Positions 1 through 64,000 of a stretch of 64,000 nucleotides of DNA are shown here, one piece after another. The stretch's first letter is position 1. Each line of letters begins with the position of its first letter. The position numbers and the translations under genes were made by a program. The notes under the pieces are model-generated. The model was not told where the DNA came from. It made no database searches and saw only the letters and a list, made by a program, of their open reading frames with translations. The stretch is from Gammaproteobacteria bacterium (GTDB taxonomy: Bacteria; Pseudomonadota; Gammaproteobacteria; Pseudomonadales; Alcanivoracaceae): NCBI GenBank assembly GCA_018067045.1, contig JAGPVL010000007.1, positions 1 to 64,000 on the forward strand, written 5' to 3'.

Positions 1-58
1 GCACGCAAATCTGGAAAACGTTCTTTGCCAAATCAATGCTAATTACGTTATGTTCCAT
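1..58 (-). CDS. IS110-family transposase, N-terminal fragment cut by window edge
   Basis: Only 19 codons are visible, starting at the ATG at 58-56 and reading MEHNVISIDLAKNVFQICV. The I-x-x-D-L-A-K-N-V-F-Q pattern is the conserved start of the IS110-family DEDD transposase, where the Asp is the first residue of the RuvC-like catalytic set. The rest of the gene is outside the window, so I cannot tell whether it is intact. The identification rests on a short but very characteristic motif. Confidence 0.65.
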   Translation of the reverse strand, partial: MEHNVISIDLAKNVFQICV

Positions 59-150
59 GATGATCACCCTGCTATTGAATGGTTAAGAACTTCAATATTG
101 GCACACCCGATGCCGGAGCAGGGTGGTCATCTCAGCACCCATAACCTTAT
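1..150 (-). mobile_element. End of an IS110-family insertion sequence (partial)
   Basis: The left edge of the window carries the 5' part of a transposase gene reading off the window (positions 58 to 1) and a short untranslated stretch in front of it, as is usual at an IS110-family terminus. The outer boundary near 150 is an estimate, because IS110 elements generally lack clear terminal inverted repeats and I see none. The bulk of the element would lie to the left of the window. Confidence 0.55.
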
Positions 151-231
151 CCTAGCCATTGTCAGATATTGCGCACAAGGCGAGTCGCATTTTCTGCAGA
201 AAGTTATGGGTATCCTTAGTTGCTTCATCTT

Positions 232-510
232 TCAGAAGCTCTTTATCATGAAACCAAAAAATACAACAAGCATAAACAGGATAGAAAATACATCAAAAAT
301 CTTATCCATTTTAACGAAAGCATCAGCAGCTGCTTTGTGTTTAGAAATATGGTCAGGGATTTTTCCTTTATGATAAAGTAGAAAATCATGAAATATTCTA
401 ACGAAGCCATGCTGCCCATTTAAAATATTAGATACCTTACTCGCATAGAAAAACATAAAACCTATATATCCGATCATTAAAAATGTAGCCAAGAGAAATA
501 ATACCTTCAT
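232..510 (-). CDS. Small hypothetical membrane protein
   Basis: A 92-residue protein that I do not recognise. It has a hydrophobic N-terminal segment (about residues 2-22) and a second one at the C-terminus (about 72-90), with a polar, basic, His- and Lys-containing loop between them, so it probably spans the inner membrane twice. The ATG at 510 has a GGGG-containing stretch about ten bases upstream. The region looks AT-richer than its neighbours and lies beside an IS110 end, which suggests a transferred or poorly conserved accessory gene. No function can be assigned. Confidence 0.5.
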   Translation of the reverse strand: MKVLFLLATFLMIGYIGFMFFYASKVSNILNGQHGFVRIFHDFLLYHKGKIPDHISKHKAAADAFVKMDKIFDVFSILFMLVVFFGFMIKSF

Positions 511-584
511 CAGTTCTTAACCCCAATCGCTGAATTCGCGTCCATCCAAAAAAATGGATATTCATAACTTTCTCCAGAAAAACA

Positions 585-1112
585 TCACCCCTTCAAAACC
601 TGCCCCAACCCCGCCACCACCAACACCACCCTCTCACACTTTTTCGCCAACGCCTGATTCAACCAACCTAACTCATCCGCGAAGCGGCGCGTTAGTGGGT
701 CCATGCCGATGATGCCGAAGCCGACTTCGTTGCTGACGATGACGACGTCGCCAGTATAATTATCTAAGGCGGCAAGGAAGTTTTGTTTCTCTTGTTCGAA
801 AACAGCGTCACCGGCGTGGAGTAGGTTGCTTAACCAGAGACTCATGCAGTCGATGAGTAGGCACGGCGGTTGGGCATTCGCGGTGCAGGTATTTTTTGCG
901 GACAGCACGGCGCCGAGGGCGACGGGCTCTTCGTGCAGGGCCCATGCTGCTGGGCGGCGGCGTTGGTGCTGTTGAATGCGGGCGCTCATCTCGGCATCGC
1001 CAGCCGTCGCGGTGGCTATATAGATGACATCGGCCGGTTGTTGATTGGCGAGATCTTCGGCCAGTTGGCTTTTGCCGGAGCGGACTCCGCCAAGTATTAG
1101 AGTGTGAGGCAC
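585..1112 (-). CDS. cobU: Adenosylcobinamide kinase / adenosylcobinamide-phosphate guanylyltransferase
   Basis: Bifunctional cytosolic enzyme of cobalamin nucleotide-loop assembly. It phosphorylates adenosylcobinamide and then transfers GMP to give adenosyl-GDP-cobinamide. The 175 residues match the family length of about 180. The P-loop GGVRSGKS is at residues 8-15, the AEMSARIQQHQRRRP segment contains the His that is guanylylated in CobU/CobP enzymes, and the VVIVSNEVGFGIIG motif follows. The start is GTG at 1112 with AAGGA about eight bases upstream. No other cobalamin gene or B12 riboswitch is in the window, so it stands alone here, beside a REP-like array. Confidence 0.93.
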   Translation of the reverse strand: MPHTLILGGVRSGKSQLAEDLANQQPADVIYIATATAGDAEMSARIQQHQRRRPAAWALHEEPVALGAVLSAKNTCTANAQPPCLLIDCMSLWLSNLLHAGDAVFEQEKQNFLAALDNYTGDVVIVSNEVGFGIIGMDPLTRRFADELGWLNQALAKKCERVVLVVAGLGQVLKG

Positions 1113-1189
1113 GATGTTGTCCTTTTATTTCAGCTTTTATTCGTCGATCTTTTTTAATGGACGATTAGAATTTTCAGGCTGCTAGGAAA

Positions 1190-1452
1190 CCTCTGCATAA
1201 CGTTTGCTTGCAAACTTAACAGCCTCAACCTAAAAATCATCGCCTGCAAGCAGCCTCCCACAAGAGCAGCGCTGTTGACCTTTGTGGAGGTTGCTTGCAA
1301 GCGAGCCAGCCTCTGCAAAGTTGCAAACCTATCGCCTGCAAGCAGCCTCCCACAAGAGCAGCGCTGTTGATCTTTGTGGAGGTTGCTTGCAAGCGAGTCA
1401 GCTCTTGCAGAGCTGAAAACCTATCGCCTGCCAGCAGCCTCTCACAAGGGCG
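1190..1452 (-). repeat. Tandem REP-like palindromic repeat array (92-bp period)
   Basis: Copies of a unit beginning CGCCTGCAAGCAGCCTCCCA occur at 1241 and 1333, with a diverged copy at 1425, so the period is 92 bases. Each unit holds two inverted arms (GCAAGCAGCCTCCCACAA and TTTGTGGAGGTTGCTTGC). A decayed half-unit lies around 1195-1212. Orientation is opposite to the arrays at 5389 and 10757. The array fills most of the 449-bp gap between cobU and ffh; no gene is seen there. Confidence 0.85.
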
Positions 1453-1496
1453 ACTCTCTATGTGGGTCTCTTCATCTGGGAACACGCAAACAAAAA

Positions 1497-1533
1497 CGCC
1501 ACAATCTTGTTGAGCCGATTGTGGCGTTTTTTT
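1497..1533. terminator. Bidirectional rho-independent terminator downstream of ffh
   Basis: CGCCACAAT at 1497-1505 pairs with ATTGTGGCG at 1518-1526, followed by a T run on the plus strand. The minus strand also ends in a T-rich tract after the stem. It lies 30 bases past the ffh stop, so it most likely ends the ffh transcript. Confidence 0.8.
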
Positions 1534-1561
1534 ATCAGCAAAACCGGATTAAACCGGCAGT

Positions 1562-2935
1562 TTACATGCCCGGTGGCATTCCACCGCCGCCACCCATCAT
1601 GCCTTGCATGCCGCGCATCATGTCTTTCATGCCGCCTTTGGTGCGCATTTTCTTCATCATCTTGGCCATCATCTTTTGCTGTTTTAGCAAGCGATTCAGG
1701 TTTGGAATATCAAGGCCTGCACCGGCGGCGATACGACGCTTACGGGAACCTTTAATCAGCTCTGGATCGCGACGTTCTTTGACGGTCATGGAATCGATCA
1801 GGGCTTCCATATGTTTCATTTGTTTCAGTGCAACCGGATCTTGTGCGGCTTGCATCACGCCGCCCATGCCCGGCAGTTTATCCAGCAAGGAGGTCATGCC
1901 GCCCATGTTACGCATTTGCTGAAACTGGTCTTTGAGATCCTCAAAGTCCATGGCCTTGCCTTTCTTAAACTTCTTGGCCAGTTTTTCTGCTTTGCCTTTA
2001 TCGAGTTTGCGCTCTGCTTCTTCAACCAGCGAGAGCACATCACCCATGCCGAGAATACGTGACGCAATACGATCGGGGTGGAATGGCTCTAATGCATCGC
2101 TCTTTTCACCGACACCGATAAATTTAACTGGCTTGCCGGTAATGGCGCGTACCGACAGCGCTGCACCACCGCGTGAATCACCATCTGCTTTGGTCAGAAT
2201 CACGCCGGTTAACGGTAACGCTTCGTTAAAGGCGCGCGCCGTATTAGCCGCATCTTGGCCGGTCATGGCGTCGACCACGAACAGGGTTTCCGCTGGGCTG
2301 ATGGCGCTATGCAAGCCTTTAATCTCGGCCATCATGTCTTCATCGACATGTAGACGGCCAGCGGTATCGACAATCAACACATCGACATGACGGCGCAGTG
2401 CCTCTTCGATCGCGCTCTTAGCGATATCGATTGGCTTTTGATCCGACGTGGAGGGGAAAAATTCTGCTTCGACTTCTGCGGCAACGGTTCTGAGCTGTTC
2501 GATCGCCGCAGGACGGTAAACGTCTACCGATACAACCATGACTTTTTTCTTTTCGCGCTCTTGTAGAAAACGCGCGAGCTTACCGGCGGTAGTGGTTTTA
2601 CCGGCGCCCTGCAAACCCGCCATCAAAATAACCGCCGGCGGTTTAACGGCAAGGTTCAGTGTTTCGTTGGCGTCGCCCATGGTGTGGACGAGTTCGTCGT
2701 TAACAATTTTAACGAACGCTTGGCCAGGGTTAAGGCTTTGCAATACTTCTTCGCCCAACGCCTTTTCTTTCACCTGTTCGATAAAGTCTTTGACGACAGG
2801 TAGGGCAACATCGGCCTCGAGTAGCGCTTTACGCACTTCACGTAGGGTGTCGCGGATATTCTCCTCAGTCAGCTGCGCCTGACCGGTCAGGCTGCGGAGC
2901 GAATGGCCTAAACGTTCGCTGAGGTTTTCAAACAT
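1562..2935 (-). CDS. ffh: Signal recognition particle protein Ffh (SRP54)
   Basis: GTPase that binds 4.5S RNA and signal sequences of nascent membrane proteins and docks with FtsY. The 457 residues follow the family layout: N-terminal helical N domain; GTPase G domain with GLQGAGKTTT (about 108-117), DVYRPAA (about 142), DTAGRLHVDE (about 190) and TKADGDSRGG (about 249); and a C-terminal methionine-rich M domain ending in a Met/Gly tail. The ATG at 2935 follows GGAGAGA. It is divergent from ypjD and corB, the arrangement known from enterobacteria and pseudomonads. Confidence 0.98.
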   Translation of the reverse strand: MFENLSERLGHSLRSLTGQAQLTEENIRDTLREVRKALLEADVALPVVKDFIEQVKEKALGEEVLQSLNPGQAFVKIVNDELVHTMGDANETLNLAVKPPAVILMAGLQGAGKTTTAGKLARFLQEREKKKVMVVSVDVYRPAAIEQLRTVAAEVEAEFFPSTSDQKPIDIAKSAIEEALRRHVDVLIVDTAGRLHVDEDMMAEIKGLHSAISPAETLFVVDAMTGQDAANTARAFNEALPLTGVILTKADGDSRGGAALSVRAITGKPVKFIGVGEKSDALEPFHPDRIASRILGMGDVLSLVEEAERKLDKGKAEKLAKKFKKGKAMDFEDLKDQFQQMRNMGGMTSLLDKLPGMGGVMQAAQDPVALKQMKHMEALIDSMTVKERRDPELIKGSRKRRIAAGAGLDIPNLNRLLKQQKMMAKMMKKMRTKGGMKDMMRGMQGMMGGGGGMPPGM

Positions 2936-3222
2936 ACTGTCTCTCCAGTTATTACGTTGGTCGCTCTGTCTTCAGCACGCCGTCGAAAAAGGTGGCCGTG
3001 AGGGGGGTCATAAGGAGCGGCAAGAGTAGGCAAGCCACCGACAGAACCCAGCAACCAACACGTCGGATGGGGATTATAGCCAGCATCGGTAGTAAACGTC
3101 ATGGCTGTTGCTTCAAAAGCCTGTTTGGCTATGACACACTCTGCGGCTTATTCGCACTCTACTCTGTACCAAATGACCATTTCTTGTTTGGGCAGCACCG
3201 CGACAACGAACCCGGGAGCACC

Positions 3223-4023
3223 ATGTCGACAGCAGTTTGGACCGGCATTATTGCCAGTATTCTGTACCTTCTCGCCACATTGGTGATGGTCACAGCACTG
3301 CGCCGCCGCAGCGAACTCAGCCGCCCCTCCATGCTGGTAATCAGCCTACTCGCGCTGCTTTTTCATAGCTGCTCGCTGTGGCACCTGATGGTTAGCGATG
3401 CCGGCATACGCCTCGGGCTCTTCCCAGTTGCCGCGTTAATCGGCGCATTCGGCGCGGCCGTAGTGATTTTTGCAAGCCTCTATCGTTCGCTGGAGTGGGT
3501 CAGCGTCATGGTCTTCCCCTACTGCGCGGTGGCGATTCCATTGGCGGTATTTGTGCAGACAGGCTACGCACCCAAGCACCTGAGTCACGGCATCGGCGCT
3601 CATGTACTGTTGTCTATCAGCGCTTACACGGTATTAGCGCTGGCGGCCTGTCAGGCCGTATTGGTGATGATCCAGCATCAACAACTTAAAGGCGGGCATA
3701 TTCGTGGCCTGATGCGGCACTTTCCGCCAATTCAATCCATGGAAACCGTGCTGTTTGAACTGCTTGGCGCCGGCGTGATGCTGTTAACGGTGGCAATTGC
3801 CACTGGCTTTATCTACGTAGACGACCTGTTTAGCCAGCATATCGCCCATAAAACCGTGCTAACGCTGATTAGCTGGCTGGTTTTTGCCGTGTTGTTAGTC
3901 GGCCGCTACCATCTTGGCTGGCGCGGCGTCACCGCCGTACGCTTTACGCTGACCGGTTTTACCTTCCTGCTACTCGCTTTCTTTGGCTCTCAGCTGGTTT
4001 TAGAGGTCATTCTGCGACGTTAA
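3223..4023 (+). CDS. ypjD: CcsA/YpjD-family inner membrane protein
   Basis: A 266-residue polytopic membrane protein with about eight hydrophobic segments, related to the cytochrome c assembly (CcsA/CcmC-like) superfamily. Histidines in HLSHGIGAHVLL and in the later HKTVLTLISW segment are the kind of residues the superfamily uses near haem, but a haem role for YpjD is not established. The reading frame extends upstream to 2992, but the ATG at 3223 starts the first hydrophobic segment at the expected place, so I chose it. It sits between divergent ffh and downstream corB, as in Escherichia coli. Confidence 0.9.
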   Translation: MSTAVWTGIIASILYLLATLVMVTALRRRSELSRPSMLVISLLALLFHSCSLWHLMVSDAGIRLGLFPVAALIGAFGAAVVIFASLYRSLEWVSVMVFPYCAVAIPLAVFVQTGYAPKHLSHGIGAHVLLSISAYTVLALAACQAVLVMIQHQQLKGGHIRGLMRHFPPIQSMETVLFELLGAGVMLLTVAIATGFIYVDDLFSQHIAHKTVLTLISWLVFAVLLVGRYHLGWRGVTAVRFTLTGFTFLLLAFFGSQLVLEVILRR

Positions 4024-4086
4024 GCTTGACAGCTTTCGGGCTGGCTCCAGACAATAGCCCTCCAAAAGACTAACAGGCCTTCCATC

Positions 4087-5376
4087 TTGGATGATTACCC
4101 CCCGGGCATTTTACTAGGTGCCCTGATCGCCCTGATCTTTCTCTCTGCTTTTTTCTCCAGTAGTGAAACCGGCATGATGGCGTTAAACCGCTATCGCCTG
4201 CGCCACCTTGCACGGCAAGGCCATAAGGGCGCGCGCCGTGTTGAAAAGATGCTGGAGCGTACTGACCGCGTCCTCGGCGTCATCTTGGTTGGCAACAATC
4301 TCGTCAACAATGCCGCCGCGACGTTAGCCGCACTGCTCGGCCTGTATTGGTTCGGCGAGCTCGGCACCATGATGGCGCCGGTCGCTATCACCATCGTGAT
4401 GCTGATTTTTTCCGAGGTCACACCCAAAACGTTTGCGGCTTTGCGCCCCGAAGCGATCGCCTTTCCCGCCAGCTTGATCTTGAAACCACTGCAGTGGCTC
4501 TTTACCCCCGTCGTTTGGGCCGTGAACGGTATCGGTAACTTTATTCTTAGTGTCTTCGGGGTGCGTCGAGACGAGCAGGATAGCGATCATTTATCGCCAG
4601 AAGAATTGCGCACCGTGGTCAACGAAGCAGGCGGCCTGATTCCTGAAAAACACCAACGTATGCTGCTGAACATTCTCGACCTCGAAAAAGCGACGGTTGA
4701 AGACATCATGATTCCGCGCAACGAAATGGTCGGCATCGATCTTGATAATGACATGGACGACATTCTCGCCACGTTACGAACCTCCCAACACACGCGTTTA
4801 CCGGTGTACAAAGACGATCCGAACAATATGATTGGGTTGCTGCATTTAAGGAGGCTTAGCCGCCTATTGCAGCGACAGGAAATCACTAAAGCAGATCTTA
4901 TGCAGCACACCGTCGAACCGTATTTCGTACCCGAAGGAACGCAGCTGCATCGTCAATTAATTAATTTTCAAAGTGTGAAGCGTCGAATTGGCGTTGTCGT
5001 GGATGAATACGGCGACGTACTTGGCTTGATCACGCTGGAAGATATTCTCGAAGAAATTGTGGGTGAATTCACCACCGATCTAGCCTCCTCGAGCCAAGAT
5101 ATACACCCGCAAGAAGATGGCAGTTATGTGATTGACGGTAGCGCCACGTTGCGCGACATCAACCGCATACTGCATTGGCATCTGGCCACCGACGGACCCA
5201 AAACACTAAACGGTTTAATTACCGAATACCTACAAGATATTCCAGACAGCAATATGTCCGTGCGCATTGATGATTATCTCGTTGAGATAATGCAGGTGAA
5301 AGACAACATGGTGAAGGCAGTCAACATGCGCCACATCAATGCGTTCTTGGCGACGCTAGAAACCGATACCGAATAA
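4087..5376 (+). CDS. corB: CNNM/CorB-family membrane protein with CBS and CorC_HlyC domains
   Basis: Inner-membrane protein of the CorB/CorC/CNNM family, linked to magnesium and cobalt efflux or homeostasis. Domains in order: DUF21 transmembrane domain (about 1-180, with SSSETGMMALNRYRLRHLA and VGNNLVN), a CBS pair (about 200-330, with VEDIMIPRNEMVGID and VVDEYGDVLGLITLEDILEE), and the C-terminal CorC_HlyC domain. Length (429) and sequence follow E. coli CorB (YfjD) closely. The only start fitting the family N-terminus is TTG at 4087; an ATG four bases later is out of frame. It lies 63 bases after ypjD and is probably cotranscribed with it. Confidence 0.93.
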   Translation: MDDYPPGILLGALIALIFLSAFFSSSETGMMALNRYRLRHLARQGHKGARRVEKMLERTDRVLGVILVGNNLVNNAAATLAALLGLYWFGELGTMMAPVAITIVMLIFSEVTPKTFAALRPEAIAFPASLILKPLQWLFTPVVWAVNGIGNFILSVFGVRRDEQDSDHLSPEELRTVVNEAGGLIPEKHQRMLLNILDLEKATVEDIMIPRNEMVGIDLDNDMDDILATLRTSQHTRLPVYKDDPNNMIGLLHLRRLSRLLQRQEITKADLMQHTVEPYFVPEGTQLHRQLINFQSVKRRIGVVVDEYGDVLGLITLEDILEEIVGEFTTDLASSSQDIHPQEDGSYVIDGSATLRDINRILHWHLATDGPKTLNGLITEYLQDIPDSNMSVRIDDYLVEIMQVKDNMVKAVNMRHINAFLATLETDTE

Positions 5377-5388
5377 TTTCGTTTTTTT

Positions 5389-5744
5389 GTTGGAGGCTGC
5401 TTGCAGGCGATAGGTTTTCGGCTTTGCGAAGGCTGGCTCGCGTGCAAGCACCCTCCTACAACAATCAAACATCGATGACCTTGTGGGAGGCTGCTTGCAG
5501 GCGATAGGTCTTCGGTTTTGCCGAGGCTGGCTCGCGTGCAAGCACCCTCCTACAAAAACCAAACATCGATAACCTTGTGGGAGGCTGCTTGCAGGCGATA
5601 GGTTTTCAGCTTTGCGGAGGCTGGCTCGCGTGCAAGCACCCTCCTACAAAAACCAAACATCGATAACCTTGTGGGAGGCTGCTTGCAGGCGATAGGTTTT
5701 CAGTTTTGCAGAGGCTGGCTCGCGTGCAAGCAAGCCCCTACAAG
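5389..5744 (+). repeat. Tandem REP-like palindromic array, four units of exactly 94 bp
   Basis: Units begin at 5389, 5483, 5577 and 5671. Each starts with the arm GGAGGCTGCTTGCAGGCGA and, about 45 bases later, carries the inverted partner GCGTGCAAGCACCCTCCTA, so each unit can fold into a long stem. A short spacer with ACATCGAT separates the units. The array fills the gap between the convergent 3' ends of corB and rssA. The last copy has a diverged right arm. Confidence 0.92.
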
Positions 5745-5753
5745 GGCAGGCGC

Positions 5754-6695
5754 CTAGGAAACTCTTTCTGCCAACGGCGAACCAAGCCAACTGCGAATCA
5801 GACCAGCACTTTCACGCACTAAACGACGCCCTTCTTCAATGGCTTCATCGGCGCGATGAAAGTCCATCAAGGCAAAATCTTCTAGCATGGGAACAAGGGT
5901 AATTTCGGCGGGATCACCGGCCATGCGGCTTCGTGTTATGCGATCTTGCATAATATTAATGCTCGCGGCGATCACATCGAAAACACCCGGCTCACCATTT
6001 TCGTCGCTTGCGAAATAACCCGTCAATCGCTGCCATAGACCTTTGTCTTCCTTCGGGGCTTTTTCTTCGACTTGCAAACGCGAGGCCTTTGACATGTGTG
6101 CGCCAACCAACTGCGTGTTTAAGTTAACCGCGATAATAATATCGGCGCCCAACGCACGGCAGGCGGATACCGGAACAGGATTCACCAAACCACCATCCAG
6201 CATCCAGCGATCTTCATAGCGTACCGGTGAAACCAGCCCAGGTAGCGCACAAGATGCGCGGGCTGCACGCAGCACGGGGCCTTTGGTTAGCCATACTTCT
6301 CGGCCTGTTTTCATTTCCGTTGCAATGGTGGCGAACTTTTTATCGAGCGATTCAATATCAGGATTAGCATGGCTCTCGCGAAAAAAACCAAATAATTTTT
6401 CGCCCTTCACTACGCCGCCAGAAAAACTAATGTCCATTAGACCGAAGATATCCTTTACCTCGAGCTTTTTCGCCCACTCTGTAAAGGCTTCAAGTTGTCC
6501 AGACACATAGACGGCACCGACGAGCGCGCCAATCGAGGTCCCGGCGACAACTTGTGGATGAATCCCCATGGCCTCGAGCTCCAAAATCACGCCAATATGT
6601 GCCCAGCCGCGGGCAGAGCCACTGCCTAAAGCCAACCCAATCGTTGGGCCATTATTTTCACGCGTAGCGTTTGCAGGCACAGAGTCATTGCTCAT
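5754..6695 (-). CDS. rssA: Patatin-like phospholipase, RssA/NTE family
   Basis: A 313-residue serine esterase or phospholipase of the bacterial RssA/YchK branch. The oxyanion motif GSGSARGW lies near residue 23, the nucleophile elbow AGTSIGA near 53-59 with Ser as nucleophile, and LDGGLVNP near 168 supplies the catalytic Asp of the Ser-Asp dyad. The C-terminal RMAGDPAEI segment and the FHRADEAIEEG stretch are also conserved in E. coli RssA. No signal peptide is seen, so it should be cytosolic or peripheral. The ATG at 6695 follows GAGAG. Its natural substrate is unknown. The stop lies only ten bases from the REP array. Confidence 0.9.
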   Translation of the reverse strand: MSNDSVPANATRENNGPTIGLALGSGSARGWAHIGVILELEAMGIHPQVVAGTSIGALVGAVYVSGQLEAFTEWAKKLEVKDIFGLMDISFSGGVVKGEKLFGFFRESHANPDIESLDKKFATIATEMKTGREVWLTKGPVLRAARASCALPGLVSPVRYEDRWMLDGGLVNPVPVSACRALGADIIIAVNLNTQLVGAHMSKASRLQVEEKAPKEDKGLWQRLTGYFASDENGEPGVFDVIAASINIMQDRITRSRMAGDPAEITLVPMLEDFALMDFHRADEAIEEGRRLVRESAGLIRSWLGSPLAERVS

Positions 6696-6781
6696 AGAGT
6701 TCTCTCGGAATAACGAAAAGTGGCAAAGGGCTTTATCGCAATATCAACGCTATTGCCTTAGCAAGAATTTCTCATCATGCG

Positions 6782-7024
6782 TTAGCGTTTGAAGAGTGAT
6801 GACTCTCCCGCCACACCTTCCCCCACAACGCACACGCCAAGCTCGCCGCGCATACGCTGATGGCTGCGCTCAACAACCAATCGCTGTTTCTCGACGGTCA
6901 TGCGGCCCCACTGGCTAATCTCCATGCCGGTGCGATAGCAGCCCACACACACATCGTCTTCATCCAGCGCACAGACGCTGACGCACGGAGATGGAACAAA
7001 CTGAATATCACTGGAATCGTTCAT
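6782..7024 (-). CDS. DUF1289 small cysteine-rich protein
   Basis: An 80-residue protein with the DUF1289 signature CVSVCALDEDDVCVGCYRT (four Cys, probably a metal site), followed by the W-x-x-M segment SQWGRMT. Function is unknown; family members are small and often sit beside housekeeping genes. The ATG at 7024 lies inside the end of the carbonic anhydrase gene (17-base overlap), which suggests translational coupling. A TTG one codon upstream is possible. The C-terminal tail after about residue 60 is not conserved in the family as far as I know. Confidence 0.85.
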   Translation of the reverse strand: MNDSSDIQFVPSPCVSVCALDEDDVCVGCYRTGMEISQWGRMTVEKQRLVVERSHQRMRGELGVCVVGEGVAGESSLFKR

Positions 7025-7541
7025 CAATCTCTAAATGCTCCGCAAATTCTTTACTGTGCGCGGCATAGTGCATCGCACTAAGTTGCAGCATGCCACGATG
7101 ACCATCATTCACTTCTTTTACTACTTTGGCAGGCGATCCCATCACCAAGGAGTTATCCGGGATCACCATGCCTTCAGGCACCAAGGAATTCGCGCCGATA
7201 ATACAGTTCTTGCCGATTTTCGCTTTATTCAAAACCACGGCATTGATACCAATCAAGCTGTTGTCACCAATCGTGCAGCCATGCAACATCACTTTGTGGC
7301 CGACGGTGACGCCATTGCCGATTTTCATCGGCACGCCATGATCAACATGCAAGACCGAACCATCTTGAATGTTAGTGTTATCGCCAATCTCAATCGTGTC
7401 GTTGTCCGCTCGAATGACCGCATTAAACCAAACGCTAGCGTTATCGCCGAGCACAACCGAACCAATCACCGTCGCATTGGGTGCAACCCAAAAGTTATCA
7501 GTGACTGTGCTCATGGCACGGGGACCTATTTTATAAATCAT
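7008..7541 (-). CDS. Gamma-class carbonic anhydrase family protein (YrdA-like)
   Basis: A 177-residue left-handed beta-helix protein with hexapeptide repeats. The metal-binding His residues of the gamma carbonic anhydrase fold are present in HVDHGV and VTVGHKVMLHGC. It could act as a Zn- or Fe-dependent carbonic anhydrase; many YrdA/PaaY relatives have weak or unproven activity. The gene lies nine bases after the CoA pyrophosphatase gene and overlaps the DUF1289 gene, giving a three-gene operon on the minus strand. Confidence 0.9.
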   Translation of the reverse strand: MIYKIGPRAMSTVTDNFWVAPNATVIGSVVLGDNASVWFNAVIRADNDTIEIGDNTNIQDGSVLHVDHGVPMKIGNGVTVGHKVMLHGCTIGDNSLIGINAVVLNKAKIGKNCIIGANSLVPEGMVIPDNSLVMGSPAKVVKEVNDGHRGMLQLSAMHYAAHSKEFAEHLEIDERFQ

Positions 7542-7550
7542 ATTTATTCC

Positions 7551-8120
7551 TCAATCTTCGACGGAGATATTGGTGTCGTAAGCGTGGTTCAATACATCAA
7601 GAATCATAAAGGCTGTTAAACCCCAAATACGTCGCCCCTCGAAGTCATAGCTCGGCATCCGCATGGTACGACCCAGAAAAGTAAATTTTTGCGTTAACTC
7701 TGGCGGGGTTTTCAGGAAAAATGACAGCGGCACACGGAAAATTTCACCGATCTCTCCAGGCTCTGCAACCAACGAAACATCCGGTGCAACGAGACCCACG
7801 AACGGCGTCACTTTCATACCAAAACGCGATGCCAAGGGTGATAGCTCCGCCAGCACTTCGACCTCTTTACGGCTCAGGCCGACCTCTTCTTCACTTTCAC
7901 GCAACGCCGTATCGAGCAGATCGATATCACCGGGATCGCGTTTACCGCCCGGAAAGGCAACTTCGCCAGCGTGAGTTGGCATATGCGCTGAGCGCACCGT
8001 CAAAATGAGATGGGGATCAGGCTCATCGGTAAACGGCATCAACACCGCCGCCTCGGGCATCGCTTGTGCGAGCTCCCGCATGACATAATTTGGCAGCCGC
8101 TGACGTAACGTATCGATCAT
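7551..8120 (-). CDS. nudL: Nudix hydrolase, CoA pyrophosphatase family
   Basis: A 189-residue Nudix hydrolase of the NudL/YeaB type, which splits CoA and its derivatives into phosphopantetheine and 3',5'-ADP. The family-specific VRSAHMPTHAGEVAFPGG precedes the Nudix box (G-G-K-R-D ... R-E-S-E-E-E-V-G-L), which supplies the metal-binding glutamates. I use the ATG at 8120; the frame also opens at a TTG at 8186, which would add 22 residues not typical of the family. It is the first gene of the small operon with the carbonic anhydrase and DUF1289 genes. Confidence 0.88.
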   Translation of the reverse strand: MIDTLRQRLPNYVMRELAQAMPEAAVLMPFTDEPDPHLILTVRSAHMPTHAGEVAFPGGKRDPGDIDLLDTALRESEEEVGLSRKEVEVLAELSPLASRFGMKVTPFVGLVAPDVSLVAEPGEIGEIFRVPLSFFLKTPPELTQKFTFLGRTMRMPSYDFEGRRIWGLTAFMILDVLNHAYDTNISVED

Positions 8121-8305
8121 GATTCGTGGGTGTTTTCTCAATGAAAACCACAGTTTGAACGTCACGGCTAACAGCGGCAAGGACAAAACCGATCATTAAC
8201 GGTCATGATTGCGGCTCTGTGCCGATCCAGCTAGTCTGAGCGACATTGCTTTTTCAGTGCCTCACGCTCTTTCTGCGAGCAGCGTGACACTTATGCGGAG
8301 TCTTT

Positions 8306-8863
8306 ATGAAGTTTTGCAGTCACTGTGGCAGCGACGCCCTGCGCTACGATATTCCCGAGGGTGACAATCGACCACGTTACTGGTGCCCAAACTGCGCCAC
8401 CATTCATTACCAGAATCCCAAGATCATCGTTGGTGCCGTGCCGGTGTGGGGCGACAAGGTCTTGCTGTGCAAGCGTGCAATCGAACCGCGTAAAGGCTAC
8501 TGGACACTGCCCGCTGGCTTTATGGAAAATGGCGAAACCATGCAAGAAGGTGCAGCTCGGGAAACATGGGAAGAAGCCTGCGCTACTGTCGAAATTGGTG
8601 ATCTTTACAGCATGTTTAACCTGCCGCACATTTATCAGGTTTATGTTTTCTTTCTCGGCAAGGTGCCAGACGGGAAGTGCGGGGTCGGCGAAGAATCTAG
8701 CGATACCCAATGGTTTAGCGAAGATGAAATCCCTTGGGATGAACTCGCCTTTCCCACCGTCTCGCGCACGCTAAAATATTTCTTAGCTGATCGAAAAGAA
8801 GATCGCTTCCCTGTCCGCGTGCAAGACATTGCCCCGCTTGGCAGAAAACCAAAAGAGGATTAA
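8306..8863 (+). CDS. Nudix hydrolase with N-terminal zinc ribbon
   Basis: A 185-residue protein. The N-terminal zinc ribbon has CSHC (residues 4-7) and CPNC (about 27-30), and is followed by [14 protein letters not shown] and a Nudix box with the glycine of [19 protein letters not shown] and the EEAC glutamates. The layout resembles the NADH pyrophosphatase-like and ADP-ribose-type Nudix enzymes with a zinc ribbon; the exact nucleotide substrate cannot be read from the sequence. The ATG at 8306 follows GGAG by seven bases. It is divergent from nudL across a 185-base promoter region. Confidence 0.88.
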
Positions 8864-8876
8864 CGTACTCTCCCGT

Positions 8877-9485
8877 TTAAAGCGTTACCTGCGGAAATAG
8901 CAAGACGAGCACCCCCAGAAGCATTGAAACCCACAGTAACGCGCCGAATAGCAGCCATACCGCATTGGCAAAAGTAATTCGCGTATTGACGTCATATAGC
9001 TCCGAAGTATCCCCCTCAGATACTATGCCGCAGGCTTCATTAATGCGGCGCTGCACGGGCACCAGAATCGCCGCAACAACAATAATAGACAACAATGGCA
9101 GTCCGATGCTCAGCCACGCCAAGCTTCCCTCGGCGGGAAAGTTGCCAATCAAATTGCCCACCACCGATATCACAACGTATAGCGTTGCTGGCGTCTTATA
9201 ATCCCAATCCCCCTGTGGCTGCTTCAACGTCCATTGCGCACTAATCCGCGCAAATAAGCTGTGGGTAAAGAAAATGGAAAACAGCCCTCTCATGGCGGGC
9301 CAAATATTGCCCTCCATCTGCGGCTTCTGTAATGACCAATTACGATAGAACCAATAGATCAAATAGAGATTGCAGGTTATTACCGTCATGCATATGAACT
9401 TGGTGATTCCGACAACATAAAATGACGACTGCGATTCAAGCTCAAGTGGGGCGGCCGTAGGCGTCTGATAAGGATTTTGTTCCAT
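8877..9485 (-). CDS. DUF4234-like integral membrane protein
   Basis: A 202-residue protein with a polar N-terminus (NPYQTPTAAP, a pattern seen in many DUF-type membrane proteins), then GITKFICMTVITCNLYLIYW and three or four further hydrophobic segments. The first hydrophobic segment followed by YWFYRNW resembles DUF4234 proteins, whose function is unknown. The ATG at 9485 has GGAG nine bases upstream; a GTG one codon earlier is also possible. It ends 14 bases from the convergent Nudix gene. Confidence 0.75.
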   Translation of the reverse strand: MEQNPYQTPTAAPLELESQSSFYVVGITKFICMTVITCNLYLIYWFYRNWSLQKPQMEGNIWPAMRGLFSIFFTHSLFARISAQWTLKQPQGDWDYKTPATLYVVISVVGNLIGNFPAEGSLAWLSIGLPLLSIIVVAAILVPVQRRINEACGIVSEGDTSELYDVNTRITFANAVWLLFGALLWVSMLLGVLVLLFPQVTL

Positions 9486-9582
9486 CACATTTTACTCCAT
9501 CAAAATTAAAGTATCGTCAGTCCCGCTATGCCACCGATAAAACATTTCCCGACTAAAATCGTCCCTACGATCACCATCAACT

Positions 9583-9906
9583 TTACAGGTTGGAAAGCTG
9601 CAGAAGCTCAACTACATCGAAGGCTGGCTCTTCGTATGGATGTGCCGATTTAAGTGCAGCAACGGATGCGGTAATACACTCACTAGCGCACACCATCTCG
9701 ACCCGATACTCTGCCACCTTTTCCACCTCGCCTGTTTGACCAATAAAAGGCTGACTACCTTCCAGCGGGCGAAACTGACCTTCGCCAAGCACTTGCCATG
9801 CGCAACGATCATAGTCGCCAACGCGGCCCGCTCCAGCATCAAACATTGCGTTTTTGACAGCGTCGAGATATTCCTCTGGTACGTAAAAACACAACTTGTA
9901 CATCAT
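9583..9906 (-). CDS. NIF3/YqfO-like small domain protein
   Basis: A 107-residue cytosolic protein equivalent to the stand-alone ferredoxin-like insert domain of Nif3 proteins (YqfO/CutA1-like fold). Recognisable features are MYKLCFYVPEEYLDAVKNA at the start, GAGRVGDYDRC, a FRPLEGSQPFIG loop and a C-terminal HPYEEPAFDVVEL. The biochemical function is unknown. It lies 11 bases after the thioesterase gene and is probably cotranscribed with it. Confidence 0.88.
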   Translation of the reverse strand: MMYKLCFYVPEEYLDAVKNAMFDAGAGRVGDYDRCAWQVLGEGQFRPLEGSQPFIGQTGEVEKVAEYRVEMVCASECITASVAALKSAHPYEEPAFDVVELLQLSNL

Positions 9907-9917
9907 TGCTCTCCGCC

Positions 9918-10595
9918 CTAGCTTGCCGCAAACGCTGGCTGAATAAAGATTCCCTCTGCTGCAACCGTTTGCGTATCTCCATGGTAAACACCACCGTGGA
10001 TAAATAGCTTACGCCCTTCGCTACGCTCAATATGAGCACGGCAGACTAATGGCGTTTCAATCGGAGTGGACGCCATGTAACGCAATGTCAATGTACCGGT
10101 CACACCAATGCGCATAGAGGCATGCATTGCGCGAGATAGCACCGCGTCCATCAGCCAACTTAGAACTCCACCATGCACTCGCCCTGGCGGCCCCTGATAC
10201 TGAAGACCCAGCGTGACATGCGCTTCAACGCCCTCCTTCGACACAGACTGCCAGAGCAACTCAGGTGACACTGGATTAGCGCGGCCACTCATTGGCTCAT
10301 AATCCATCATGTCGAAAACGTCCGTCGCACTGGCTTGGCCGGTAAACAGTTTCTTATTCGCTGCACGGGTATCACGCCGTTCGTGCCCACGCACTTGCGC
10401 CAACACCGCTTCAAGCTGTTTCGACCATTCGCCCAATTCATCGTCTGTGCAATCGATGCGCACGAGTTGTTCAGACAAGCTGCGCATGACCTCGGCAACC
10501 TGACGACGCAAAACAAAGGTATCGGGGGCAGGCTGGCCGTAGGCGTCAAGAAGTTCGAAGGGGCCGTAGTTTTTTTGCGGTGTATCTTCAGACAT
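9918..10595 (-). CDS. Hotdog-fold (PaaI-type) thioesterase family protein
   Basis: A 225-residue protein whose C-terminal half has the hotdog pattern LGLQYQGPPGRVHGGVLSWLMD; the H-G-G sits where PaaI-type acyl-CoA thioesterases bind and hydrolyse thioesters. The N-terminal 100 residues are helical and charged, with no clear domain. The substrate is unknown. The ATG at 10595 is the only good start. It precedes the NIF3-like gene and is preceded by a REP-like array. Confidence 0.82.
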   Translation of the reverse strand: MSEDTPQKNYGPFELLDAYGQPAPDTFVLRRQVAEVMRSLSEQLVRIDCTDDELGEWSKQLEAVLAQVRGHERRDTRAANKKLFTGQASATDVFDMMDYEPMSGRANPVSPELLWQSVSKEGVEAHVTLGLQYQGPPGRVHGGVLSWLMDAVLSRAMHASMRIGVTGTLTLRYMASTPIETPLVCRAHIERSEGRKLFIHGGVYHGDTQTVAAEGIFIQPAFAAS

Positions 10596-10756
10596 AGAGA
10601 GAATCCAATCGATAATCTATTTGCTGATTAGGCTTACATATTTTGGCAGTCCGCGCATCACCGAAAAAACCAACGCGGTTGGCGTTAGTGCAAGCACGAG
10701 CAACGCTAAGCGATTGTGGATAAGCCCCTACAACAACATCAAACCACACTGGCCTT

Positions 10757-11117
10757 GTGGGAGGCTGCTTGCAGGCGATGGGTTTGGGATTTGATCGAGC
10801 GCTGATCGCTTGCAAGCAAGCTCCTACAAAAAACTCAAACCACACTGGCCTTCTGGGAGGCTGCTTGCAGGCGATGGGTTTGGGGTTTGATCGGGCGCTG
10901 ATCGCTTGCAAGCAAGCTCCTACAAAAAACTCAAACCGCACTGTCCTTGTGGAAGGCTGCTTGCAGGCGATGGGTTTGGGGTTTGATCGAGCGCTGATCG
11001 CTTGCAAGCAAGCTCCTACAAAAAACTCAAACCGCACTGGCCTTGTGGGAGGCTGCTTGCAGGCGATAGGTTTGGGGTTTGATCGGGCGCTGATCGCTTG
11101 CAAGCAAGCTCCTACAA
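10757..11117 (+). repeat. Tandem REP-like palindromic array, four units of exactly 96 bp
   Basis: Units begin at 10757, 10853, 10949 and 11045. The left arm is GGAGGCTGCTTGCAGGCGAT, the right arm ATCGCTTGCAAGCAAGCTCC, so the two arms can pair over about 25 bases with four mismatches around a loop of about 25 bases. The units are nearly identical. The array occupies the 592-bp gap between the thioesterase gene and purL and runs directly into the purL terminator. I see no gene in the gap; apparent long reading frames are produced by the repeat. Confidence 0.93.
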
Positions 11118-11121
11118 ATAC

Positions 11122-11157
11122 AAAAAAGCCGCCAGCATTGTTGCTGGCGGCTTTTTT
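11122..11157. terminator. Rho-independent terminator downstream of purL (works on both strands)
   Basis: GCCGCCAGCA (11128-11137) and TGCTGGCGGC (11142-11151) form a perfect ten-pair stem with a four-base loop, flanked by A6 on the left and T6 on the right. It therefore has a U run in either direction and lies 31 bases past the purL stop. Confidence 0.92.
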
Positions 11158-11187
11158 GTTGGGCTTCGTGACTAACCTGTAATGCTG

Positions 11188-14100
11188 TTAGCCCAGCCAC
11201 TTCCGTGCATTAGCAAACATTCTAAACCAAGGGCCATTTTCGTAACCGCGCCATTCTTCTGGCACCCACGAGTTCTGCACCACACGGAAGACGCGCTCAG
11301 GATGCGGCATCATCACGGTGGCACGGCCATCGGCAGTGGTAAAACCGGTCACACCGCGCGGCGAGCCGTTCGGGTTGGCGGGATACTGTTCGGTTGGATT
11401 GCCCAAACCATCCACGTAGCGCAAAGCGACTAATTTGTTGTCGACACAATGCTGCAAGCTATCGCTACTCACCTCGGCATAACCTTCCCCGTGAGAAACC
11501 GCGATAGGAATCCGTGTGCCGGCCATATCGGCCAAGAAGATCGAGGTCGAGTCTTGCACTTCTACCAATGCAGTCCGGGCTTCGAATTGCTCGCTCATGT
11601 TGCGCACAAAACGTGGCCAGTGCTCCGTACCCGGAATAATTTCTTTCAACGACGACAACATCTGACAGCCGTTGCACACGCCTAGCGAGAACGCATCGTT
11701 ACGCTGGAAAAACTCGGCAAACTGATCGCGCAACTCAGCGTTATACAAAATCGTTTTCGCCCAGCCTTCGCCGGCACCGAGAACATCGCCGTAGGAGAAG
11801 CCGCCGCACGCCACCAGCCCCTTAAACTGCTCTAGCGTTACGCGACCAGAGAGCAGGTCGCTCATGTGCACATCGACGCTGTCAAAGCCGGCGCGATCGA
11901 AGGCGGCCGCCATTTCGGTCTGACCGTTAACGCCCTGCTCGCGCAGAATCGCCATCTTCGGTCGGGCACCCGTATTGATATAGGGTGCTGCGGGATTGTC
12001 GGTCATATCAAACGTCATACGCACGTTTAGACCGGGGTCGCTCGCTTCCGGAATGCTATTAAACTCTTGCTCTGCACAAGAAGGATTGTCACGCAGGGCC
12101 TGAATGCGATAACTGGTTTCCGCCCACTGCTGATGCAAACTCACTCGCGGCTCTTGCAACAAAATCGCGCCGCCAAGTCGAATGCGCAACGTATCGTCGG
12201 TGTTCAACTCACCAATGCGGTGAATGCATGCACCTAAGCCTGCTTCGGCATACGCGGCGATAACACTGTCAGCATCATCAGCATGTACCTGAACCACTGC
12301 ACCCAGCTCTTCACTAAACAGTGCAGCAATGGTTTCCGGATGATCACCAGCAATATGATCCAACACCAGATCAACACCCACGCGACCGGTGAATGCCATT
12401 TCGGCAACGGTTGTTAACAGGCCGCCGTCAGAGCGATCGTGATAGGCGAGCAGTTTTTCTTCAGCCAACAACGCCTGTGTCACACTGAAGAAAGACTTAA
12501 TCAATTTCGGATCGTCAAGGTCTGGCGCGACATCGCCCACCATGCCAAATACTTGCGCCAAGGCTGAACCAGCAAGACGATTTTTGCCGCGACCTAAATC
12601 AATCAGCAGCAAGGTCGTGTCGGCCAAGTTCTGCAACTGTGGCGTGACGGTTTTACGAATATCCGCCACGGGTGCGAAGGCAGTCACCACTAACGACAAC
12701 GGTGCCGTTACCGCTTTAGGAATACCTTTGTCGCTCCAAACGGTGCGCATCGACAAAGAGTCTTTACCGACCGGAATAGCAATGCCTAACTCAGGGCATA
12801 ATTCCATTCCCACAGCTTTCACCGTTTCAAACAAATTCTGGTCTTCGCCCGGATGACCTGCAGCGGCCATCCAGTTTGCCGACAAACGAATGTTTTTCAT
12901 TTCGCCGATATTGCTGCAGGCAATGTTGGTAATAGACTCCGCCACCGCCATGCGACCTGACGCCGCCGCGTCGACCAATGCGATAGGGGTGCGCTCACCC
13001 ATCGCCATCGCTTCACCGGTGTAATGATTAAAGCCGCTCGCCGTCACGGCGCAATCCGCCACCGGAACCTGCCATGGACCGACAAGTTGGTCGCGATGCA
13101 CCAAGCCTGTTACCGAGCGATCGCCAATGGTAATCAAGAAGGTTTTTGCGGCGACGGAGGGCAGCTGCAACACGCGATCAATCGCGTCTTTCAATTCAAC
13201 GTCTGCACCATCGAATGTCTGGCGAACAAAGTCTGCGCGATCATATTCGCGCTGCATACGCGGTGGTTTACCGAACAAAACGTTCATCGGCAGATCAACC
13301 GGCGCGTTGTCAAAATGCTCGTCGGAAACGCGCAAATGCTCTTCTTCTGTTGCTTCACCGAGAACCGCATACGGCGCTCGCTCACGGGCACACATTGCTT
13401 CAAAACGCGGCAAGTCTTGCGACGACACCGCCAGCACGTAACGCTCTTGCGCTTCGTTACACCAGATCGCAACCGGACTCATGCCCGGCTCATCGTTAGG
13501 GATGCGACGCATCTCTAATGTGGCGCCGCGGTCAGCATCGTGTACTAGCTCTGGCAACGCATTGGACAAACCACCCGCGCCAACGTCGTGAATCGAAATA
13601 ATCGGATTGTTGTCGCCGAGTTCCCAGCAGCGATCGATCACTTCTTGGCAACGACGCTCAAGCTCAGGGTTGCCGCGTTGAACCGAAGCGAAATCTAATT
13701 GCTCTGAACTTTGACCGGAAGCCATCGAAGAGGCTGCGCCGCCACCCAGACCAATCAGCATGGCCGGACCGCCGAGCATAATAATTTTTGCACCGGCAGG
13801 AATCGCGCGCTTCTGTACGTGGCCGTCACGAATATTGCCAAGACCACCGGCAATCATAATCGGCTTATGGTAGCCACGCGTTTCATCGCCATTGACGCCC
13901 GGCGCATTTATTTCCAAGGTGCGGAAATAACCGGTGAGATTTGGACGACCGAATTCGTTGTTAAAAGCGGCAGCGCCCAGCGGCCCTTCAATCATAATAT
14001 CGAGTGCAGAAACAATACGGCCAGGCTTGCCGTATTCGCCTTCCCACGGCTGCGTCATGCCCGGAATATTTAAATTAGAAACAGAGAAGCCACTCAGACC

Positions 14101-15099
14101 CGCTTTCGGTTTACCACCGCGCCCCGTTGCGCCTTCGTCACGAATTTCGCCGCCGGAGCCCGTCGCCGCGCCCGGGTGTGGCGCAATCGCCGTAGGGTGG
14201 TTATGGGTTTCCACTTTCATCAGCACATGGACGGGCTCATTTACAAAGCCGTAAACCTGCGATTCAGGTGATGGGAAAAAACGGTCGGCGGTAAAACCTG
14301 CAATCACGGAAGAGTTATCGCTGTACGCCGACAACACGCCTTCGGGGTTGTGCTTGTAGGTATTTCGGATCATGCCAAACAGCGAAATGTCCTGCTCTTC
14401 GCCATCAATAGTCCAATCGGCATTAAAGATTTTATGGCGGCAATGCTCAGAGTTCGCTTGTGCAAACATCATCAACTCCGCATCGCTCGGGTTGCGGCCA
14501 AGCTGAACAAATTGATCAACAAGGTATTCAATTTCATCTTCGGCTAGAGCGAGGCCCAAATCGGCATTCGCTTTTTCAAGCGCTTCACGCCCACCGATCA
14601 ACACATCAATGGTGCTTAGTGGCGCTGGCTGGTGCTGGCCAAACAACGCACTGGCGGCTTCATAGCTAGTAAGTACGGATTCTGTCATGCGGTCGTGCAA
14701 TGCCGCCGTTGCTTCGGCCACAGCCGCGGCGCGCAGATCTTCGCCAGCGTTCGCCAACTGCACATGGAATGCAATCCCGCGCTCAACGCGGCGCACTTTG
14801 GTCAGACCAGCATTGTGGCAAATATCCGTCGCTTTCGAAGACCAGGGTGAAATGGTGCCCGGCCGCGGGACGACCAAGAACAACTCGCTGCTCTCGCCCG
14901 CTTCTTCGTCCGCTTCTTCAACATGGGGGCCATACTGTAACAATCGGCTCAGCACCTGTTGCTCGGCATCGGTCAACGCCTCATGCAGATCAACAAAATG
15001 GACATAATGGCTGCTCAGGGCACCAATCGCGGGCGCACCCTCGATCAATTTTTCCTTCCGGAAAGTAGATAGGGCAGGACTACCGGGCAATATCAGCAT
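11188..15099 (-). CDS. purL: Phosphoribosylformylglycinamidine synthase (large type)
   Basis: Single-chain FGAM synthase of de novo purine synthesis: FGAR + glutamine + ATP to FGAM. At 1303 residues it has the full gammaproteobacterial length (E. coli about 1295). The N-terminal PurS-like and linker regions are followed by the FGAM synthase core with [20 protein letters not shown], and a C-terminal glutamine amidotransferase with [17 protein letters not shown], the nucleophile Cys in LGVCNGCQM, and PHPERVFR supplying the His-Glu pair. The ATG is at 15099. It is divergent from mltF, the order found in E. coli. Confidence 0.98.
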
Positions 15100-15515
15100 G
15101 CGAAGCCTTCCAGCTTAAATGGGGGGTGTCTCGAGAGAGGCGCAATCATACGGGATTTATGCCGGTCTGGCAGCCCGAAAAGTGCCTCTAAGGCAACTGT
15201 CTGAGCGATTTCACAGTGACTTCATAGTCGCTAAGGCACCATTACTAGTCCCAAACTGCTACACACGGCTGAAAATCGTAAAACTGAGCAAAAACAGTGG
15301 ATTGTCTGACATCCGAAAGCGGATTTTCAGCACCTCGACTGATAGAGTTCGCGCCGATTACGTGACATAGTTCACGTTATATCAGTGCCACAAGGATGTC
15401 CTGCCAATATCAGGCTGGAACAGGCACAACGTTAGACCCGCATGTAAAAGAGGGTCGACGGAACGCGGAAACACCGGACTGTACGGTCCTAAACCGACAG
15501 AGGAAGCACCGGCAA
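15100..15515. other. Divergent intergenic region between purL and mltF
   Basis: A 416-base stretch with no convincing gene; the mltF frame is open from 15396 but its N-terminus does not look coding there. Promoters for both genes must lie here. The only clear motif is a CRP-like palindrome at 15360-15377, listed separately. I see no purine-repressor-like box that I would defend. Confidence 0.6.
15360..15377. promoter_or_regulatory. CRP/Vfr-like palindrome upstream of mltF
   Basis: ACGTGA (15360-15365), six bases, then TCACGT (15372-15377). The core GTGA-N6-TCAC is the CRP-family recognition core, although the outermost pair is C/G rather than the consensus T/A. It lies about 140 bases before the mltF start and about 260 bases from the purL start. 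It could serve either gene; assignment is inference. Confidence 0.4.
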
Positions 15516-16919
15516 ATGAACGCACTGATTAAACAAACACGATACTTGCTAGCCCCAGTTGCACTGCTCGCAGTACTCGCCATGATGGTCGCTATGCGCC
15601 CTCTGCCCTCCTCTATGGAGCGTGTGCAGACGCGTGGTGAACTGATTGTCGTCTCCCGCTCCGCGGCATCCACCTGGTATGAAGATCAGCACGGCCAAAC
15701 AGGCCTAGAGTACGAGCTTGCCCGCGATTTTGCCGCGGAGCTTGGCGTTAAGCTCACCATGATCAATGCGTCCTCTATTACTGAAGTCTACGAACTTCTT
15801 GATGACGGCGATGCCGATATGGCTGCAGCCGGCCTCACGATCACGGCCTCACGTAGCCTTAACTTCCGCTTCTCCGGCGCTTATCAGCAAATTAACGACA
15901 CCTTGGTACAACGCCAAGGTGAAGAAGCTTCGCCAACATCTATTGAAGCGTTAGCCGACCGCCGCATTGCAGTACTGGCTGGATCAGGCCAAGAAGAGTC
16001 ACTCCGCCAATTGCGCGCCAAGGGCTTCGATATTGTCTATGAAAGTGTCGACGGCAGCAGCGCTGAGCGACTGCTCACACTGGTCGACGCCGGCGACGTG
16101 GATTTCGCCCTTATCGACTCAAACTCGTGGACACTGCATCGCTCACTGTTCCCTGAATTACGACGCAGCATGGACCTCGGCGAGAAATCAATCGGCTGGG
16201 CGTTTACCGGCGGCGATAGCAGCCTGCGCGTTGCCGCAGAGCGTTACCTGACGCGCAAAAAAGCGGACGGCAGCATTGCCAAACTGGAAGACCGTTACTA
16301 CGGCCACCTCAATCAGTTCAACATTTACTCGGCGCGCTCATTCCTGAATCACTTGGATAGTCGCTTGCCGAAGTACTCTGAGGCCTTCCGTCAGGCCGCT
16401 GCTGAACAAGGCTTTGATTGGCGCTTAATTGCCGCCATGGGCTACCAAGAGTCCCTGTGGAATGCCGACGCGGTGTCACCAACCGGTGTACGCGGCCTGA
16501 TGATGCTGACCAATAACACGGCGAGCGAAATGGGTGTGGCGGATCGTACTAACCCGCTCGAAAGCATTCGTGCAGGCGCCGCATACTTGCGCAAAATCTA
16601 CGACCGCATTCCAGAGCGCATTGCAGAGCCAGACCGCACCTGGATGGCCGTTGCAGCCTACAATGTTGGCATGGGGCATGTAGAGGACGCGCGCATTCTG
16701 ACGCAGAAGCAAGGCGCCAACCCAGATAGCTGGCAGGACGTTAAAAAGCGTTTACCGCTACTGCGCAATGCCAAGTTCTATAGCGGCACACGCCACGGCT
16801 ATGCTCGCGGCGGCATGCAGTCGGTGATCTACGTGCGCCATATTCGCCGCTATTATGATTTACTCGTTTGGGCGAACAGCAGTGATCGCCACGGTCAATT
16901 GCTGGCGCTGGCCGACTAA
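15516..16919 (+). CDS. mltF: Membrane-bound lytic murein transglycosylase F
   Basis: A 467-residue enzyme that cuts the MurNAc-GlcNAc bond of peptidoglycan to leave 1,6-anhydro-MurNAc. After an N-terminal hydrophobic segment (about 9-30) comes a periplasmic solute-binding-like domain (about 40-270), then the SLT catalytic domain (about 290-440) with GYQESLWNADAVSPTGVRGL holding the catalytic Glu, and the later AAYNVGMGH motif. The frame opens at 15396, but the ATG at 15516 follows AGAGGA and begins the signal or anchor, so I use it. It lies between divergent purL and convergent tadA. Confidence 0.95.
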   Translation: MNALIKQTRYLLAPVALLAVLAMMVAMRPLPSSMERVQTRGELIVVSRSAASTWYEDQHGQTGLEYELARDFAAELGVKLTMINASSITEVYELLDDGDADMAAAGLTITASRSLNFRFSGAYQQINDTLVQRQGEEASPTSIEALADRRIAVLAGSGQEESLRQLRAKGFDIVYESVDGSSAERLLTLVDAGDVDFALIDSNSWTLHRSLFPELRRSMDLGEKSIGWAFTGGDSSLRVAAERYLTRKKADGSIAKLEDRYYGHLNQFNIYSARSFLNHLDSRLPKYSEAFRQAAAEQGFDWRLIAAMGYQESLWNADAVSPTGVRGLMMLTNNTASEMGVADRTNPLESIRAGAAYLRKIYDRIPERIAEPDRTWMAVAAYNVGMGHVEDARILTQKQGANPDSWQDVKKRLPLLRNAKFYSGTRHGYARGGMQSVIYVRHIRRYYDLLVWANSSDRHGQLLALAD

Positions 16920-16965
16920 AACTACGCTTATCGTCATTCCGCGCGCCTTCGTTAACGGCTAAAAG

Positions 16966-17424
16966 CTAACGCCGGCGCGCGGCAAAAAACGCCTTCAGCA
17001 ACGCACTCGCCTCAGCCTCCATAATCCCGCCTACCACCTCCAAACGATGATTATAGAACTCAGCCTGTGGCAACTGTAATTGACTCTGACAGACCCCTGC
17101 ACGCGGCTCCCGCGCGCCGTACACCAACCGTTCCACACGGGCATGCATCAAACCACCAAAACACATAGTGCACGGCTCGATGGTGACGAATAACGTTGCC
17201 CCAGATAAACGATAGTTTTGCGCACGGGCCGCAGCATCACGCAGCGCAACAATTTCCGCATGGGCGCTCGGATCATGGCTGCTAATGGGCTTGTTCCAGC
17301 CCTCGCCGATAATCTCGCCATCACGCACTACCAGTGCGCCAACCGGAACCTCACCCTGCTCTGCCCCTCGCTGCGCCAGCATCAGCGCCTGCGCCATCCA
17401 ATACTCGTATTCTTGCGTGTCCAT
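16966..17424 (-). CDS. tadA: tRNA-specific adenosine deaminase
   Basis: A 152-residue zinc deaminase that converts A34 to inosine in the anticodon of tRNA-Arg(ACG). HAE in SSHDPSAHAEIVALRDA provides the Zn ligand and the proton-shuttle Glu, and EPCTMCFGG provides the two Cys ligands. Length agrees with the family. The ATG is at 17424. Convergent with mltF, the same neighbourhood as in E. coli. Confidence 0.96.
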   Translation of the reverse strand: MDTQEYEYWMAQALMLAQRGAEQGEVPVGALVVRDGEIIGEGWNKPISSHDPSAHAEIVALRDAAARAQNYRLSGATLFVTIEPCTMCFGGLMHARVERLVYGAREPRAGVCQSQLQLPQAEFYNHRLEVVGGIMEAEASALLKAFFAARRR

Positions 17425-17719
17425 TTCAGTTCCGTCTTACTTTGCCAATACAAGCCTGACGGCTCGGCCATCACACTAATAAACAGCGCTATGTTACACG
17501 GATCAACTCAGCGACACAGATACGCGTGCTTGCTCAAGCCGTGGGCGCACGACAAATACAAAACGCCAAACAATCGTCTGACATGTAAAGCGCAACCCTT
17601 CGCGCACCTGTGTTATAACTGCGCAAACAAAGACAACATCGCACTCCCTCAGCGGCGCTCTCCACAGAGACGCCCTCACAAAAGAAAGTGCGATGGTCCG
17701 CAAACGGGGAAGGCATGCT

Positions 17720-20290
17720 ATGAAAGGGAAGTTCTGGACCAGTGACTGGTTTGCTGTACTGGTGATTGCCATCGCAATGGTCATCTTCAGCCGCAGCGAA
17801 TTGCTGCAGGGCCTCGAAAGAACAACCTACGACATAGGTGTGCGCAGCGCCAAGCATGAGCCCGGCGACCGCGTCGCAATTATCGCCATCGACGACGAAA
17901 GCATCGAGAATATTGGTCGCTGGCCCTGGCCCCGCGATATCCAAGCCGACATGATCGACAAGCTACGCCAAGCTGGCGCGAAGGTGATTGGCGTCACCAG
18001 TTTATTGTCTGAAGCACAAACCGATCCCGGCCTGAAAACAATCCGCCAACTGCAAAACTTTTACGCCAACAGCAGCCTTGCCCACAGTGCAGACGACGAT
18101 ATTCATAGCGCCGATCTCACTAGCCTGTCCGAACAACTGGGCAGTGCCGCATTATCACTCGACACCGACCGCCGCCTTGCCGCCAGTATTGGCCACGCCA
18201 ACAACGTTGTACTGGGCATGCAAATGAACCCTGGCGTGCCACTGGGCAACCCTGATGCCGAGCTACCACCATATGTCAGTCAGTATCAGGTTCTCAGTGA
18301 CGGCGCCGTCAGCGGCCTTCCTTTTAGCACTACCTCTGTCGTGCCCCCTATTGCCGCGTTTGGTGAACCAGCCGCCGGTATCGGCCACATTGTTACCTTG
18401 CTGGATGTTGATGGCGCGGTGCGTTTTGAGCCACTGCTGCTCAACTATTACGGCCAGCTTTACCCGTCATTATCGTTAGTGATCGCCGCGAAAAGTTTGA
18501 ACCTCGGGCCCGATGACATCCAAACAACAGCCAGCGGCATTCGTCTTGGCGCTTTAAACATCGGCACTGACAGCAACCTGCTAATGAACAGCTATTTCTA
18601 TAGCAAACGTGATGATCGAGAGACATTCACCGCGGATTCTTTTTACGACGTCTATACCGGCAAAATCGACCCCGCCAAATATAAGGGTCGCATCGTTCTT
18701 ATTGGTGCCACCGCGTTTGGGCTGGGCTCCACATTGAAGACACCACTGCCGCGCGCCATGGAGCCGGTTAAAGTGGTCGCCCATACCGTGGCCAGTATTT
18801 TAAACGAAGACTTTTTTACCCTGCCGCCTTGGGCGAACGCACTCAAGTGGGCGCTGATATTGCTCGTGCTCGGCTACCTTATGTTCGCGCTGCCACGTCT
18901 TGGTGCAGGGCTCGGCGCGGGGCTTTCTCTCATTTTCTTGGTTGCTTTTCTCGGCGTCGAAATCATCTTGCTCGGCCAAGAAGGCCTGTGGCTACCGATG
19001 ACACTGCCTGCAGTGTTCCTTTTTGTCGGCCACCTTGCGCTTACCACCAAACACTTTTTGATTACCGAGCAGGGCAAAGAAAAGTCCGACAAAGAAGGCG
19101 CCGAAAGCAACAAAATGCTTGGCCTTGCTTTCCAGCAACAAGGCCAGCTGGACATGGCGTTCGACAAATTCCGACGCGTACCGCCCTCTGACGATTTAAT
19201 GGACGTGCTCTACAACCTAGCGATGGATTTTGAGCGTAAGCGGCAATTCAACAAAGCCAGCGCGGTGTATAACTATATCGCCAAGCACGACGCCAGCTTC
19301 CGTGACATCAAACAAAGAACCAAGCGCGCTAATGACGCGCAAGACACCATTATTTTTGGTGCAAAAGCGATCAGTGGTGGCCCTGGCGACACGCTCATCG
19401 GCGAAGGCGGCTTTGAGAAACCTATGCTCGGCCGCTACCAAGTTGAAAAGGAACTTGGCCGTGGCGCCATGGGTATTGTCTACCAAGGGCGTGATCCGAA
19501 AATTAACCGCGTGGTGGCGATCAAAACATTATCTCTCGCAGACGAATTTGAAGCCGAAGAGCTACAGGAAATTAAGGAGCGTTTCTTCCTTGAAGCCGAA
19601 GCGGCGGGTCGTTTAAACCACCCTGGCATCGTTACCGTGTATGACGCCGGCGAAGAACACGACCTCGCCTATATTGCGATGGAATTCTTAAGCGGCCATG
19701 ATTTATTGCGCTACACCAAGCCAGACGCATTGTTGCCGGTCGAAAAAGTTTTGAACCTGATGCTGCGCGCCGCCGAAGCGCTCGACTATGCGCACACTCA
19801 TACCATCGTCCATCGCGACATTAAGCCGGCGAACTTAATGTACGATCCGGAAATTGATCAGTTAAAAGTGACTGACTTTGGTATTGCCCGCGTCAGCAAT
19901 TCCAGCAAAACAAAAACTGGGATGGTTGTTGGCACGCCAAGCTATATGTCGCCAGAACAGGTAACCGGTAAGCGCGTTGATGGTCGCTCCGACATCTTCT
20001 CTCTCGGCGTTATGCTCTATCAGATGCTAACCAGCGAGTTGCCGTTTCAGGCGGAAAACGCTACGCAAATCATGTACAAGATCGCCACTGAGAAGCACCC
20101 TAATATTCTCGAAACCCGCCCCGGCATTAAACGCTCTGCGCCGTGGATTTCCATTGTTCTGAACCGAGCGCTGGAAAAAGATATCGACAAGCGTTATCAG
20201 CGCGGCCAACTGATGGCTAATGACATTAAAGCGGTGCTCAAGAAAATGGCCGCCGCCAGTCAGCGGGCGAAAAGCCAACCAGCGCCTTAA
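17720..20290 (+). CDS. CHASE2-domain serine/threonine protein kinase
   Basis: An 856-residue membrane receptor-type kinase. An N-terminal transmembrane helix (about 8-27) leads into an extracytoplasmic CHASE2 domain (about 30-355; VAIIAIDDESIENIGRWPWP and GRIVLIGATAFGLGSTLKTP), then three closely spaced transmembrane helices (about 370-450), a TPR-like helical segment (about 470-540), and a Hanks-type kinase (about 570-840). The kinase has LGRGAMGIVYQG, the VAIK lysine, HRDIKPAN (about 697) and DFGIAR (about 717), so it should be active. I use the ATG at 17720, preceded by GGGGAAGG; an in-frame ATG at 17693 is less likely. Signal and substrates are unknown. Confidence 0.93.
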   Translation: MKGKFWTSDWFAVLVIAIAMVIFSRSELLQGLERTTYDIGVRSAKHEPGDRVAIIAIDDESIENIGRWPWPRDIQADMIDKLRQAGAKVIGVTSLLSEAQTDPGLKTIRQLQNFYANSSLAHSADDDIHSADLTSLSEQLGSAALSLDTDRRLAASIGHANNVVLGMQMNPGVPLGNPDAELPPYVSQYQVLSDGAVSGLPFSTTSVVPPIAAFGEPAAGIGHIVTLLDVDGAVRFEPLLLNYYGQLYPSLSLVIAAKSLNLGPDDIQTTASGIRLGALNIGTDSNLLMNSYFYSKRDDRETFTADSFYDVYTGKIDPAKYKGRIVLIGATAFGLGSTLKTPLPRAMEPVKVVAHTVASILNEDFFTLPPWANALKWALILLVLGYLMFALPRLGAGLGAGLSLIFLVAFLGVEIILLGQEGLWLPMTLPAVFLFVGHLALTTKHFLITEQGKEKSDKEGAESNKMLGLAFQQQGQLDMAFDKFRRVPPSDDLMDVLYNLAMDFERKRQFNKASAVYNYIAKHDASFRDIKQRTKRANDAQDTIIFGAKAISGGPGDTLIGEGGFEKPMLGRYQVEKELGRGAMGIVYQGRDPKINRVVAIKTLSLADEFEAEELQEIKERFFLEAEAAGRLNHPGIVTVYDAGEEHDLAYIAMEFLSGHDLLRYTKPDALLPVEKVLNLMLRAAEALDYAHTHTIVHRDIKPANLMYDPEIDQLKVTDFGIARVSNSSKTKTGMVVGTPSYMSPEQVTGKRVDGRSDIFSLGVMLYQMLTSELPFQAENATQIMYKIATEKHPNILETRPGIKRSAPWISIVLNRALEKDIDKRYQRGQLMANDIKAVLKKMAAASQRAKSQPAP

Positions 20291-20505
20291 CGAATCATTT
20301 CACCCAGCCGAGACGGCGGCTAACCCAGCAGTCGTCTCGGCCATGACGTAGCGCGCCCAGTCGACCTTTCGCCTTTCCTTATGCACTCTGCGCTCCTTAG
20401 CGCCTCCCCTAACGCATCCCCTAACGTTAGTCATTCCGCTTCGCGTTCTTTATCATAAGCACTCGAAAACGCACACCGACTGCACATCAACAGTAGCGAG
20501 ACGAT

Positions 20506-21726
20506 ATGACCAGCAATACAGTACCTCCGAGCCTTAACCGCGACCAAACGCAAATCGGCACACCGCTTTCGGCGACCGCCGTGCGTGTAATACTGCTCGG
20601 TAGTGGCGAGCTCGGTAAAGAAGTCGCCCTTGAACTGATGCGGCTGGGCTGCGAAGTCATTGCCGTCGATCGCTATAACAACGCACCGGCTATGCAGGTG
20701 GCGCACCGCAGTCATGCTATCGACATGCTCGATGGTATCGCCGTGCGGCAATTGGTCGAACTAGAGCAACCGCATTTAATTGTTCCCGAAATCGAGGCTA
20801 TCGCAACGGCCGAACTATTAGCGCTCGAAAGCGAGGGCTGGAACGTTATTCCTTCTGCCCGTGCAGCACACCTCACCATGAACCGGGAAGGCATCCGCCG
20901 ACTCGCTGCGGAAGAACTTCAACTCAGCACCTCACCGTATCGTTTTGCCGAAAGCCGCGCAGACTACGATCAGGCCATCGCCGACATTGGTTTCCCCTGT
21001 ATTGTGAAGCCGGTGATGTCGTCGTCGGGAAAAGGCCAAAGCACGATTAAATCGGCGGACGATATCGATACAGCTTGGGAGTACGCGCAGTCCGGTGGCC
21101 GTGCCGGTCGCGGCAAAGTCATTATCGAAGGCTTTATTGATTTTGATTACGAAATTACCCTGCTAACGATACGCCATCGTGACGGCACCAGCTTTTGTGC
21201 GCCCATCGGCCATCGTCAAGAACGCGGCGATTATCGCGAATCTTGGCAACCTCAGGCGATGTCCAATATTGCGTTAGCCGAAGCGCAGCGCATTTCTGCT
21301 GCGGTCACTGAATCACTAACCGGCTACGGTATTTTCGGCGTCGAGCTGTTCGTTAAAGGCGATAACGTTTACTTCAGCGAAGTCTCGCCACGACCACACG
21401 ACACTGGATTGGTCACACTGATTTCGCAAAACTTGTCTGAGTTTGCCTTGCACGCGCGCGCCATACTTGGCCTGCCTATTCCTGTCATTCACCAAATCGC
21501 ACCATCGGCGTCCGTGGCTTTATTGGTCGCAGGAGATTCTGACACCATGCAATTTGGCAATCTTTCAGAAGCGCTCGCAGAACCGGACACCGATCTGCGT
21601 TTATTTGGCAAGCCGGAGGTGCGCAGCGAGCGGCGTCTCGGCGTCACGTTAGCCCACGACACCAGTATTGAGAAAGCGATTGCCAAAGCACTCCGCGTTG
21701 CCAGTAAAATCACGGTCACACTGTAA
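20506..21726 (+). CDS. purT: Formate-dependent phosphoribosylglycinamide formyltransferase
   Basis: ATP-grasp enzyme that makes formyl-GAR from GAR, formate and ATP, an alternative to folate-dependent PurN. The 406 residues include [19 protein letters not shown] at the N-terminus (substrate domain), the ATP-binding [18 protein letters not shown], and the C-terminal [19 protein letters not shown]-like segment (here [19 protein letters not shown]) with metal-binding Glu. The start ATG is at 20506. No purN is visible here, so redundancy cannot be judged. It stands alone, with a 215-base upstream gap that contains only a weak hairpin. Confidence 0.97.
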
Positions 21727-21783
21727 CGAGGGTTAACCCCACACTCTTTCCGTTTCGGATAATACGTTCAGGGAGTTTTATTT

Positions 21784-22179
21784 ATGGAAAACAATACTCA
21801 CAGCAAAGCAATTGGCTACATCCTGTGGATCTTCGGTTTTATGGGCGCACACCGATTCTACTATGGCCGCCAAATTACCGGCACCATTTGGTTTTTCACC
21901 CTTGGTTTATTTTTTATAGGCTGGATCATTGATTTATTCTTGATCCCATCCATGGATCGTGATGCCGACCAGCGCTACACCGCAGGCCGTGCCGACTATA
22001 CCGCTAGCTGGATACTGTTAACCTTCCTTGGCATTTTCGGCATTCATCGCTTTTACCTTGAGAAGTGGATCACCGGCATTATTTGGTTACTGACCGTAGG
22101 GTTCTTTGGCTTCGGGCTGCTCTACGATTTGTGGACGCTGAACGGACAGGTGTCGGAATACAATCGCACCAAGAAATAG
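21784..22179 (+). CDS. TM2-domain membrane protein
   Basis: A 131-residue protein with two TM2-type hairpins: GFMGAHRFYYGRQITGTIW and GIFGIHRFYLEKWITGIIW, each with the G-x-H-R-F-Y motif between hydrophobic segments, giving four membrane spans. TM2 proteins have no defined enzymatic role. The start has GGGAG about seven bases upstream. Confidence 0.9.
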   Translation: MENNTHSKAIGYILWIFGFMGAHRFYYGRQITGTIWFFTLGLFFIGWIIDLFLIPSMDRDADQRYTAGRADYTASWILLTFLGIFGIHRFYLEKWITGIIWLLTVGFFGFGLLYDLWTLNGQVSEYNRTKK

Positions 22180-22296
22180 GTTTTTTGAGCTGCGGGCACG
22201 CAGCTTAAAAAGCGATAGAGTTGAATTGCGCGAGGGGCATTGCTAAACGCCCATCGCTTTGTAAGCAAAGCCCTGAAAGAACCAGCAGCGACGCCC

Positions 22297-22340
22297 TTGT
22301 GGGAGACTGCCTGCAGGCGATAGGTTTTTGGTTTTGCGAA
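22297..22340 (+). repeat. Solitary, half-degenerate REP-like unit
   Basis: TTGTGGGAGACTGCCTGCAG plus GCGATAGG matches the left arm of the arrays at 5389 and 10757 with two changes. The expected right arm has decayed to AATGCTTTTAAAGCAAACG. It lies between the convergent 3' ends of the TM2 and DoxX genes, the same kind of site as the other copies. Confidence 0.75.
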
Positions 22341-22364
22341 TGCTTTTAAAGCAAACGTTTAAAG

Positions 22365-22778
22365 CTAATTCTTAACGACAAATTTTCCCGGGCCAATAAA
22401 CACAATCGCCAGTGAGGTAAACAAGAAGAAGCCTTGCAGCTCAATCGCCCAACCACCGTGGGAGCTTAACGCAAAAATCTCACCGGTATGCGCAATCGCT
22501 ATGGCAACCACCATATTGCCCGCCATCAGCAGTGCCGCAATACGAGACTGAAAACCGATCAGCAGCATAATGGGCGCAATCACTTCGCCGACAAAAACGC
22601 CGTATGCGAGAAAACCAGGCAGCCCCATACTTTGCAGAGAACCCGAAATCCAATCAACGCCATGCTGTAATTTCGAGATGCCATGTAACAGCATCATTAG
22701 TGCAAGGGATACGCGAAGAATTAACTTACCGAGGTCTGGCTGATTCATAAAATTATTGAGTGCTCTCATTGAGATCAT
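22365..22778 (-). CDS. DoxX family membrane protein
   Basis: A 137-residue protein with four hydrophobic segments and the DoxX pattern LGKLILRVSLALMMLLHG, GVFVGEVIAPIMLLIGF and a C-terminal FFLFTSLAIVFIGPGKF. DoxX proteins are inner-membrane proteins tied to oxidoreductase or redox-stress complexes in some bacteria; the role here is unknown. The first ATG is used; an internal Met at residue 11 could also be the start. Confidence 0.87.
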   Translation of the reverse strand: MISMRALNNFMNQPDLGKLILRVSLALMMLLHGISKLQHGVDWISGSLQSMGLPGFLAYGVFVGEVIAPIMLLIGFQSRIAALLMAGNMVVAIAIAHTGEIFALSSHGGWAIELQGFFLFTSLAIVFIGPGKFVVKN

Positions 22779-22930
22779 CGCCTAGGTTGTTGTCAGAATT
22801 ACCTTTCAATCTCTGTTTGAAAAGTCTTTAAGCCCATTCGTTACGCCGAAAACATAACGTGAACAGATCAACAGAATAGACGGCCCACCCCCATGAAGAC
22901 AATCACCGCGTGACACTTATGAGTGCCGCA

Positions 22931-25012
22931 TCAGTTAACCGTCACTTGATACTGAATGGTAAAACTTCCGCCGCCAGGATCAAGGCTCCCGCCCATATCG
23001 ATTTCCCACAAGATGACTTTACCACTGCCATCCGTTGTGAATGTCGGCGCGGCATATATCGCGCCGGAACCAGGGCAACCAACACTACAACTAAAGCTAC
23101 CCGTATCGAGCGTAGCAAAGGGATTAACCGTATTGGACAAATGCACGCTGGTCGCAGGGCCGTCGCCGCTGTTCGTCACCATCACAAACTGCGTCACGGG
23201 GTCACCTGGGTTTGCGGTCGGGGAGCCAGTCGTCTTTACCACCGTCAGAACAGGAGGGGCCGCGATAGAAAGATCAAGGTAGTTATTATGATTAACCCCT
23301 TCAGTGCCTTCGTTCGCCGTTGTCTCAAAGCGCCAAATGCCTTGCACAACAAACGGTGAAATATTGTAAGCGTATTCATAAATTTTGGTGCTGGCACCTG
23401 AGTCTTGAACCTGTGTCATGACGGCATCATTCACCTGCAGCGTCGGCGTCGGATCAGTGACATCAATAGTCGCGGAGGTTATATCAAAACTGCCAAAAGG
23501 ATCGCTGACCGACGATCGTATATACACCGTCTGGCCCGGTAAAATCATACTGATCGGCGAGGCGCCCGGTGCTGTCGCATAATTCGCCGCGTAGGCCTGA
23601 ACACTATCAACGTTAATCACCGTTTGAGCAGGCAAGTTAACCAATGAACGATTGGTCCCAGCATCGGCCGGATCTACGATAACGGCACGCTGACCGCTAC
23701 CCGTGGTCGTGTTCTGGAAAAAGAGCGTAATAGCCTCGCCGGCCACCAAAGATCTGACCCCAGAGATCGGAACATTAAAGGTATACGCCGTTGAGGTTCC
23801 ATCGAGCACCACTGCCGTGGATAGCGTACCGATTTCTCCCGACACCGAGCCCTCAAGAGTAAACACCAAATTGCGCGACGTGCCGGTACCTGTTTCACGC
23901 AAGTACACGGTGACCGGAATGGCGGTCGCAGCAGGGTTTAGGACAAAGCTGCTTTGTAACGCCGGTGTCATGGTCCAAGTACTGGACGCACCTTCATTAA
24001 ACGTGAGTTCGGCCTGATCGGCAGGAGGCACCACGCGCGACATGGATAAATTATTGTAAAGATACAGCTGTTTATTGCCCGCTGCAGGCGGAGTATTGCT
24101 CACCGCCACACGCACCGTTTCATCCGTCACTAGGGTACGACTTGATGGGAACGTCACGGAATTGCCCGTTACGGTTACCTCTGAAACACCAACGGTAACC
24201 CCAATCGGAAACGGCGAAGAACCCGCCGTAAAGGGGAGAGAGTTGATCGTTGTGGATGCGCCGCCAGCATAGCTACCCTCAAGCCCTGAAAGATCCTGCC
24301 CTAGACTGTCTGTCCAATCGCCGCTATTGAGAGTAAAGGCTTCATCACCGTCATTCGTTAAGGTGTAACACATATAGAGGGTGTCACCGGTCAGTACGGT
24401 CAGCGTATCAATTTGGTCCGAACAGGTCGCATTGCTGCTCACCCATTGATCAAACGTTGCTGCCGCCGAAGACACGACAATACAGGCCTCATTCATCCGG
24501 CCGGTATCTTGCCCGATAGGATCCTGAAAATAGAAACTCCATACCCCTGACGGCGTTTCATCATCAATCGCGGAGAGGTTGTTAGGGGCGGCGTTATGCG
24601 GCCTATGAGTGCCGCTGTAAGCAGGACTATTAGCGCAAGCGAAATTTTCTAGCGGCGCATTGCCCGATTCATCGTCAAATAGAACATCAATATCATTGCC
24701 AGGACAACCGAAAGGCGCGCCCGTTGCCGCAGTCGTTCCTGGACGCTCAAACAGCGACACAGTCGTCCCGTCAGGGCTCGTAATAGAGGCACTTAAATCG
24801 CCGGTATAGGTGTGCGAAATATCAACATCGACATCAAGATCGGTAATAAAGCCGACGTCAGCAAAGCCATAATCAATATCAATGGTTGTTGCCGAACCAT
24901 CGTTAATTGGCCAGCCCACGCCGTCGTTATCATTACACGCCGTTCTAGCCGCCCACGCAGGCGTACAAGCCATCCACAATAACAGTGTGAGTATCCCTAA
25001 CCGCAAGCGCAT
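22931..25012 (-). CDS. Secreted protein with proprotein-convertase P-domain and DUF11-like repeat
   Basis: A 693-residue exported protein. The signal peptide (about 1-22, ending AWA) is followed by a P/Homo-B domain (about 30-180; DLDVDVDISHTYTGDLSASI, SPDGTTVSLFERPG and a SGVWSFYFQDP-type ending). Long beta-rich regions follow, and a DUF11/CARDB-like domain lies at the C-terminus (VLTVVKTTGSPTANPGDPVT). Several Cys pairs suggest disulphides. No protease domain and no C-terminal sorting tail is present. It is probably a surface or extracellular structural protein; the function is not known. Its promoter region holds a CRP-type site and tandem repeats. Confidence 0.8.
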   Translation of the reverse strand: MRLRLGILTLLLWMACTPAWAARTACNDNDGVGWPINDGSATTIDIDYGFADVGFITDLDVDVDISHTYTGDLSASITSPDGTTVSLFERPGTTAATGAPFGCPGNDIDVLFDDESGNAPLENFACANSPAYSGTHRPHNAAPNNLSAIDDETPSGVWSFYFQDPIGQDTGRMNEACIVVSSAAATFDQWVSSNATCSDQIDTLTVLTGDTLYMCYTLTNDGDEAFTLNSGDWTDSLGQDLSGLEGSYAGGASTTINSLPFTAGSSPFPIGVTVGVSEVTVTGNSVTFPSSRTLVTDETVRVAVSNTPPAAGNKQLYLYNNLSMSRVVPPADQAELTFNEGASSTWTMTPALQSSFVLNPAATAIPVTVYLRETGTGTSRNLVFTLEGSVSGEIGTLSTAVVLDGTSTAYTFNVPISGVRSLVAGEAITLFFQNTTTGSGQRAVIVDPADAGTNRSLVNLPAQTVINVDSVQAYAANYATAPGASPISMILPGQTVYIRSSVSDPFGSFDITSATIDVTDPTPTLQVNDAVMTQVQDSGASTKIYEYAYNISPFVVQGIWRFETTANEGTEGVNHNNYLDLSIAAPPVLTVVKTTGSPTANPGDPVTQFVMVTNSGDGPATSVHLSNTVNPFATLDTGSFSCSVGCPGSGAIYAAPTFTTDGSGKVILWEIDMGGSLDPGGGSFTIQYQVTVN

Positions 25013-25052
25013 AAGTCCCTGAATCAGTTGACGTTACGACAGTACTATCTAT

Positions 25053-25084
25053 TGGCCTGACTACCTATCGGCCTGACTACCTAT
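25053..25084. repeat. Two tandem 16-bp direct repeats upstream of the P-domain gene
   Basis: TGGCCTGACTACCTAT (25053-25068) is followed at once by CGGCCTGACTACCTAT (25069-25084); 15 of 16 bases match. The pair lies 41 to 72 bases before the start codon of the P-domain gene, where an operator would be expected. The binding protein is unknown; the neighbouring OmpR-type regulator is one candidate. Confidence 0.6.
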
Positions 25085-25153
25085 TGATAGAAGCCTGCCA
25101 AAAAGAAATCTGCTTGTAATCAAACTAGCAGGTGCGGATTACGGCCACAATAG

Positions 25154-25169
25154 TGTGACGACGATCACA
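25154..25169. promoter_or_regulatory. CRP/Vfr-type binding site upstream of the P-domain gene
   Basis: TGTGA (25154-25158), six bases, TCACA (25165-25169): a perfect match to the CRP half-site pair with the standard spacing. It lies about 142 bases upstream of the P-domain gene start and 190 bases past the histidine kinase stop, within a 346-base gap that has no gene. Regulation by a CRP homologue is inference from the motif. Confidence 0.65.
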
Positions 25170-25358
25170 TATTAAAATTGTGATAAATGGCGCCCTGTGA
25201 GGGGCACCTCACGTCCGAAGACTATTCTGTCACGCTTAGAATCGCCATAACGTCGCCAACAGAGGCGCCATAGAGCAACCAATAATCATTAATTCAGAAG
25301 CTCGGCTTGCTTATCTCCACTCTACACCTAGAGGCGATATGGCGGCGTGAAAGCAACC

Positions 25359-26627
25359 TTAGTCTTTCGTAATGGCGGACCAACACACCTCAAAGGTCGT
25401 ACCCTTGCCAAGCGTACTGGAAACACCAATACGCCACCCCAAACGCTGGCAAATTTGCTGGACCAAGTAAAGCCCGATTCCTTGGCCACGACTTGAGCCG
25501 CCCTGAAAGTGGCGCTCGAAAATACAATTTATCCGGCTTTCGGAGATACCGCAGCCGCTATCTTCTATGCGCAAAAATCTCTTCGTCAAGACAATGCGAA
25601 TAACACCTTGCTCTGTGTTGCGAACGGCATTTTGAAGCAGATTTCCAATAACCGCCGCGGCCATTCCTTGTGGAGCAGAAATTGAAACTTGATCCAGCGC
25701 CATTTCCAACTCAAGATTCTTTTGCGCGATATCAAAAGCATAACTTTCTGCAACCTCCTCAACGAGTTCATTTAACTGGCAAGGCGAGAAGGAATCCTCT
25801 CCCTTCTCGCGAGCCAGAAAAAGTAGCGATTCGGTTATTCGTTGCATTTGCAATGCGGCGCGCTGCAAACGCTGGCGTCGCGCCTCGGTCACTGGCGGGA
25901 GATGTTCCTCTTCCATTAGCTGTAAACCACTTAACAACGTTGCTAATGGCGTACGCAGTTCGTGGCTGGCATTTTCAGTAAAATCACGCTCTCGCTCGAT
26001 ATACGCTTGCATTTTATCGATGAACTGCCGGAATGCTTTCGCAATCTGATTCACTTCATCGATTTTCCAATCCTCTGTGATGGCAATAGTACTCTCGCCA
26101 GGATCCAGCTTCGTCACCTGATCTGCTAGCGCCTGTACCGGCCCCACAATCGAGCGGGCCATCCATAACGCAAATAAAAATGATACGCCGTAACCAACAA
26201 TAATCGTCAGCCATAACGTACGCATCAGCTGCTCTTCCATAGCCTCAAACGCTTCTATACTGATCGTCACAAACAGCCTGGCCCCAGGCGCGTCATAACG
26301 CATTGCATGGACTCTTTCACCATTGATGCGCGTATCAAACCGAATGCCGACATCCATATACTGAAGTTTTTCGGGTAAAGATTGCAGAGTTTCAGGCCGG
26401 CCAATATAACGATTTACATCGCTTTCTGTACGGGCTATCGGCACAAGACCTTGGGCATACGTTTCCTTCAACGCATCCATAGAATCTCGCAAATTCCGAT
26501 AAGCAAGCTCATCCTCCATCTGCTCAACAATAATATTAATTGCGTAGCCATAGACCCCAGTGACCAGTGTCGTCAGAACGAGTAGCGCCACCAAAAAACG
26601 TCGGCGGAGACTCGGCGGCTTACTCAT
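25359..26627 (-). CDS. Two-component sensor histidine kinase
   Basis: A 422-residue inner-membrane sensor kinase. Transmembrane helix one (about 10-30), a periplasmic sensor region of about 110 residues, transmembrane helix two, HAMP linker, HisKA with NASHELRTPLATLL (phospho-His about residue 220), and HATPase with N box GNLLQNAVRNTEQG and G boxes EDSGCGIS and GQGIGLYLV. I use the ATG at 26627, which overlaps the end of the response-regulator gene by eight bases; the frame is open further upstream. It pairs with the regulator encoded just before it. The ligand is unknown. Confidence 0.93.
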   Translation of the reverse strand: MSKPPSLRRRFLVALLVLTTLVTGVYGYAINIIVEQMEDELAYRNLRDSMDALKETYAQGLVPIARTESDVNRYIGRPETLQSLPEKLQYMDVGIRFDTRINGERVHAMRYDAPGARLFVTISIEAFEAMEEQLMRTLWLTIIVGYGVSFLFALWMARSIVGPVQALADQVTKLDPGESTIAITEDWKIDEVNQIAKAFRQFIDKMQAYIERERDFTENASHELRTPLATLLSGLQLMEEEHLPPVTEARRQRLQRAALQMQRITESLLFLAREKGEDSFSPCQLNELVEEVAESYAFDIAQKNLELEMALDQVSISAPQGMAAAVIGNLLQNAVRNTEQGVIRIVLTKRFLRIEDSGCGISESRINCIFERHFQGGSSRGQGIGLYLVQQICQRLGWRIGVSSTLGKGTTFEVCWSAITKD

Positions 26628-27297
26628 CTTCCACCGCCAATCGGTAACCCATGCCATGTATGGTATGTAACAAGCTAGTCGAACTTTCCTTATCAACGGC
26701 TTGCCTCAACGCATGCACATGACCGCGTAACGCCGCATCGCTAGTGGGAGGATCATCCCCCCAAACAGCACGCTCGGCCTGCTCTCGACTTACAACCCCC
26801 GGCGAAGTAATCATCAGAATCCGTAACAGACGCAGTGCGGCAGGCGTGAGCACGATACGCCGCTCGCCTCTACGAACGATAAGGGTATGTTGGTCAAACT
26901 CGAGATCGGCCACGGATAAAACACGCGTATCCGGTTTGCTGCGACGATATAACGCTTGGACACGTGCGAGTAATTCATGCAACGAAAAGGGCTTAGTCAG
27001 ATAATCGTCCGTGCCCGCGTCAAACCCTTCAAGCTTATCTTGTTCTGTGTCCCGCGCAGTTAACATCAATACTGGCGTTCGTTGATTCGCGTCGTTACGT
27101 AGTCGTCGGCACAGTGTTATGCCGTCTATTCCAGGCAGGCTCAGATCGGTCACGATGAGATCGTAGTTATTGGTACTCGCAAGATGTAAGCCAGATAGGC
27201 CATCCGCAGCGTAGTCCACAATCACACCACGGCTTTCGAGAAACTCCCCGATATTCGCCGCAAGGTCCTGATTGTCTTCCACAAGTAATAGATACAT
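26620..27297 (-). CDS. OmpR/PhoB-family response regulator
   Basis: A 225-residue DNA-binding response regulator. The receiver domain (1-120) has the phospho-acceptor Asp in DLIVTDLSLPGIDG, the conserved TARD and the LTKPF Lys; the winged-helix domain (about 130-222) has LTPAALRLLRILM, WGDDPPTSDAALRGHVHALR and the MGYRL wing. It resembles the QseB/PmrA-type regulators. It is the first gene of an overlapping pair with the histidine kinase. Targets are unknown; the P-domain gene downstream on the same strand is a plausible one. Confidence 0.94.
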   Translation of the reverse strand: MYLLLVEDNQDLAANIGEFLESRGVIVDYAADGLSGLHLASTNNYDLIVTDLSLPGIDGITLCRRLRNDANQRTPVLMLTARDTEQDKLEGFDAGTDDYLTKPFSLHELLARVQALYRRSKPDTRVLSVADLEFDQHTLIVRRGERRIVLTPAALRLLRILMITSPGVVSREQAERAVWGDDPPTSDAALRGHVHALRQAVDKESSTSLLHTIHGMGYRLAVEDE

Positions 27298-27471
27298 GTA
27301 CTCAGCCTGCCATGGTGTCGCTTAAAAATACAACGCAAGATGCTGGCATACTAGCTGTTAGATTTTCGTTTTGGCATTGGCTAATGTGCAATACACCCAA
27401 CGTAATTTGCTACGACGCCGTTGGCCACGGGCTTTGCTCGTCTCGTGCGCTCAATGAGCATACGTCAAATA

Positions 27472-27495
27472 CAAAAATGCCCCAATAAAGGGGCA
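27472..27495 (-). terminator. Rho-independent terminator of guaA
   Basis: On the minus strand TGCCCC, a six-base loop TTTATT, GGGGCA, then TTTTTGT. It lies 50 bases beyond the guaA stop and is oriented to end that transcript. Confidence 0.85.
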
Positions 27496-27545
27496 CTGTT
27501 GTGACAAGCAATCAAGGCTTGCTCAGACCATTCATCTAGGCAGGC

Positions 27546-29117
27546 TCATTCCCATTCAATCGTCGCTGGCGGCTTCGACGAAATATCGTAGGCCACACGG
27601 GAAATATTCGGGATTTCATTAATAATCCGTCCCGAGACCTTTTCTAGGAAGTCATAAGGAAGGTGCGCCCAACGCGCCGTCATAAAATCAATCGTTTCAA
27701 CCGCACGCAACGCAACAACATATTCATAGCGTCTCGCATCGCCCACCACGCCGACTGACTTAACCGGTAAAAACACCGCAAAGGCCTGACTGGTTTTATG
27801 GTACAAGCCCGCTGCATGCAGCTCTTCGATAAAGATATAGTCCGCCAGACGGAGGATGTCAGCGTATTCTTTCTTCACTTCGCCAAGGATACGCACGCCC
27901 AAACCCGGGCCTGGGAACGGGTGACGGTAGACCATGTCGTACGGCAAGCCTAGCTCAAGACCAATTTTGCGCACTTCGTCTTTGAACAGTTCGCGTAAAG
28001 GCTCGACTAGCTTCAACTTCATATTTTCTTTCAAGCCACCCACATTGTGATGAGACTTAATCACATGCGCTTTGCCCGTTTTACTGGCCGCAGATTCAAT
28101 AACATCAGGGTAAATAGTGCCCTGCGCCAACCACTGGGCATCTTCAAGCTTGGCGGCTTCGTCTTCAAAAATATCAATAAAGGCATTACCGATAATTTTG
28201 CGCTTTTTCTCTGGGTCGCCCTCGCCGGCAAGACGGGACAGAAACTTATCCGCCGCATCAACGCGAATAACTTTCACGCCCATGTTCTCGGCAAACATTT
28301 CCATCACCTGATCGCCTTCGTTCTTGCGCAGTAAGCCGTTATCAACAAAGACGCAAGTGAGCTGTTTGCCAATCGCGCGATGCAAAAGCGCCGCTGTCAC
28401 GGAAGAGTCGACGCCGCCGGAAAGCCCAAGAATGACTTCTTCGTCACGAACCTGCTCACGAATCTGCTCAATGGCATCTTCAATAATGTTATCTGGTGTC
28501 CACAGCTTTTCGCAGCCACAAATATCGCGAACAAAACGCTCGAGCAAACGACCGCCCTGAAGGGTGTGTGTCACTTCCGGATGAAACTGCACGCCGTAAA
28601 AGCCTTTCTCATCATTGGCCATACCGGCAACAGGGCACGAATCTGTGCTGGCGCTAACAACAAAACCTTCTGGTTGCTGGCTAACGCGATCACCGTGACT
28701 CATCCATACGTCAAGAAAATCACTGCCCGCTTCTTCGTGATCAACGATGCCATCGAATAATTTATTGGCTTCCGCTTTGGCAACGCGAGCATAACCAAAT
28801 TCATGTTTCTCACCGTGAATAACCGTGCCGCCGAGCTGTTCTGCCATCGTTTGCATGCCATAGCAAATACCCAGAACCGGAACACCCAGTTCAAAGACAC
28901 GCTGTGGTGCGCGCGGTGTTTCCGTAGCGGTAACTGTTTCTGGACCGCCCGAAAGAATCACACCAGCGGGATCGAATGCACGAATTTCCGCGTCATCCAT
29001 ATCAAACGCACGAATTTCACAGTACACGCCAATTTCACGCACGCGACGCGCAATAAGCTGAGTGTACTGAGAACCGAAATCCAGAATCAGGACTCGTTGA
29101 GCGTGAATATCTTTCAT
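27546..29117 (-). CDS. guaA: GMP synthase (glutamine-hydrolysing)
   Basis: Converts XMP to GMP with glutamine and ATP. The 523 residues comprise a class I glutamine amidotransferase (about 8-200; nucleophile Cys in [15 protein letters not shown], and FHPEVTHT), an ATP pyrophosphatase domain with the PP-loop [10 protein letters not shown] (about 232), and the C-terminal dimerisation domain ending PPATIEWE. The ATG is at 29117. It follows guaB on the same strand with a 110-base gap that holds a hairpin, and ends in a clear terminator. Confidence 0.98.
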
Positions 29118-29137
29118 GGTGCGTTCCAGAAATTGAA

Positions 29138-29158
29138 AAGGGCTGGAGGCCAGCCCTT
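29138..29158 (-). terminator. Hairpin in the guaB-guaA gap (weak terminator or attenuator)
   Basis: AAGGGCTGG (29138-29146) and CCAGCCCTT (29150-29158) form a perfect nine-pair stem with a three-base loop. On the minus strand it is followed by TTTTC, a short U run. It sits 20 bases before the guaA start, so it could reduce read-through from guaB or act in guaA translation control. Confidence 0.5.
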
Positions 29159-29227
29159 ATTACTCAAATTTCGCAGGCCTGCCTCACATCAAGCAGATGA
29201 AAGAAAGGCTTACGGATAAACTACTAA

Positions 29228-30820
<1,593 letters not shown>

Positions 30821-30836
30821 CTACTCTTGCCCGCCT

Positions 30837-32207
30837 ATGAGCAACGATCTTCTCAATCCCGCCCCCGCAGAACGCGACATCTGGACCATCAGCCGCCTCA
30901 ATCTTGAGGTTCAGGGGCTGCTGGAGAGTACTTTTCCGCTACTTTGGATAGAGGCGGAGATCTCCAATTTGTCCCGTCCGGCGTCCGGCCACCTGTATTT
31001 TAGCCTTAAGGACGACCGCGCCCAGGTCAGCGCGGCGATGTTTCGCGGCCGTAATCAACGCCTCCGCTTTGAACCGAAAAACGGTTTGCAGGTGCTGGTG
31101 CGCGCCCGCGTTACGCTCTACCCGCCTCGGGGCGGCTTTCAGCTCGTCGTCGAACACATGGAAGACGCCGGCGAAGGGCGCCTACGGCGTGAGTTTGAAG
31201 AGCTAAAAGCGAAACTGCAGGACGAAGGCCTGTTTGCCGCGGACCGGAAACAACCCCTGCCAACACATCCCTGCCAAGTCGGCCTCATTACCTCGGCCAG
31301 CGGCGCAGCGTTACGAGATATTCTCCATGTGCTGCGTCGCCGCAGCCCACAGCTGCCAGTGCTTATTTATCCGACGCCAGTGCAAGGCAAAGAGGCGCCA
31401 GCGCAAATCCGCGCCGCGCTTGCCATGGCGGTACAACGTCGAGAGTGTGATGTGCTGGTCATGACGCGTGGCGGTGGATCACTAGAAGATTTATGGGCAT
31501 TCAATGACGAAGCGCTCGCCCGTGACGTCGCCGCTTGCCCGATCCCCATTGTTTCCGCGATCGGTCATGAAATTGACTTTGCTCTCACTGACTTTGTCGC
31601 CGATGTACGCGCACCAACGCCTTCTGCTGCGGCTGAATTAATCAGCCCCGACAGCAGCGCCCTCAACACCCAGCGCAACGCACTCAAACGCCGTCTCGAT
31701 ACAGCCATGACACGTCAGCTGACTCAGCTGCAGGAACGCGCACGCGGGCTGAGCAAACGCTTACAGAGTCCTCAGCGACGACTCGAACGTTATAGCCAGC
31801 AACTCGATGAACTCAATGCCCGCATAACACGACATATGAATGGTCAAATGAGTTCAACGGCACAGCAACTCGTCAGCATACAAAAACGGCTCAGCGCACG
31901 TGATCCGCGCCAACTCATTAAGTTGGCGCGAGAGCGCTTACTCGGATTACAAAGACGATTGGCTCTGCCGTTACCGCGCACAAGTAAACGCACGCAAACG
32001 CGACTCGCTCAACTGGCGCAAAGACTTCATGTGGCGAGTCCACTGGCGACACTTGAGCGCGGATTCAGTATCACGCTAACAGAAGATGATCACGCCATTC
32101 GATCGATCAACGATATCCAGAACGGCGCATCGGTAAAAACACGAATCAAAGATGGAACCTTGCATTCCACTATCACTCGCATCATCCCCCACAATGAAAA
32201 GAAATAG
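30837..32207 (+). CDS. xseA: Exodeoxyribonuclease VII large subunit
   Basis: Large subunit of the single-strand DNA exonuclease ExoVII. The 456 residues have an N-terminal OB-fold (about 10-105; LPLLWIEAEISNLSRPASGH-like start), the catalytic domain with ITSASGAALRDI, TRGGGSLEDLWAFNDE and SAIGHEIDFALTDFVAD, then a long coiled-coil arm and the C-terminal ERGFSIT segment. I chose the ATG at 30837; the 39 upstream codons overlap the guaB promoter region and are not family-like. It needs XseB, which is not in the window. Confidence 0.97.
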   Translation: MSNDLLNPAPAERDIWTISRLNLEVQGLLESTFPLLWIEAEISNLSRPASGHLYFSLKDDRAQVSAAMFRGRNQRLRFEPKNGLQVLVRARVTLYPPRGGFQLVVEHMEDAGEGRLRREFEELKAKLQDEGLFAADRKQPLPTHPCQVGLITSASGAALRDILHVLRRRSPQLPVLIYPTPVQGKEAPAQIRAALAMAVQRRECDVLVMTRGGGSLEDLWAFNDEALARDVAACPIPIVSAIGHEIDFALTDFVADVRAPTPSAAAELISPDSSALNTQRNALKRRLDTAMTRQLTQLQERARGLSKRLQSPQRRLERYSQQLDELNARITRHMNGQMSSTAQQLVSIQKRLSARDPRQLIKLARERLLGLQRRLALPLPRTSKRTQTRLAQLAQRLHVASPLATLERGFSITLTEDDHAIRSINDIQNGASVKTRIKDGTLHSTITRIIPHNEKK

Positions 32208-32225
32208 ATCAGAACAAGGTCTGCG

Positions 32226-34148
32226 CTACAACACTCTGGACGTTAGATAGTAACGAACCATGCCAACTAATTTCTGTCGCTGGAACGGCTTGGCCAAATA
32301 GTCATCCATTCCCGCGTGCAGGCAACGCTCTCGCTCTCCGCTTAACGCGTTCGCTGTCAACGCGATAATCGGTACGCGTGCTCGGCTTAGTTCGTTCTCA
32401 CGCTCTCGCCAACGACCCACTGCAGTTAAACCGTCCATCACCGGCATTTGCACATCCATCAGCACGCAATCAAATATCTGTTCTTCAAGCGCCGCCAAAG
32501 CTTCTTCGCCGTTCACCGAGCTAACGACATCTAACCCCATCGCCCTGAGCATATGGTCTGCCACCATTCGATTAACGTCATTATCCTCTACCAACAAAAC
32601 CTTTCCGACCAACTGCTCGTCAACACTGCTTTCAACCTGATGAGGTAGATCACTGAGCGGATACGTAGCAGTGCGCGCGGCCAGATTAAATGTACAAATA
32701 AACTGGGTACCCGCGCCAAGTTGACTCTCAACCTTAAGATCGCCGCCGAGTAGACGCATCAATCGGCTTACAATAGCCAAACCCAAACCCGTACCGCCGA
32801 AACGGCGAGACGTCGAACTATCAACCTGCATAAAGGCGTTAAATAGATCCGGAATTTTCTCATCAGCAATACCAATACCGGTATCTTCCACTCTTATTAC
32901 TAAACAAATATTGCCGTCAGAGCGATCAAGTGACGCAACGACAATGCGAATATGCCCCGACTCGGTAAATTTAATCGCATTTCCGATAAGATTTGAAAAT
33001 ATCTGCCGCACCCGAGTTGCATCAGACTTCACCTCAACATCTGCCAGCGCAGAAACACCTACTAGCTCTAAACTTAGCCCCTTATTTTCCGCCACATAAC
33101 GAAAGCCTGAAACGCAACTTTGCAAAACGTCATCAAAGCGAAAATAGAATGACTCCAATTCTAGATGACCACTTTCCACGCGGGAGAAATCGAGAATATC
33201 GTTAATAACGTCAAGTAAATGCGCGGTCGAATCAACTGCTGCAGAGGCGTACTCTTCCTGCAATTTTTCCAAATCGGTCATTTGCAATAGCTGCAACATT
33301 CCCAGAACACCATTCATCGGCGTTCGTAACTCATGGCTCATCATCGCGAGGAAATCGCTCTTAGCCTGGCTTGCGGCCTCTGCTCTTGCTCGCGCATCAC
33401 GCAACGCATCCATTGCTAACTGTTGCTCTCGTTGAGCCCTATCTTGCTCAGCGGCCAACTGATTAATATCGGATTGCAGGGTTGCTAGCTCTCCGCGCAG
33501 GTCCAAACTGCCGCGAGATTCGTATGCACCGCCGCGAATACGTTGCACTAACGACGAAAGATACTGAATGGGCTTAGAGACCCTGTCGGATAGACGACTC
33601 GCAATCCATAGCCCAAAAAACAATGCCAGTGCCGCCGGCGCTATAGACGCCATGATAATTTCCCGTTGCCGGGTCGCAATAGCTGCCACCGACAACTCAA
33701 CGCTTACTTCCCCAATTTTTTGCAACGCAGCCGCGCCTCCCGTTGCTGCCTTTGTCGGTTCTGAGGCGGTTAGCAACACTGGCTGCCTGTATACCGTTGC
33801 AGTGAATCGGCGCAACTCCGGTTCGTCATTGTCCAAGCGATCTTCGTCAACGAAGAGCTCCAACAAGGTCACGCCTTCATTATCAAAATAAGAAACAGCG
33901 CGCACATCAGGACTCTGCATTGCAAAACGAGCTTGCTGTCTAAGCTCATCTTTGTTGCCCGATAGCAGACCGAACTCGGCTGACGAAGCAATATAGCGAG
34001 CGATGAAATGTCCGCGTGAGATAAGGTGCTGATCGGCATCCTGAAAACGTTGCCATGTAAGGGCCAATAGAACAGACAGCAACATAATCAGCGCCGGGAC
34101 GACTGCTAACCACTGCAACTGCCTTCTAATACTTCCCGTTAGAGTCAT
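32226..34148 (-). CDS. Hybrid sensor histidine kinase/response regulator (BarA-like, without Hpt)
   Basis: A 640-residue inner-membrane kinase. Two transmembrane helices (about 13-30 and 160-180) bracket a periplasmic sensor region of about 130 residues; then HAMP, HisKA (about 265-330; MSHELRTPMNGVLGMLQ), HATPase (N box NLIGNAIKFTESG, G boxes EDTGIGIAD and FGGTGLGLAI) and a C-terminal receiver (phospho-Asp in CVLMDVQMPVMDG). No Hpt domain follows, unlike BarA, so a separate phosphotransfer protein is needed. The ATG overlaps the stop of the binding-protein gene (TGATG), indicating coupling. Confidence 0.93.
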   Translation of the reverse strand: MTLTGSIRRQLQWLAVVPALIMLLSVLLALTWQRFQDADQHLISRGHFIARYIASSAEFGLLSGNKDELRQQARFAMQSPDVRAVSYFDNEGVTLLELFVDEDRLDNDEPELRRFTATVYRQPVLLTASEPTKAATGGAAALQKIGEVSVELSVAAIATRQREIIMASIAPAALALFFGLWIASRLSDRVSKPIQYLSSLVQRIRGGAYESRGSLDLRGELATLQSDINQLAAEQDRAQREQQLAMDALRDARARAEAASQAKSDFLAMMSHELRTPMNGVLGMLQLLQMTDLEKLQEEYASAAVDSTAHLLDVINDILDFSRVESGHLELESFYFRFDDVLQSCVSGFRYVAENKGLSLELVGVSALADVEVKSDATRVRQIFSNLIGNAIKFTESGHIRIVVASLDRSDGNICLVIRVEDTGIGIADEKIPDLFNAFMQVDSSTSRRFGGTGLGLAIVSRLMRLLGGDLKVESQLGAGTQFICTFNLAARTATYPLSDLPHQVESSVDEQLVGKVLLVEDNDVNRMVADHMLRAMGLDVVSSVNGEEALAALEEQIFDCVLMDVQMPVMDGLTAVGRWRERENELSRARVPIIALTANALSGERERCLHAGMDDYLAKPFQRQKLVGMVRYYLTSRVL

Positions 34149-34996
34149 CACTGATCTCCACCTAATTCACGTAGCGCCTCATCGTCAGGCGTTTTTATAG
34201 AGAAGGCCTCTGCGACGCTTTCATTGAATTCCACGTCAAAAGCAGGATAACGATCGCCACTCAGTTTGCGCGTACGCTGAAACTGAGTCATGACCGCCGA
34301 AAATGTTTCAATAAGGTTTTCTGAAGGAATATATGCGGCCGCTAGGCTGCCTGCGCGGACCCAGTGATCGTCCGGACCGATAATCGGCTTGCCTTGACGA
34401 TACCCCGCCATCAGCAACAAACGAGCATTGTCCGCATTAAATATATTTTTATCCGGCAAGGCGATGACAACATCGACGCGCGCCAACAGCTTGGCTAAAG
34501 CGGAGGACAAGGGTTCGCTGTCACTCACCTCCTCCACCAGCAGTGATACCTGTGTTGTGTCCGCATAACGCTTTAGCAACGGTAATAGGTGCTGGGTTTC
34601 ACTGGAGAGCAACACACCAACGCGTCTGGCACGCGGCAACAGAGTTTTTTGTAATGAGAATTGGACGGCCGGATCGGCGTGGGAAAAGACCGCGACACAG
34701 AGACATCCCTGCGCACGCATTGCGAGAATTTGTTGGCTGTCTACCTGAGTGGCCACGACCGGAATGCCGGACTCGCACGCGCTATTTAACGCGACAGGCC
34801 CCAAGGCAACAATGAGATCTGGGGACAGTGCGTCACGGTTCGCCCTATTTCCAAGCTGAGTCTGCAGTGACGTTGAAAAAATATCTTGCGCGCGTCCGCC
34901 AGGCCCATAGATCGCATAGGACAAAGGCGCCTCCGCCATCACGGCACTCGCGAATAGCAGTAACACCAGCATCAATGTCAGTCTTCCTTGCTTCAT
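34148..34996 (-). CDS. Periplasmic substrate-binding protein (ABC_sub_bind-like)
   Basis: A 282-residue exported protein. The signal peptide (about 2-20; LMLVLLLFASAVMA) is followed by a two-lobed binding-protein fold related to the TrpX/PF04392 type (PDLIVALGPVAL, RARRVGVLLSS, DVVIALPDKNIFN, GKPIIGPDDHWVRAGSL). I chose the ATG at 34996; the frame is open to 35029. No ABC permease or ATPase gene accompanies it. It lies between a TonB-dependent receptor and a hybrid kinase and overlaps the latter by one base, so it may deliver a ligand signal to the kinase rather than feed a transporter. Confidence 0.85.
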   Translation of the reverse strand: MKQGRLTLMLVLLLFASAVMAEAPLSYAIYGPGGRAQDIFSTSLQTQLGNRANRDALSPDLIVALGPVALNSACESGIPVVATQVDSQQILAMRAQGCLCVAVFSHADPAVQFSLQKTLLPRARRVGVLLSSETQHLLPLLKRYADTTQVSLLVEEVSDSEPLSSALAKLLARVDVVIALPDKNIFNADNARLLLMAGYRQGKPIIGPDDHWVRAGSLAAAYIPSENLIETFSAVMTQFQRTRKLSGDRYPAFDVEFNESVAEAFSIKTPDDEALRELGGDQ

Positions 34997-35082
34997 TACG
35001 CTTCCTGCGTTAAATGCTGACAAGTACACACAGTGTTACGCCGACAGATAAACCAAAGGAAATCATCACGCCGACGCAGGCA

Positions 35083-37257
35083 CTAGAATGTTACCGCCGC
35101 AGACAACCAATAACGGGTGTCGTCACGGTAGACATTCTCTTCGAAGACCACTTCGTTGTTTGTTAAATCGTGTTGAACCAAGGCACCAATCATGACCTCT
35201 GAGTCAGAAAGTCTCGCCTTCCACGTAATCTGTCCATCTGTCCGCTCATAGCGCAATTTGTTGTAATCACTGCCTAGGTAGCGCGAGGTAGAAAACATCC
35301 AGTTATCATTAATATCCCAACGCCAAAGCAGCGATGCTGAATTACGGCTCGCCAAACGCAGCTCCGGTTTATTGTTCGCATCGGTATGACGATGTGCCCC
35401 AGTAGCCCGCAGCAAATGCCGAGCACTAACACGCCAGCTGAGCTGGACTTCTCGGCCATTGATATCCACTTCGCCGTCGTTCTCAGGGTCGAAGTTAAAC
35501 GGGCTTAGGGAACCACTGACAAGATCACGCAATTCCTCATCGTAGACGCGTATATCCCACTCCACCGAACGATAGCGACCAAAGTAACCGATTTCCCGAG
35601 AACGAATTCTTTCTGGCGTTAGCTCACCGTGGGACGTTTGCACGATAAAAAACTCGACGCGGTCCTGCCCCAACAACCCCACTGGGTCCGACGCATAGGG
35701 TTCATTCACACGCGTCGGATACAGGTGAACGTCAGCAGCATCTTCGTACAGGTCCATGGAACGAATAGAGTCCGATGCCACCAGCCTTAGGCTATTGGAA
35801 GGCATAAATTCATAAATTAGCGAAGTGCGCGGGCTAAAATAACGGCCGTTTCGTTCATCTCTTTCCCAGTAACCACCAAGATTGAGGTAAAGCGGGTCCG
35901 CAAGGTGAAGTTCTAAATTTCCAAACAAACGCTGACTAACATTCTCAACGACTCCGTTGGTATAAGTCTTCGAGTACCCACGGTCATGACGTAAATTTCC
36001 GCCCACAACGAGTCGCGCATATTCGTCAATATAGATCGTATCTTGGATCTCTAAGTCATAACGCTCTTCTTGCAAGCGAAGATCGAAGTCCGCGCAAAGA
36101 GGTTCGCTCGTGGCGCCCACGAGTGCGCCGAAGCGAGCGCCAATTTCTGGTGAGCTGCCTAGTTGAGCAATGGTCGCATTGATATCCCGGCCATTCGCCT
36201 CATATAAATCGCGCATTTCTTTTGAAAATAATACCGCACCAGTAGAATCCGCGGCACCACCAGGAAGTTTCGCACAACCACCAAAGGCGAGATTATTGCT
36301 GTTGTACTGCGCGTAGGCCTGAACCTTTAATTCGTGCTTTGCTGAGAAACGGTGATTCCAAATCATCTGCGCAAATGCTTGCTCTGCGTGCTCATCAGGC
36401 GCGTCATATACTTCCAGCACTTCATAAAAATCGGAGTCTTCAGTTAACCGCTGCAGCCCGCTTTCAGACCCTCCAGCCAAAAACTCCAGCGTGTCGTCGC
36501 TACCGAGATCAAATGCACTGCGCAAATTAATATTCTTAATACGCTTCGCATCACGCATCGCGACATCGCGCATCACTAACGGATCATCGTCGTAATAGGT
36601 ACCGTCATAACCATCGTCAGATTTTTCTGCGACCGTTAATCGTACGGATTTGCCGTCGCCATGAGCCGCCGTGGTAACACGCCAGTCACGGACGCCGTTA
36701 TTGCCCTGCCGCGCCGCTAGTGTCGTGCCGACAACATCGTCCGGATGACGGGTAATAATATTGATCACACCTTGAAAGGCATTAGCGCCATAAGCCGCCG
36801 ACGCAGGGCCACGAGTGACTTCAATACGCTCAATATCTTCAATTTCAATGGGTAAATCATTCCACAGAACCCGCGCCAGACCGGGTTTGTATTGTGAGCG
36901 GCCGTCAATCATCACCAACATACGCCGCACGTCACGAGCTTGCGTGCCGTGGTAGCTAACCGTTGGGATATTTCCGTCGACTTTCAGCGCAGCCATACCC
37001 GGCACCAGCTGCATGAGCTGGTAAATCTCCCGGGCGCCACTGGCCTCAATCAGCTCTCGATCAATCACGGTCACACTGGCTGGCGCCTGAGACTGCGGCT
37101 GGCGTAATCGCGCTGGAGTCAGCACCACCGGCGCAGCATCGGACATCCGCAAGGCATCACCATCGAAAGACAGCGATTCTGCGGCCGCAGCCGACTGCGC
37201 TAGGGCCACGGCCGCCAGCAAGCCCAATAATTTTTGCACGAAGCCCCCAAGGCTCAT
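35083..37257 (-). CDS. TonB-dependent outer membrane receptor
   Basis: A 724-residue outer-membrane protein. The signal peptide ends near SAAAAES; the plug domain (about 45-160) has ASVTVIDRELIEASGAREI, MIDGRSQYKPG and IEVTRGPASAAYGANAFQGV; the beta-barrel ends in an aromatic residue (AAVTF), as outer-membrane barrels do. The ATG at 37257 begins the signal peptide; the open frame to 37314 is unlikely. Two Cys in the barrel loops could form a disulphide. The ligand is unknown; I see no Fur box or B12 riboswitch upstream. Probably the first gene of an operon with the binding protein and hybrid kinase. Confidence 0.92.
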   Translation of the reverse strand: MSLGGFVQKLLGLLAAVALAQSAAAAESLSFDGDALRMSDAAPVVLTPARLRQPQSQAPASVTVIDRELIEASGAREIYQLMQLVPGMAALKVDGNIPTVSYHGTQARDVRRMLVMIDGRSQYKPGLARVLWNDLPIEIEDIERIEVTRGPASAAYGANAFQGVINIITRHPDDVVGTTLAARQGNNGVRDWRVTTAAHGDGKSVRLTVAEKSDDGYDGTYYDDDPLVMRDVAMRDAKRIKNINLRSAFDLGSDDTLEFLAGGSESGLQRLTEDSDFYEVLEVYDAPDEHAEQAFAQMIWNHRFSAKHELKVQAYAQYNSNNLAFGGCAKLPGGAADSTGAVLFSKEMRDLYEANGRDINATIAQLGSSPEIGARFGALVGATSEPLCADFDLRLQEERYDLEIQDTIYIDEYARLVVGGNLRHDRGYSKTYTNGVVENVSQRLFGNLELHLADPLYLNLGGYWERDERNGRYFSPRTSLIYEFMPSNSLRLVASDSIRSMDLYEDAADVHLYPTRVNEPYASDPVGLLGQDRVEFFIVQTSHGELTPERIRSREIGYFGRYRSVEWDIRVYDEELRDLVSGSLSPFNFDPENDGEVDINGREVQLSWRVSARHLLRATGAHRHTDANNKPELRLASRNSASLLWRWDINDNWMFSTSRYLGSDYNKLRYERTDGQITWKARLSDSEVMIGALVQHDLTNNEVVFEENVYRDDTRYWLSAAVTF

Positions 37258-37390
37258 AATTAAGTACCACAGGGTAGCAGGCAGACGTGCTAGCAGAAAG
37301 CCATCCGCTAACATCTACCACAGCAAGAGGGAGACTAAATGCCAGTATGAAAGGCGCGCAGACGCACGCCTTTAGAGGAAAGTGACCGTA

Positions 37391-38776
37391 CTACTTACGT
37401 ACATGCTTTAGAAGGCGATGACGACGCTTTAACTGACGATCGGTTAGTGGGTTTTTACGCCCAGCAAACGGATTCTCGCCATTTTTGAACTCTACTTTAA
37501 GCGGCGTGCCCTCCAGCTTCAGAGCATCACGAAAGCGGTTTTCTAAGTAGCGGCGATAGCTATCAGGCAACTGCTCGACCCGATTACCGTGAATCACGAT
37601 GCGAGGCGGGTTGGTTCCGCCAAGGTGAGCATAACGCAGCTTGGCGCGATAACGGCCCGCCATTGGCGGCTGAAACGCAGCCACATGTGCTTCTAGCATT
37701 TCCGTTAGCCTGCTAGTACTGACTTTCGGGTAGGCCGAAAGCCACGCTCTCTGCACCAAACCAAACAAATCACCGACGCCTGTGCCATGTAAAGCTGAAA
37801 TAAAGTGTGTTCGCGCCCACGGCACAAAATCCAGACGGCGTGTCAACTCGGTTTTAACTCGTTCTTTGTGACGACCCTCTAGGCCATCCCATTTGTTTAC
37901 TGCGATCAGAAACGAACGACCAGCATCAAGCACATGCCCAAGCAAACTCAAATCTTGGTCGGTAATGCCTTCCTGGGCATCGACGACGACAATCACAACA
38001 TGGGCATCGGATATCGCTTGCAGCGCTTTAATAACGGAAAACTTTTCTATCGCTTCAAAGACTTTTCCGCGACGACGAATACCGGCCGTATCAATTAACG
38101 TATAACGCTCGTCATTGCGCTCAAACGGAATGCGAATCGCATCACGAGTCGTCCCCGCCATATCAAATACCACGACACGCTCTTCGCCGAGAAGACGATT
38201 CACCAGCGTGGATTTTCCCACATTCGGCCGACCAATAATGGCAACGCGAATTGAATCGTCATCGTCCTGCTGGTCCTCATCACTGGGAACCTCCGCCAGA
38301 ACTTCTTCCAACAGCTGCGTCACGCCGCGTCCGTGAGAAGCAGCAATCGCATGAATATGATTAAAGCCGAGACGATAAAAATCAGATTGAGCAACGTCTT
38401 CATCGACGCCATCTGTTTTATTGACGACCAAATGAATTTCTTTATTCAGCGCGCGTAACTCTTTGGCAATATCCTGATCAGGACCGGTTAGCCCTGCGCG
38501 ACCATCGACAAGAAATAAAACAATCGTCGCTTCCGCAATCGCCTGACGAGCCTGCTCACCCATCGACTCATCAATGCCGCCGCCATCGCTCTCGCCAATA
38601 CCACCTGTATCGACGACCACAAAACTTCTATCGTTCCACTCTCCCTCACCGTACTGACGGTCACGGGTTAAACCAGAATAGTTCGCCACAAGGGCATCCC
38701 GACTACGAGTGAGTCGGTTAAACAGCGTGGACTTACCAACATTTGGACGCCCAACAAGGGCAATAACCGGTTTCAA
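37391..38776 (-). CDS. der: Ribosome biogenesis GTPase Der (EngA)
   Basis: Double-domain GTPase needed for 50S subunit assembly. The 461 residues contain G domain one (GRPNVGKST at 8-16, DTGGIGE, NKTDGVD), G domain two (GRPNVGKST about 185, [16 protein letters not shown]) and a C-terminal KH-like domain with [18 protein letters not shown]. The start is TTG at 38776, preceded by TGAGG about eight bases upstream; the following [11 protein letters not shown] aligns with the family N-terminus and there is no ATG nearby. It is the last gene of the ndk/rlmN-to-der block. Confidence 0.97.
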
Positions 38777-38830
38777 CGAAGTGACCTCAGAAGTGGGGGG
38801 CGCGATCCGTGCGCAAAAGTTGTTGGGACG

Positions 38831-39982
38831 CTATTTCAGCGCCTCAACGCTGTACGCGGCGAGCTCGCCATCTCCACTGAGAGCGTACAGAGTGTCATCA
38901 TAAACCAGAGGCGGCGCTGCAAAGCCATCCGGATCAAAAAAACGTTGGGCGACAATACCGCCATCAATCACATCCAGCCAATGCAAGTAGCCGTCTGCAT
39001 CACCTGTTACAACAAGCCCTTTCTGAATGGCTGTACCGTTCAGCACGCGACCATAAAGACTGTCGTTTTTCCAAAGCGCCGATCCCGTGCGTTGGTCAAT
39101 ACTCCAAACCAATCCATGGTCATCCGCAATAAACAGGGCGCCGACATCGCTGCTCACTTGCTGGTAGCTGGACATGTCTTTGTCCCAGTAAGGCCGACCG
39201 CTGTCTTCTTCAAGCACCGCCACCTTGCCTTGGAACGTCACAGCAAAAACACCGCCGCCTTCAACAATGAGGTTAGCGTCGATATCGACCAAGCGATCCA
39301 ACTCAGATCGCCCGGTAGGCTCCGCCACACGGCGATCCCAAACGGGAATACCTGTCGCCTCCTCAAGCACAACAACCTTGCCCGACGCATAAGCAGTATA
39401 AACTTTTCCCGACGCCACTAACGGCGACGAGGTGCCGCGCAACGTTAGAATGGGTACGGCTTCTTCGTGAATCCAAATGCTTTCGCCACTGTCCACATTT
39501 AACGCCGTAACACGACCATCAAGCGTCTGCACAATCACTTTATCTGCACTTATCGTTGGCGCGGACAACACTTCACTCGACAATCTAACGCGCCACTTTT
39601 CTTCACCTGATGTCGCATCGAGCGCCAACGCGTCACCGTCACGGGTACCGATAATTAGATAACCGTAACCCGCTGTCATGCCACCAACGCGCATTGATAA
39701 ATCTTTACGCCAAATCTTCTTCCCGCTGTGCCGGTCGTAGCAATACAAACGACCACGAATATCTGCGGTATACAAAAACTGCTCTGTCGCCACCGGCTTC
39801 AGCATCAGCGATCCACGATGATTACCGAACCCCGCATCACGATGCCATAAACGATCAACATCAAAACGCTTTTCAAAAGAAGGTAACGGCGCGGGCTCAA
39901 TAGCATTGGGGTTACTGCTGCAGCCGTGTAATGCACACGCGGCAACAACAGAAACAACACACAGAAGCAGACGTTTTTTCAC
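38831..39982 (-). CDS. bamB: Outer membrane assembly factor BamB (lipoprotein)
   Basis: Lipoprotein of the BAM complex that inserts beta-barrel proteins. The 383 residues have a lipoprotein signal (lipobox LHGC, Cys 21) and an eight-bladed PQQ-type beta-propeller with repeats such as LYCYDRHSGKKIWRKDL, ALDATSGEEKWRVRL and VWSIDQRTGSALWKNDS. The start is GTG at 39982, overlapping the YfgM stop by four bases (GTGA). In the same cluster as der, hisS and rodZ. Confidence 0.95.
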   Translation of the reverse strand: MKKRLLLCVVSVVAACALHGCSSNPNAIEPAPLPSFEKRFDVDRLWHRDAGFGNHRGSLMLKPVATEQFLYTADIRGRLYCYDRHSGKKIWRKDLSMRVGGMTAGYGYLIIGTRDGDALALDATSGEEKWRVRLSSEVLSAPTISADKVIVQTLDGRVTALNVDSGESIWIHEEAVPILTLRGTSSPLVASGKVYTAYASGKVVVLEEATGIPVWDRRVAEPTGRSELDRLVDIDANLIVEGGGVFAVTFQGKVAVLEEDSGRPYWDKDMSSYQQVSSDVGALFIADDHGLVWSIDQRTGSALWKNDSLYGRVLNGTAIQKGLVVTGDADGYLHWLDVIDGGIVAQRFFDPDGFAAPPLVYDDTLYALSGDGELAAYSVEALK

Positions 39983-40638
39983 GATGCTGGCGCCAAGTCT
40001 TGCAGCTTCATTCTTACCAACTCGCGCTGAGCCTCACCCTCTGTGCTTTCGAGTGCCGCACCATATGCCTTGCGCGCACCTTCAATATCATCCAGGGCAA
40101 ACAGAATGTCGCCTTTTAGCTCCTGCACTTGGCCTTCAAACGCTGCCGGCACATTACCCGATAAAAGCGCTTGTGCCGCGTCATATTCACCCAGCTGCAC
40201 CTGTACTCGTGCCAGCCTTAATGTCGCTACCCACTTCAATGAATCTGATTCGGGATCATTCACAACTCTCTGTAAATGCGCGACGGCAGAAGCATAATCG
40301 CCAGACTCCACCGCAAGGCGCGCCAACGTCAGTGAGGCATAGTCGGCATAGGCAGAATCAGAAAAATCCGCCAATAAACGCTCGGCGCTCTGCTCCACAA
40401 CCTGCTTAGCCTGCTCCGCCTGAGCAGCATCAACGCCGCGCATCGTCTCAAGACTCGTCGTCATTTCCTGATACAAGGTCGATGCTTCGTGACCCTGCTC
40501 GCCCTGATAGCCCTGCCATTGGCGCCAGCCAAGCAGCGCGGCAACAGCAACAACGATCGCAACAATGACGCCAACGCCATTTGCCGCCCACCAATTCCGG
40601 ATCATCTCAACCTGTTCTTCTTCGCTGTAATCAGCCAT
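39979..40638 (-). CDS. yfgM: YfgM-family ancillary SecYEG translocon subunit
   Basis: A 219-residue inner-membrane protein with a short cytosolic N-terminus ([17 protein letters not shown]), one transmembrane helix (about 20-40) and a periplasmic TPR-like domain (TPR_21 type). In E. coli, YfgM works with the chaperone PpiD at the Sec translocon. It overlaps hisS by eight bases upstream and bamB by four downstream. The ATG is at 40638. Confidence 0.92.
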
Positions 40639-41926
40639 TTACTTCTCCTGAGACAAAGTGCGCTGCCAACCAATCGGCGAGCGCCGCTTGTGCAACCTGT
40701 TGTTGTTCGATTATTCCACGCATGTCTTTCACACTAACCGTCTTCGCCGCGATTTCGTCTTCGCCGAGAATCAAGGTAAAGCGCGCGCCACTGCGGTCAG
40801 CTTTTTTCATCTGCGCTTTCAGGCCACCGCCGCCGCAATGGCACTGAACACGAATGCCTGCAAGCGTGTCACGTAGCGACTCCGCCAACATTAACGCTGT
40901 AATTTTCTCCGCACCGTTCTCCGCAACAGACACCACGTAGATGTCCGCGGGCGTAGGGAGTTCCGGCATTTGCTGCTCTAGCAGCAAAATCAATCGCTCA
41001 ATCCCCATGGCGAAACCCACCGCAGGGGTGCTGCGTCCACCGAGCTGCTCAACCAAACCATCATAACGACCACCAGCACAGACCGTGCCCTGAGCCCCTA
41101 GGTCATCGGTAATCCATTCGAAAACCGTTTTGCCGTAATAATCGAGGCCACGTACCAAAGCAGGGTTAATCTGATATTCAACGCCCGCCCGATCCAGTAT
41201 CGCGCGCAAACCTTCGAAGTGCTCGCGGGCATCGTCACTGAGATACTCGGTCAATAGCGGTGCGTCTTTTAACACCTCACGAGTGCCGGCATCTTTCGCA
41301 TCCAGTACACGCAAGGGGTTACGTGCCAAACGACGCTTGCTGTCTTCATCCAAGCGATCTTCATGAGCCGACAAATACACAACCAATGCATCACGATATC
41401 GGGCGCGATCTTCACTGCTGCCGAGGCTATTCAGCTCCAAGCGCACACGACCACTTAGGCCTAACTCACGCCACAACCGCGCCGTCAGCAAAATGACCTC
41501 GGCATCAATATCCGGCCCATCCATACCAAACGTCTCAACGCCAATTTGATGAAACTGACGATAACGACCCGCCTGCGGACGCTCATGGCGAAACATTGGA
41601 CCTAAATACCAAAGCCTCTGCACCTGATTAAACAACAAACCATGCTGTTCACAGGCACGCACACAGCTCGCCGTCCCCTCTGGACGCAACGTAAGGGAAT
41701 CGCCGTTGCGGTCATCAAAGGTGTACATTTCTTTTTCGACAATATCGGTCACTTCACCGATAGAGCGCTTAAATAGCTCGGTATGCTCAACCACCGGCAT
41801 ACGAATTTCTTGATAGCCATAGCTGGCCAGCACGTTTTTCACGCGCGACTCAAGCCACTGCCATAAAGCACTCTGCTCCGGCAGGATGTCATTCATCCCG
41901 CGAATAGAGGCTATTTTTTTACTCAA
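40631..41926 (-). CDS. hisS: Histidine--tRNA ligase
   Basis: Class II aminoacyl-tRNA synthetase of 431 residues. The catalytic core has [12 protein letters not shown], motif 2 in [16 protein letters not shown], the histidine-specific [15 protein letters not shown] and [13 protein letters not shown], then the C-terminal anticodon-binding domain. The correct start is TTG at 41926: AGGAG lies seven bases upstream and [12 protein letters not shown] lines up with the family N-terminus. A longer open frame to 41998 would run into ispG and is not family-like. Confidence 0.97.
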
Positions 41927-41984
41927 TTGAAAACTCCTGACACACGACCGAATGTAACCGTTCAACGACGCACACGCAGACAAG

Positions 41985-43103
41985 CTAGCTACGCACAATA
42001 ACGCCCTTTTCTTTATCGTCGTGCATTCTCTTTACTTTATCGCGAACCATTTTCTCAAGTTCGTCGACCAAGTTTTCTTTCTGGATGTGATGGCTCTTTT
42101 CACCATCCACATACGACAAATTATTTGGCGTTCCACCGCTAAGACCAATATCGGCTTCCCGCGCCTCACCCGGCCCGTTCACCAAACAGCCAATCACGGC
42201 CAAATCCACGGACTCACCAATATCTTCAAGCCGCGCTTCTAATTCATTCACCGTCGCGATTACATCAAAATTCTGCCGTGAGCAACTTGGACAAGCGATA
42301 ATATTGACGCCCTTCTTACGCAACAGCAGACTTTTAAGAATATCGAATCCGACCTTCACTTCTTCAACCGGATCAGCTGCCAGCGAAATTCGAATGGTGT
42401 CACCAATGCCTTCCATCAATAGCTGGCCGAGCGCAATCGCAGACTTCACTGTACCGGAACGAAACGTACCGGCTTCAGTAACCCCTAAGTGAAGGGGCTG
42501 TTCAATTTGCTGAGACAACTTACGGTAGGCTTGCAGCGTCATAAAAACATTAGATGCCTTAACACTGACTTTGAATTCTTGGAAATCATAACGATCAAGC
42601 AATTCGACATTGCGCAACGCGGATTCAACCAACGCGTCGCTGGTCGGCTCGCCGTACTTGCGCTGTAACTCTTTTTCCAATGAGCCCGCATTTACACCAA
42701 TGCGGATAGGCACATTATTATGACGCGCCGCCTCAATAACCTCACGGACACGATCATCGCGGCCTATATTGCCGGGATTAATACGCAAGCAATCAGCTAC
42801 ATCGGCAACAGCCAGTGCGATCTTGTAATCAAAATGGATGTCCGCAACAAGCGGTACTTCTACCCTTGCACGAATTTTTCGAAAGGCCTCTGCGGCCTCC
42901 ATAGTCGGTACCGAAACACGAACGATATCAACGCCAGCGCCACGAGCTTTTTGTATCTGTGCGACAGTGGCATCGACATCGCAAGTCTCGGTATTGGTCA
43001 TCGTCTGCACGGAAATCGGCGCATCACCACCGACAGCAACATGACCCACCATTATCTGGCGTGTTTTACGTCGTTGAATCTTCACTTCTTGATGCATAGA
43101 CAT
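41985..43103 (-). CDS. ispG: 4-hydroxy-3-methylbut-2-enyl diphosphate synthase (flavodoxin)
   Basis: Fe-S enzyme of the MEP isoprenoid pathway, 372 residues. The N-terminal TIM barrel ([26 protein letters not shown]) is followed by the cluster-binding domain with the Cys ligands in [10 protein letters not shown] and [10 protein letters not shown]. It needs a 4Fe-4S cluster, presumably supplied by the Suf system encoded nearby. The start may be this ATG or the one two codons later; neither has a strong ribosome-binding site. Confidence 0.97.
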
Positions 43104-43113
43104 ATTAACTAGT

Positions 43114-43917
43114 TCACTCAGCGCGCAGCGTTAAAACACGGCCCGGCTTTGCCGTTGGCACCGATACCGAGCTGTCATTTACCGTTATCGACGATACGGC
43201 CGCAGCATTCCCAAGCGTGACACGAAACGGCGACTGCCCCCTTACGACTAATTTATTCGCAGCACTTTTCTGCCCGGTAAACACTGTCGCGCCGGTAGCG
43301 TCACTCACTTTAACCCAGCAGTCATCCGAAAAATTAACCTTCAAAACATCGGCGGAGACCGCAACGACCTCCGCCAACGGGGTTAACACTTCTTCGGCTT
43401 CTGCCTCAGTCGGCTGAGACTCTTGCTCTACGCCATCAGTCGCGCCATCAACAAGAGGCGCCTCGTCACCCGTCGGCTCCACAACCGCCGCCGCAACTGG
43501 CTCATCATGGATGCCCACGTCTTGCGCCGAGACATCAACCGCCTCCGGGGAGAACGCAAACCAAAGCACTATTATTAACGCAACGACACTGATCCCTGCG
43601 TAAAGCAACCAAGACTGTGGTACATACTGCGTACTTGGCTGCTCCGTGCGCTCAGGCGTATTCGCGGACACTTCCTCCGCCATCACTTGAGAAAACATGT
43701 TGGCAATATCATCGCCGGGCAAGCCGACGAGGCGGGCATAATTACGCAAGTAGCCTTTCACAAACGCTGCCTCTGGCAGGCGCTCATAGTCATCCGCCTC
43801 TAGCGCCTTCACGTAGGCCGTCGACATATGCAGCGCCTGAGCTACATCCGTAACACTCAGCCCTTTCGCATCACGCGCGTCGCTCAAGCGTTTACCAGGT
43901 AAAAGAACATGGCTCAT
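43114..43917 (-). CDS. rodZ: RodZ-family cytoskeleton protein
   Basis: A 267-residue inner-membrane protein that links MreB to the cell-wall synthesis machinery. The N-terminal HTH_25 domain (about 8-80; [39 protein letters not shown]), one transmembrane helix (about 108-126), an acidic Glu/Thr-rich periplasmic linker and a C-terminal DUF4115 beta domain ([18 protein letters not shown]). It overlaps pilW by four bases (ATGA). Confidence 0.94.
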
Positions 43918-44678
43918 GAGCTACTCCCACGCCATTTCTTCCACGCTTGGTACTCTGCTGATTTGGGATAGAGGTTTTTCAGTGCTAATTCATAGCTAGA
44001 TGAACGATCAAGCTGCTTTAACTCTGTCGTAATCCTAATCCCAAGCCAAAGCGCTCTGGCAGGTTGCGGATTAACCGCCCGAGCATAGTTGCTATAGTAA
44101 AAATCTGCGGCTTTCAGATCGCCTTGATCGTAATGCAAGTCAGCCAGCTCAAGCGCAGGAGCAGAGCTTCCGGGATTAAGGCGTATTGCCTTATTAAAGG
44201 CATCTTTAGCCTCATCCTTCTTGTCCATCGCGACCAAAACACGGCCCTTATTTTCATAAGCTAGCGACCGGTTGTCATTCGTAGCGCTTTCTGCCGCCAA
44301 AGAAAACTGCTTAATGGCGCCGTCATAATCGTTTTTGCGCGCAAGAAAAGTGCCGTAATTATTGCGCGCCGCAGAAAACTTTGGGTCCGCCTTCAACGCC
44401 TTCTTGTACTGTTCCTCTTCACGCTTATCATCACGCTCATAACGATACAGTAATGCCAGCGCGTTATGCGCTTCTGCACTATCTTCATCAACTTCAACAG
44501 CTTTAGTAAGGTGTCGCCGTGCATTCGCTGGCTGGTTTTGACGCATGTATTCCAAGCCGGCAGCGACATGGCTACTCGCCGCTCTCTTATTATCAACTTT
44601 CTTATCGCTAACGGTTACGCAAGCAGATAGCGACACAAAAAACGCCACCAATATTATTGTTATAGTCGAATTGCGCAT
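43914..44678 (-). CDS. pilW: Type IV pilus biogenesis/stability lipoprotein PilW (PilF)
   Basis: A 254-residue lipoprotein (signal with lipobox LSAC, Cys 20) made of TPR repeats (AGLEYMRQNQPANARRHLTK, AEAHNALALLYRYERDD, FSAARNNYGTFLARKNDY). It acts as the pilotin that brings the PilQ secretin to the outer membrane, so type IV pili are expected in this organism. It starts two bases after the rlmN stop. Confidence 0.95.
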   Translation of the reverse strand: MRNSTITIILVAFFVSLSACVTVSDKKVDNKRAASSHVAAGLEYMRQNQPANARRHLTKAVEVDEDSAEAHNALALLYRYERDDKREEEQYKKALKADPKFSAARNNYGTFLARKNDYDGAIKQFSLAAESATNDNRSLAYENKGRVLVAMDKKDEAKDAFNKAIRLNPGSSAPALELADLHYDQGDLKAADFYYSNYARAVNPQPARALWLGIRITTELKQLDRSSSYELALKNLYPKSAEYQAWKKWRGSSS

Positions 44679-44680
44679 AC

Positions 44681-45808
44681 CTAATCATCACTCCCAGCGG
44701 CTCGCAGGAAAACTTCCTGTTGCCAACGTTCACTACGGCGCGTTCTATCCATGACATCGCCGACGAGTTGCCCACATGCAGCATCAATATCATCACCGCG
44801 CGTTGTCCGCACAGTGGTCATCAAACCATTACTATTAAGAAGCTTATGAAAAGCCATTATGTCTTTTTGCTTAGAGCGCTCATATCCCGCATGCGGAAAT
44901 GGATTAAACGGAATTAAATTAAGCTTAACCGGAAGATCTGTCAGCAATGCCACCAACTGGCGCGCGTGCTCAAGCTGGTCGTTAACGCCACGAAGCATCA
45001 CATACTCCATGGTGATGCTTTTATGCTTATGCGGTATTTTTTCGCTATAGCGACGACATGCATTTAGCAGTTCACTCAAAGGATATTTCTTATTGATCGG
45101 CACAAGCTCATTACGCAATTCATCATTCGGCGCATGCAGCGAGATCGCCAGCGACACATCCATAACTTCACTGAGCTTATCAATCATCGGTACGATGCCA
45201 GACGTGCTCAAAGTAATGCGCCGTTTTGAAATGCCGTACGCCATATCTTCTTTCATCAACTTCATCGAACGCACAACGTTATCGAAGTTGAGCAAAGGCT
45301 CACCCATCCCCATCATGACCACATTGGTCACCGGATGCTGACTCAAGTTTTTTCGGGGGCCAAACGACCGACAAGCCAGCCAAACCTGACCAATGATTTC
45401 AGCGCTGCTTAAATCGCGCTGAAACCCTTGTTTGCCGGTTGAACAGAAGCTGCAGTCGAGCGCACAACCAACCTGAGACGACACGCACAGTGTGCCTCGG
45501 CGTCCGTCAGGAATAAAAACAGTCTCAACCGCTCCACCCCCATCAACTTTCAAAACCCATTTACGGGTACCGTCTCTGGAAATGTCTTGCTGCAGAACTT
45601 CAGGCGGACGGACTTCGGCGATTTCGCTCAGCTTCTCACGCAGCCCTTTGCCAATATCGGTCATTTGCTCGAAATCATCGACCTGCTGAACATAGATCCA
45701 CTTGAGCATCTGATGAGCCCGAAATTTCTTTTCGCCAAGCGAAAGAAAGAAGGCTTCCATCTCCTCACGGGTCTTTCCCAACAAATTGATTTTTTCCGCC
45801 GCACTCAC
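44681..45808 (-). CDS. rlmN: Dual-specificity RNA methyltransferase RlmN
   Basis: Radical SAM enzyme that makes 2-methyladenine at A2503 of 23S rRNA and A37 of some tRNAs. The 375 residues include [16 protein letters not shown] at the start, the radical SAM triad in [12 protein letters not shown], the [10 protein letters not shown] motif, and the acceptor Cys in [11 protein letters not shown] near the C-terminus. I chose GTG at 45808 ([10 protein letters not shown]) because the family N-terminus begins there and no ATG fits; the frame stays open to an ATG at 45889. Confidence 0.94.
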
Positions 45809-46160
45809 AGGAGCTGACCTCGATATATTAAGCAACCACTCACTACCAACATGACAAGCCGTTCCGGTTTGCTCGGCCCACCCCATCATGACAAATACAA
45901 ATTCTGCAATCCTTGCTACGCATCCCGACCACTTTATCGCTCCGGGCTACGTCTTCCATTCTGGTAGGCCAGCCACGCTGCCGCCACCTTTAATCGCTTC
46001 GCCTACTTCCTCGCTACTGCCCCGATACTACTCGTCAGCAGCGCCGCTTCAACTGTCGCCCATAGAGTTGCCTCTTAGACGCAACGCGAAGCACACCCCT
46101 ACCGATCGGCTCGCGCCGTCGGCAGGGGGTAACAGCCCGTATCAAATATCGAGACGGCTA
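45809..46160. other. Gene-free gap between ndk and rlmN
   Basis: About 350 bases with no credible gene on either strand; the only open frame on the plus strand (from 45888) has a low-complexity translation and no family resemblance. In Pseudomonas-type genomes ndk and rlmN are close together, so the gap is longer than usual. I see no tRNA, strong terminator or clear promoter. Confidence 0.5.
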
Positions 46161-46592
46161 CTAGCGTAGACGCGCGCAAAGCTCGCTGTCTTCGAAGAAA
46201 TACGCAATTTCACGAGCAGCAGACTCTGCTGAATCAGAGCCGTGAACCGCATTCTCATCAATAGTCTGAGCGAAATCGGCGCGAATAGTGCCCGCATCCG
46301 CATCTTTAGGGTTAGTGGCACCCATCAGATCACGGTTTTTCGCAACGGCATCTTCACCTTCCAATACCTGCACAACCACTGGACCAGAGGTCATAAAAGA
46401 CACGAGATCGCCGAAAAATGGGCGCTCACGGTGCTCAGCGTAGAAACCGCCAGCCTTATCTTGATCCAGCTGGACCATCTTCATCGCGACCACTTTCAGG
46501 CCTACTTGCTCAAAACGGCTCACAATTTGACCAACAACGTTCTTAGCAACCGCATCGGGCTTGATAATGGACAACGTACGCTCAACAGCCAT
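46161..46592 (-). CDS. ndk: Nucleoside diphosphate kinase
   Basis: A 143-residue enzyme that balances NTP pools through a phospho-His intermediate. [20 protein letters not shown] opens the protein and the catalytic His lies in [17 protein letters not shown]; length is standard. It is the most upstream gene of the block leading to der. In its leader, CCCGGA and TCCGGG (46625-46638) form a small palindrome of unknown meaning. Confidence 0.97.
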
Positions 46593-46795
46593 CAGATCTC
46601 TCTCCAGTTAAATCAACAAACACGCCCGGACATCCGGGGCCTATTCTGAACCGGCGGATTATACGCATCTGTCAGGTCAATTTACACCTGCCCAATCACG
46701 GGCAATCGCAAGCGGATCACTCAATAGGCGCAATATATGTGAGCACACACTAACTGTCGGAACTGCGGTGGCTTTCCCCTGAGGCCTCCTTTGCA

Positions 46796-46824
46796 TATAA
46801 TACCTGACCGTTTTACTCTGGTAT
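46796..46824 (+). promoter_or_regulatory. suf promoter -10 element overlapping an IscR type-1 site
   Basis: A perfect TATAAT (46796-46801) is followed, overlapping, by a 25-base imperfect palindrome at 46800-46824 whose left half is ATACCTGACC and right half CTCTGGTAT. By my count 22 of 25 positions match the IscR type-1 consensus known from E. coli, and the location over the -10 and start region is where holo-IscR represses. The -35 element is poor. sufB starts 77 bases further on. Recognition by IscR is inference from the motif. Confidence 0.75.
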
Positions 46825-46901
46825 TCCGTCCTCCTTATTATATGGATCAGATTTCAATGTTCCTGGTCCGGACGAATCCACACGCTTAGCACGAGGCACT
46901 C

Positions 46902-48344
46902 ATGAGTAATCAGGCCGAACTAGACAAATTGGTCCGCTCCGAATATTCCGCCGGGTTTACAACCTCGGTGGAGTCCGACACGTTACCGCCAGGACTAAAT
47001 GAAGGCGTCATTCGCTTTATCTCGGAAAAAAAAGGCGAGCCTGACTGGGTTCTCGAGTGGCGCCTCGCGGCCTACAAAAAGTGGCTAGAGATGAAGACGC
47101 CAACATGGGCGCACATCCATCATCCGCCAATTGATTTCAACGAAGTCTCTTATTATTCGGCGCCGCGCAGCATGGCGGATAAGCCACAAAGCTTAGATGA
47201 AGTCGATCCGGAGTTATTGCGTACCTACGAAAAACTCGGCATTCCACTACACGAACAAGAGATGCTCGCCGGTGTCGCCGTTGACGCGGTATTCGATTCG
47301 GTTTCTGTCGCCACAACTTTTCGTAGCAAACTAAAAGAATCAGGCGTTATTTTCTGCCCGCTTTCTGAGGCGGTACACGAATACCCTGAATTGATTAAAA
47401 AGTATCTCGGCTCAGTTGTGCCGCAAGGCGACAATTATTACGCTGCGTTGAATTCTGCGGTCTTTTCCGACGGCTCGTTTGTTTATATCCCCAAAGGCGT
47501 TCGCTGCCCCATGGAGTTATCAACTTACTTCCGCATTAACGAGGCGAAAACAGGGCAGTTTGAACGCACCCTTATTATTGCCGATGAAGGTAGCCACGTA
47601 AGCTACTTAGAAGGCTGCACCGCTCCACAACGTGATGAAAATCAGTTGCACGCGGCGGTGGTTGAGCTGATTGCCCTGCCCGGTGCGACGATCAAATATT
47701 CCACCGTACAGAACTGGTACCCTGGCGACGCGGAAGGCCGTGGCGGCATCTACAACTTCGTGACCAAACGCGGCGTGTGCCACGACAACGCAAAAATTTC
47801 TTGGACGCAGGTCGAAACCGGCTCTGCCATTACGTGGAAATATCCGAGCGTTATATTACGCGGCGACAACAGCATCGGTGAGTTCTATTCCGTTGCCTTG
47901 ACCCGCAATCGTCAGCAGGCCGACACCGGCACGAAGATGATTCATCTCGGCAAAAACACGAAGAGCACTATTATCTCCAAAGGTATTTCTGCGGGTCGCA
48001 GTGAGAATGCATACCGCGGCTTAGTGCGCATTAGTCCTCGTGCTGAAAACGCGCGCAACTTTACCCAATGCGACTCTTTATTAATCGGCGATCAATGCGG
48101 CGCCCATACCTTTCCCTATATTGAAAGCCGCAACCCTTCTGCCACGCTAGAACATGAAGCCACTACGTCAAAAGTCAGTGACGACCAATTGTTTCTATGT
48201 CGGCAGCGCGGCATCGACCCAGAGAAAGCGGTGTCGATGATCGTTAACGGATTCTGTAAGGAAGTTTTCAAAGAGCTGCCCATGGAATTTGCCGTCGAGG
48301 CAGGCAAGCTACTCGAAGTGAGCCTAGAAGGCTCTGTCGGATAA
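46902..48344 (+). CDS. sufB: Fe-S cluster assembly scaffold protein SufB
   Basis: A 480-residue core of the SufBC2D scaffold on which Fe-S clusters are built. The family motifs [36 protein letters not shown] and [19 protein letters not shown] are present, including the Cys of NFTQCDSLL near the C-terminus that corresponds to the essential Cys405 of E. coli SufB. The ATG at 46902 follows GAGG. It is the first gene of sufBCDSATE; expression probably depends on the IscR-type site. Confidence 0.98.
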
Positions 48345-48349
48345 CGACC

Positions 48350-48394
48350 ATTTCACACGATACGATTTCATACGAGCCAATTTCATACGAGAGA
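48350..48394 (+). repeat. Three imperfect 15-bp tandem repeats in the sufB-sufC gap
   Basis: Copies of ATTTCA(C/T)ACGA begin at 48350, 48365 and 48380. The second and third are nearly identical (ATTTCATACGAG). They fill almost the entire 55-base gap between sufB and sufC and end at the sufC ribosome-binding site. They could come from slippage or be part of a translation or RNA-processing signal. Confidence 0.7.
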
Positions 48395-48399
48395 GACAC

Positions 48400-49149
48400 A
48401 TGCTGGAAGTAAAAGACCTGCACGCCAGTGTGGCGGGCAAAGATATTCTTAAGGGCCTGTCACTTCACATCAAGCCCGGCGAAGTACATGCGATCATGGG
48501 CCCCAATGGCTCCGGAAAAAGCACGCTCAGCAATGTGCTCGCTGGTCGTGATGGCTACGAGATCACATCCGGCGAAGCGCTATTTAACGGCGTATCCGTT
48601 GCCGACATGCTGCCAGAGGAACGCGCACGAGCCGGTATTTTTCTTGCCTTCCAATATCCGGTAGAAATTCCTGGCGTATCAAACATGGAGTTCTTGAAAT
48701 CCTCCATGGAAGCCATCTACACCGCGCGAGGGCAAGAGCCTTTAGACGCGGTCACGCTGTTACGTAAAGCGCGGGAAGTCTGCAAACTAGTAGACCTCGA
48801 CCAACAGTTTCTGAAACGTGGCGTTAACGAAGGCTTTTCCGGCGGCGAAAAGAAACGCAACGAAATTATGCAAATGTTATTGCTTGAGCCACGCCTTGCC
48901 TTGCTGGATGAGACAGATTCCGGCCTCGACATCGACGCGCTACAAGTTGTCGCAAAAGGCGTTAACTCCCTGCGCAGCCCAGAGCGCAGCATTGTCCTCG
49001 TGACACACTATCAACGCTTGCTCGACTATATCGTGCCAGACTTTGTTCACGTTCTCGCCGGCGGCCGCATTATTAAATCTGGCGGTAAAGAACTTGCTCA
49101 TGAGCTCGAAGATAAAGGTTACAGCTGGCTAGAAGGGCATGACGCATGA
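48400..49149 (+). CDS. sufC: Fe-S cluster assembly ATPase SufC
   Basis: A 249-residue ABC-type ATPase that drives the SufBCD scaffold. Walker A GPNGSGKSTLS, Q loop in FLAFQYPVEIPGV, signature FSGGEKKRNEI and Walker B LALLDETDSGLDID are all present. Its stop overlaps the sufD start (ATGA), so the two are coupled. Confidence 0.98.
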   Translation: MLEVKDLHASVAGKDILKGLSLHIKPGEVHAIMGPNGSGKSTLSNVLAGRDGYEITSGEALFNGVSVADMLPEERARAGIFLAFQYPVEIPGVSNMEFLKSSMEAIYTARGQEPLDAVTLLRKAREVCKLVDLDQQFLKRGVNEGFSGGEKKRNEIMQMLLLEPRLALLDETDSGLDIDALQVVAKGVNSLRSPERSIVLVTHYQRLLDYIVPDFVHVLAGGRIIKSGGKELAHELEDKGYSWLEGHDA

Positions 49150-50396
49150 TGCTACCCGATACGCTAAAAGAACAGGCGTTGGCTGGCGCGGCACTCCTTG
49201 ATAAAGAGCTGCAGGAACAAGCAAAGCAGCAGTCACCGCACGCAAGCAACGGCCTCAGCGCCGTACGTGACGCTGGTCGTGTCGCACTGGCGGAACAAGT
49301 CTTTCCGGACAAAAAAGTGGAGCAGTGGAAATACACGTCACTGCTTGCCCTGCAAAACGGGCACCTCAAAGCATTAGCGGATAAAACCTCGTCTACGGTT
49401 AGCGCACCCGATTTCGGCGGCGTCACCTTAACGATTATTAATGGCCGACTACCCGCCTTACTGCCAGAAATCGATGGAGTCACTTTTAGTCAAGAGGCAG
49501 TGGACCAGAGCGCACAAGCGGAGTCCGTCTTTAGCCACTACAACGCCGCCACATTGCGTGCTGCTTTAACCATTAAGGTTGCTAAAGGCACGCACGTTGC
49601 TGAACCACTCCACCTAATTATTATTAGCGAAAGCGATAGCCCTGCTAGCGCCGCTGTACGCCTCCACATTGAAGCGGCTGACAACAGCACATTTACTGTC
49701 ATCGAACATTATGTTGGGAGCGGCCCCACCTTATGCTCGAGCACAACTAGCCTTTACGCAGGCGCCAACAGTAATGTTCAACATTATCGACTGCAGAGTG
49801 AAACCCCAGAGTCGCTGCACATTGGCGAACTGTCGATTCATCAACAGCGCGACAGCCGCGTAGCAAGCTATCAGTTAATGCAAGCCAACACGCTCAGACG
49901 GAACAACGTACGCGTGTGGATGAACGAAAGCGGCGCTGACTTAGTCATGCGTGGTGTCTTTATTGCCCGCAACAAAACCCATGTGGACAACCAAATCTGC
50001 ATCGAGCACGCTGCTCCGCATTGCACCTCCGATCAAATTTTCAAAGGTATTGCAGGTGAAAGCGGCAAGGCGGTATTTAACGGTCGCATTCATATTCATC
50101 CCGGCGCGAAGGGATCGGATGCCAAGCTCAGCAATAAAAACTTATTGCTTTCCAATGGCGCCGAAATTGACAGTAAACCAGAGCTGGAAATTTATAACGA
50201 CGACGTGAAGTGTGCTCACGGCACCACTGTCGGTCAAATGGACAGCCAACAGCAGTTTTATTTGCAGTCGCGAGGAATTAGTGCCGAAGCGGCCAAACGA
50301 ATGCTTGGCGTCGGCTTTATTAATGAATTATTAATGGCGCTACCCAATGAGCGCGTGGCCGAATGGGCACGCGATTGGCTTAGCGCTTCGCTGTAG
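49146..50396 (+). CDS. sufD: Fe-S cluster assembly protein SufD
   Basis: A 416-residue SufB paralogue that completes the SufBC2D complex. It has the characteristic VEQWKYTSLLAL near the N-terminus, and the C-terminal CAHGTTVGQMDSQQQFYLQSRGI and AKRMLGVGFINELL. The ATG overlaps the sufC stop by four bases. It ends eight bases before sufS. Confidence 0.97.
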   Translation: MMLPDTLKEQALAGAALLDKELQEQAKQQSPHASNGLSAVRDAGRVALAEQVFPDKKVEQWKYTSLLALQNGHLKALADKTSSTVSAPDFGGVTLTIINGRLPALLPEIDGVTFSQEAVDQSAQAESVFSHYNAATLRAALTIKVAKGTHVAEPLHLIIISESDSPASAAVRLHIEAADNSTFTVIEHYVGSGPTLCSSTTSLYAGANSNVQHYRLQSETPESLHIGELSIHQQRDSRVASYQLMQANTLRRNNVRVWMNESGADLVMRGVFIARNKTHVDNQICIEHAAPHCTSDQIFKGIAGESGKAVFNGRIHIHPGAKGSDAKLSNKNLLLSNGAEIDSKPELEIYNDDVKCAHGTTVGQMDSQQQFYLQSRGISAEAAKRMLGVGFINELLMALPNERVAEWARDWLSASL

Positions 50397-50404
50397 GAAT
50401 TCCG

Positions 50405-51619
50405 ATGAGCTTTTCCGTCGATGCTGTTCGCGCCCAATTCCCAATTCTTGCTACGTCAGTACATGGCAAACCGTTAGTCTATCTCGACAACGGCGCAACC
50501 ACCCAGAAGCCTCAATGCGTCATTGACGCATTGAATACCTACTACAGTTCGCAAAACAGCAACGTTCATCGCGGCGCCCACTACCTTAGTGATGTCGCCA
50601 CCGCAGAGTTTGAAGGTGCCAGACAAGTTGTGGCCGATTTCCTAAACGCCAGTCGTGAAGAAATTCTATGGACACGCGGCACCACGGAAAGCATCAACAT
50701 CGTGGCGCAGTGCTATGCACGAGAGCAACTCCAAACCGGCGACGAAATTCTGATTACCGCCATGGAGCACCATTCCAATATCGTGCCGTGGCAACTAGCC
50801 TGCGAGCGCTCCGGCGCCACTCTCAAAGTCGTTCCGGTACACGACGACGGCAGCCTCGACATGGAGGCCTATGATGCACTGCTCTCCGAACGCACACGTA
50901 TTGTCGCCGTCGTGCAGGTATCGAACAGCCTTGGCACAATCAACCCCATCGCAGAAATAATTGCGAAAGCAAAAGCGATCGGCGCAGTCACCTTGATCGA
51001 CGGCGCTCAAGCTATTTCGCATTTTCCGGTCGACGTTCAAGCACTCGATTGTGACTTTTATGCATTTTCTGGCCACAAGGTATTTGGGCCAACCGGTATC
51101 GGCGCCCTATATGGCAAACGCGCATTGCTAGAAGCAATGCCACCGTATCAAGGCGGCGGCGAAATGATTGAGCGAGTCACCTTTGCCGCTAGCACTTGGA
51201 ACGAGCTGCCGTATAAATTTGAGGCCGGTACACCAAACATTGGCGGCGCCATTGGTCTGGGCACCGCGATTCGCTGGCTAGACAACCAAGATCGTGTAGC
51301 GCTAGAACAACATGAAGCGAGCCTTCTCGACTACGCCACTGAGCGAGCAGGCGAGATTGGGGGATTGAGACTTATCGGCACAGCCCCAAATAAGGTCGCC
51401 GTGCTGTCTTTTTTACTCGAAGGCGGCCACCCTAACGACGTCGGGCAGCTGCTCGACCAACAAGGTGTGGCAGTTCGTACCGGCCATCATTGCACTATGC
51501 CGCTAATGGACCGACTCGGTATTCCAGGGACAGTACGAGCGTCGCTGTCGGTGTACAATGACAAGAGCGATATAGACACGCTTTTTAACGCACTCAACAA
51601 GGTAAAAACCTTTCTATGA
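50405..51619 (+). CDS. sufS: Cysteine desulfurase SufS
   Basis: PLP enzyme (404 residues) that takes sulfur from cysteine as a persulfide and passes it to SufE. The PLP lysine is in FSGHKVFGPTGIGALYG, the DNGATTQKP motif is at the N-terminus, and the catalytic Cys is in RTGHHCTMPLM near residue 363. The class II type and the partner sufE gene in the operon agree. The start follows AGGAATTCCG. Confidence 0.97.
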   Translation: MSFSVDAVRAQFPILATSVHGKPLVYLDNGATTQKPQCVIDALNTYYSSQNSNVHRGAHYLSDVATAEFEGARQVVADFLNASREEILWTRGTTESINIVAQCYAREQLQTGDEILITAMEHHSNIVPWQLACERSGATLKVVPVHDDGSLDMEAYDALLSERTRIVAVVQVSNSLGTINPIAEIIAKAKAIGAVTLIDGAQAISHFPVDVQALDCDFYAFSGHKVFGPTGIGALYGKRALLEAMPPYQGGGEMIERVTFAASTWNELPYKFEAGTPNIGGAIGLGTAIRWLDNQDRVALEQHEASLLDYATERAGEIGGLRLIGTAPNKVAVLSFLLEGGHPNDVGQLLDQQGVAVRTGHHCTMPLMDRLGIPGTVRASLSVYNDKSDIDTLFNALNKVKTFL

Positions 51620-51631
51620 GAGGCAACTAAT

Positions 51632-51991
51632 ATGAGCGTACAAACTTATACCCCCGGCGACATCGCCGTGACCATGACCAGCGCCGCTATTAAGCAAGCG
51701 CGTAAAGAAATTGCACGCGAAGGCGCACAAGGATTGCGCTTAAGCGTCAAGCCTTCAGGCTGCTCAGGTTTTATGTACGTACTCGACTACGCCAAAGCGG
51801 TACCGGAAAACGATAGCCAGGCTCTCTTCGATAACGACATAACACTTTTTATTGAAGGCGGTAGCAGCGCCATCTTAAACGGCACCGAAATTGATTACGT
51901 AACCGAAGGCGTCAACAGCTTTTTCAAGTTCCGCAACCCGAACGCTACCGGCGAATGCGGCTGCGGCGAGAGCTTCACGGTAAATCAATAA
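51632..51991 (+). CDS. sufA: A-type Fe-S carrier SufA
   Basis: A 119-residue carrier that moves clusters to target proteins. The three conserved Cys are in KPSGCSGFMYVLDY and the C-terminal GECGCGESF. The ATG follows GAGAGG-like bases. Its TAA stop shares a base with the sufT start (TAATG). SufA versus another A-type protein is assigned mainly from operon context. Confidence 0.93.
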   Translation: MSVQTYTPGDIAVTMTSAAIKQARKEIAREGAQGLRLSVKPSGCSGFMYVLDYAKAVPENDSQALFDNDITLFIEGGSSAILNGTEIDYVTEGVNSFFKFRNPNATGECGCGESFTVNQ

Positions 51992-52533
51992 TGGCAGAGC
52001 AACGTACAGTCGTCACATCACGAGAAGTCTCCGCTAGGCTCGTGCCTGACGGCACCCACATCAGTATTCCCGGCAATACCTTTGTTAACTTACGTCAGGC
52101 TCTCGGCGGCACTTACACCGTAACCATAAACGGCAATATGGCGCGCATTGATGGAACCGACGCTGATGCTATCGGACAACAGCCGCTTGTTCTCTCTTTC
52201 CCTCCGGCGGAGCCCGATGGCAGCGTGCGTATTGATGACGTCTGGACGGCCCTGAAAACCATTTACGATCCGGAAATTCCCGTCAACATCGTTGATCTTG
52301 GCCTAGTCTATGACTGCATACTCAAACGCCATGACGATGAAAATGTTGTTCAAATCATCATGACCCTCACGGCAGCGAACTGTGGCATGGGCCCCGTTCT
52401 GGTCGGTGATGTTGAGTACCGTACAGCCAAGGTACCGAATGTTGCTCGCGTCGAGGTTGACCTCGTGTTTGACCCACCTTGGTCGCGTGAAATGATGAGC
52501 GAAGAAGCACAACTCGAGTTAGGAATGTTTTAA
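51991..52533 (+). CDS. sufT: Fe-S cluster maturation protein SufT (DUF59/MIP18 family)
   Basis: A 180-residue protein. The N-terminal part (about 1-70) is the SufT-specific region, and the C-terminal half is a DUF59/MIP18 domain with ALKTIYDPEIPVNIVDLGLV and the NCGMGPVL segment holding the conserved Cys. SufT supports Fe-S maturation in other bacteria when cluster demand is high; its exact step is unsettled. I chose the ATG at 51991 within the TAATG junction with sufA; it joins sufE through another TAATG. Confidence 0.92.
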   Translation: MAEQRTVVTSREVSARLVPDGTHISIPGNTFVNLRQALGGTYTVTINGNMARIDGTDADAIGQQPLVLSFPPAEPDGSVRIDDVWTALKTIYDPEIPVNIVDLGLVYDCILKRHDDENVVQIIMTLTAANCGMGPVLVGDVEYRTAKVPNVARVEVDLVFDPPWSREMMSEEAQLELGMF

Positions 52534-53000
52534 TGTCTACATCAGAGCCTACTGCCGAAGCCGTCTTCAATAACCCTTTTGGTACTCGCATCACGCCTGA
52601 CGAAGTCATCGACACCATTTCGTTCTTTGACGATTGGGAAGAGCGTTATCGTTATATAATCGATTTGGGCAAACAACTCCCCGAATTTCCGCAAAGCTTG
52701 AAAAACGAAGAGCTTCTCGTACGCGGATGTCAAAGCCAAGTCTGGTTGCTGGCAAGAGAAGATCAACCTAACAGCATTGTGCAACTTGCTGTGGATAGCG
52801 ATGCACTAATTGTCCGCGGACTCGCCGCCATTGTGCTTGCCGCTTACAATGGTAAAAGCAGTCGCGACATTCTCGCATTCGATATTGAGCACTATTTTGA
52901 TCAGATCGATCTACTTAAGCACCTTAGTCCCACTCGCGGAAACGGTTTACGTAGCATGGTCAAAAAAATTCAGCTTCATGCCGAAAATATGTCGCGTTAA
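52533..53000 (+). CDS. sufE: Sulfur acceptor protein SufE
   Basis: A 155-residue partner of SufS that accepts persulfide sulfur on the Cys of LLVRGCQSQVWLLARE and hands it to SufB. RYRYIIDLGKQLPEFPQSLK is the typical N-terminal part. It is the last gene of the operon. A weak hairpin just after the stop (AAACAA and TTGTTT) has no U run, so the end of the transcript is uncertain. Confidence 0.96.
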   Translation: MSTSEPTAEAVFNNPFGTRITPDEVIDTISFFDDWEERYRYIIDLGKQLPEFPQSLKNEELLVRGCQSQVWLLAREDQPNSIVQLAVDSDALIVRGLAAIVLAAYNGKSSRDILAFDIEHYFDQIDLLKHLSPTRGNGLRSMVKKIQLHAENMSR

Positions 53001-53252
53001 AACAATTTCGTTGTTTCATCACGACAATTTTATACGTTATTTTTAATAAAGTAATAAATCGAGAAATAGCCTTTATTTTCAGCGTTTTTTACAACTTGAA
53101 TCAATTCCCCTCTTCCCAAATTCAGTACGAGATTCGGCTCACACTTTCCTCTCTAACCACCGCCCAAATATAAGAACTCCTTCTTACATCCTCGTCCCAA
53201 TTTCCTATACTGCCGACATATTCAGCAACGAATCAGTCGAGCAGAGGATGTC

Positions 53253-54650
53253 ATGAAAAATACACTTACGATTGGCAGCGTTTTAGTCATGTCACTTTTT
53301 TTAAGCGCATGTGGCGCAGAAAGCAAAGATGACAACGCTGCGGAAAGTATGACTGCCACACCAGAAGCAGGCTCTGCCTCGGGCGGTGCCTCTGGTTCAG
53401 GCTCTTCTGGCTCAGGCGGCGGCGCTACATTACCTAGCATTACCGTCACTCCTCCGGACTGCACCACGAACTGCGACTTTGTTGGGCTTTTATCTGACAC
53501 CGGAAAACACACGCCACCCGGCGCAAGCAATCCTGCTTTGCATAGCGCATACGTCGATGCAACATTTGGCACGACTATTCACCGCGTCACCGCGAACTCT
53601 CAAATCAGCGGCGTCAGTCGGGTTCGTCACTATTACAGTAAACAGAACCCTTTTAACGCCGATGGAAGCTATGCCATGTTCGTGGCAAGCAACGGCACCT
53701 ATTGGGTTTACGACGCAGCGACGTTCGAACCAATTCTGAACGCATCGGAATATCCACATGTAAGCTCCAGCGAACCGGAGATTCAATGGCATCCAACGAA
53801 TCCAGATCAGTTCTATTACCTTGAAGGCACTGAATTTTCGCGCTTCGAAATTTCATCAATAACCACAACTGTTCTGCATGACTTCGCCGATGAAGGGTTC
53901 AGTTCTGTTGCGGGCCGACTTGAAGGAAACATGGATAAGTCGGGTCGTTATTACGCCATGATCGGCGAATCTGGAAGTAACAGCCACGCCTTTGTTTATG
54001 ATGTTCAAAACGACCAGTTATCCCAGCGTATTAATATCAATGATATCGAAGACGAAGGTATCGATTGGATTAGCATCAGTCAGAACGGCAATTTCGTCGT
54101 GATAATGGGTCATGATTACTCGTATGTTTACGATCACAACATGAACTATAAAGGTCGTTTACCAGAAGGAAGTTACGGCCACGCAGACTTATGCAGCCTC
54201 GCTAATGGTCGTGAAGTGATGGTTTACGACGGTGCGGATCATGTTGTCGCCAGTGACGGCGATCGCTGGATTAATATGGCCTACCTCGACACCGTAACGG
54301 GCGACGGCGGCGGCACAGTTGACCCATTAATTAAAATTGGCTGGAGCACCACGCCACATGTTTCTTGCCGCAATACCGAGTTTCCTGGCTGGGCACTGAT
54401 CTCTACTCAAGGTAACGGTAGCAACAACTACGATAAGGAAATCTTCTGGGCTAAACTCGACGGCTCTGGCGAAGTCCGTCGCGTCGCCCATCATTATTCC
54501 AATCGCGAGAGCGGCGGCTACTTCGCAGAACAACACGCAGTCACCAACAAACATGGCACAAAGATCATCTTCGCCAGCAACTACGGAAGCGGTGCGATTT
54601 CATCCTACCTCATCGACTTAACCGATTTCCGCAGACCACTAGCTGAGTAG
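53253..54650 (+). CDS. Secreted lipoprotein, propeller-like, paralogue of the protein at 55564
   Basis: A 465-residue lipoprotein (lipobox LSAC, Cys 20), a Gly/Ser-rich linker (about 45-65), then a beta-rich domain that I do not recognise as a named family. WD/TolB-like short motifs such as YWVYDAATFEPILN and FVYDVQNDQL suggest a beta-propeller. It shares HYYSKQNPFNADGS, GSYGHADLC, TPHVSCRN, FPGWALISTQG and YFAEQHAVTNKHGTKI with the protein encoded convergently at 55564-56826. It may bind or process a polysaccharide; this is only suggested by the nearby exopolysaccharide operon. It has its own 252-base upstream region. Confidence 0.82.
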   Translation: MKNTLTIGSVLVMSLFLSACGAESKDDNAAESMTATPEAGSASGGASGSGSSGSGGGATLPSITVTPPDCTTNCDFVGLLSDTGKHTPPGASNPALHSAYVDATFGTTIHRVTANSQISGVSRVRHYYSKQNPFNADGSYAMFVASNGTYWVYDAATFEPILNASEYPHVSSSEPEIQWHPTNPDQFYYLEGTEFSRFEISSITTTVLHDFADEGFSSVAGRLEGNMDKSGRYYAMIGESGSNSHAFVYDVQNDQLSQRININDIEDEGIDWISISQNGNFVVIMGHDYSYVYDHNMNYKGRLPEGSYGHADLCSLANGREVMVYDGADHVVASDGDRWINMAYLDTVTGDGGGTVDPLIKIGWSTTPHVSCRNTEFPGWALISTQGNGSNNYDKEIFWAKLDGSGEVRRVAHHYSNRESGGYFAEQHAVTNKHGTKIIFASNYGSGAISSYLIDLTDFRRPLAE

Positions 54651-54682
54651 GGACGTTCGCTGAACCCCGCATCAGCGTAAAC

Positions 54683-54715
54683 AAAAAAGGCGGCCCCTTA
54701 CGGGCCGCCTTTTTT
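54683..54715. terminator. Bidirectional rho-independent terminator
   Basis: GGCGGCCC (54689-54696) pairs with GGGCCGCC (54702-54709) around a five-base loop, flanked by A6 and T6. It lies between the convergent ends of the propeller lipoprotein gene and the exopolysaccharide operon and can end both. Confidence 0.93.
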
Positions 54716-54762
54716 GTCTTTACTTTCGATGGTATAGCTCAGTCCTTATCGCTAAAACCTCG

Positions 54763-55563
54763 TTACTGACTCGCAACCGGCGCCTCTCCATTTCCCACAA
54801 TCCAATACCACAGTAAACCTTGGAACTCATGCAGCGCCATGGAGCTTTTCTGCAAAGGACGAATAGAAGGAATCCATAGGCCACCGAAATCAGGTCGAAA
54901 TGCCCGTTGATCGACCGGCCAAGGACAAACGTTAAAGCCCGATCGGGAAAATGTCGCTAGCGCGCGCGGCATATGCATCGCAGACGTCACCAAAAATATC
55001 TTCTCGCTTTCACTGCTGTCCGCTTCACTTGCACTAAGTAATCTGCCTACGCCCTCAGCATTCTGCCGCGTTGTCATGGAATCACGCTCTAACAGCAACT
55101 GATCATGGGCAACGCCTGCCTGAGTCGCTAGCAATGCCATCAAATCTGCCTCACGGACATCACCATAGCCTCCGCCACTCAGCACAACCATTGGCGCGCG
55201 CTCCAACTGATTCCATAAGCGTAGCCCCGCATAGGTTCGGACCAATGTCGTCTCCATTAGCGCTTCAATTTCATCGGGGTCTGCATTGCTACCCTTTTTA
55301 CCGCCACCGAGGATCACAATCGCATCAGTCTTAGCAAAACCATCACACACTTGTGTACTGCGATAATTGCGTTCCAACAACCACACCAGTGCGTTGGCAC
55401 CTAGCGGCGAAGCAACAAACCAAAAAGAAAGCAGTAGCAACACGCTTATACGCCAATTTCTCCGCCCACTCACAGCCCGAGCGCGCCATAAACTGAAGGT
55501 CAGCCAAATAAGCCCCAACCAAATCAGCGCAACAGGCTCTAACAACAGCTTAAAATAGTGCAT
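54763..55563 (-). CDS. YdcF/ElyC-family (DUF218) inner membrane protein
   Basis: A 266-residue protein with two N-terminal transmembrane helices (about 8-25 and 40-58) and a DUF218 domain: DAIVILGGGKKGSN, VVLSGGGYGDVREAD, DSMTTRQNA, LVTSAMHMPRAL. The family includes ElyC, SanA and YdcF, linked to envelope and polysaccharide steps but without a settled reaction. The gene starts immediately after the stop of the preceding gene and is the last of the exopolysaccharide operon. Confidence 0.9.
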   Translation of the reverse strand: MHYFKLLLEPVALIWLGLIWLTFSLWRARAVSGRRNWRISVLLLLSFWFVASPLGANALVWLLERNYRSTQVCDGFAKTDAIVILGGGKKGSNADPDEIEALMETTLVRTYAGLRLWNQLERAPMVVLSGGGYGDVREADLMALLATQAGVAHDQLLLERDSMTTRQNAEGVGRLLSASEADSSESEKIFLVTSAMHMPRALATFSRSGFNVCPWPVDQRAFRPDFGGLWIPSIRPLQKSSMALHEFQGLLWYWIVGNGEAPVASQ

Positions 55564-56826
55564 CTATTTCTTTGGCAGCTGAATGAGGTATTCATTCACT
55601 TCATCGCCACCCCAGTTAGACGCAAATAAAATTTTCGTCCCATCCCTGTTTGTCACAGCATGTTGCTCCGCAAAATAGCCGCCCTCTTCTCGACTTGAAT
55701 GGTGGTGGGCCAAGCGCCGCACCTCACCTGATCCATCCAATTTTAACCAAAACACCTCAAAATCCACGTTAGGATAATCGCTTCGTCCCCTATCACTACC
55801 CTGTGTTGAAATCAGCGCCCAACCAGGAAATTCGAAGTTACGACATGACACATGCGGCGTTGCGCCCCAACCAATGCGCGTACCAATCTCAAGCTCACCA
55901 CTATCAAGCCAAGCAATATTAATATTGCGGTCGCCGTTTAGCTGCAAATCCGCTCCGTCAAACACTAATGCCTCACGCCCGGAGCGCGTTAAACAGAGAT
56001 CACCGTGACCATAACTGCCCTCAGGCAAGGTGTGTATTACCTTAAGCTGCCTATCCAATATTCGCGTATGTTCTTTTCCCATCGCAACAACATACTTGCC
56101 GGACGGACTAACGCTAATCCAATCATTGACCCAGCGGGGGTTTACATTCTTCTTCGCAATAATCTTTCCGGCATTAATATCAACCAATGCCATGGCCATT
56201 TTCTTGCCGTCTTCCTGAGTCTTTCCCGCAACGGCATAAACGCTCATTGCTCGATCCGGGTTACCTTCCATCATGCCATTGGCGGAAATAAAACCTTCCT
56301 TCTCTAAATCAAGCAATAATGTTTTCTTACCCGTTGCCGCGTTTAACCAAAACATTCTGGAAATGTTGTAGTTAGAACCAAAGTCCATCAGAAATATTTT
56401 ATCTTTATCTACTGGGTGCCAGTGCACTTCTGCGTCACTGCTTTGCAATGGCAAGTAACCTATAGGCTCCCAGGTTTTTGTATCGTAAACCCAGTTATAC
56501 CCATCACTGGAAATCAGCACAGCACGACTTTCGTCGGCATTGAACGGGTTCCTCTTTGCATAGTAATGACGCAATCGTTCAACGCCTTTGACTTGATTGC
56601 TGTCGCTGACGCGAGTTATCCGAGCACCAAAACTTGGATCAACAATTTCCTTGTGCAACGGAGGACGCTTTTCGTCAGAAACCGGCACAACCTTCTTGTC
56701 GGTTCTAAACGCGACAAGGTCGGGCTGAGAGTACGCCGCAGCACAAAGCAAAACCAACCCGCTTGCCGCTAGCGCTCTCCCGCGCCGACACATACTGCTA
56801 CGAATATTAAAGAAGTGAAGCTTCAT
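55564..56826 (-). CDS. Secreted propeller-like protein of the exopolysaccharide operon
   Basis: A 420-residue protein with an N-terminal signal (hydrophobic ALAASGLVLLCAAAYS at about 20-34), followed by a beta-rich domain like that of the lipoprotein at 53253. Shared segments include HYYAKRNPFNADES, WVYDTKTWEPI, GSYGHGDLC, TPHVSCRN, FPGWALISTQG and YFAEQHAVTNRDGTKILFASNWGG. I use the ATG at 56826, which has GAGAG upstream and overlaps the glycosyltransferase gene by 20 bases; an internal Met at 56793 is an alternative. A role in binding, cutting or exporting the polymer is possible but unproven. Confidence 0.82.
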   Translation of the reverse strand: MKLHFFNIRSSMCRRGRALAASGLVLLCAAAYSQPDLVAFRTDKKVVPVSDEKRPPLHKEIVDPSFGARITRVSDSNQVKGVERLRHYYAKRNPFNADESRAVLISSDGYNWVYDTKTWEPIGYLPLQSSDAEVHWHPVDKDKIFLMDFGSNYNISRMFWLNAATGKKTLLLDLEKEGFISANGMMEGNPDRAMSVYAVAGKTQEDGKKMAMALVDINAGKIIAKKNVNPRWVNDWISVSPSGKYVVAMGKEHTRILDRQLKVIHTLPEGSYGHGDLCLTRSGREALVFDGADLQLNGDRNINIAWLDSGELEIGTRIGWGATPHVSCRNFEFPGWALISTQGSDRGRSDYPNVDFEVFWLKLDGSGEVRRLAHHHSSREEGGYFAEQHAVTNRDGTKILFASNWGGDEVNEYLIQLPKK

Positions 56827-57934
56827 ACACGCTCTCATCGCCTTCAATCCATTGTTTACGAGAAAACAACCTCTCGACGCGTTCCCGTGCAGCATGCCCC
56901 ATCGCGATATGGCACTTATCACTCGTGATATTCTGCATCGCAGTCGCTAGCGACTCCACATTTCCCGCCTCAAAGAGGATGCCTGTCACACCATCATCAA
57001 CGACCTCTGGACAACCGCCTATGCGCGGTGCAACTACAGCCCGACCCGCTGCCATTGCCTCTCTAGCCGCTAATGGAAAGGACTCACGTGTCGACGACAA
57101 TACAAAGACATCAAAAATCGACAAGAAATCGGGAATATTACGTTTGACCCCAGTGAAAATAATATTCTCGCCCAACCCAAGCTCTAGCGCCTGCTTATGA
57201 ATATCCTCCCGTAATGGTCCATCTCCAACCACCATTAAACGAGCATTCGGTGTCGTCTCTAATACAGCGGCAAATGCCGGCAATAAGAAGCAGTGCCCTT
57301 TCTCTTCCGACAACCGCGCGACAATGCCAAAGATAAGGTGCTTGGATTTGTCCAGCCCATATTCTTCTAACAGCGCCAGCTCAGGCTCTTTGGGCAGGAA
57401 ACGTTCAGTATCAATACCGCTATGAATAACGACGCTCTTTTCTGCCTGCAAACCAGACGCCAGCAACCGATCACGCTCATAGTGTGACTCGAAAATTACA
57501 TGGTCACAGGCGGCACGCAGCAGCCATCCGCCATAGCGAAAATGCATCGGATTATGAATATTATGGATAGTGGTAATAATCGGTATGCGTTTACCCGTCA
57601 ATTTGACTCGGTAGGAGAAAGGCAAAATTCTTAATGCGACTAAAGCAACTAGTGTTGTGCGAACAGACTGCGGCGCTAACACTTCAATCTGATTCGCAAC
57701 GACAATGGCGCGAAGCTTTCTAGCCGCTCGCCACAGACCCTGCAAGCCGCTAAAGTGAAAATCCGCCGAAATAAAGGTCACCCCCTTTTCCTCAAGCTCG
57801 GGAAGCAACTCACCTTCTTTCGTGGCCAAAAAAACATCATGGCCGCGAGCGGTAAGGTCCGGCCCTAGCGCCAACATATCCGACTGCACGCCGCCGACCC
57901 CAAAAGGCTCTGTCATTAAATACAATAACTTCAA
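56807..57934 (-). CDS. GT4-family glycosyltransferase
   Basis: A 375-residue GT-B glycosyltransferase. The N-terminal acceptor domain begins KLLYLMTEPFGVGGVQSDM; the C-terminal donor domain has FGIVARLSEEKGH, VVGDGPLRED and the E-x7-E motif in RESFPLAAREAMA. The sugar and acceptor cannot be read from sequence. The start is TTG at 57934, with GGGAG seven bases upstream, overlapping the deacetylase stop (TTGA). Confidence 0.92.
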   Translation of the reverse strand: MKLLYLMTEPFGVGGVQSDMLALGPDLTARGHDVFLATKEGELLPELEEKGVTFISADFHFSGLQGLWRAARKLRAIVVANQIEVLAPQSVRTTLVALVALRILPFSYRVKLTGKRIPIITTIHNIHNPMHFRYGGWLLRAACDHVIFESHYERDRLLASGLQAEKSVVIHSGIDTERFLPKEPELALLEEYGLDKSKHLIFGIVARLSEEKGHCFLLPAFAAVLETTPNARLMVVGDGPLREDIHKQALELGLGENIIFTGVKRNIPDFLSIFDVFVLSSTRESFPLAAREAMAAGRAVVAPRIGGCPEVVDDGVTGILFEAGNVESLATAMQNITSDKCHIAMGHAARERVERLFSRKQWIEGDESVYEASLL

Positions 57935-58785
57935 TGGTTAACTCCCTTTAACTCTTTTTCCACCTGAGATTGCTTACTGAACTGGCGAGTGCGGCGCACA
58001 TGCAATACACCATGAATAAGATCAAAACAACCCGCAAGCTTTAACCGAAACAGCAATGGCGTATCCCGATCAGTCACCTCAGTCCTATGCAGCCAAAAAC
58101 GGTTTGTCGTTGGAAAGTTTACCCCTGGCGCAACAGTCACTGCGGCGACATAACCACTAGCTCTTACGCGGTGCGCTTCTCGCTCCGTAACATCACCGGA
58201 GGGATAGCAAAATATGCCATTGTGGGCCACGCCCGCCGCGGCCATGTCCGCCATACAGCCGGCAATTTCTTCACGACACTGTTCATCCGATACGCGCTGT
58301 AAGTAGGGGTGACTACGCGAATGGGCGCCCACTTCATTACCGGGAAAGCGCAGCCATTCTTTTACCTCTCCCCAGTTCATATGTAGCCGTGCCGATGAAC
58401 CATAGCGCGGATGCTGCTGAGCCCCAGACGCAAACTCTGTAGTCACAAAAACACTGGCCGGCAAGCCGCGCTCTTCCATCATCGGCAGCGCATGAGTGAG
58501 GTTATCCAAATAACCATCATCAAACGTTATGACCACGGTGTTTCTTTTCACTTTGCCGTTAGCCAGTTCCGTCAGGGCTTGCGTTAAAGAAATAACGCGA
58601 TACGATCTAGCTAAAATGTCCATCTGCTGAGAAAAGCGGCCGGGCGAGACCGTTAGTTGATCAAAGTGCGGTAATGAATCAACACGATGAAACATCAAGA
58701 TACGCACTCCAGGGCGCAAATAATTCGCGATCAAAGACACTGGGTAAAATGATAAGGCCACCAGTGTACGCAGCAATCCCTTCAT
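57931..58785 (-). CDS. Polysaccharide deacetylase (CE4/NodB domain)
   Basis: A 284-residue carbohydrate esterase family 4 protein. The metal and catalytic motifs are present: VVITFDDGYLDN (motif 1, base Asp and metal Asp), GAHSRSHPYLQ (motif 2, two His) and FCYPSGDV (motif 3). An N-terminal hydrophobic segment (about 6-24) may anchor it. It probably removes N-acetyl groups from the exopolymer or its precursor. It sits 24 bases after a GT4 gene and overlaps the next one. Confidence 0.92.
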   Translation of the reverse strand: MKGLLRTLVALSFYPVSLIANYLRPGVRILMFHRVDSLPHFDQLTVSPGRFSQQMDILARSYRVISLTQALTELANGKVKRNTVVITFDDGYLDNLTHALPMMEERGLPASVFVTTEFASGAQQHPRYGSSARLHMNWGEVKEWLRFPGNEVGAHSRSHPYLQRVSDEQCREEIAGCMADMAAAGVAHNGIFCYPSGDVTEREAHRVRASGYVAAVTVAPGVNFPTTNRFWLHRTEVTDRDTPLLFRLKLAGCFDLIHGVLHVRRTRQFSKQSQVEKELKGVNH

Positions 58786-58809
58786 AATATTACCTTCACA
58801 AGGAGACCT

Positions 58810-59940
58810 TCATAACAACTCTTCCTGCCTGCCATCCACGACCTCTACCTCTCGATACAACGCCTCGTAGCAAGCGCTCAACTCTTTAGCACTATATTTC
58901 TCTTCAACCCTTTTTCGCGCCGATGTTCCCATTGCGTGGCGCATCTCAGGATCCATCAGTACGGTTTTCAGCGCCTCTGTTAGCGCTGCGGAATTTTTCG
59001 AGGGAACAACCAAGCCATCTAAACCATCACGCAAGACATCGCCAATTCCACCCACATCATGCGCCACCACGACGCGTGCCAACGCCATCGCCTCGAGAAG
59101 CGCCATCGGCAAACCTTCCCACTGAGACGGGATAACCAGTACATCGATCGCCGCCAATAGCTGAGGCACATCGCGCCGAAAGCCTGCAAAAAACACGTCA
59201 TCGCTCAACTGCAATGCATTGACCTGACTATGCAAAGCCTCTTTATCAGGTCCATCGCCAATAAATAGACAACACACTTTCACATGGTTATCGCGCAGTT
59301 GACGCAAACAGTTTAGTAGGTAGCCCTGTCCTTTGACCGGTTCCAGGCGACCAAGCACCGCCATAACAGGAACATTCGCTGGAATAGAAAATTCAGTTTG
59401 TATATTGATTGGCGCTACGTTTTGAAAACGCTCTAGGTCAACGGCATTGGCTAGTGTGACGACTTTATCCACTGCAATGCTATCCACTCGAACAAGTTTC
59501 TCTGCAACCTGTTGCGTACAAGCAATCAGCCGAGTCGTGATATGAGCCAATGCGCGATCGACCCTACGATGCACGCTTCCTTGCCATGCATTAACGCTAT
59601 GCACTGTCGAAAATATTCCCGGCACTCTTGCTAACTTCGCTGCAATTCGTCCCCAAGTATCCGCAGTGAATAAGTGCGTATGGACAATGGTCGGCCGCTC
59701 TCTCCGTAGCCAGCGCCAAAGCCTAAAAAGCATTAGAAGATCGACACCCGGCTTCTTACCTAAGATATGAATCGGCACGCCCATCGCACGAATCACTGAT
59801 TCAAACTCGCCCCCCTCAACCAAACATAAAACCTGGTACCGAAAATCATCACTGCGATAACACAGCAGTTCACACAGTAAACGTTCAGCACCATCCGGGG
59901 GTAAGCGATCAATAATATGAACGACCAAAGGCTTACTCAT
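58810..59940 (-). CDS. GT4-family glycosyltransferase
   Basis: A 376-residue GT-B enzyme. N-terminal domain: VVHIIDRLPPDGAERLLCEL; donor domain: VLGRLEPVKGQGYLLNCL, FIGDGPDKEALH and the E-x7-E region SQWEGLPMALLEAMALARVVV. I chose the ATG at 59940, eight bases inside the end of the polymerase gene; the frame is open to 59958. Specificity is unknown. Confidence 0.92.
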   Translation of the reverse strand: MSKPLVVHIIDRLPPDGAERLLCELLCYRSDDFRYQVLCLVEGGEFESVIRAMGVPIHILGKKPGVDLLMLFRLWRWLRRERPTIVHTHLFTADTWGRIAAKLARVPGIFSTVHSVNAWQGSVHRRVDRALAHITTRLIACTQQVAEKLVRVDSIAVDKVVTLANAVDLERFQNVAPINIQTEFSIPANVPVMAVLGRLEPVKGQGYLLNCLRQLRDNHVKVCCLFIGDGPDKEALHSQVNALQLSDDVFFAGFRRDVPQLLAAIDVLVIPSQWEGLPMALLEAMALARVVVAHDVGGIGDVLRDGLDGLVVPSKNSAALTEALKTVLMDPEMRHAMGTSARKRVEEKYSAKELSACYEALYREVEVVDGRQEELL

Positions 59941-61447
59941 GCGTACCTCGGCGCACATGACCAGCTACTGTAGGCTTTCTAATCACTCTTCCGCTCTTTA
60001 ACTCAGCAAAGAGATGGCCCAATATGGCGAGGTATACCCACACGTAAACGCATACTTCAATGTTCACCATGCGTGAGCCAAACATATTGATTACCACAAC
60101 TGCCCCCGCCATACCGGCTCCGCCAAGCCCCAAGCTTTTCGCAAAGCCGTCCTCTGCTTTACGCCAAACCACATAGCCAAAACCGAACAAGCATGCAAGA
60201 CAAGATAGAAACGCAATTAACGCAGGGATACCCATCTGGGAACACACGAAGAGAAACATGTTATGGGTATCAGACTCTAGGACATCAATCGCCGTATAGC
60301 GCCCCTTAAAATATTGGAAGCTCTTAAACCCCTTACCAAGGATGGGACTTTCCGCCGTAATCTCCAACGCGGCGTCCCACAAAATGAGCCGTGTTTGAGA
60401 GCTTGCATCGACCTGTGCAGAATGACTTCCCTGCACCGTCGTTTGCGCCATACGATCCCGTAACGAATCGGGAATGAGTCCTGGCAGCGCCGCAAACAGA
60501 ACCATCACCGCAACGACAGCCAGAAAGACATAACGCAAACCTCGGAACCAGGTAATGGCCGCGAGCGCCGCACCAAACGCCAAATAGGCACCACGTGAGA
60601 AGGTGGCCAGCAAAACCTTAACCAAAACACCAAGCCATGGCAGCAATATCCACCGCTTCACCTCAAAAGGCTTGTACGCCAATATCGATGCGATAATGCA
60701 GCCGGCATAGACTAGAAATGCCCCAAAGTCATTGGGCTGTTCCTGCGGCCCAATAACACGACTTTTTTCCATGGAATCGAGCCCCTGCTTTTCCAGCATT
60801 TCTTTCACACCAAACATCAGCACGACCAAGGAGCCAAGCAACAGATAGACCGCGATACGACGCGCCATGCGCCCATCGACAATAAGATTGAGCACAGCAA
60901 AATAAACGATGAACTGATCGATCCACGCCTTGTACTCAAGAAATACATCAGAAATTAGGTAGGAGAGCCCTATGTAGAAAACAACAGTAAGCCCCGACAA
61001 GGCACTTAATACGCCCCACATCATCATCGGGCGCGTACCAGGTATCGACCGAAAAAAAGGCTGCTTTCGTTTGGCCGCATGCACAGCCCAAAAGAAAACC
61101 AACATTAATAAAACAATATTTGTTCCGTTAATCCCTGGAACAATCGCAGCAGGAAAAATTCTAGCGAGCGGAATATAGATCAATGAAACGGCGAGCAATG
61201 TTTCAGGGCTGCGAAATGAACGAATGACAAGCAGAAGGCCGATGAATCCGCCGCCACCATATAGCAATGGCTTGGGCACGCCGCCATCCCAAAATAACGT
61301 TGGCAATAAAAAAAGCACGGGCCAAATCAGGAACCTTAATGTGTACTTTATTTCGTCGATATCAAGCAACGAAGTACCATCAGGAACCTCAGGTAGCGGC
61401 TCATGTGGCCGTTTCAATCTAACCCCGGAAGAAGCGATAGAGCTCAT
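59933..61447 (-). CDS. O-antigen ligase/polymerase-like (Wzy/WaaL family) membrane protein
   Basis: A 504-residue protein with about ten to twelve transmembrane segments and the large periplasmic loop of the Wzy_C family (about residues 285-400: TFSRGAYLAFGAALAAI, SSQTRLILWDAALEI, ESPILGKGFKSFQYFK, DTHNMFLFVCSQMG). It most likely polymerises lipid-linked oligosaccharide units of the exopolymer. It overlaps the adjacent deacetylase gene by 29 bases. Confidence 0.9.
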   Translation of the reverse strand: MSSIASSGVRLKRPHEPLPEVPDGTSLLDIDEIKYTLRFLIWPVLFLLPTLFWDGGVPKPLLYGGGGFIGLLLVIRSFRSPETLLAVSLIYIPLARIFPAAIVPGINGTNIVLLMLVFFWAVHAAKRKQPFFRSIPGTRPMMMWGVLSALSGLTVVFYIGLSYLISDVFLEYKAWIDQFIVYFAVLNLIVDGRMARRIAVYLLLGSLVVLMFGVKEMLEKQGLDSMEKSRVIGPQEQPNDFGAFLVYAGCIIASILAYKPFEVKRWILLPWLGVLVKVLLATFSRGAYLAFGAALAAITWFRGLRYVFLAVVAVMVLFAALPGLIPDSLRDRMAQTTVQGSHSAQVDASSQTRLILWDAALEITAESPILGKGFKSFQYFKGRYTAIDVLESDTHNMFLFVCSQMGIPALIAFLSCLACLFGFGYVVWRKAEDGFAKSLGLGGAGMAGAVVVINMFGSRMVNIEVCVYVWVYLAILGHLFAELKSGRVIRKPTVAGHVRRGTHE

Positions 61448-62132
61448 GATACCCCCGGTTACCTAACACGCTTTTTACTATTCGTTTGATCAAATAGCTC
61501 AGCTTCATCTTGACCCAAAGCGGCCTATCACCACTGACAACACGGGCAAGCCACAGCACCGAACTGTCTGCGCGCACCGCAACACGAGGGCGACAAAACT
61601 CATTACCCTGCACTCGCCCTGGAACTGACGTATAGCACACCTCGTAACCCGCCGCCTGCGCCAAGCGTAGCTCCCTACGGCCATATCGGCCTCCAGGAAA
61701 TGACATTGAGCGAACCTTTGTATTTAATCGGCGCTCAATAATACTCTTCGACTCCACCAACTCATTACGGCACGTGACCTCATCTAGGTCCGGCAGAAAT
61801 TGATGGGTAAGACCATGTGCGCCGATCTCGTGCCCCGCAGCGCTCAGCGCAGACAAGCCTTCCCAGTCACAATAGCCTGGCGTACCAATCAAACGAGGCG
61901 TCACAAAAAACAGGGCTTTTACAGAAAACTTTTCCAATATGGGAAGAGCCTCCAGATACCAACCCGCATCACCATCATCAAAGGTAATAAGCACCTTGTA
62001 GTCAGAAAATAGCGCAAGATGATCTGCCAAACGCGTAGTGTCGACGGCATAGGGATGATCCTCTTGCGGGATTGAATCCAAATGATGGGAATCACCGACA
62101 ATAGCGTGATACATCAACACAACCCTATTCAT
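61419..62132 (-). CDS. Polysaccharide deacetylase (CE4/NodB domain)
   Basis: A 237-residue CE4-type protein. Motif 1 is VLITFDDGDAGW, motif 2 IGAHGLTHQFL, motif 3 SFPGGRYGRRE. No signal peptide is seen, so it may act on a cytosolic or membrane-bound intermediate. I chose the ATG at 62132, which overlaps the GT2 stop by four bases (ATGA). The C-terminal 40 residues are basic and helical. Confidence 0.9.
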   Translation of the reverse strand: MNRVVLMYHAIVGDSHHLDSIPQEDHPYAVDTTRLADHLALFSDYKVLITFDDGDAGWYLEALPILEKFSVKALFFVTPRLIGTPGYCDWEGLSALSAAGHEIGAHGLTHQFLPDLDEVTCRNELVESKSIIERRLNTKVRSMSFPGGRYGRRELRLAQAAGYEVCYTSVPGRVQGNEFCRPRVAVRADSSVLWLARVVSGDRPLWVKMKLSYLIKRIVKSVLGNRGYHELYRFFRG

Positions 62133-63271
62133 GCGGTCCGCTCCCAACGTGCATCGACAACGCCGAAATAAAACTTGTAGGCACCCATAACCGCAGCAAC
62201 GTTCAACTCAACAAATAATCTTGCTATCGCCGCGAGGCCGCGCTTGCAGCCAACCCAGCCTCGTACGTTCCCCACTGCTAGGAAATAGAACGCTACCTGT
62301 GCAAACCAGAGCCACATGTAAAGACCGTAAAAATTAAACAGTGGAGCAACAAGCAAGGCAACAAGACAATACGGCACAATAAGACGCAGCACCTTGTGAG
62401 AAATAAACTGCCACCATATTGGGTTAATCAACGGTACAAACAACCACGCATTACGCGAAAAAGCTTGGTAGTTTCCGGCGAGCGTGCGAATCTTCCGAGC
62501 CTTCTCTTTCTCTATATTTTCTGATGGATAATCAAAAACCCGTGCCCCGCCATCAAAAATAATTCGCTCACCTGCGCGCAATGCGGACAGCGGCATTTCA
62601 AAGTCATCAAGCAATGAATCATCCGCCAACGGCCTGACATACTCTTTCTTAATGAGATACAGCGCACCAGTTACACCTGGAACAGATCCATAGCGACTCT
62701 CTGCCTGCCGAATGATTTTTTCATAACGCCAGTACAACCCGATATTCGCTTCATCCTTATTCTCATCTAGAAACACCAGCTCCCCACTCACAGCACCAAC
62801 CTTCTGCGAACAGCCCTCTCCATAACTCAGCATAGAAGTGACTAGCGATCTCAGAGCATCTTGATCTACCATCTGTCGCGCATCGGTAAACAGTACAAGC
62901 TCATGCCGCGCCACGACCATTGCCGCATTCAATGCAGCAGGCTTGCCGCTCCGAGCCGGTAAAATGACAACATCCACGCCGGAAGCGGCACAGCGTCGTA
63001 TCACCTCTGCGGTATCGTCTTCCTCGCCATCAGAGACAAAAACAATCTGTACGTCTCCCGCATAATTAAGCGCTTTTAACGTAGCGAGCTTTGGGTGGAC
63101 ACGGCCACTCTCATTGCAAAACGGCACGATAATCGTCACCGCCGGCCAATCGCGTAGTTCAACTTGTGTAGACAGCTCACGCGTCTTCGACAGAACTAGG
63201 ATCGCTAATGGATAACCTATATAGGTGTAAACTACCAAAAAAAATGCAGCCCAAAATATGACGATCATCAT
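62129..63271 (-). CDS. GT2-family membrane glycosyltransferase
   Basis: A 380-residue processive-type GT2 enzyme. An N-terminal transmembrane helix (about 3-20) precedes the GT-A domain (VTIIVPFCNESGRVH, IVFVSDGEEDDTAEV, ARSGKPAALNAAM, LFTDARQMVDQDAL, and a D-D-F-E acceptor-site motif), followed by three or four C-terminal membrane helices. It resembles poly-GlcNAc/cellulose-synthase-type enzymes without the full QxxRW hallmark being evident. It overlaps both neighbours by four bases. Confidence 0.91.
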   Translation of the reverse strand: MMIVIFWAAFFLVVYTYIGYPLAILVLSKTRELSTQVELRDWPAVTIIVPFCNESGRVHPKLATLKALNYAGDVQIVFVSDGEEDDTAEVIRRCAASGVDVVILPARSGKPAALNAAMVVARHELVLFTDARQMVDQDALRSLVTSMLSYGEGCSQKVGAVSGELVFLDENKDEANIGLYWRYEKIIRQAESRYGSVPGVTGALYLIKKEYVRPLADDSLLDDFEMPLSALRAGERIIFDGGARVFDYPSENIEKEKARKIRTLAGNYQAFSRNAWLFVPLINPIWWQFISHKVLRLIVPYCLVALLVAPLFNFYGLYMWLWFAQVAFYFLAVGNVRGWVGCKRGLAAIARLFVELNVAAVMGAYKFYFGVVDARWERTA

Positions 63272-64000
63272 CTTTCCCCGAATTGCTTACGCAACTCAGA
63301 TAGACCACAAAATTTCACGCCCAGCCCGGAACACCAATCAAGCACCTCGACCATATCGTCAACAAAGCGCATCACATCCTGATCCGATTGTGGATACGGC
63401 GTTGCCTTCGGAATAATTTCCATTGAATGAAACATCATATTCAATACAACAACTCGCTGAGAACGATTTTTGCGAAGCTGATAATTGATGATGCTTTTCA
63501 TCTGATCAACCGACGAGAACCACGGCCGAAACCAACGAGGGCCTCTTAACCAACGTGGCTTCATCGTAACCGGCACTTCTAAAATGGGACGCTCCTGCCC
63601 CGGCTGAATAATCGTACCCGGCGAGCAAAAGAATGGCTGCTCTGGAGCGCCTCGAAAATCCACTCTAGCATTGGGTTCTTCCCATGCGATATGGGGAGTC
63701 ACACTTGTGTCAACGAGGTACCCCAAGCGCTCCAACGCATCAATAGAATGCTCACTTGCGCCGTAGCGCCCCGCACGAAAGCTTGTCGCCTTATAGTGAA
63801 AGCGCTGCTCGAACAAAGCGCTCAAATTAGACAGCTTTTGATACTCAATATTCGGCGGATAACTACACTGGAAATCAGGACTATCAACGCCAGCGTAATC
63901 AATAAATTTCTTCTGTGGTTCGATAAAAGCAGCATGCAAGTGCGTTCCGTACTCGTATTGCCCTTGCAACGCCCGCAATGCCTCAACTGACTCAGCATCC
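63268..64000 (-). CDS. Polysaccharide deacetylase-like protein, N-terminus outside window
   Basis: The frame is open to the right edge, so at least 244 codons are visible and the start lies beyond 64000. A TTG at 63978 could be read as a start, but the upstream codons continue the family-like sequence (DAESVEALRALQGQYEYGTH). YGTHLHAAF and SFRAGRYGAS resemble CE4 motifs 2 and 3, and VLNMMFHSMEIIP resembles the last motif. Motif 1 would be upstream, so activity cannot be judged. It overlaps the GT2 gene by four bases. Confidence 0.8.
   Translation of the reverse strand, partial: DAESVEALRALQGQYEYGTHLHAAFIEPQKKFIDYAGVDSPDFQCSYPPNIEYQKLSNLSALFEQRFHYKATSFRAGRYGASEHSIDALERLGYLVDTSVTPHIAWEEPNARVDFRGAPEQPFFCSPGTIIQPGQERPILEVPVTMKPRWLRGPRWFRPWFSSVDQMKSIINYQLRKNRSQRVVVLNMMFHSMEIIPKATPYPQSDQDVMRFVDDMVEVLDWCSGLGVKFCGLSELRKQFGER

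Follow-up and report, generated by a model that had tools for sequence, protein, structure and literature searches.

A pair of secreted, PL22-like propeller proteins at an exosortase-A-type exopolysaccharide locus, and their candidate role as matrix-editing lyases

Enzymes that cut a matrix polymer and are encoded in that polymer's own operon, of which AlgL is an example, can control the length of the chains, their export, and the release of biofilm; they are also useful tools for biofilm dispersal. In the literature we consulted, we found no polymer-cutting enzyme assigned to exopolysaccharide (EPS) loci of the exosortase-A type. The stretch of gammaproteobacterial DNA analyzed here (64,000 nucleotides, referred to as the window) carries two related genes for exported proteins at such a locus, which raises the question of what these proteins are and what they may do to the polymer. 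The two genes and their surroundings are as follows.

53253..54650, plus strand: P0001, predicted outer-membrane lipoprotein form of a PL22-like propeller, with lipobox and Gly/Ser linker
54681..54717, plus strand: terminator-like hairpin of 16 pairs between two convergent units
54763..55563, minus strand: gene for a DUF218/ElyC-like envelope protein, next after P0002 in the same unit (NF007794, 75.7 bits, below the cut-off of 205)
55564..56826, minus strand: P0002, signal-peptide form (soluble, periplasmic or secreted) of a PL22-like propeller
56807..57934, minus strand: GT4-type glycosyltransferase, upstream of P0002 (all models below cut-off)
57931..58785, minus strand: CE4-type polysaccharide deacetylase (all models below cut-off)
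58810..59958, minus strand: GT4-type glycosyltransferase, like TIGR03088 of exosortase-A systems (below cut-off)
59933..61447, minus strand: Wzy/O-antigen-ligase-like membrane protein (best model TIGR03097, below cut-off)
61419..62147, minus strand: CE4-type polysaccharide deacetylase (below cut-off)
62129..63271, minus strand: GT2-type glycosyltransferase, PgaC/NodC-like (below cut-off)

A preliminary description had presented P0001 and P0002 as a lipoprotein and its secreted paralog, and we confirmed both the open reading frame positions and the kinship. BLASTP found 180 of 396 residues identical (45%; E 2e-116 for this single comparison), with the similarity beginning at residue 75 of P0001. 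Reading the N termini directly, we found that P0001 has a signal peptide and a lipobox (LSAC) followed by a Gly/Ser-rich linker and that P0002 has a signal peptide without a lipobox. Following the +2 rule, we take P0001 to be sorted to the outer membrane. All five motifs quoted for the pair (HYY-x-K-x-NPFNAD, SYGH-x-DLC, TPHVSCRN, FPGWALISTQG, and FAEQHAVTN) occur in both proteins.

P0002 lies between a glycosyltransferase gene (56807 to 57934), with which its start overlaps by 20 bases, and the DUF218/ElyC-like gene, which follows at the next base; it is therefore an internal gene of a real EPS operon, as had been claimed for one of the two copies. The EPS locus extends past the end of the window to Wzz, Wza, and EpsB-type genes. 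Its XrtA-type chain-length (Wzz), export (Wza), and sugar transferase proteins score over curated cut-offs (TIGR03007, 350 bits against 278.85; TIGR03027, 199.3 against 180; TIGR03013, 567 against 393.35), and several further XrtA-associated kinds score below theirs. The locus is an exosortase-A-type (XrtA/PEP-CTERM) EPS operon. It differs from known loci of this type in that the source genome (96.01% complete) has no match to exosortase (PF09721) at E values up to 0.001. For exosortase-A systems, the excerpted text of PMC1569441 mentions no propeller. Two nucleotide-sugar dehydrogenases of the source genome score over the TIGR03026 cut-off, which makes a supply of uronate donors likely; their genes are on another contig, outside the EPS locus.

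P0001 stands behind suf-type genes (named by reading) and outside the EPS transcription unit. It had been described as facing the operon copy across a terminator; the hairpin is present, but the gene that directly faces P0001 is the DUF218/ElyC-like gene and not P0002. Overall, the hairpin scan found 3 sites, fewer than the 5.7 found in shuffles, and the other two sites have only 6 pairs.

In Pfam and NCBIfam, neither protein reached the cut-off of any family, in agreement with the earlier statement that the pair has no named family. The best profile lines (E 0.014, 0.0017 in the signal-peptide/linker stretch, and 0.019) were rejected, and sequence searches of the PDB gave no match in one case and two chance-level matches (E 0.38 and 0.42) in another. 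PF14583, the profile of the PL22 oligogalacturonate lyases, drew no line for either protein at E values up to 5 and no match in the source genome. It was found in 1 of 14 relatives (set A1; E 0.0053) and did not appear among the 10 families that make up the full list for set A4 (25 members); PD40 repeats were seen in 12 of these 25 (E up to 0.1, best 9.5e-5). The viral sequence collection that we searched held no relative of the propellers. A match in G057 (locus L014, E 9.2e-4) is a YVTN-type propeller by reading and was not taken as a family member. G546 gave a weak partial match (E 1.8e-5).

A model of P0002 built from 25 sequences (pLDDT 82.9, pTM 0.84) is a propeller, which bears out the earlier guess at this fold and the comparison with PL22; a single-sequence model of P0001 was poor (pLDDT 39.7) and was not used. 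The P0002 fold resembles those of the oligogalacturonate lyases 3pe7 and 3c5m, which we take to be members of PL22 with presumably seven blades. These two structures took the first two places in Foldseek (E 3.0e-14 and 4.9e-13; TMq 0.60 and 0.58), where the next row (E 2.4e-12, TMq 0.46) leaves PL22 only a small E-value lead over unrelated propellers. They also took the first two places in VIA-align (Z 29.5, rmsd 3.6, 327 and 332 residues aligned), where the next row has a Z of 22.4; among the 980 chains aligned, PL22 leads all others by 7 Z units. Identity of P0002 to the PL22 structures is 13 to 18%. Kinship with the ulvan lyases of PL24 and PL25, which are also propellers, is still conceivable, although none appears among the 50 structure matches listed by Foldseek and VIA-align.

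Profile comparison by hhalign of 14 family members with 8 PF14583 proteins gave an end-to-end alignment of 331 columns (probability 97.9, E 3.9e-13); the four closest members alone, compared with strict PL22, gave only a probability of 1.6 and an E of 0.032. TolB, another propeller family, is matched by PL22 (E 1e-12, 147 columns) and by the P0001/P0002 family (probability 86.3, E 4.8e-6), in the latter case over only 163 of 412 profile columns and with no full-length match. Because TolB is matched by both, hhalign E values overstate kinship among propellers. We conclude that P0001 and P0002 are probably distant relatives of the PL22 oligogalacturonate lyases, with a well-supported fold. Typical PL22 enzymes are cytoplasmic, whereas P0001 and P0002 are secreted.

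The preliminary description had also proposed that conserved residues of the C-terminal motifs could form a metal or sugar site, and His and Glu residues there do align with the PL22 metal site. The conserved positions that we considered are as follows.

P0002 conserved pocket candidates: Y89, N96, D98, H274, H325, E387, H389

We take the PL22 metal ligands to be H287, Q350, H353, and H355, with H242 as the presumed base and R217 as a presumed substrate residue. In hhalign, H325 of P0002 falls on H287, H389 on H355, E387 on H353, and H274 on H242. A second hhalign alignment agrees on H274, unlike a MAFFT multiple alignment, in which H274 is six residues from H242. H325 and Y89 (Y37 of PL22) show no variation across the 58 family rows counted or the 5 PL22 rows; residue counts cover 58 of the 64 family rows, and L039, L095, L096, L098, L099, and L149 are in the tree only. 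The H353 position is E387 in P0002 and also E in two of the five PL22 rows; the Q350 position is Y384 in P0002 and also Y in two of the five; the H355 position is H in three PL22 rows and N in two. R217 is not conserved, aligning with H253 in one hhalign alignment and with a gap in the other. Both P0001 and P0002 keep equivalents of Y89, H274, H325, E387, and H389. Across four of the seven family groups (the window clade, the pTAD1 clade, EPHclade, and L087etc), 32 of 33 rows keep H325, E387, and H389. In a marine-MAG ("vent-type") clade, H389 is absent and E387 mostly absent; L043 lacks both residues, and L080 and L081 lack H389. A conserved pocket is well supported, and it appears to keep most of the metal and catalytic residues of PL22; this putative active site makes the family's proposed function concrete and open to testing.

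By record titles, the family is spread over several proteobacterial lineages and includes Campylobacterota, Bacteroidota, Desulfobulbaceae, and Myxococcales MAGs; members also occur as tandem or fused domains, and the culturable Chelatococcus daeguensis carries one copy. We counted a locus as having EPS context when EPS genes of at least two kinds lay close by, using queries from the window locus (18) and from L032 (10). EPS context was found at 14 of 42 homolog loci of at least 9 kb and at no control stretch out of 30. It is missing from the remaining 28 long loci and from all 13 loci under 9 kb, which were set aside. The link therefore recurs but is not general, and the expectation that homologs always lie next to glycosyltransferase/CE4 operons did not hold. 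A known unrelated family, or homologs spread without polysaccharide genes, had been named as evidence against the proposal; the outcome is mixed, with no known family over cut-off but 28 long loci without EPS genes.

Because these queries were drawn from the window locus and L032, L032 and L033 are partly self-matches; when both are left out, 12 of 40 loci have EPS context. Some genomes contribute several of the 42 loci (e.g., G190, G268, G066, G198, and G145), so the loci are not independent. The control stretches came from 18 G-handle genomes and from none of the named loci; four had one EPS-type match (an acyl ligase in L103, in two frames, L104, and L157; a glycosyltransferase in L116), and none had two kinds. 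On the tree, EPS linkage is distributed over several separate clades, with 6 changes compared with a shuffled mean of 16.0. L093 was omitted from the tree as it lies on the same contig as L037, and L145 was scored negative there, yet it has EPS context through AsnSyn, GT, and SDR matches. Of the related genomes, 11 have an exosortase-A-type chain-length protein that scores over the cut-off, and only 2 of these carry the propellers. We scanned 78 of 117 listed neighbors in 24 loci outside the EPS-positive set (22 of the 28 EPS-negative loci and 2 short loci). Among the 25 of 98 families listed, neighbors were mixed and mostly of housekeeping kinds, and no recurrent family tied these homologs to another polysaccharide or catabolic cluster; singly matched families could be hidden.

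The reading that we favor, tentatively and at somewhat less than an even chance, is that P0001 and P0002 belong to a new family of secreted, PL22-like proteins and most likely serve as metal-dependent lyases, trimming or clearing EPS of the cell's own making. In this reading we infer that the proteins bind metal, that they act on the polymer by lyase chemistry, and that the membrane-anchored P0001 and the soluble P0002 divide the work. The propeller would depend on a divalent metal and cut uronate-type linkages in the operon's EPS; P0002 may clear or trim stray polymer in the periplasm, the part that AlgL plays for alginate, and P0001, anchored in the outer membrane, may process polymer at the cell surface as it exits. 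AlgL, the periplasmic alginate lyase encoded in the alginate operon, removes polymer from that compartment (PMC8829089). It would resemble P0002 in this proposed role inside an EPS operon and differs in fold, being an alpha/alpha toroid rather than a propeller (PMC8829089). It is conceivable, though doubtful, that an unnamed lyase family descended from PL22 works in the EPS operons of several separate proteobacterial lineages, with periplasmic and outer-membrane copies editing the cell's own matrix. If true, this propeller-type lyase would serve the making of a polymer and not the breakdown of pectin; we found no report of such an enzyme in the literature searched.

Rather unlikely, in our judgment, is a role without catalysis, as sugar-binding propellers that help in polymer export, retention, or assembly; polymer would bind in the pocket, whether or not a metal takes part, and P0001 would keep it on the outer membrane. 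The presence of a secreted pair at an EPS operon, the only partly kept PL22 site, and the tandem or fused domains that binding modules often have are consistent with such a role, as is the vent-type clade, which has lost H389 and mostly E387 yet stays in the family. However, binding alone would not need the H325, E387, and H389 that nearly all rows of four groups keep, and the closest solved structures are enzymes. The proteins could also be active enzymes of PL22-like fold with another substrate (foreign uronate oligosaccharides or another envelope glycan) or another reaction, the EPS neighborhood being partly incidental. The recurrence of EPS linkage in separate clades and its absence from all controls make this unlikely, against which stand the 28 long loci without EPS genes, the mixed, mostly housekeeping neighbors among the families listed, and the position of P0001 behind suf-type genes. 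Finally, these could be ordinary structural propellers (TolB/WD40-like) whose likeness to PL22 is general propeller likeness. We consider this very improbable given the Z-score lead of PL22 in VIA-align, the end-to-end profile alignment, and the fall of invariant H325 and Y89 on invariant PL22 residues, although the strong partial TolB-PL22 match, the PD40 repeats in set A4, and the small Foldseek lead point toward it.

The one congener among the genomes searched also carries both P0001 and P0002, with their order unchanged. The dN/dS ratio between the two species is not estimable because synonymous sites are saturated; protein identity between them is 74% for P0002 and 68% for P0001.

Both open reading frames named in the preliminary description were recovered, with coordinates and strands unchanged, and a hairpin was mapped nearby:

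53253-54650, plus strand: open reading frame of the lipoprotein propeller P0001, 465 aa
54681-54717: terminator-like hairpin of 16 pairs, between P0001 and a DUF218 gene
55564-56826, minus strand: open reading frame of the signal-peptide propeller P0002, 420 aa

The two proteins are paralogs, as had been proposed, with 45% identity over 396 columns (E 2e-116). Read directly, the N terminus of P0002 is a plain signal peptide, and that of P0001 is a lipobox (LSAC) followed by a Gly/Ser linker; the extra lipid anchor and linker ascribed to one copy are thus both features of P0001. P0002 is a member of a minus-strand gene run: a GT4 gene at 56807-57934 overlaps its start, and directly after its stop comes a DUF218/ElyC-like gene that ends at 55563. 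On the opposite (plus) strand, P0001 is located behind suf-type genes (suf names by reading). The placement of one copy inside the exopolysaccharide (EPS) operon therefore holds for P0002, but what lies across the hairpin from P0001 is the DUF218 gene rather than P0002 itself. The sole congener searched (G274) has the same propeller pair with the same neighbors, and there was no propeller match in the other 34 same-family genomes.

The earlier statement that the pair has no named family stands. Profile searches of P0001 and P0002 against Pfam and NCBIfam gave no model over cut-off, the best PHROGs match had an E of 0.019, and no sequence relatives of the propellers were found in the PDB. Among the matches listed, the literature search returned nothing on the family or on propellers at EPS loci. 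In Pfam scans of two aligned member sets (14 and 25 sequences, counting the window proteins and after trimming of fusions), PF14583, the model for the oligogalacturonate lyases (PL22), appeared in one line only (E 0.0053), and one member gave a C-terminal sorting-tail signal; a PD40 propeller-repeat signal was present in 12 of the 25 (best E 9.5e-5).

We modeled P0002 from 25 sequences (pLDDT 82.9, pTM 0.84); judged from its structural matches, the modeled protein is an all-strand propeller. The preliminary description had suggested comparison with PL22-type propellers, and oligogalacturonate lyases were indeed the best matches. Two solved structures headed the Foldseek results, by a margin that was small in E-value and larger in TM-score, and among 980 chains in VIA-align they reached Z 29.5 against 22.4 for the next, 7 Z units clear. 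For profile comparison, proteins over the PF14583 cut-off were taken from other genomes and aligned. With hhalign, 14 family members matched eight of these end to end over 331 columns (probability 97.9, E 3.9e-13), and a second family alignment also matched PL22 (probability 95.2, E 2.5e-8); the four closest proteins alone matched strict PL22 weakly (probability 1.6, E 0.032). A TolB control matched the family only partially (163 columns, E 4.8e-6), but it matched PL22 at E 1e-12 over 147 columns, therefore such E-values are no proof of close kinship among propellers, and the Z ranking and end-to-end alignment carry more weight. The family seems to share its descent with PL22 and could act in a similar way, although it did not pass the PF14583 membership test and two residues of the PL22 site are missing from it.

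The most economical reading is that the pair is a secreted metal-dependent lyase acting on the cell's own EPS, of which P0002 would be the periplasmic copy and P0001 the outer-membrane copy; the main rival is a binding protein of the same propeller fold. In the hhalign comparison of 14 members with eight PL22 proteins, P0002 residues H274, H325, E387, and H389 fell on PL22 H242, H287, H353, and H355, the first of which is the PL22 base and the others metal ligands. The second hhalign alignment again placed H274 on H242, whereas a 69-row multiple alignment set it six residues away; that alignment agreed on H325, E387, and H389 and placed Y89 on PL22 Y37 and Y384 on PL22 Q350. Y89, N96, H274, and H325 are identical in all 58 family rows counted, and D98 in 57. 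All five PL22 rows share Y37 and H287; at position 353 three have H and two have E, and at position 355 three have H and two have N. Four family groups, the window's among them, keep the full H325-E387-H389 set in 32 of their 33 rows. In a marine-MAG clade of 20 rows (labeled "vent-type," with no habitat implied), E387 occurs in three and H389 is absent among the 17 residues listed; the three rows of a Granulosicoccaceae MAG locus (L043) lack both residues, and two further loci (L080 and L081) lack H389.

For the lyase reading, AlgL offers a functional precedent: according to PMC8829089, this lyase, encoded in the alginate operon, clears polymer from the periplasm, although its fold differs from the propeller. 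Two nucleotide-sugar dehydrogenases of the window's own genome score above the TIGR03026 cut-off, and one of them also scores above the cut-off for a TviB-type UDP-GlcNAc dehydrogenase. Uronates are thus plausible as building blocks, although both genes are on another contig than the EPS locus.

The gene neighborhood of the propellers is an exosortase-A-type EPS locus. An NCBIfam scan of the contig detected chain-length (TIGR03007), export (TIGR03027), and sugar transferase (TIGR03013) proteins, each over cut-off; the XrtA-associated kinase, hydrolases, ligase, amidotransferase, and glycosyltransferases scored below theirs. No exosortase (PF09721) was detected in this 96% complete genome, so the locus continuing the window (contig C5, 60000-79500) is of exosortase-A type in a genome without a detectable exosortase. 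It also contains an NAD(+) synthase-type gene (L056:7170-8171; NF002048, 466.8 bits, cut-off 313). TIGR03007 was over cut-off in 11 of 57 related genomes, and propellers were present in two of these, the two congeners, and in none of the remaining 46; they thus rank as accessory rather than core components of such loci.

Searches returned matches in 13 of 274 genomes at class level and 13 of 398 at phylum level, the own genome counted in each and a weak match (G546) included in the latter. One class-level match (G057), by reading a YVTN-type propeller, was dropped from the family. The 23 named homologue loci include Myxococcales, Psychroserpens, Desulfobulbaceae, Sulfurovum, and Thiotrichaceae, among others. 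One of 72,556 plasmid records, Chelatococcus daeguensis pTAD1, contains a member; annotated 'hypothetical protein', it is flanked by a sugar-nucleotide/aminotransferase block on one side and by a FemAB-CE4-GT-ligase block labeled XrtA on the other.

EPS proteins of the window locus and of pTAD1, 28 in all, served as queries against the open frames of 55 loci with a homologue and of 30 control stretches; any locus with at least two kinds of EPS gene was scored as EPS context. Such context was found in 14 of 42 homologue loci of at least 9 kb (12 of 40 without L032 and L033, which were a source of the queries or resemble that source), compared to 0 of 30 controls, which were drawn solely from the searched genomes and none from the named loci (single EPS-type match in 4/30). 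None of the 13 shorter loci scored. On the tree, EPS linkage required 6 changes compared to 16.0 in shuffles. Eight of nine loci in the pTAD1 clade scored, pTAD1 counted, with the propeller at the edge of a nucleotidyltransferase-aminotransferase-sugar transferase-dehydratase block; the other genomes of this clade belong to the same phylum. The expectation that homologues always adjoin GT/CE4 operons was not borne out, with the other 28 of 42 long loci lacking EPS context. For 22 of these and two short loci, 78 flanking proteins had no common theme among the families listed.

Two distant members (L020:472-1923 and L027:1351-3219) have a C-terminal hydrophobic tail with a basic end that by reading resembles a PEP-CTERM/VPLPA-type sorting signal; the former matched PF07589 below cut-off (E 0.049), and the latter had no match in the Pfam scan. 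Duplication within the family is recurrent: three consecutive propeller genes occur in the Granulosicoccaceae MAG (L043:9401-14086), four propeller domains in G468 (L145:6648-12690), and two propellers fused in one frame in G190 (L092:8204-12307). An N-terminal domain precedes the propeller in L041, L044-L049, L051, L052, L054, and L055, from Sulfurovum, Thiotrichaceae, Lysobacterales, Campylobacteraceae, and Alcanivoracaceae MAGs and one Proteobacteria bacterium. Of these, the two proteins scanned (L041 and L046) gave over-cut-off matches to alpha/beta-hydrolase or PETase-like Pfam models, and the others show like motifs by reading only; these proteins are likely esterase-propeller fusions.
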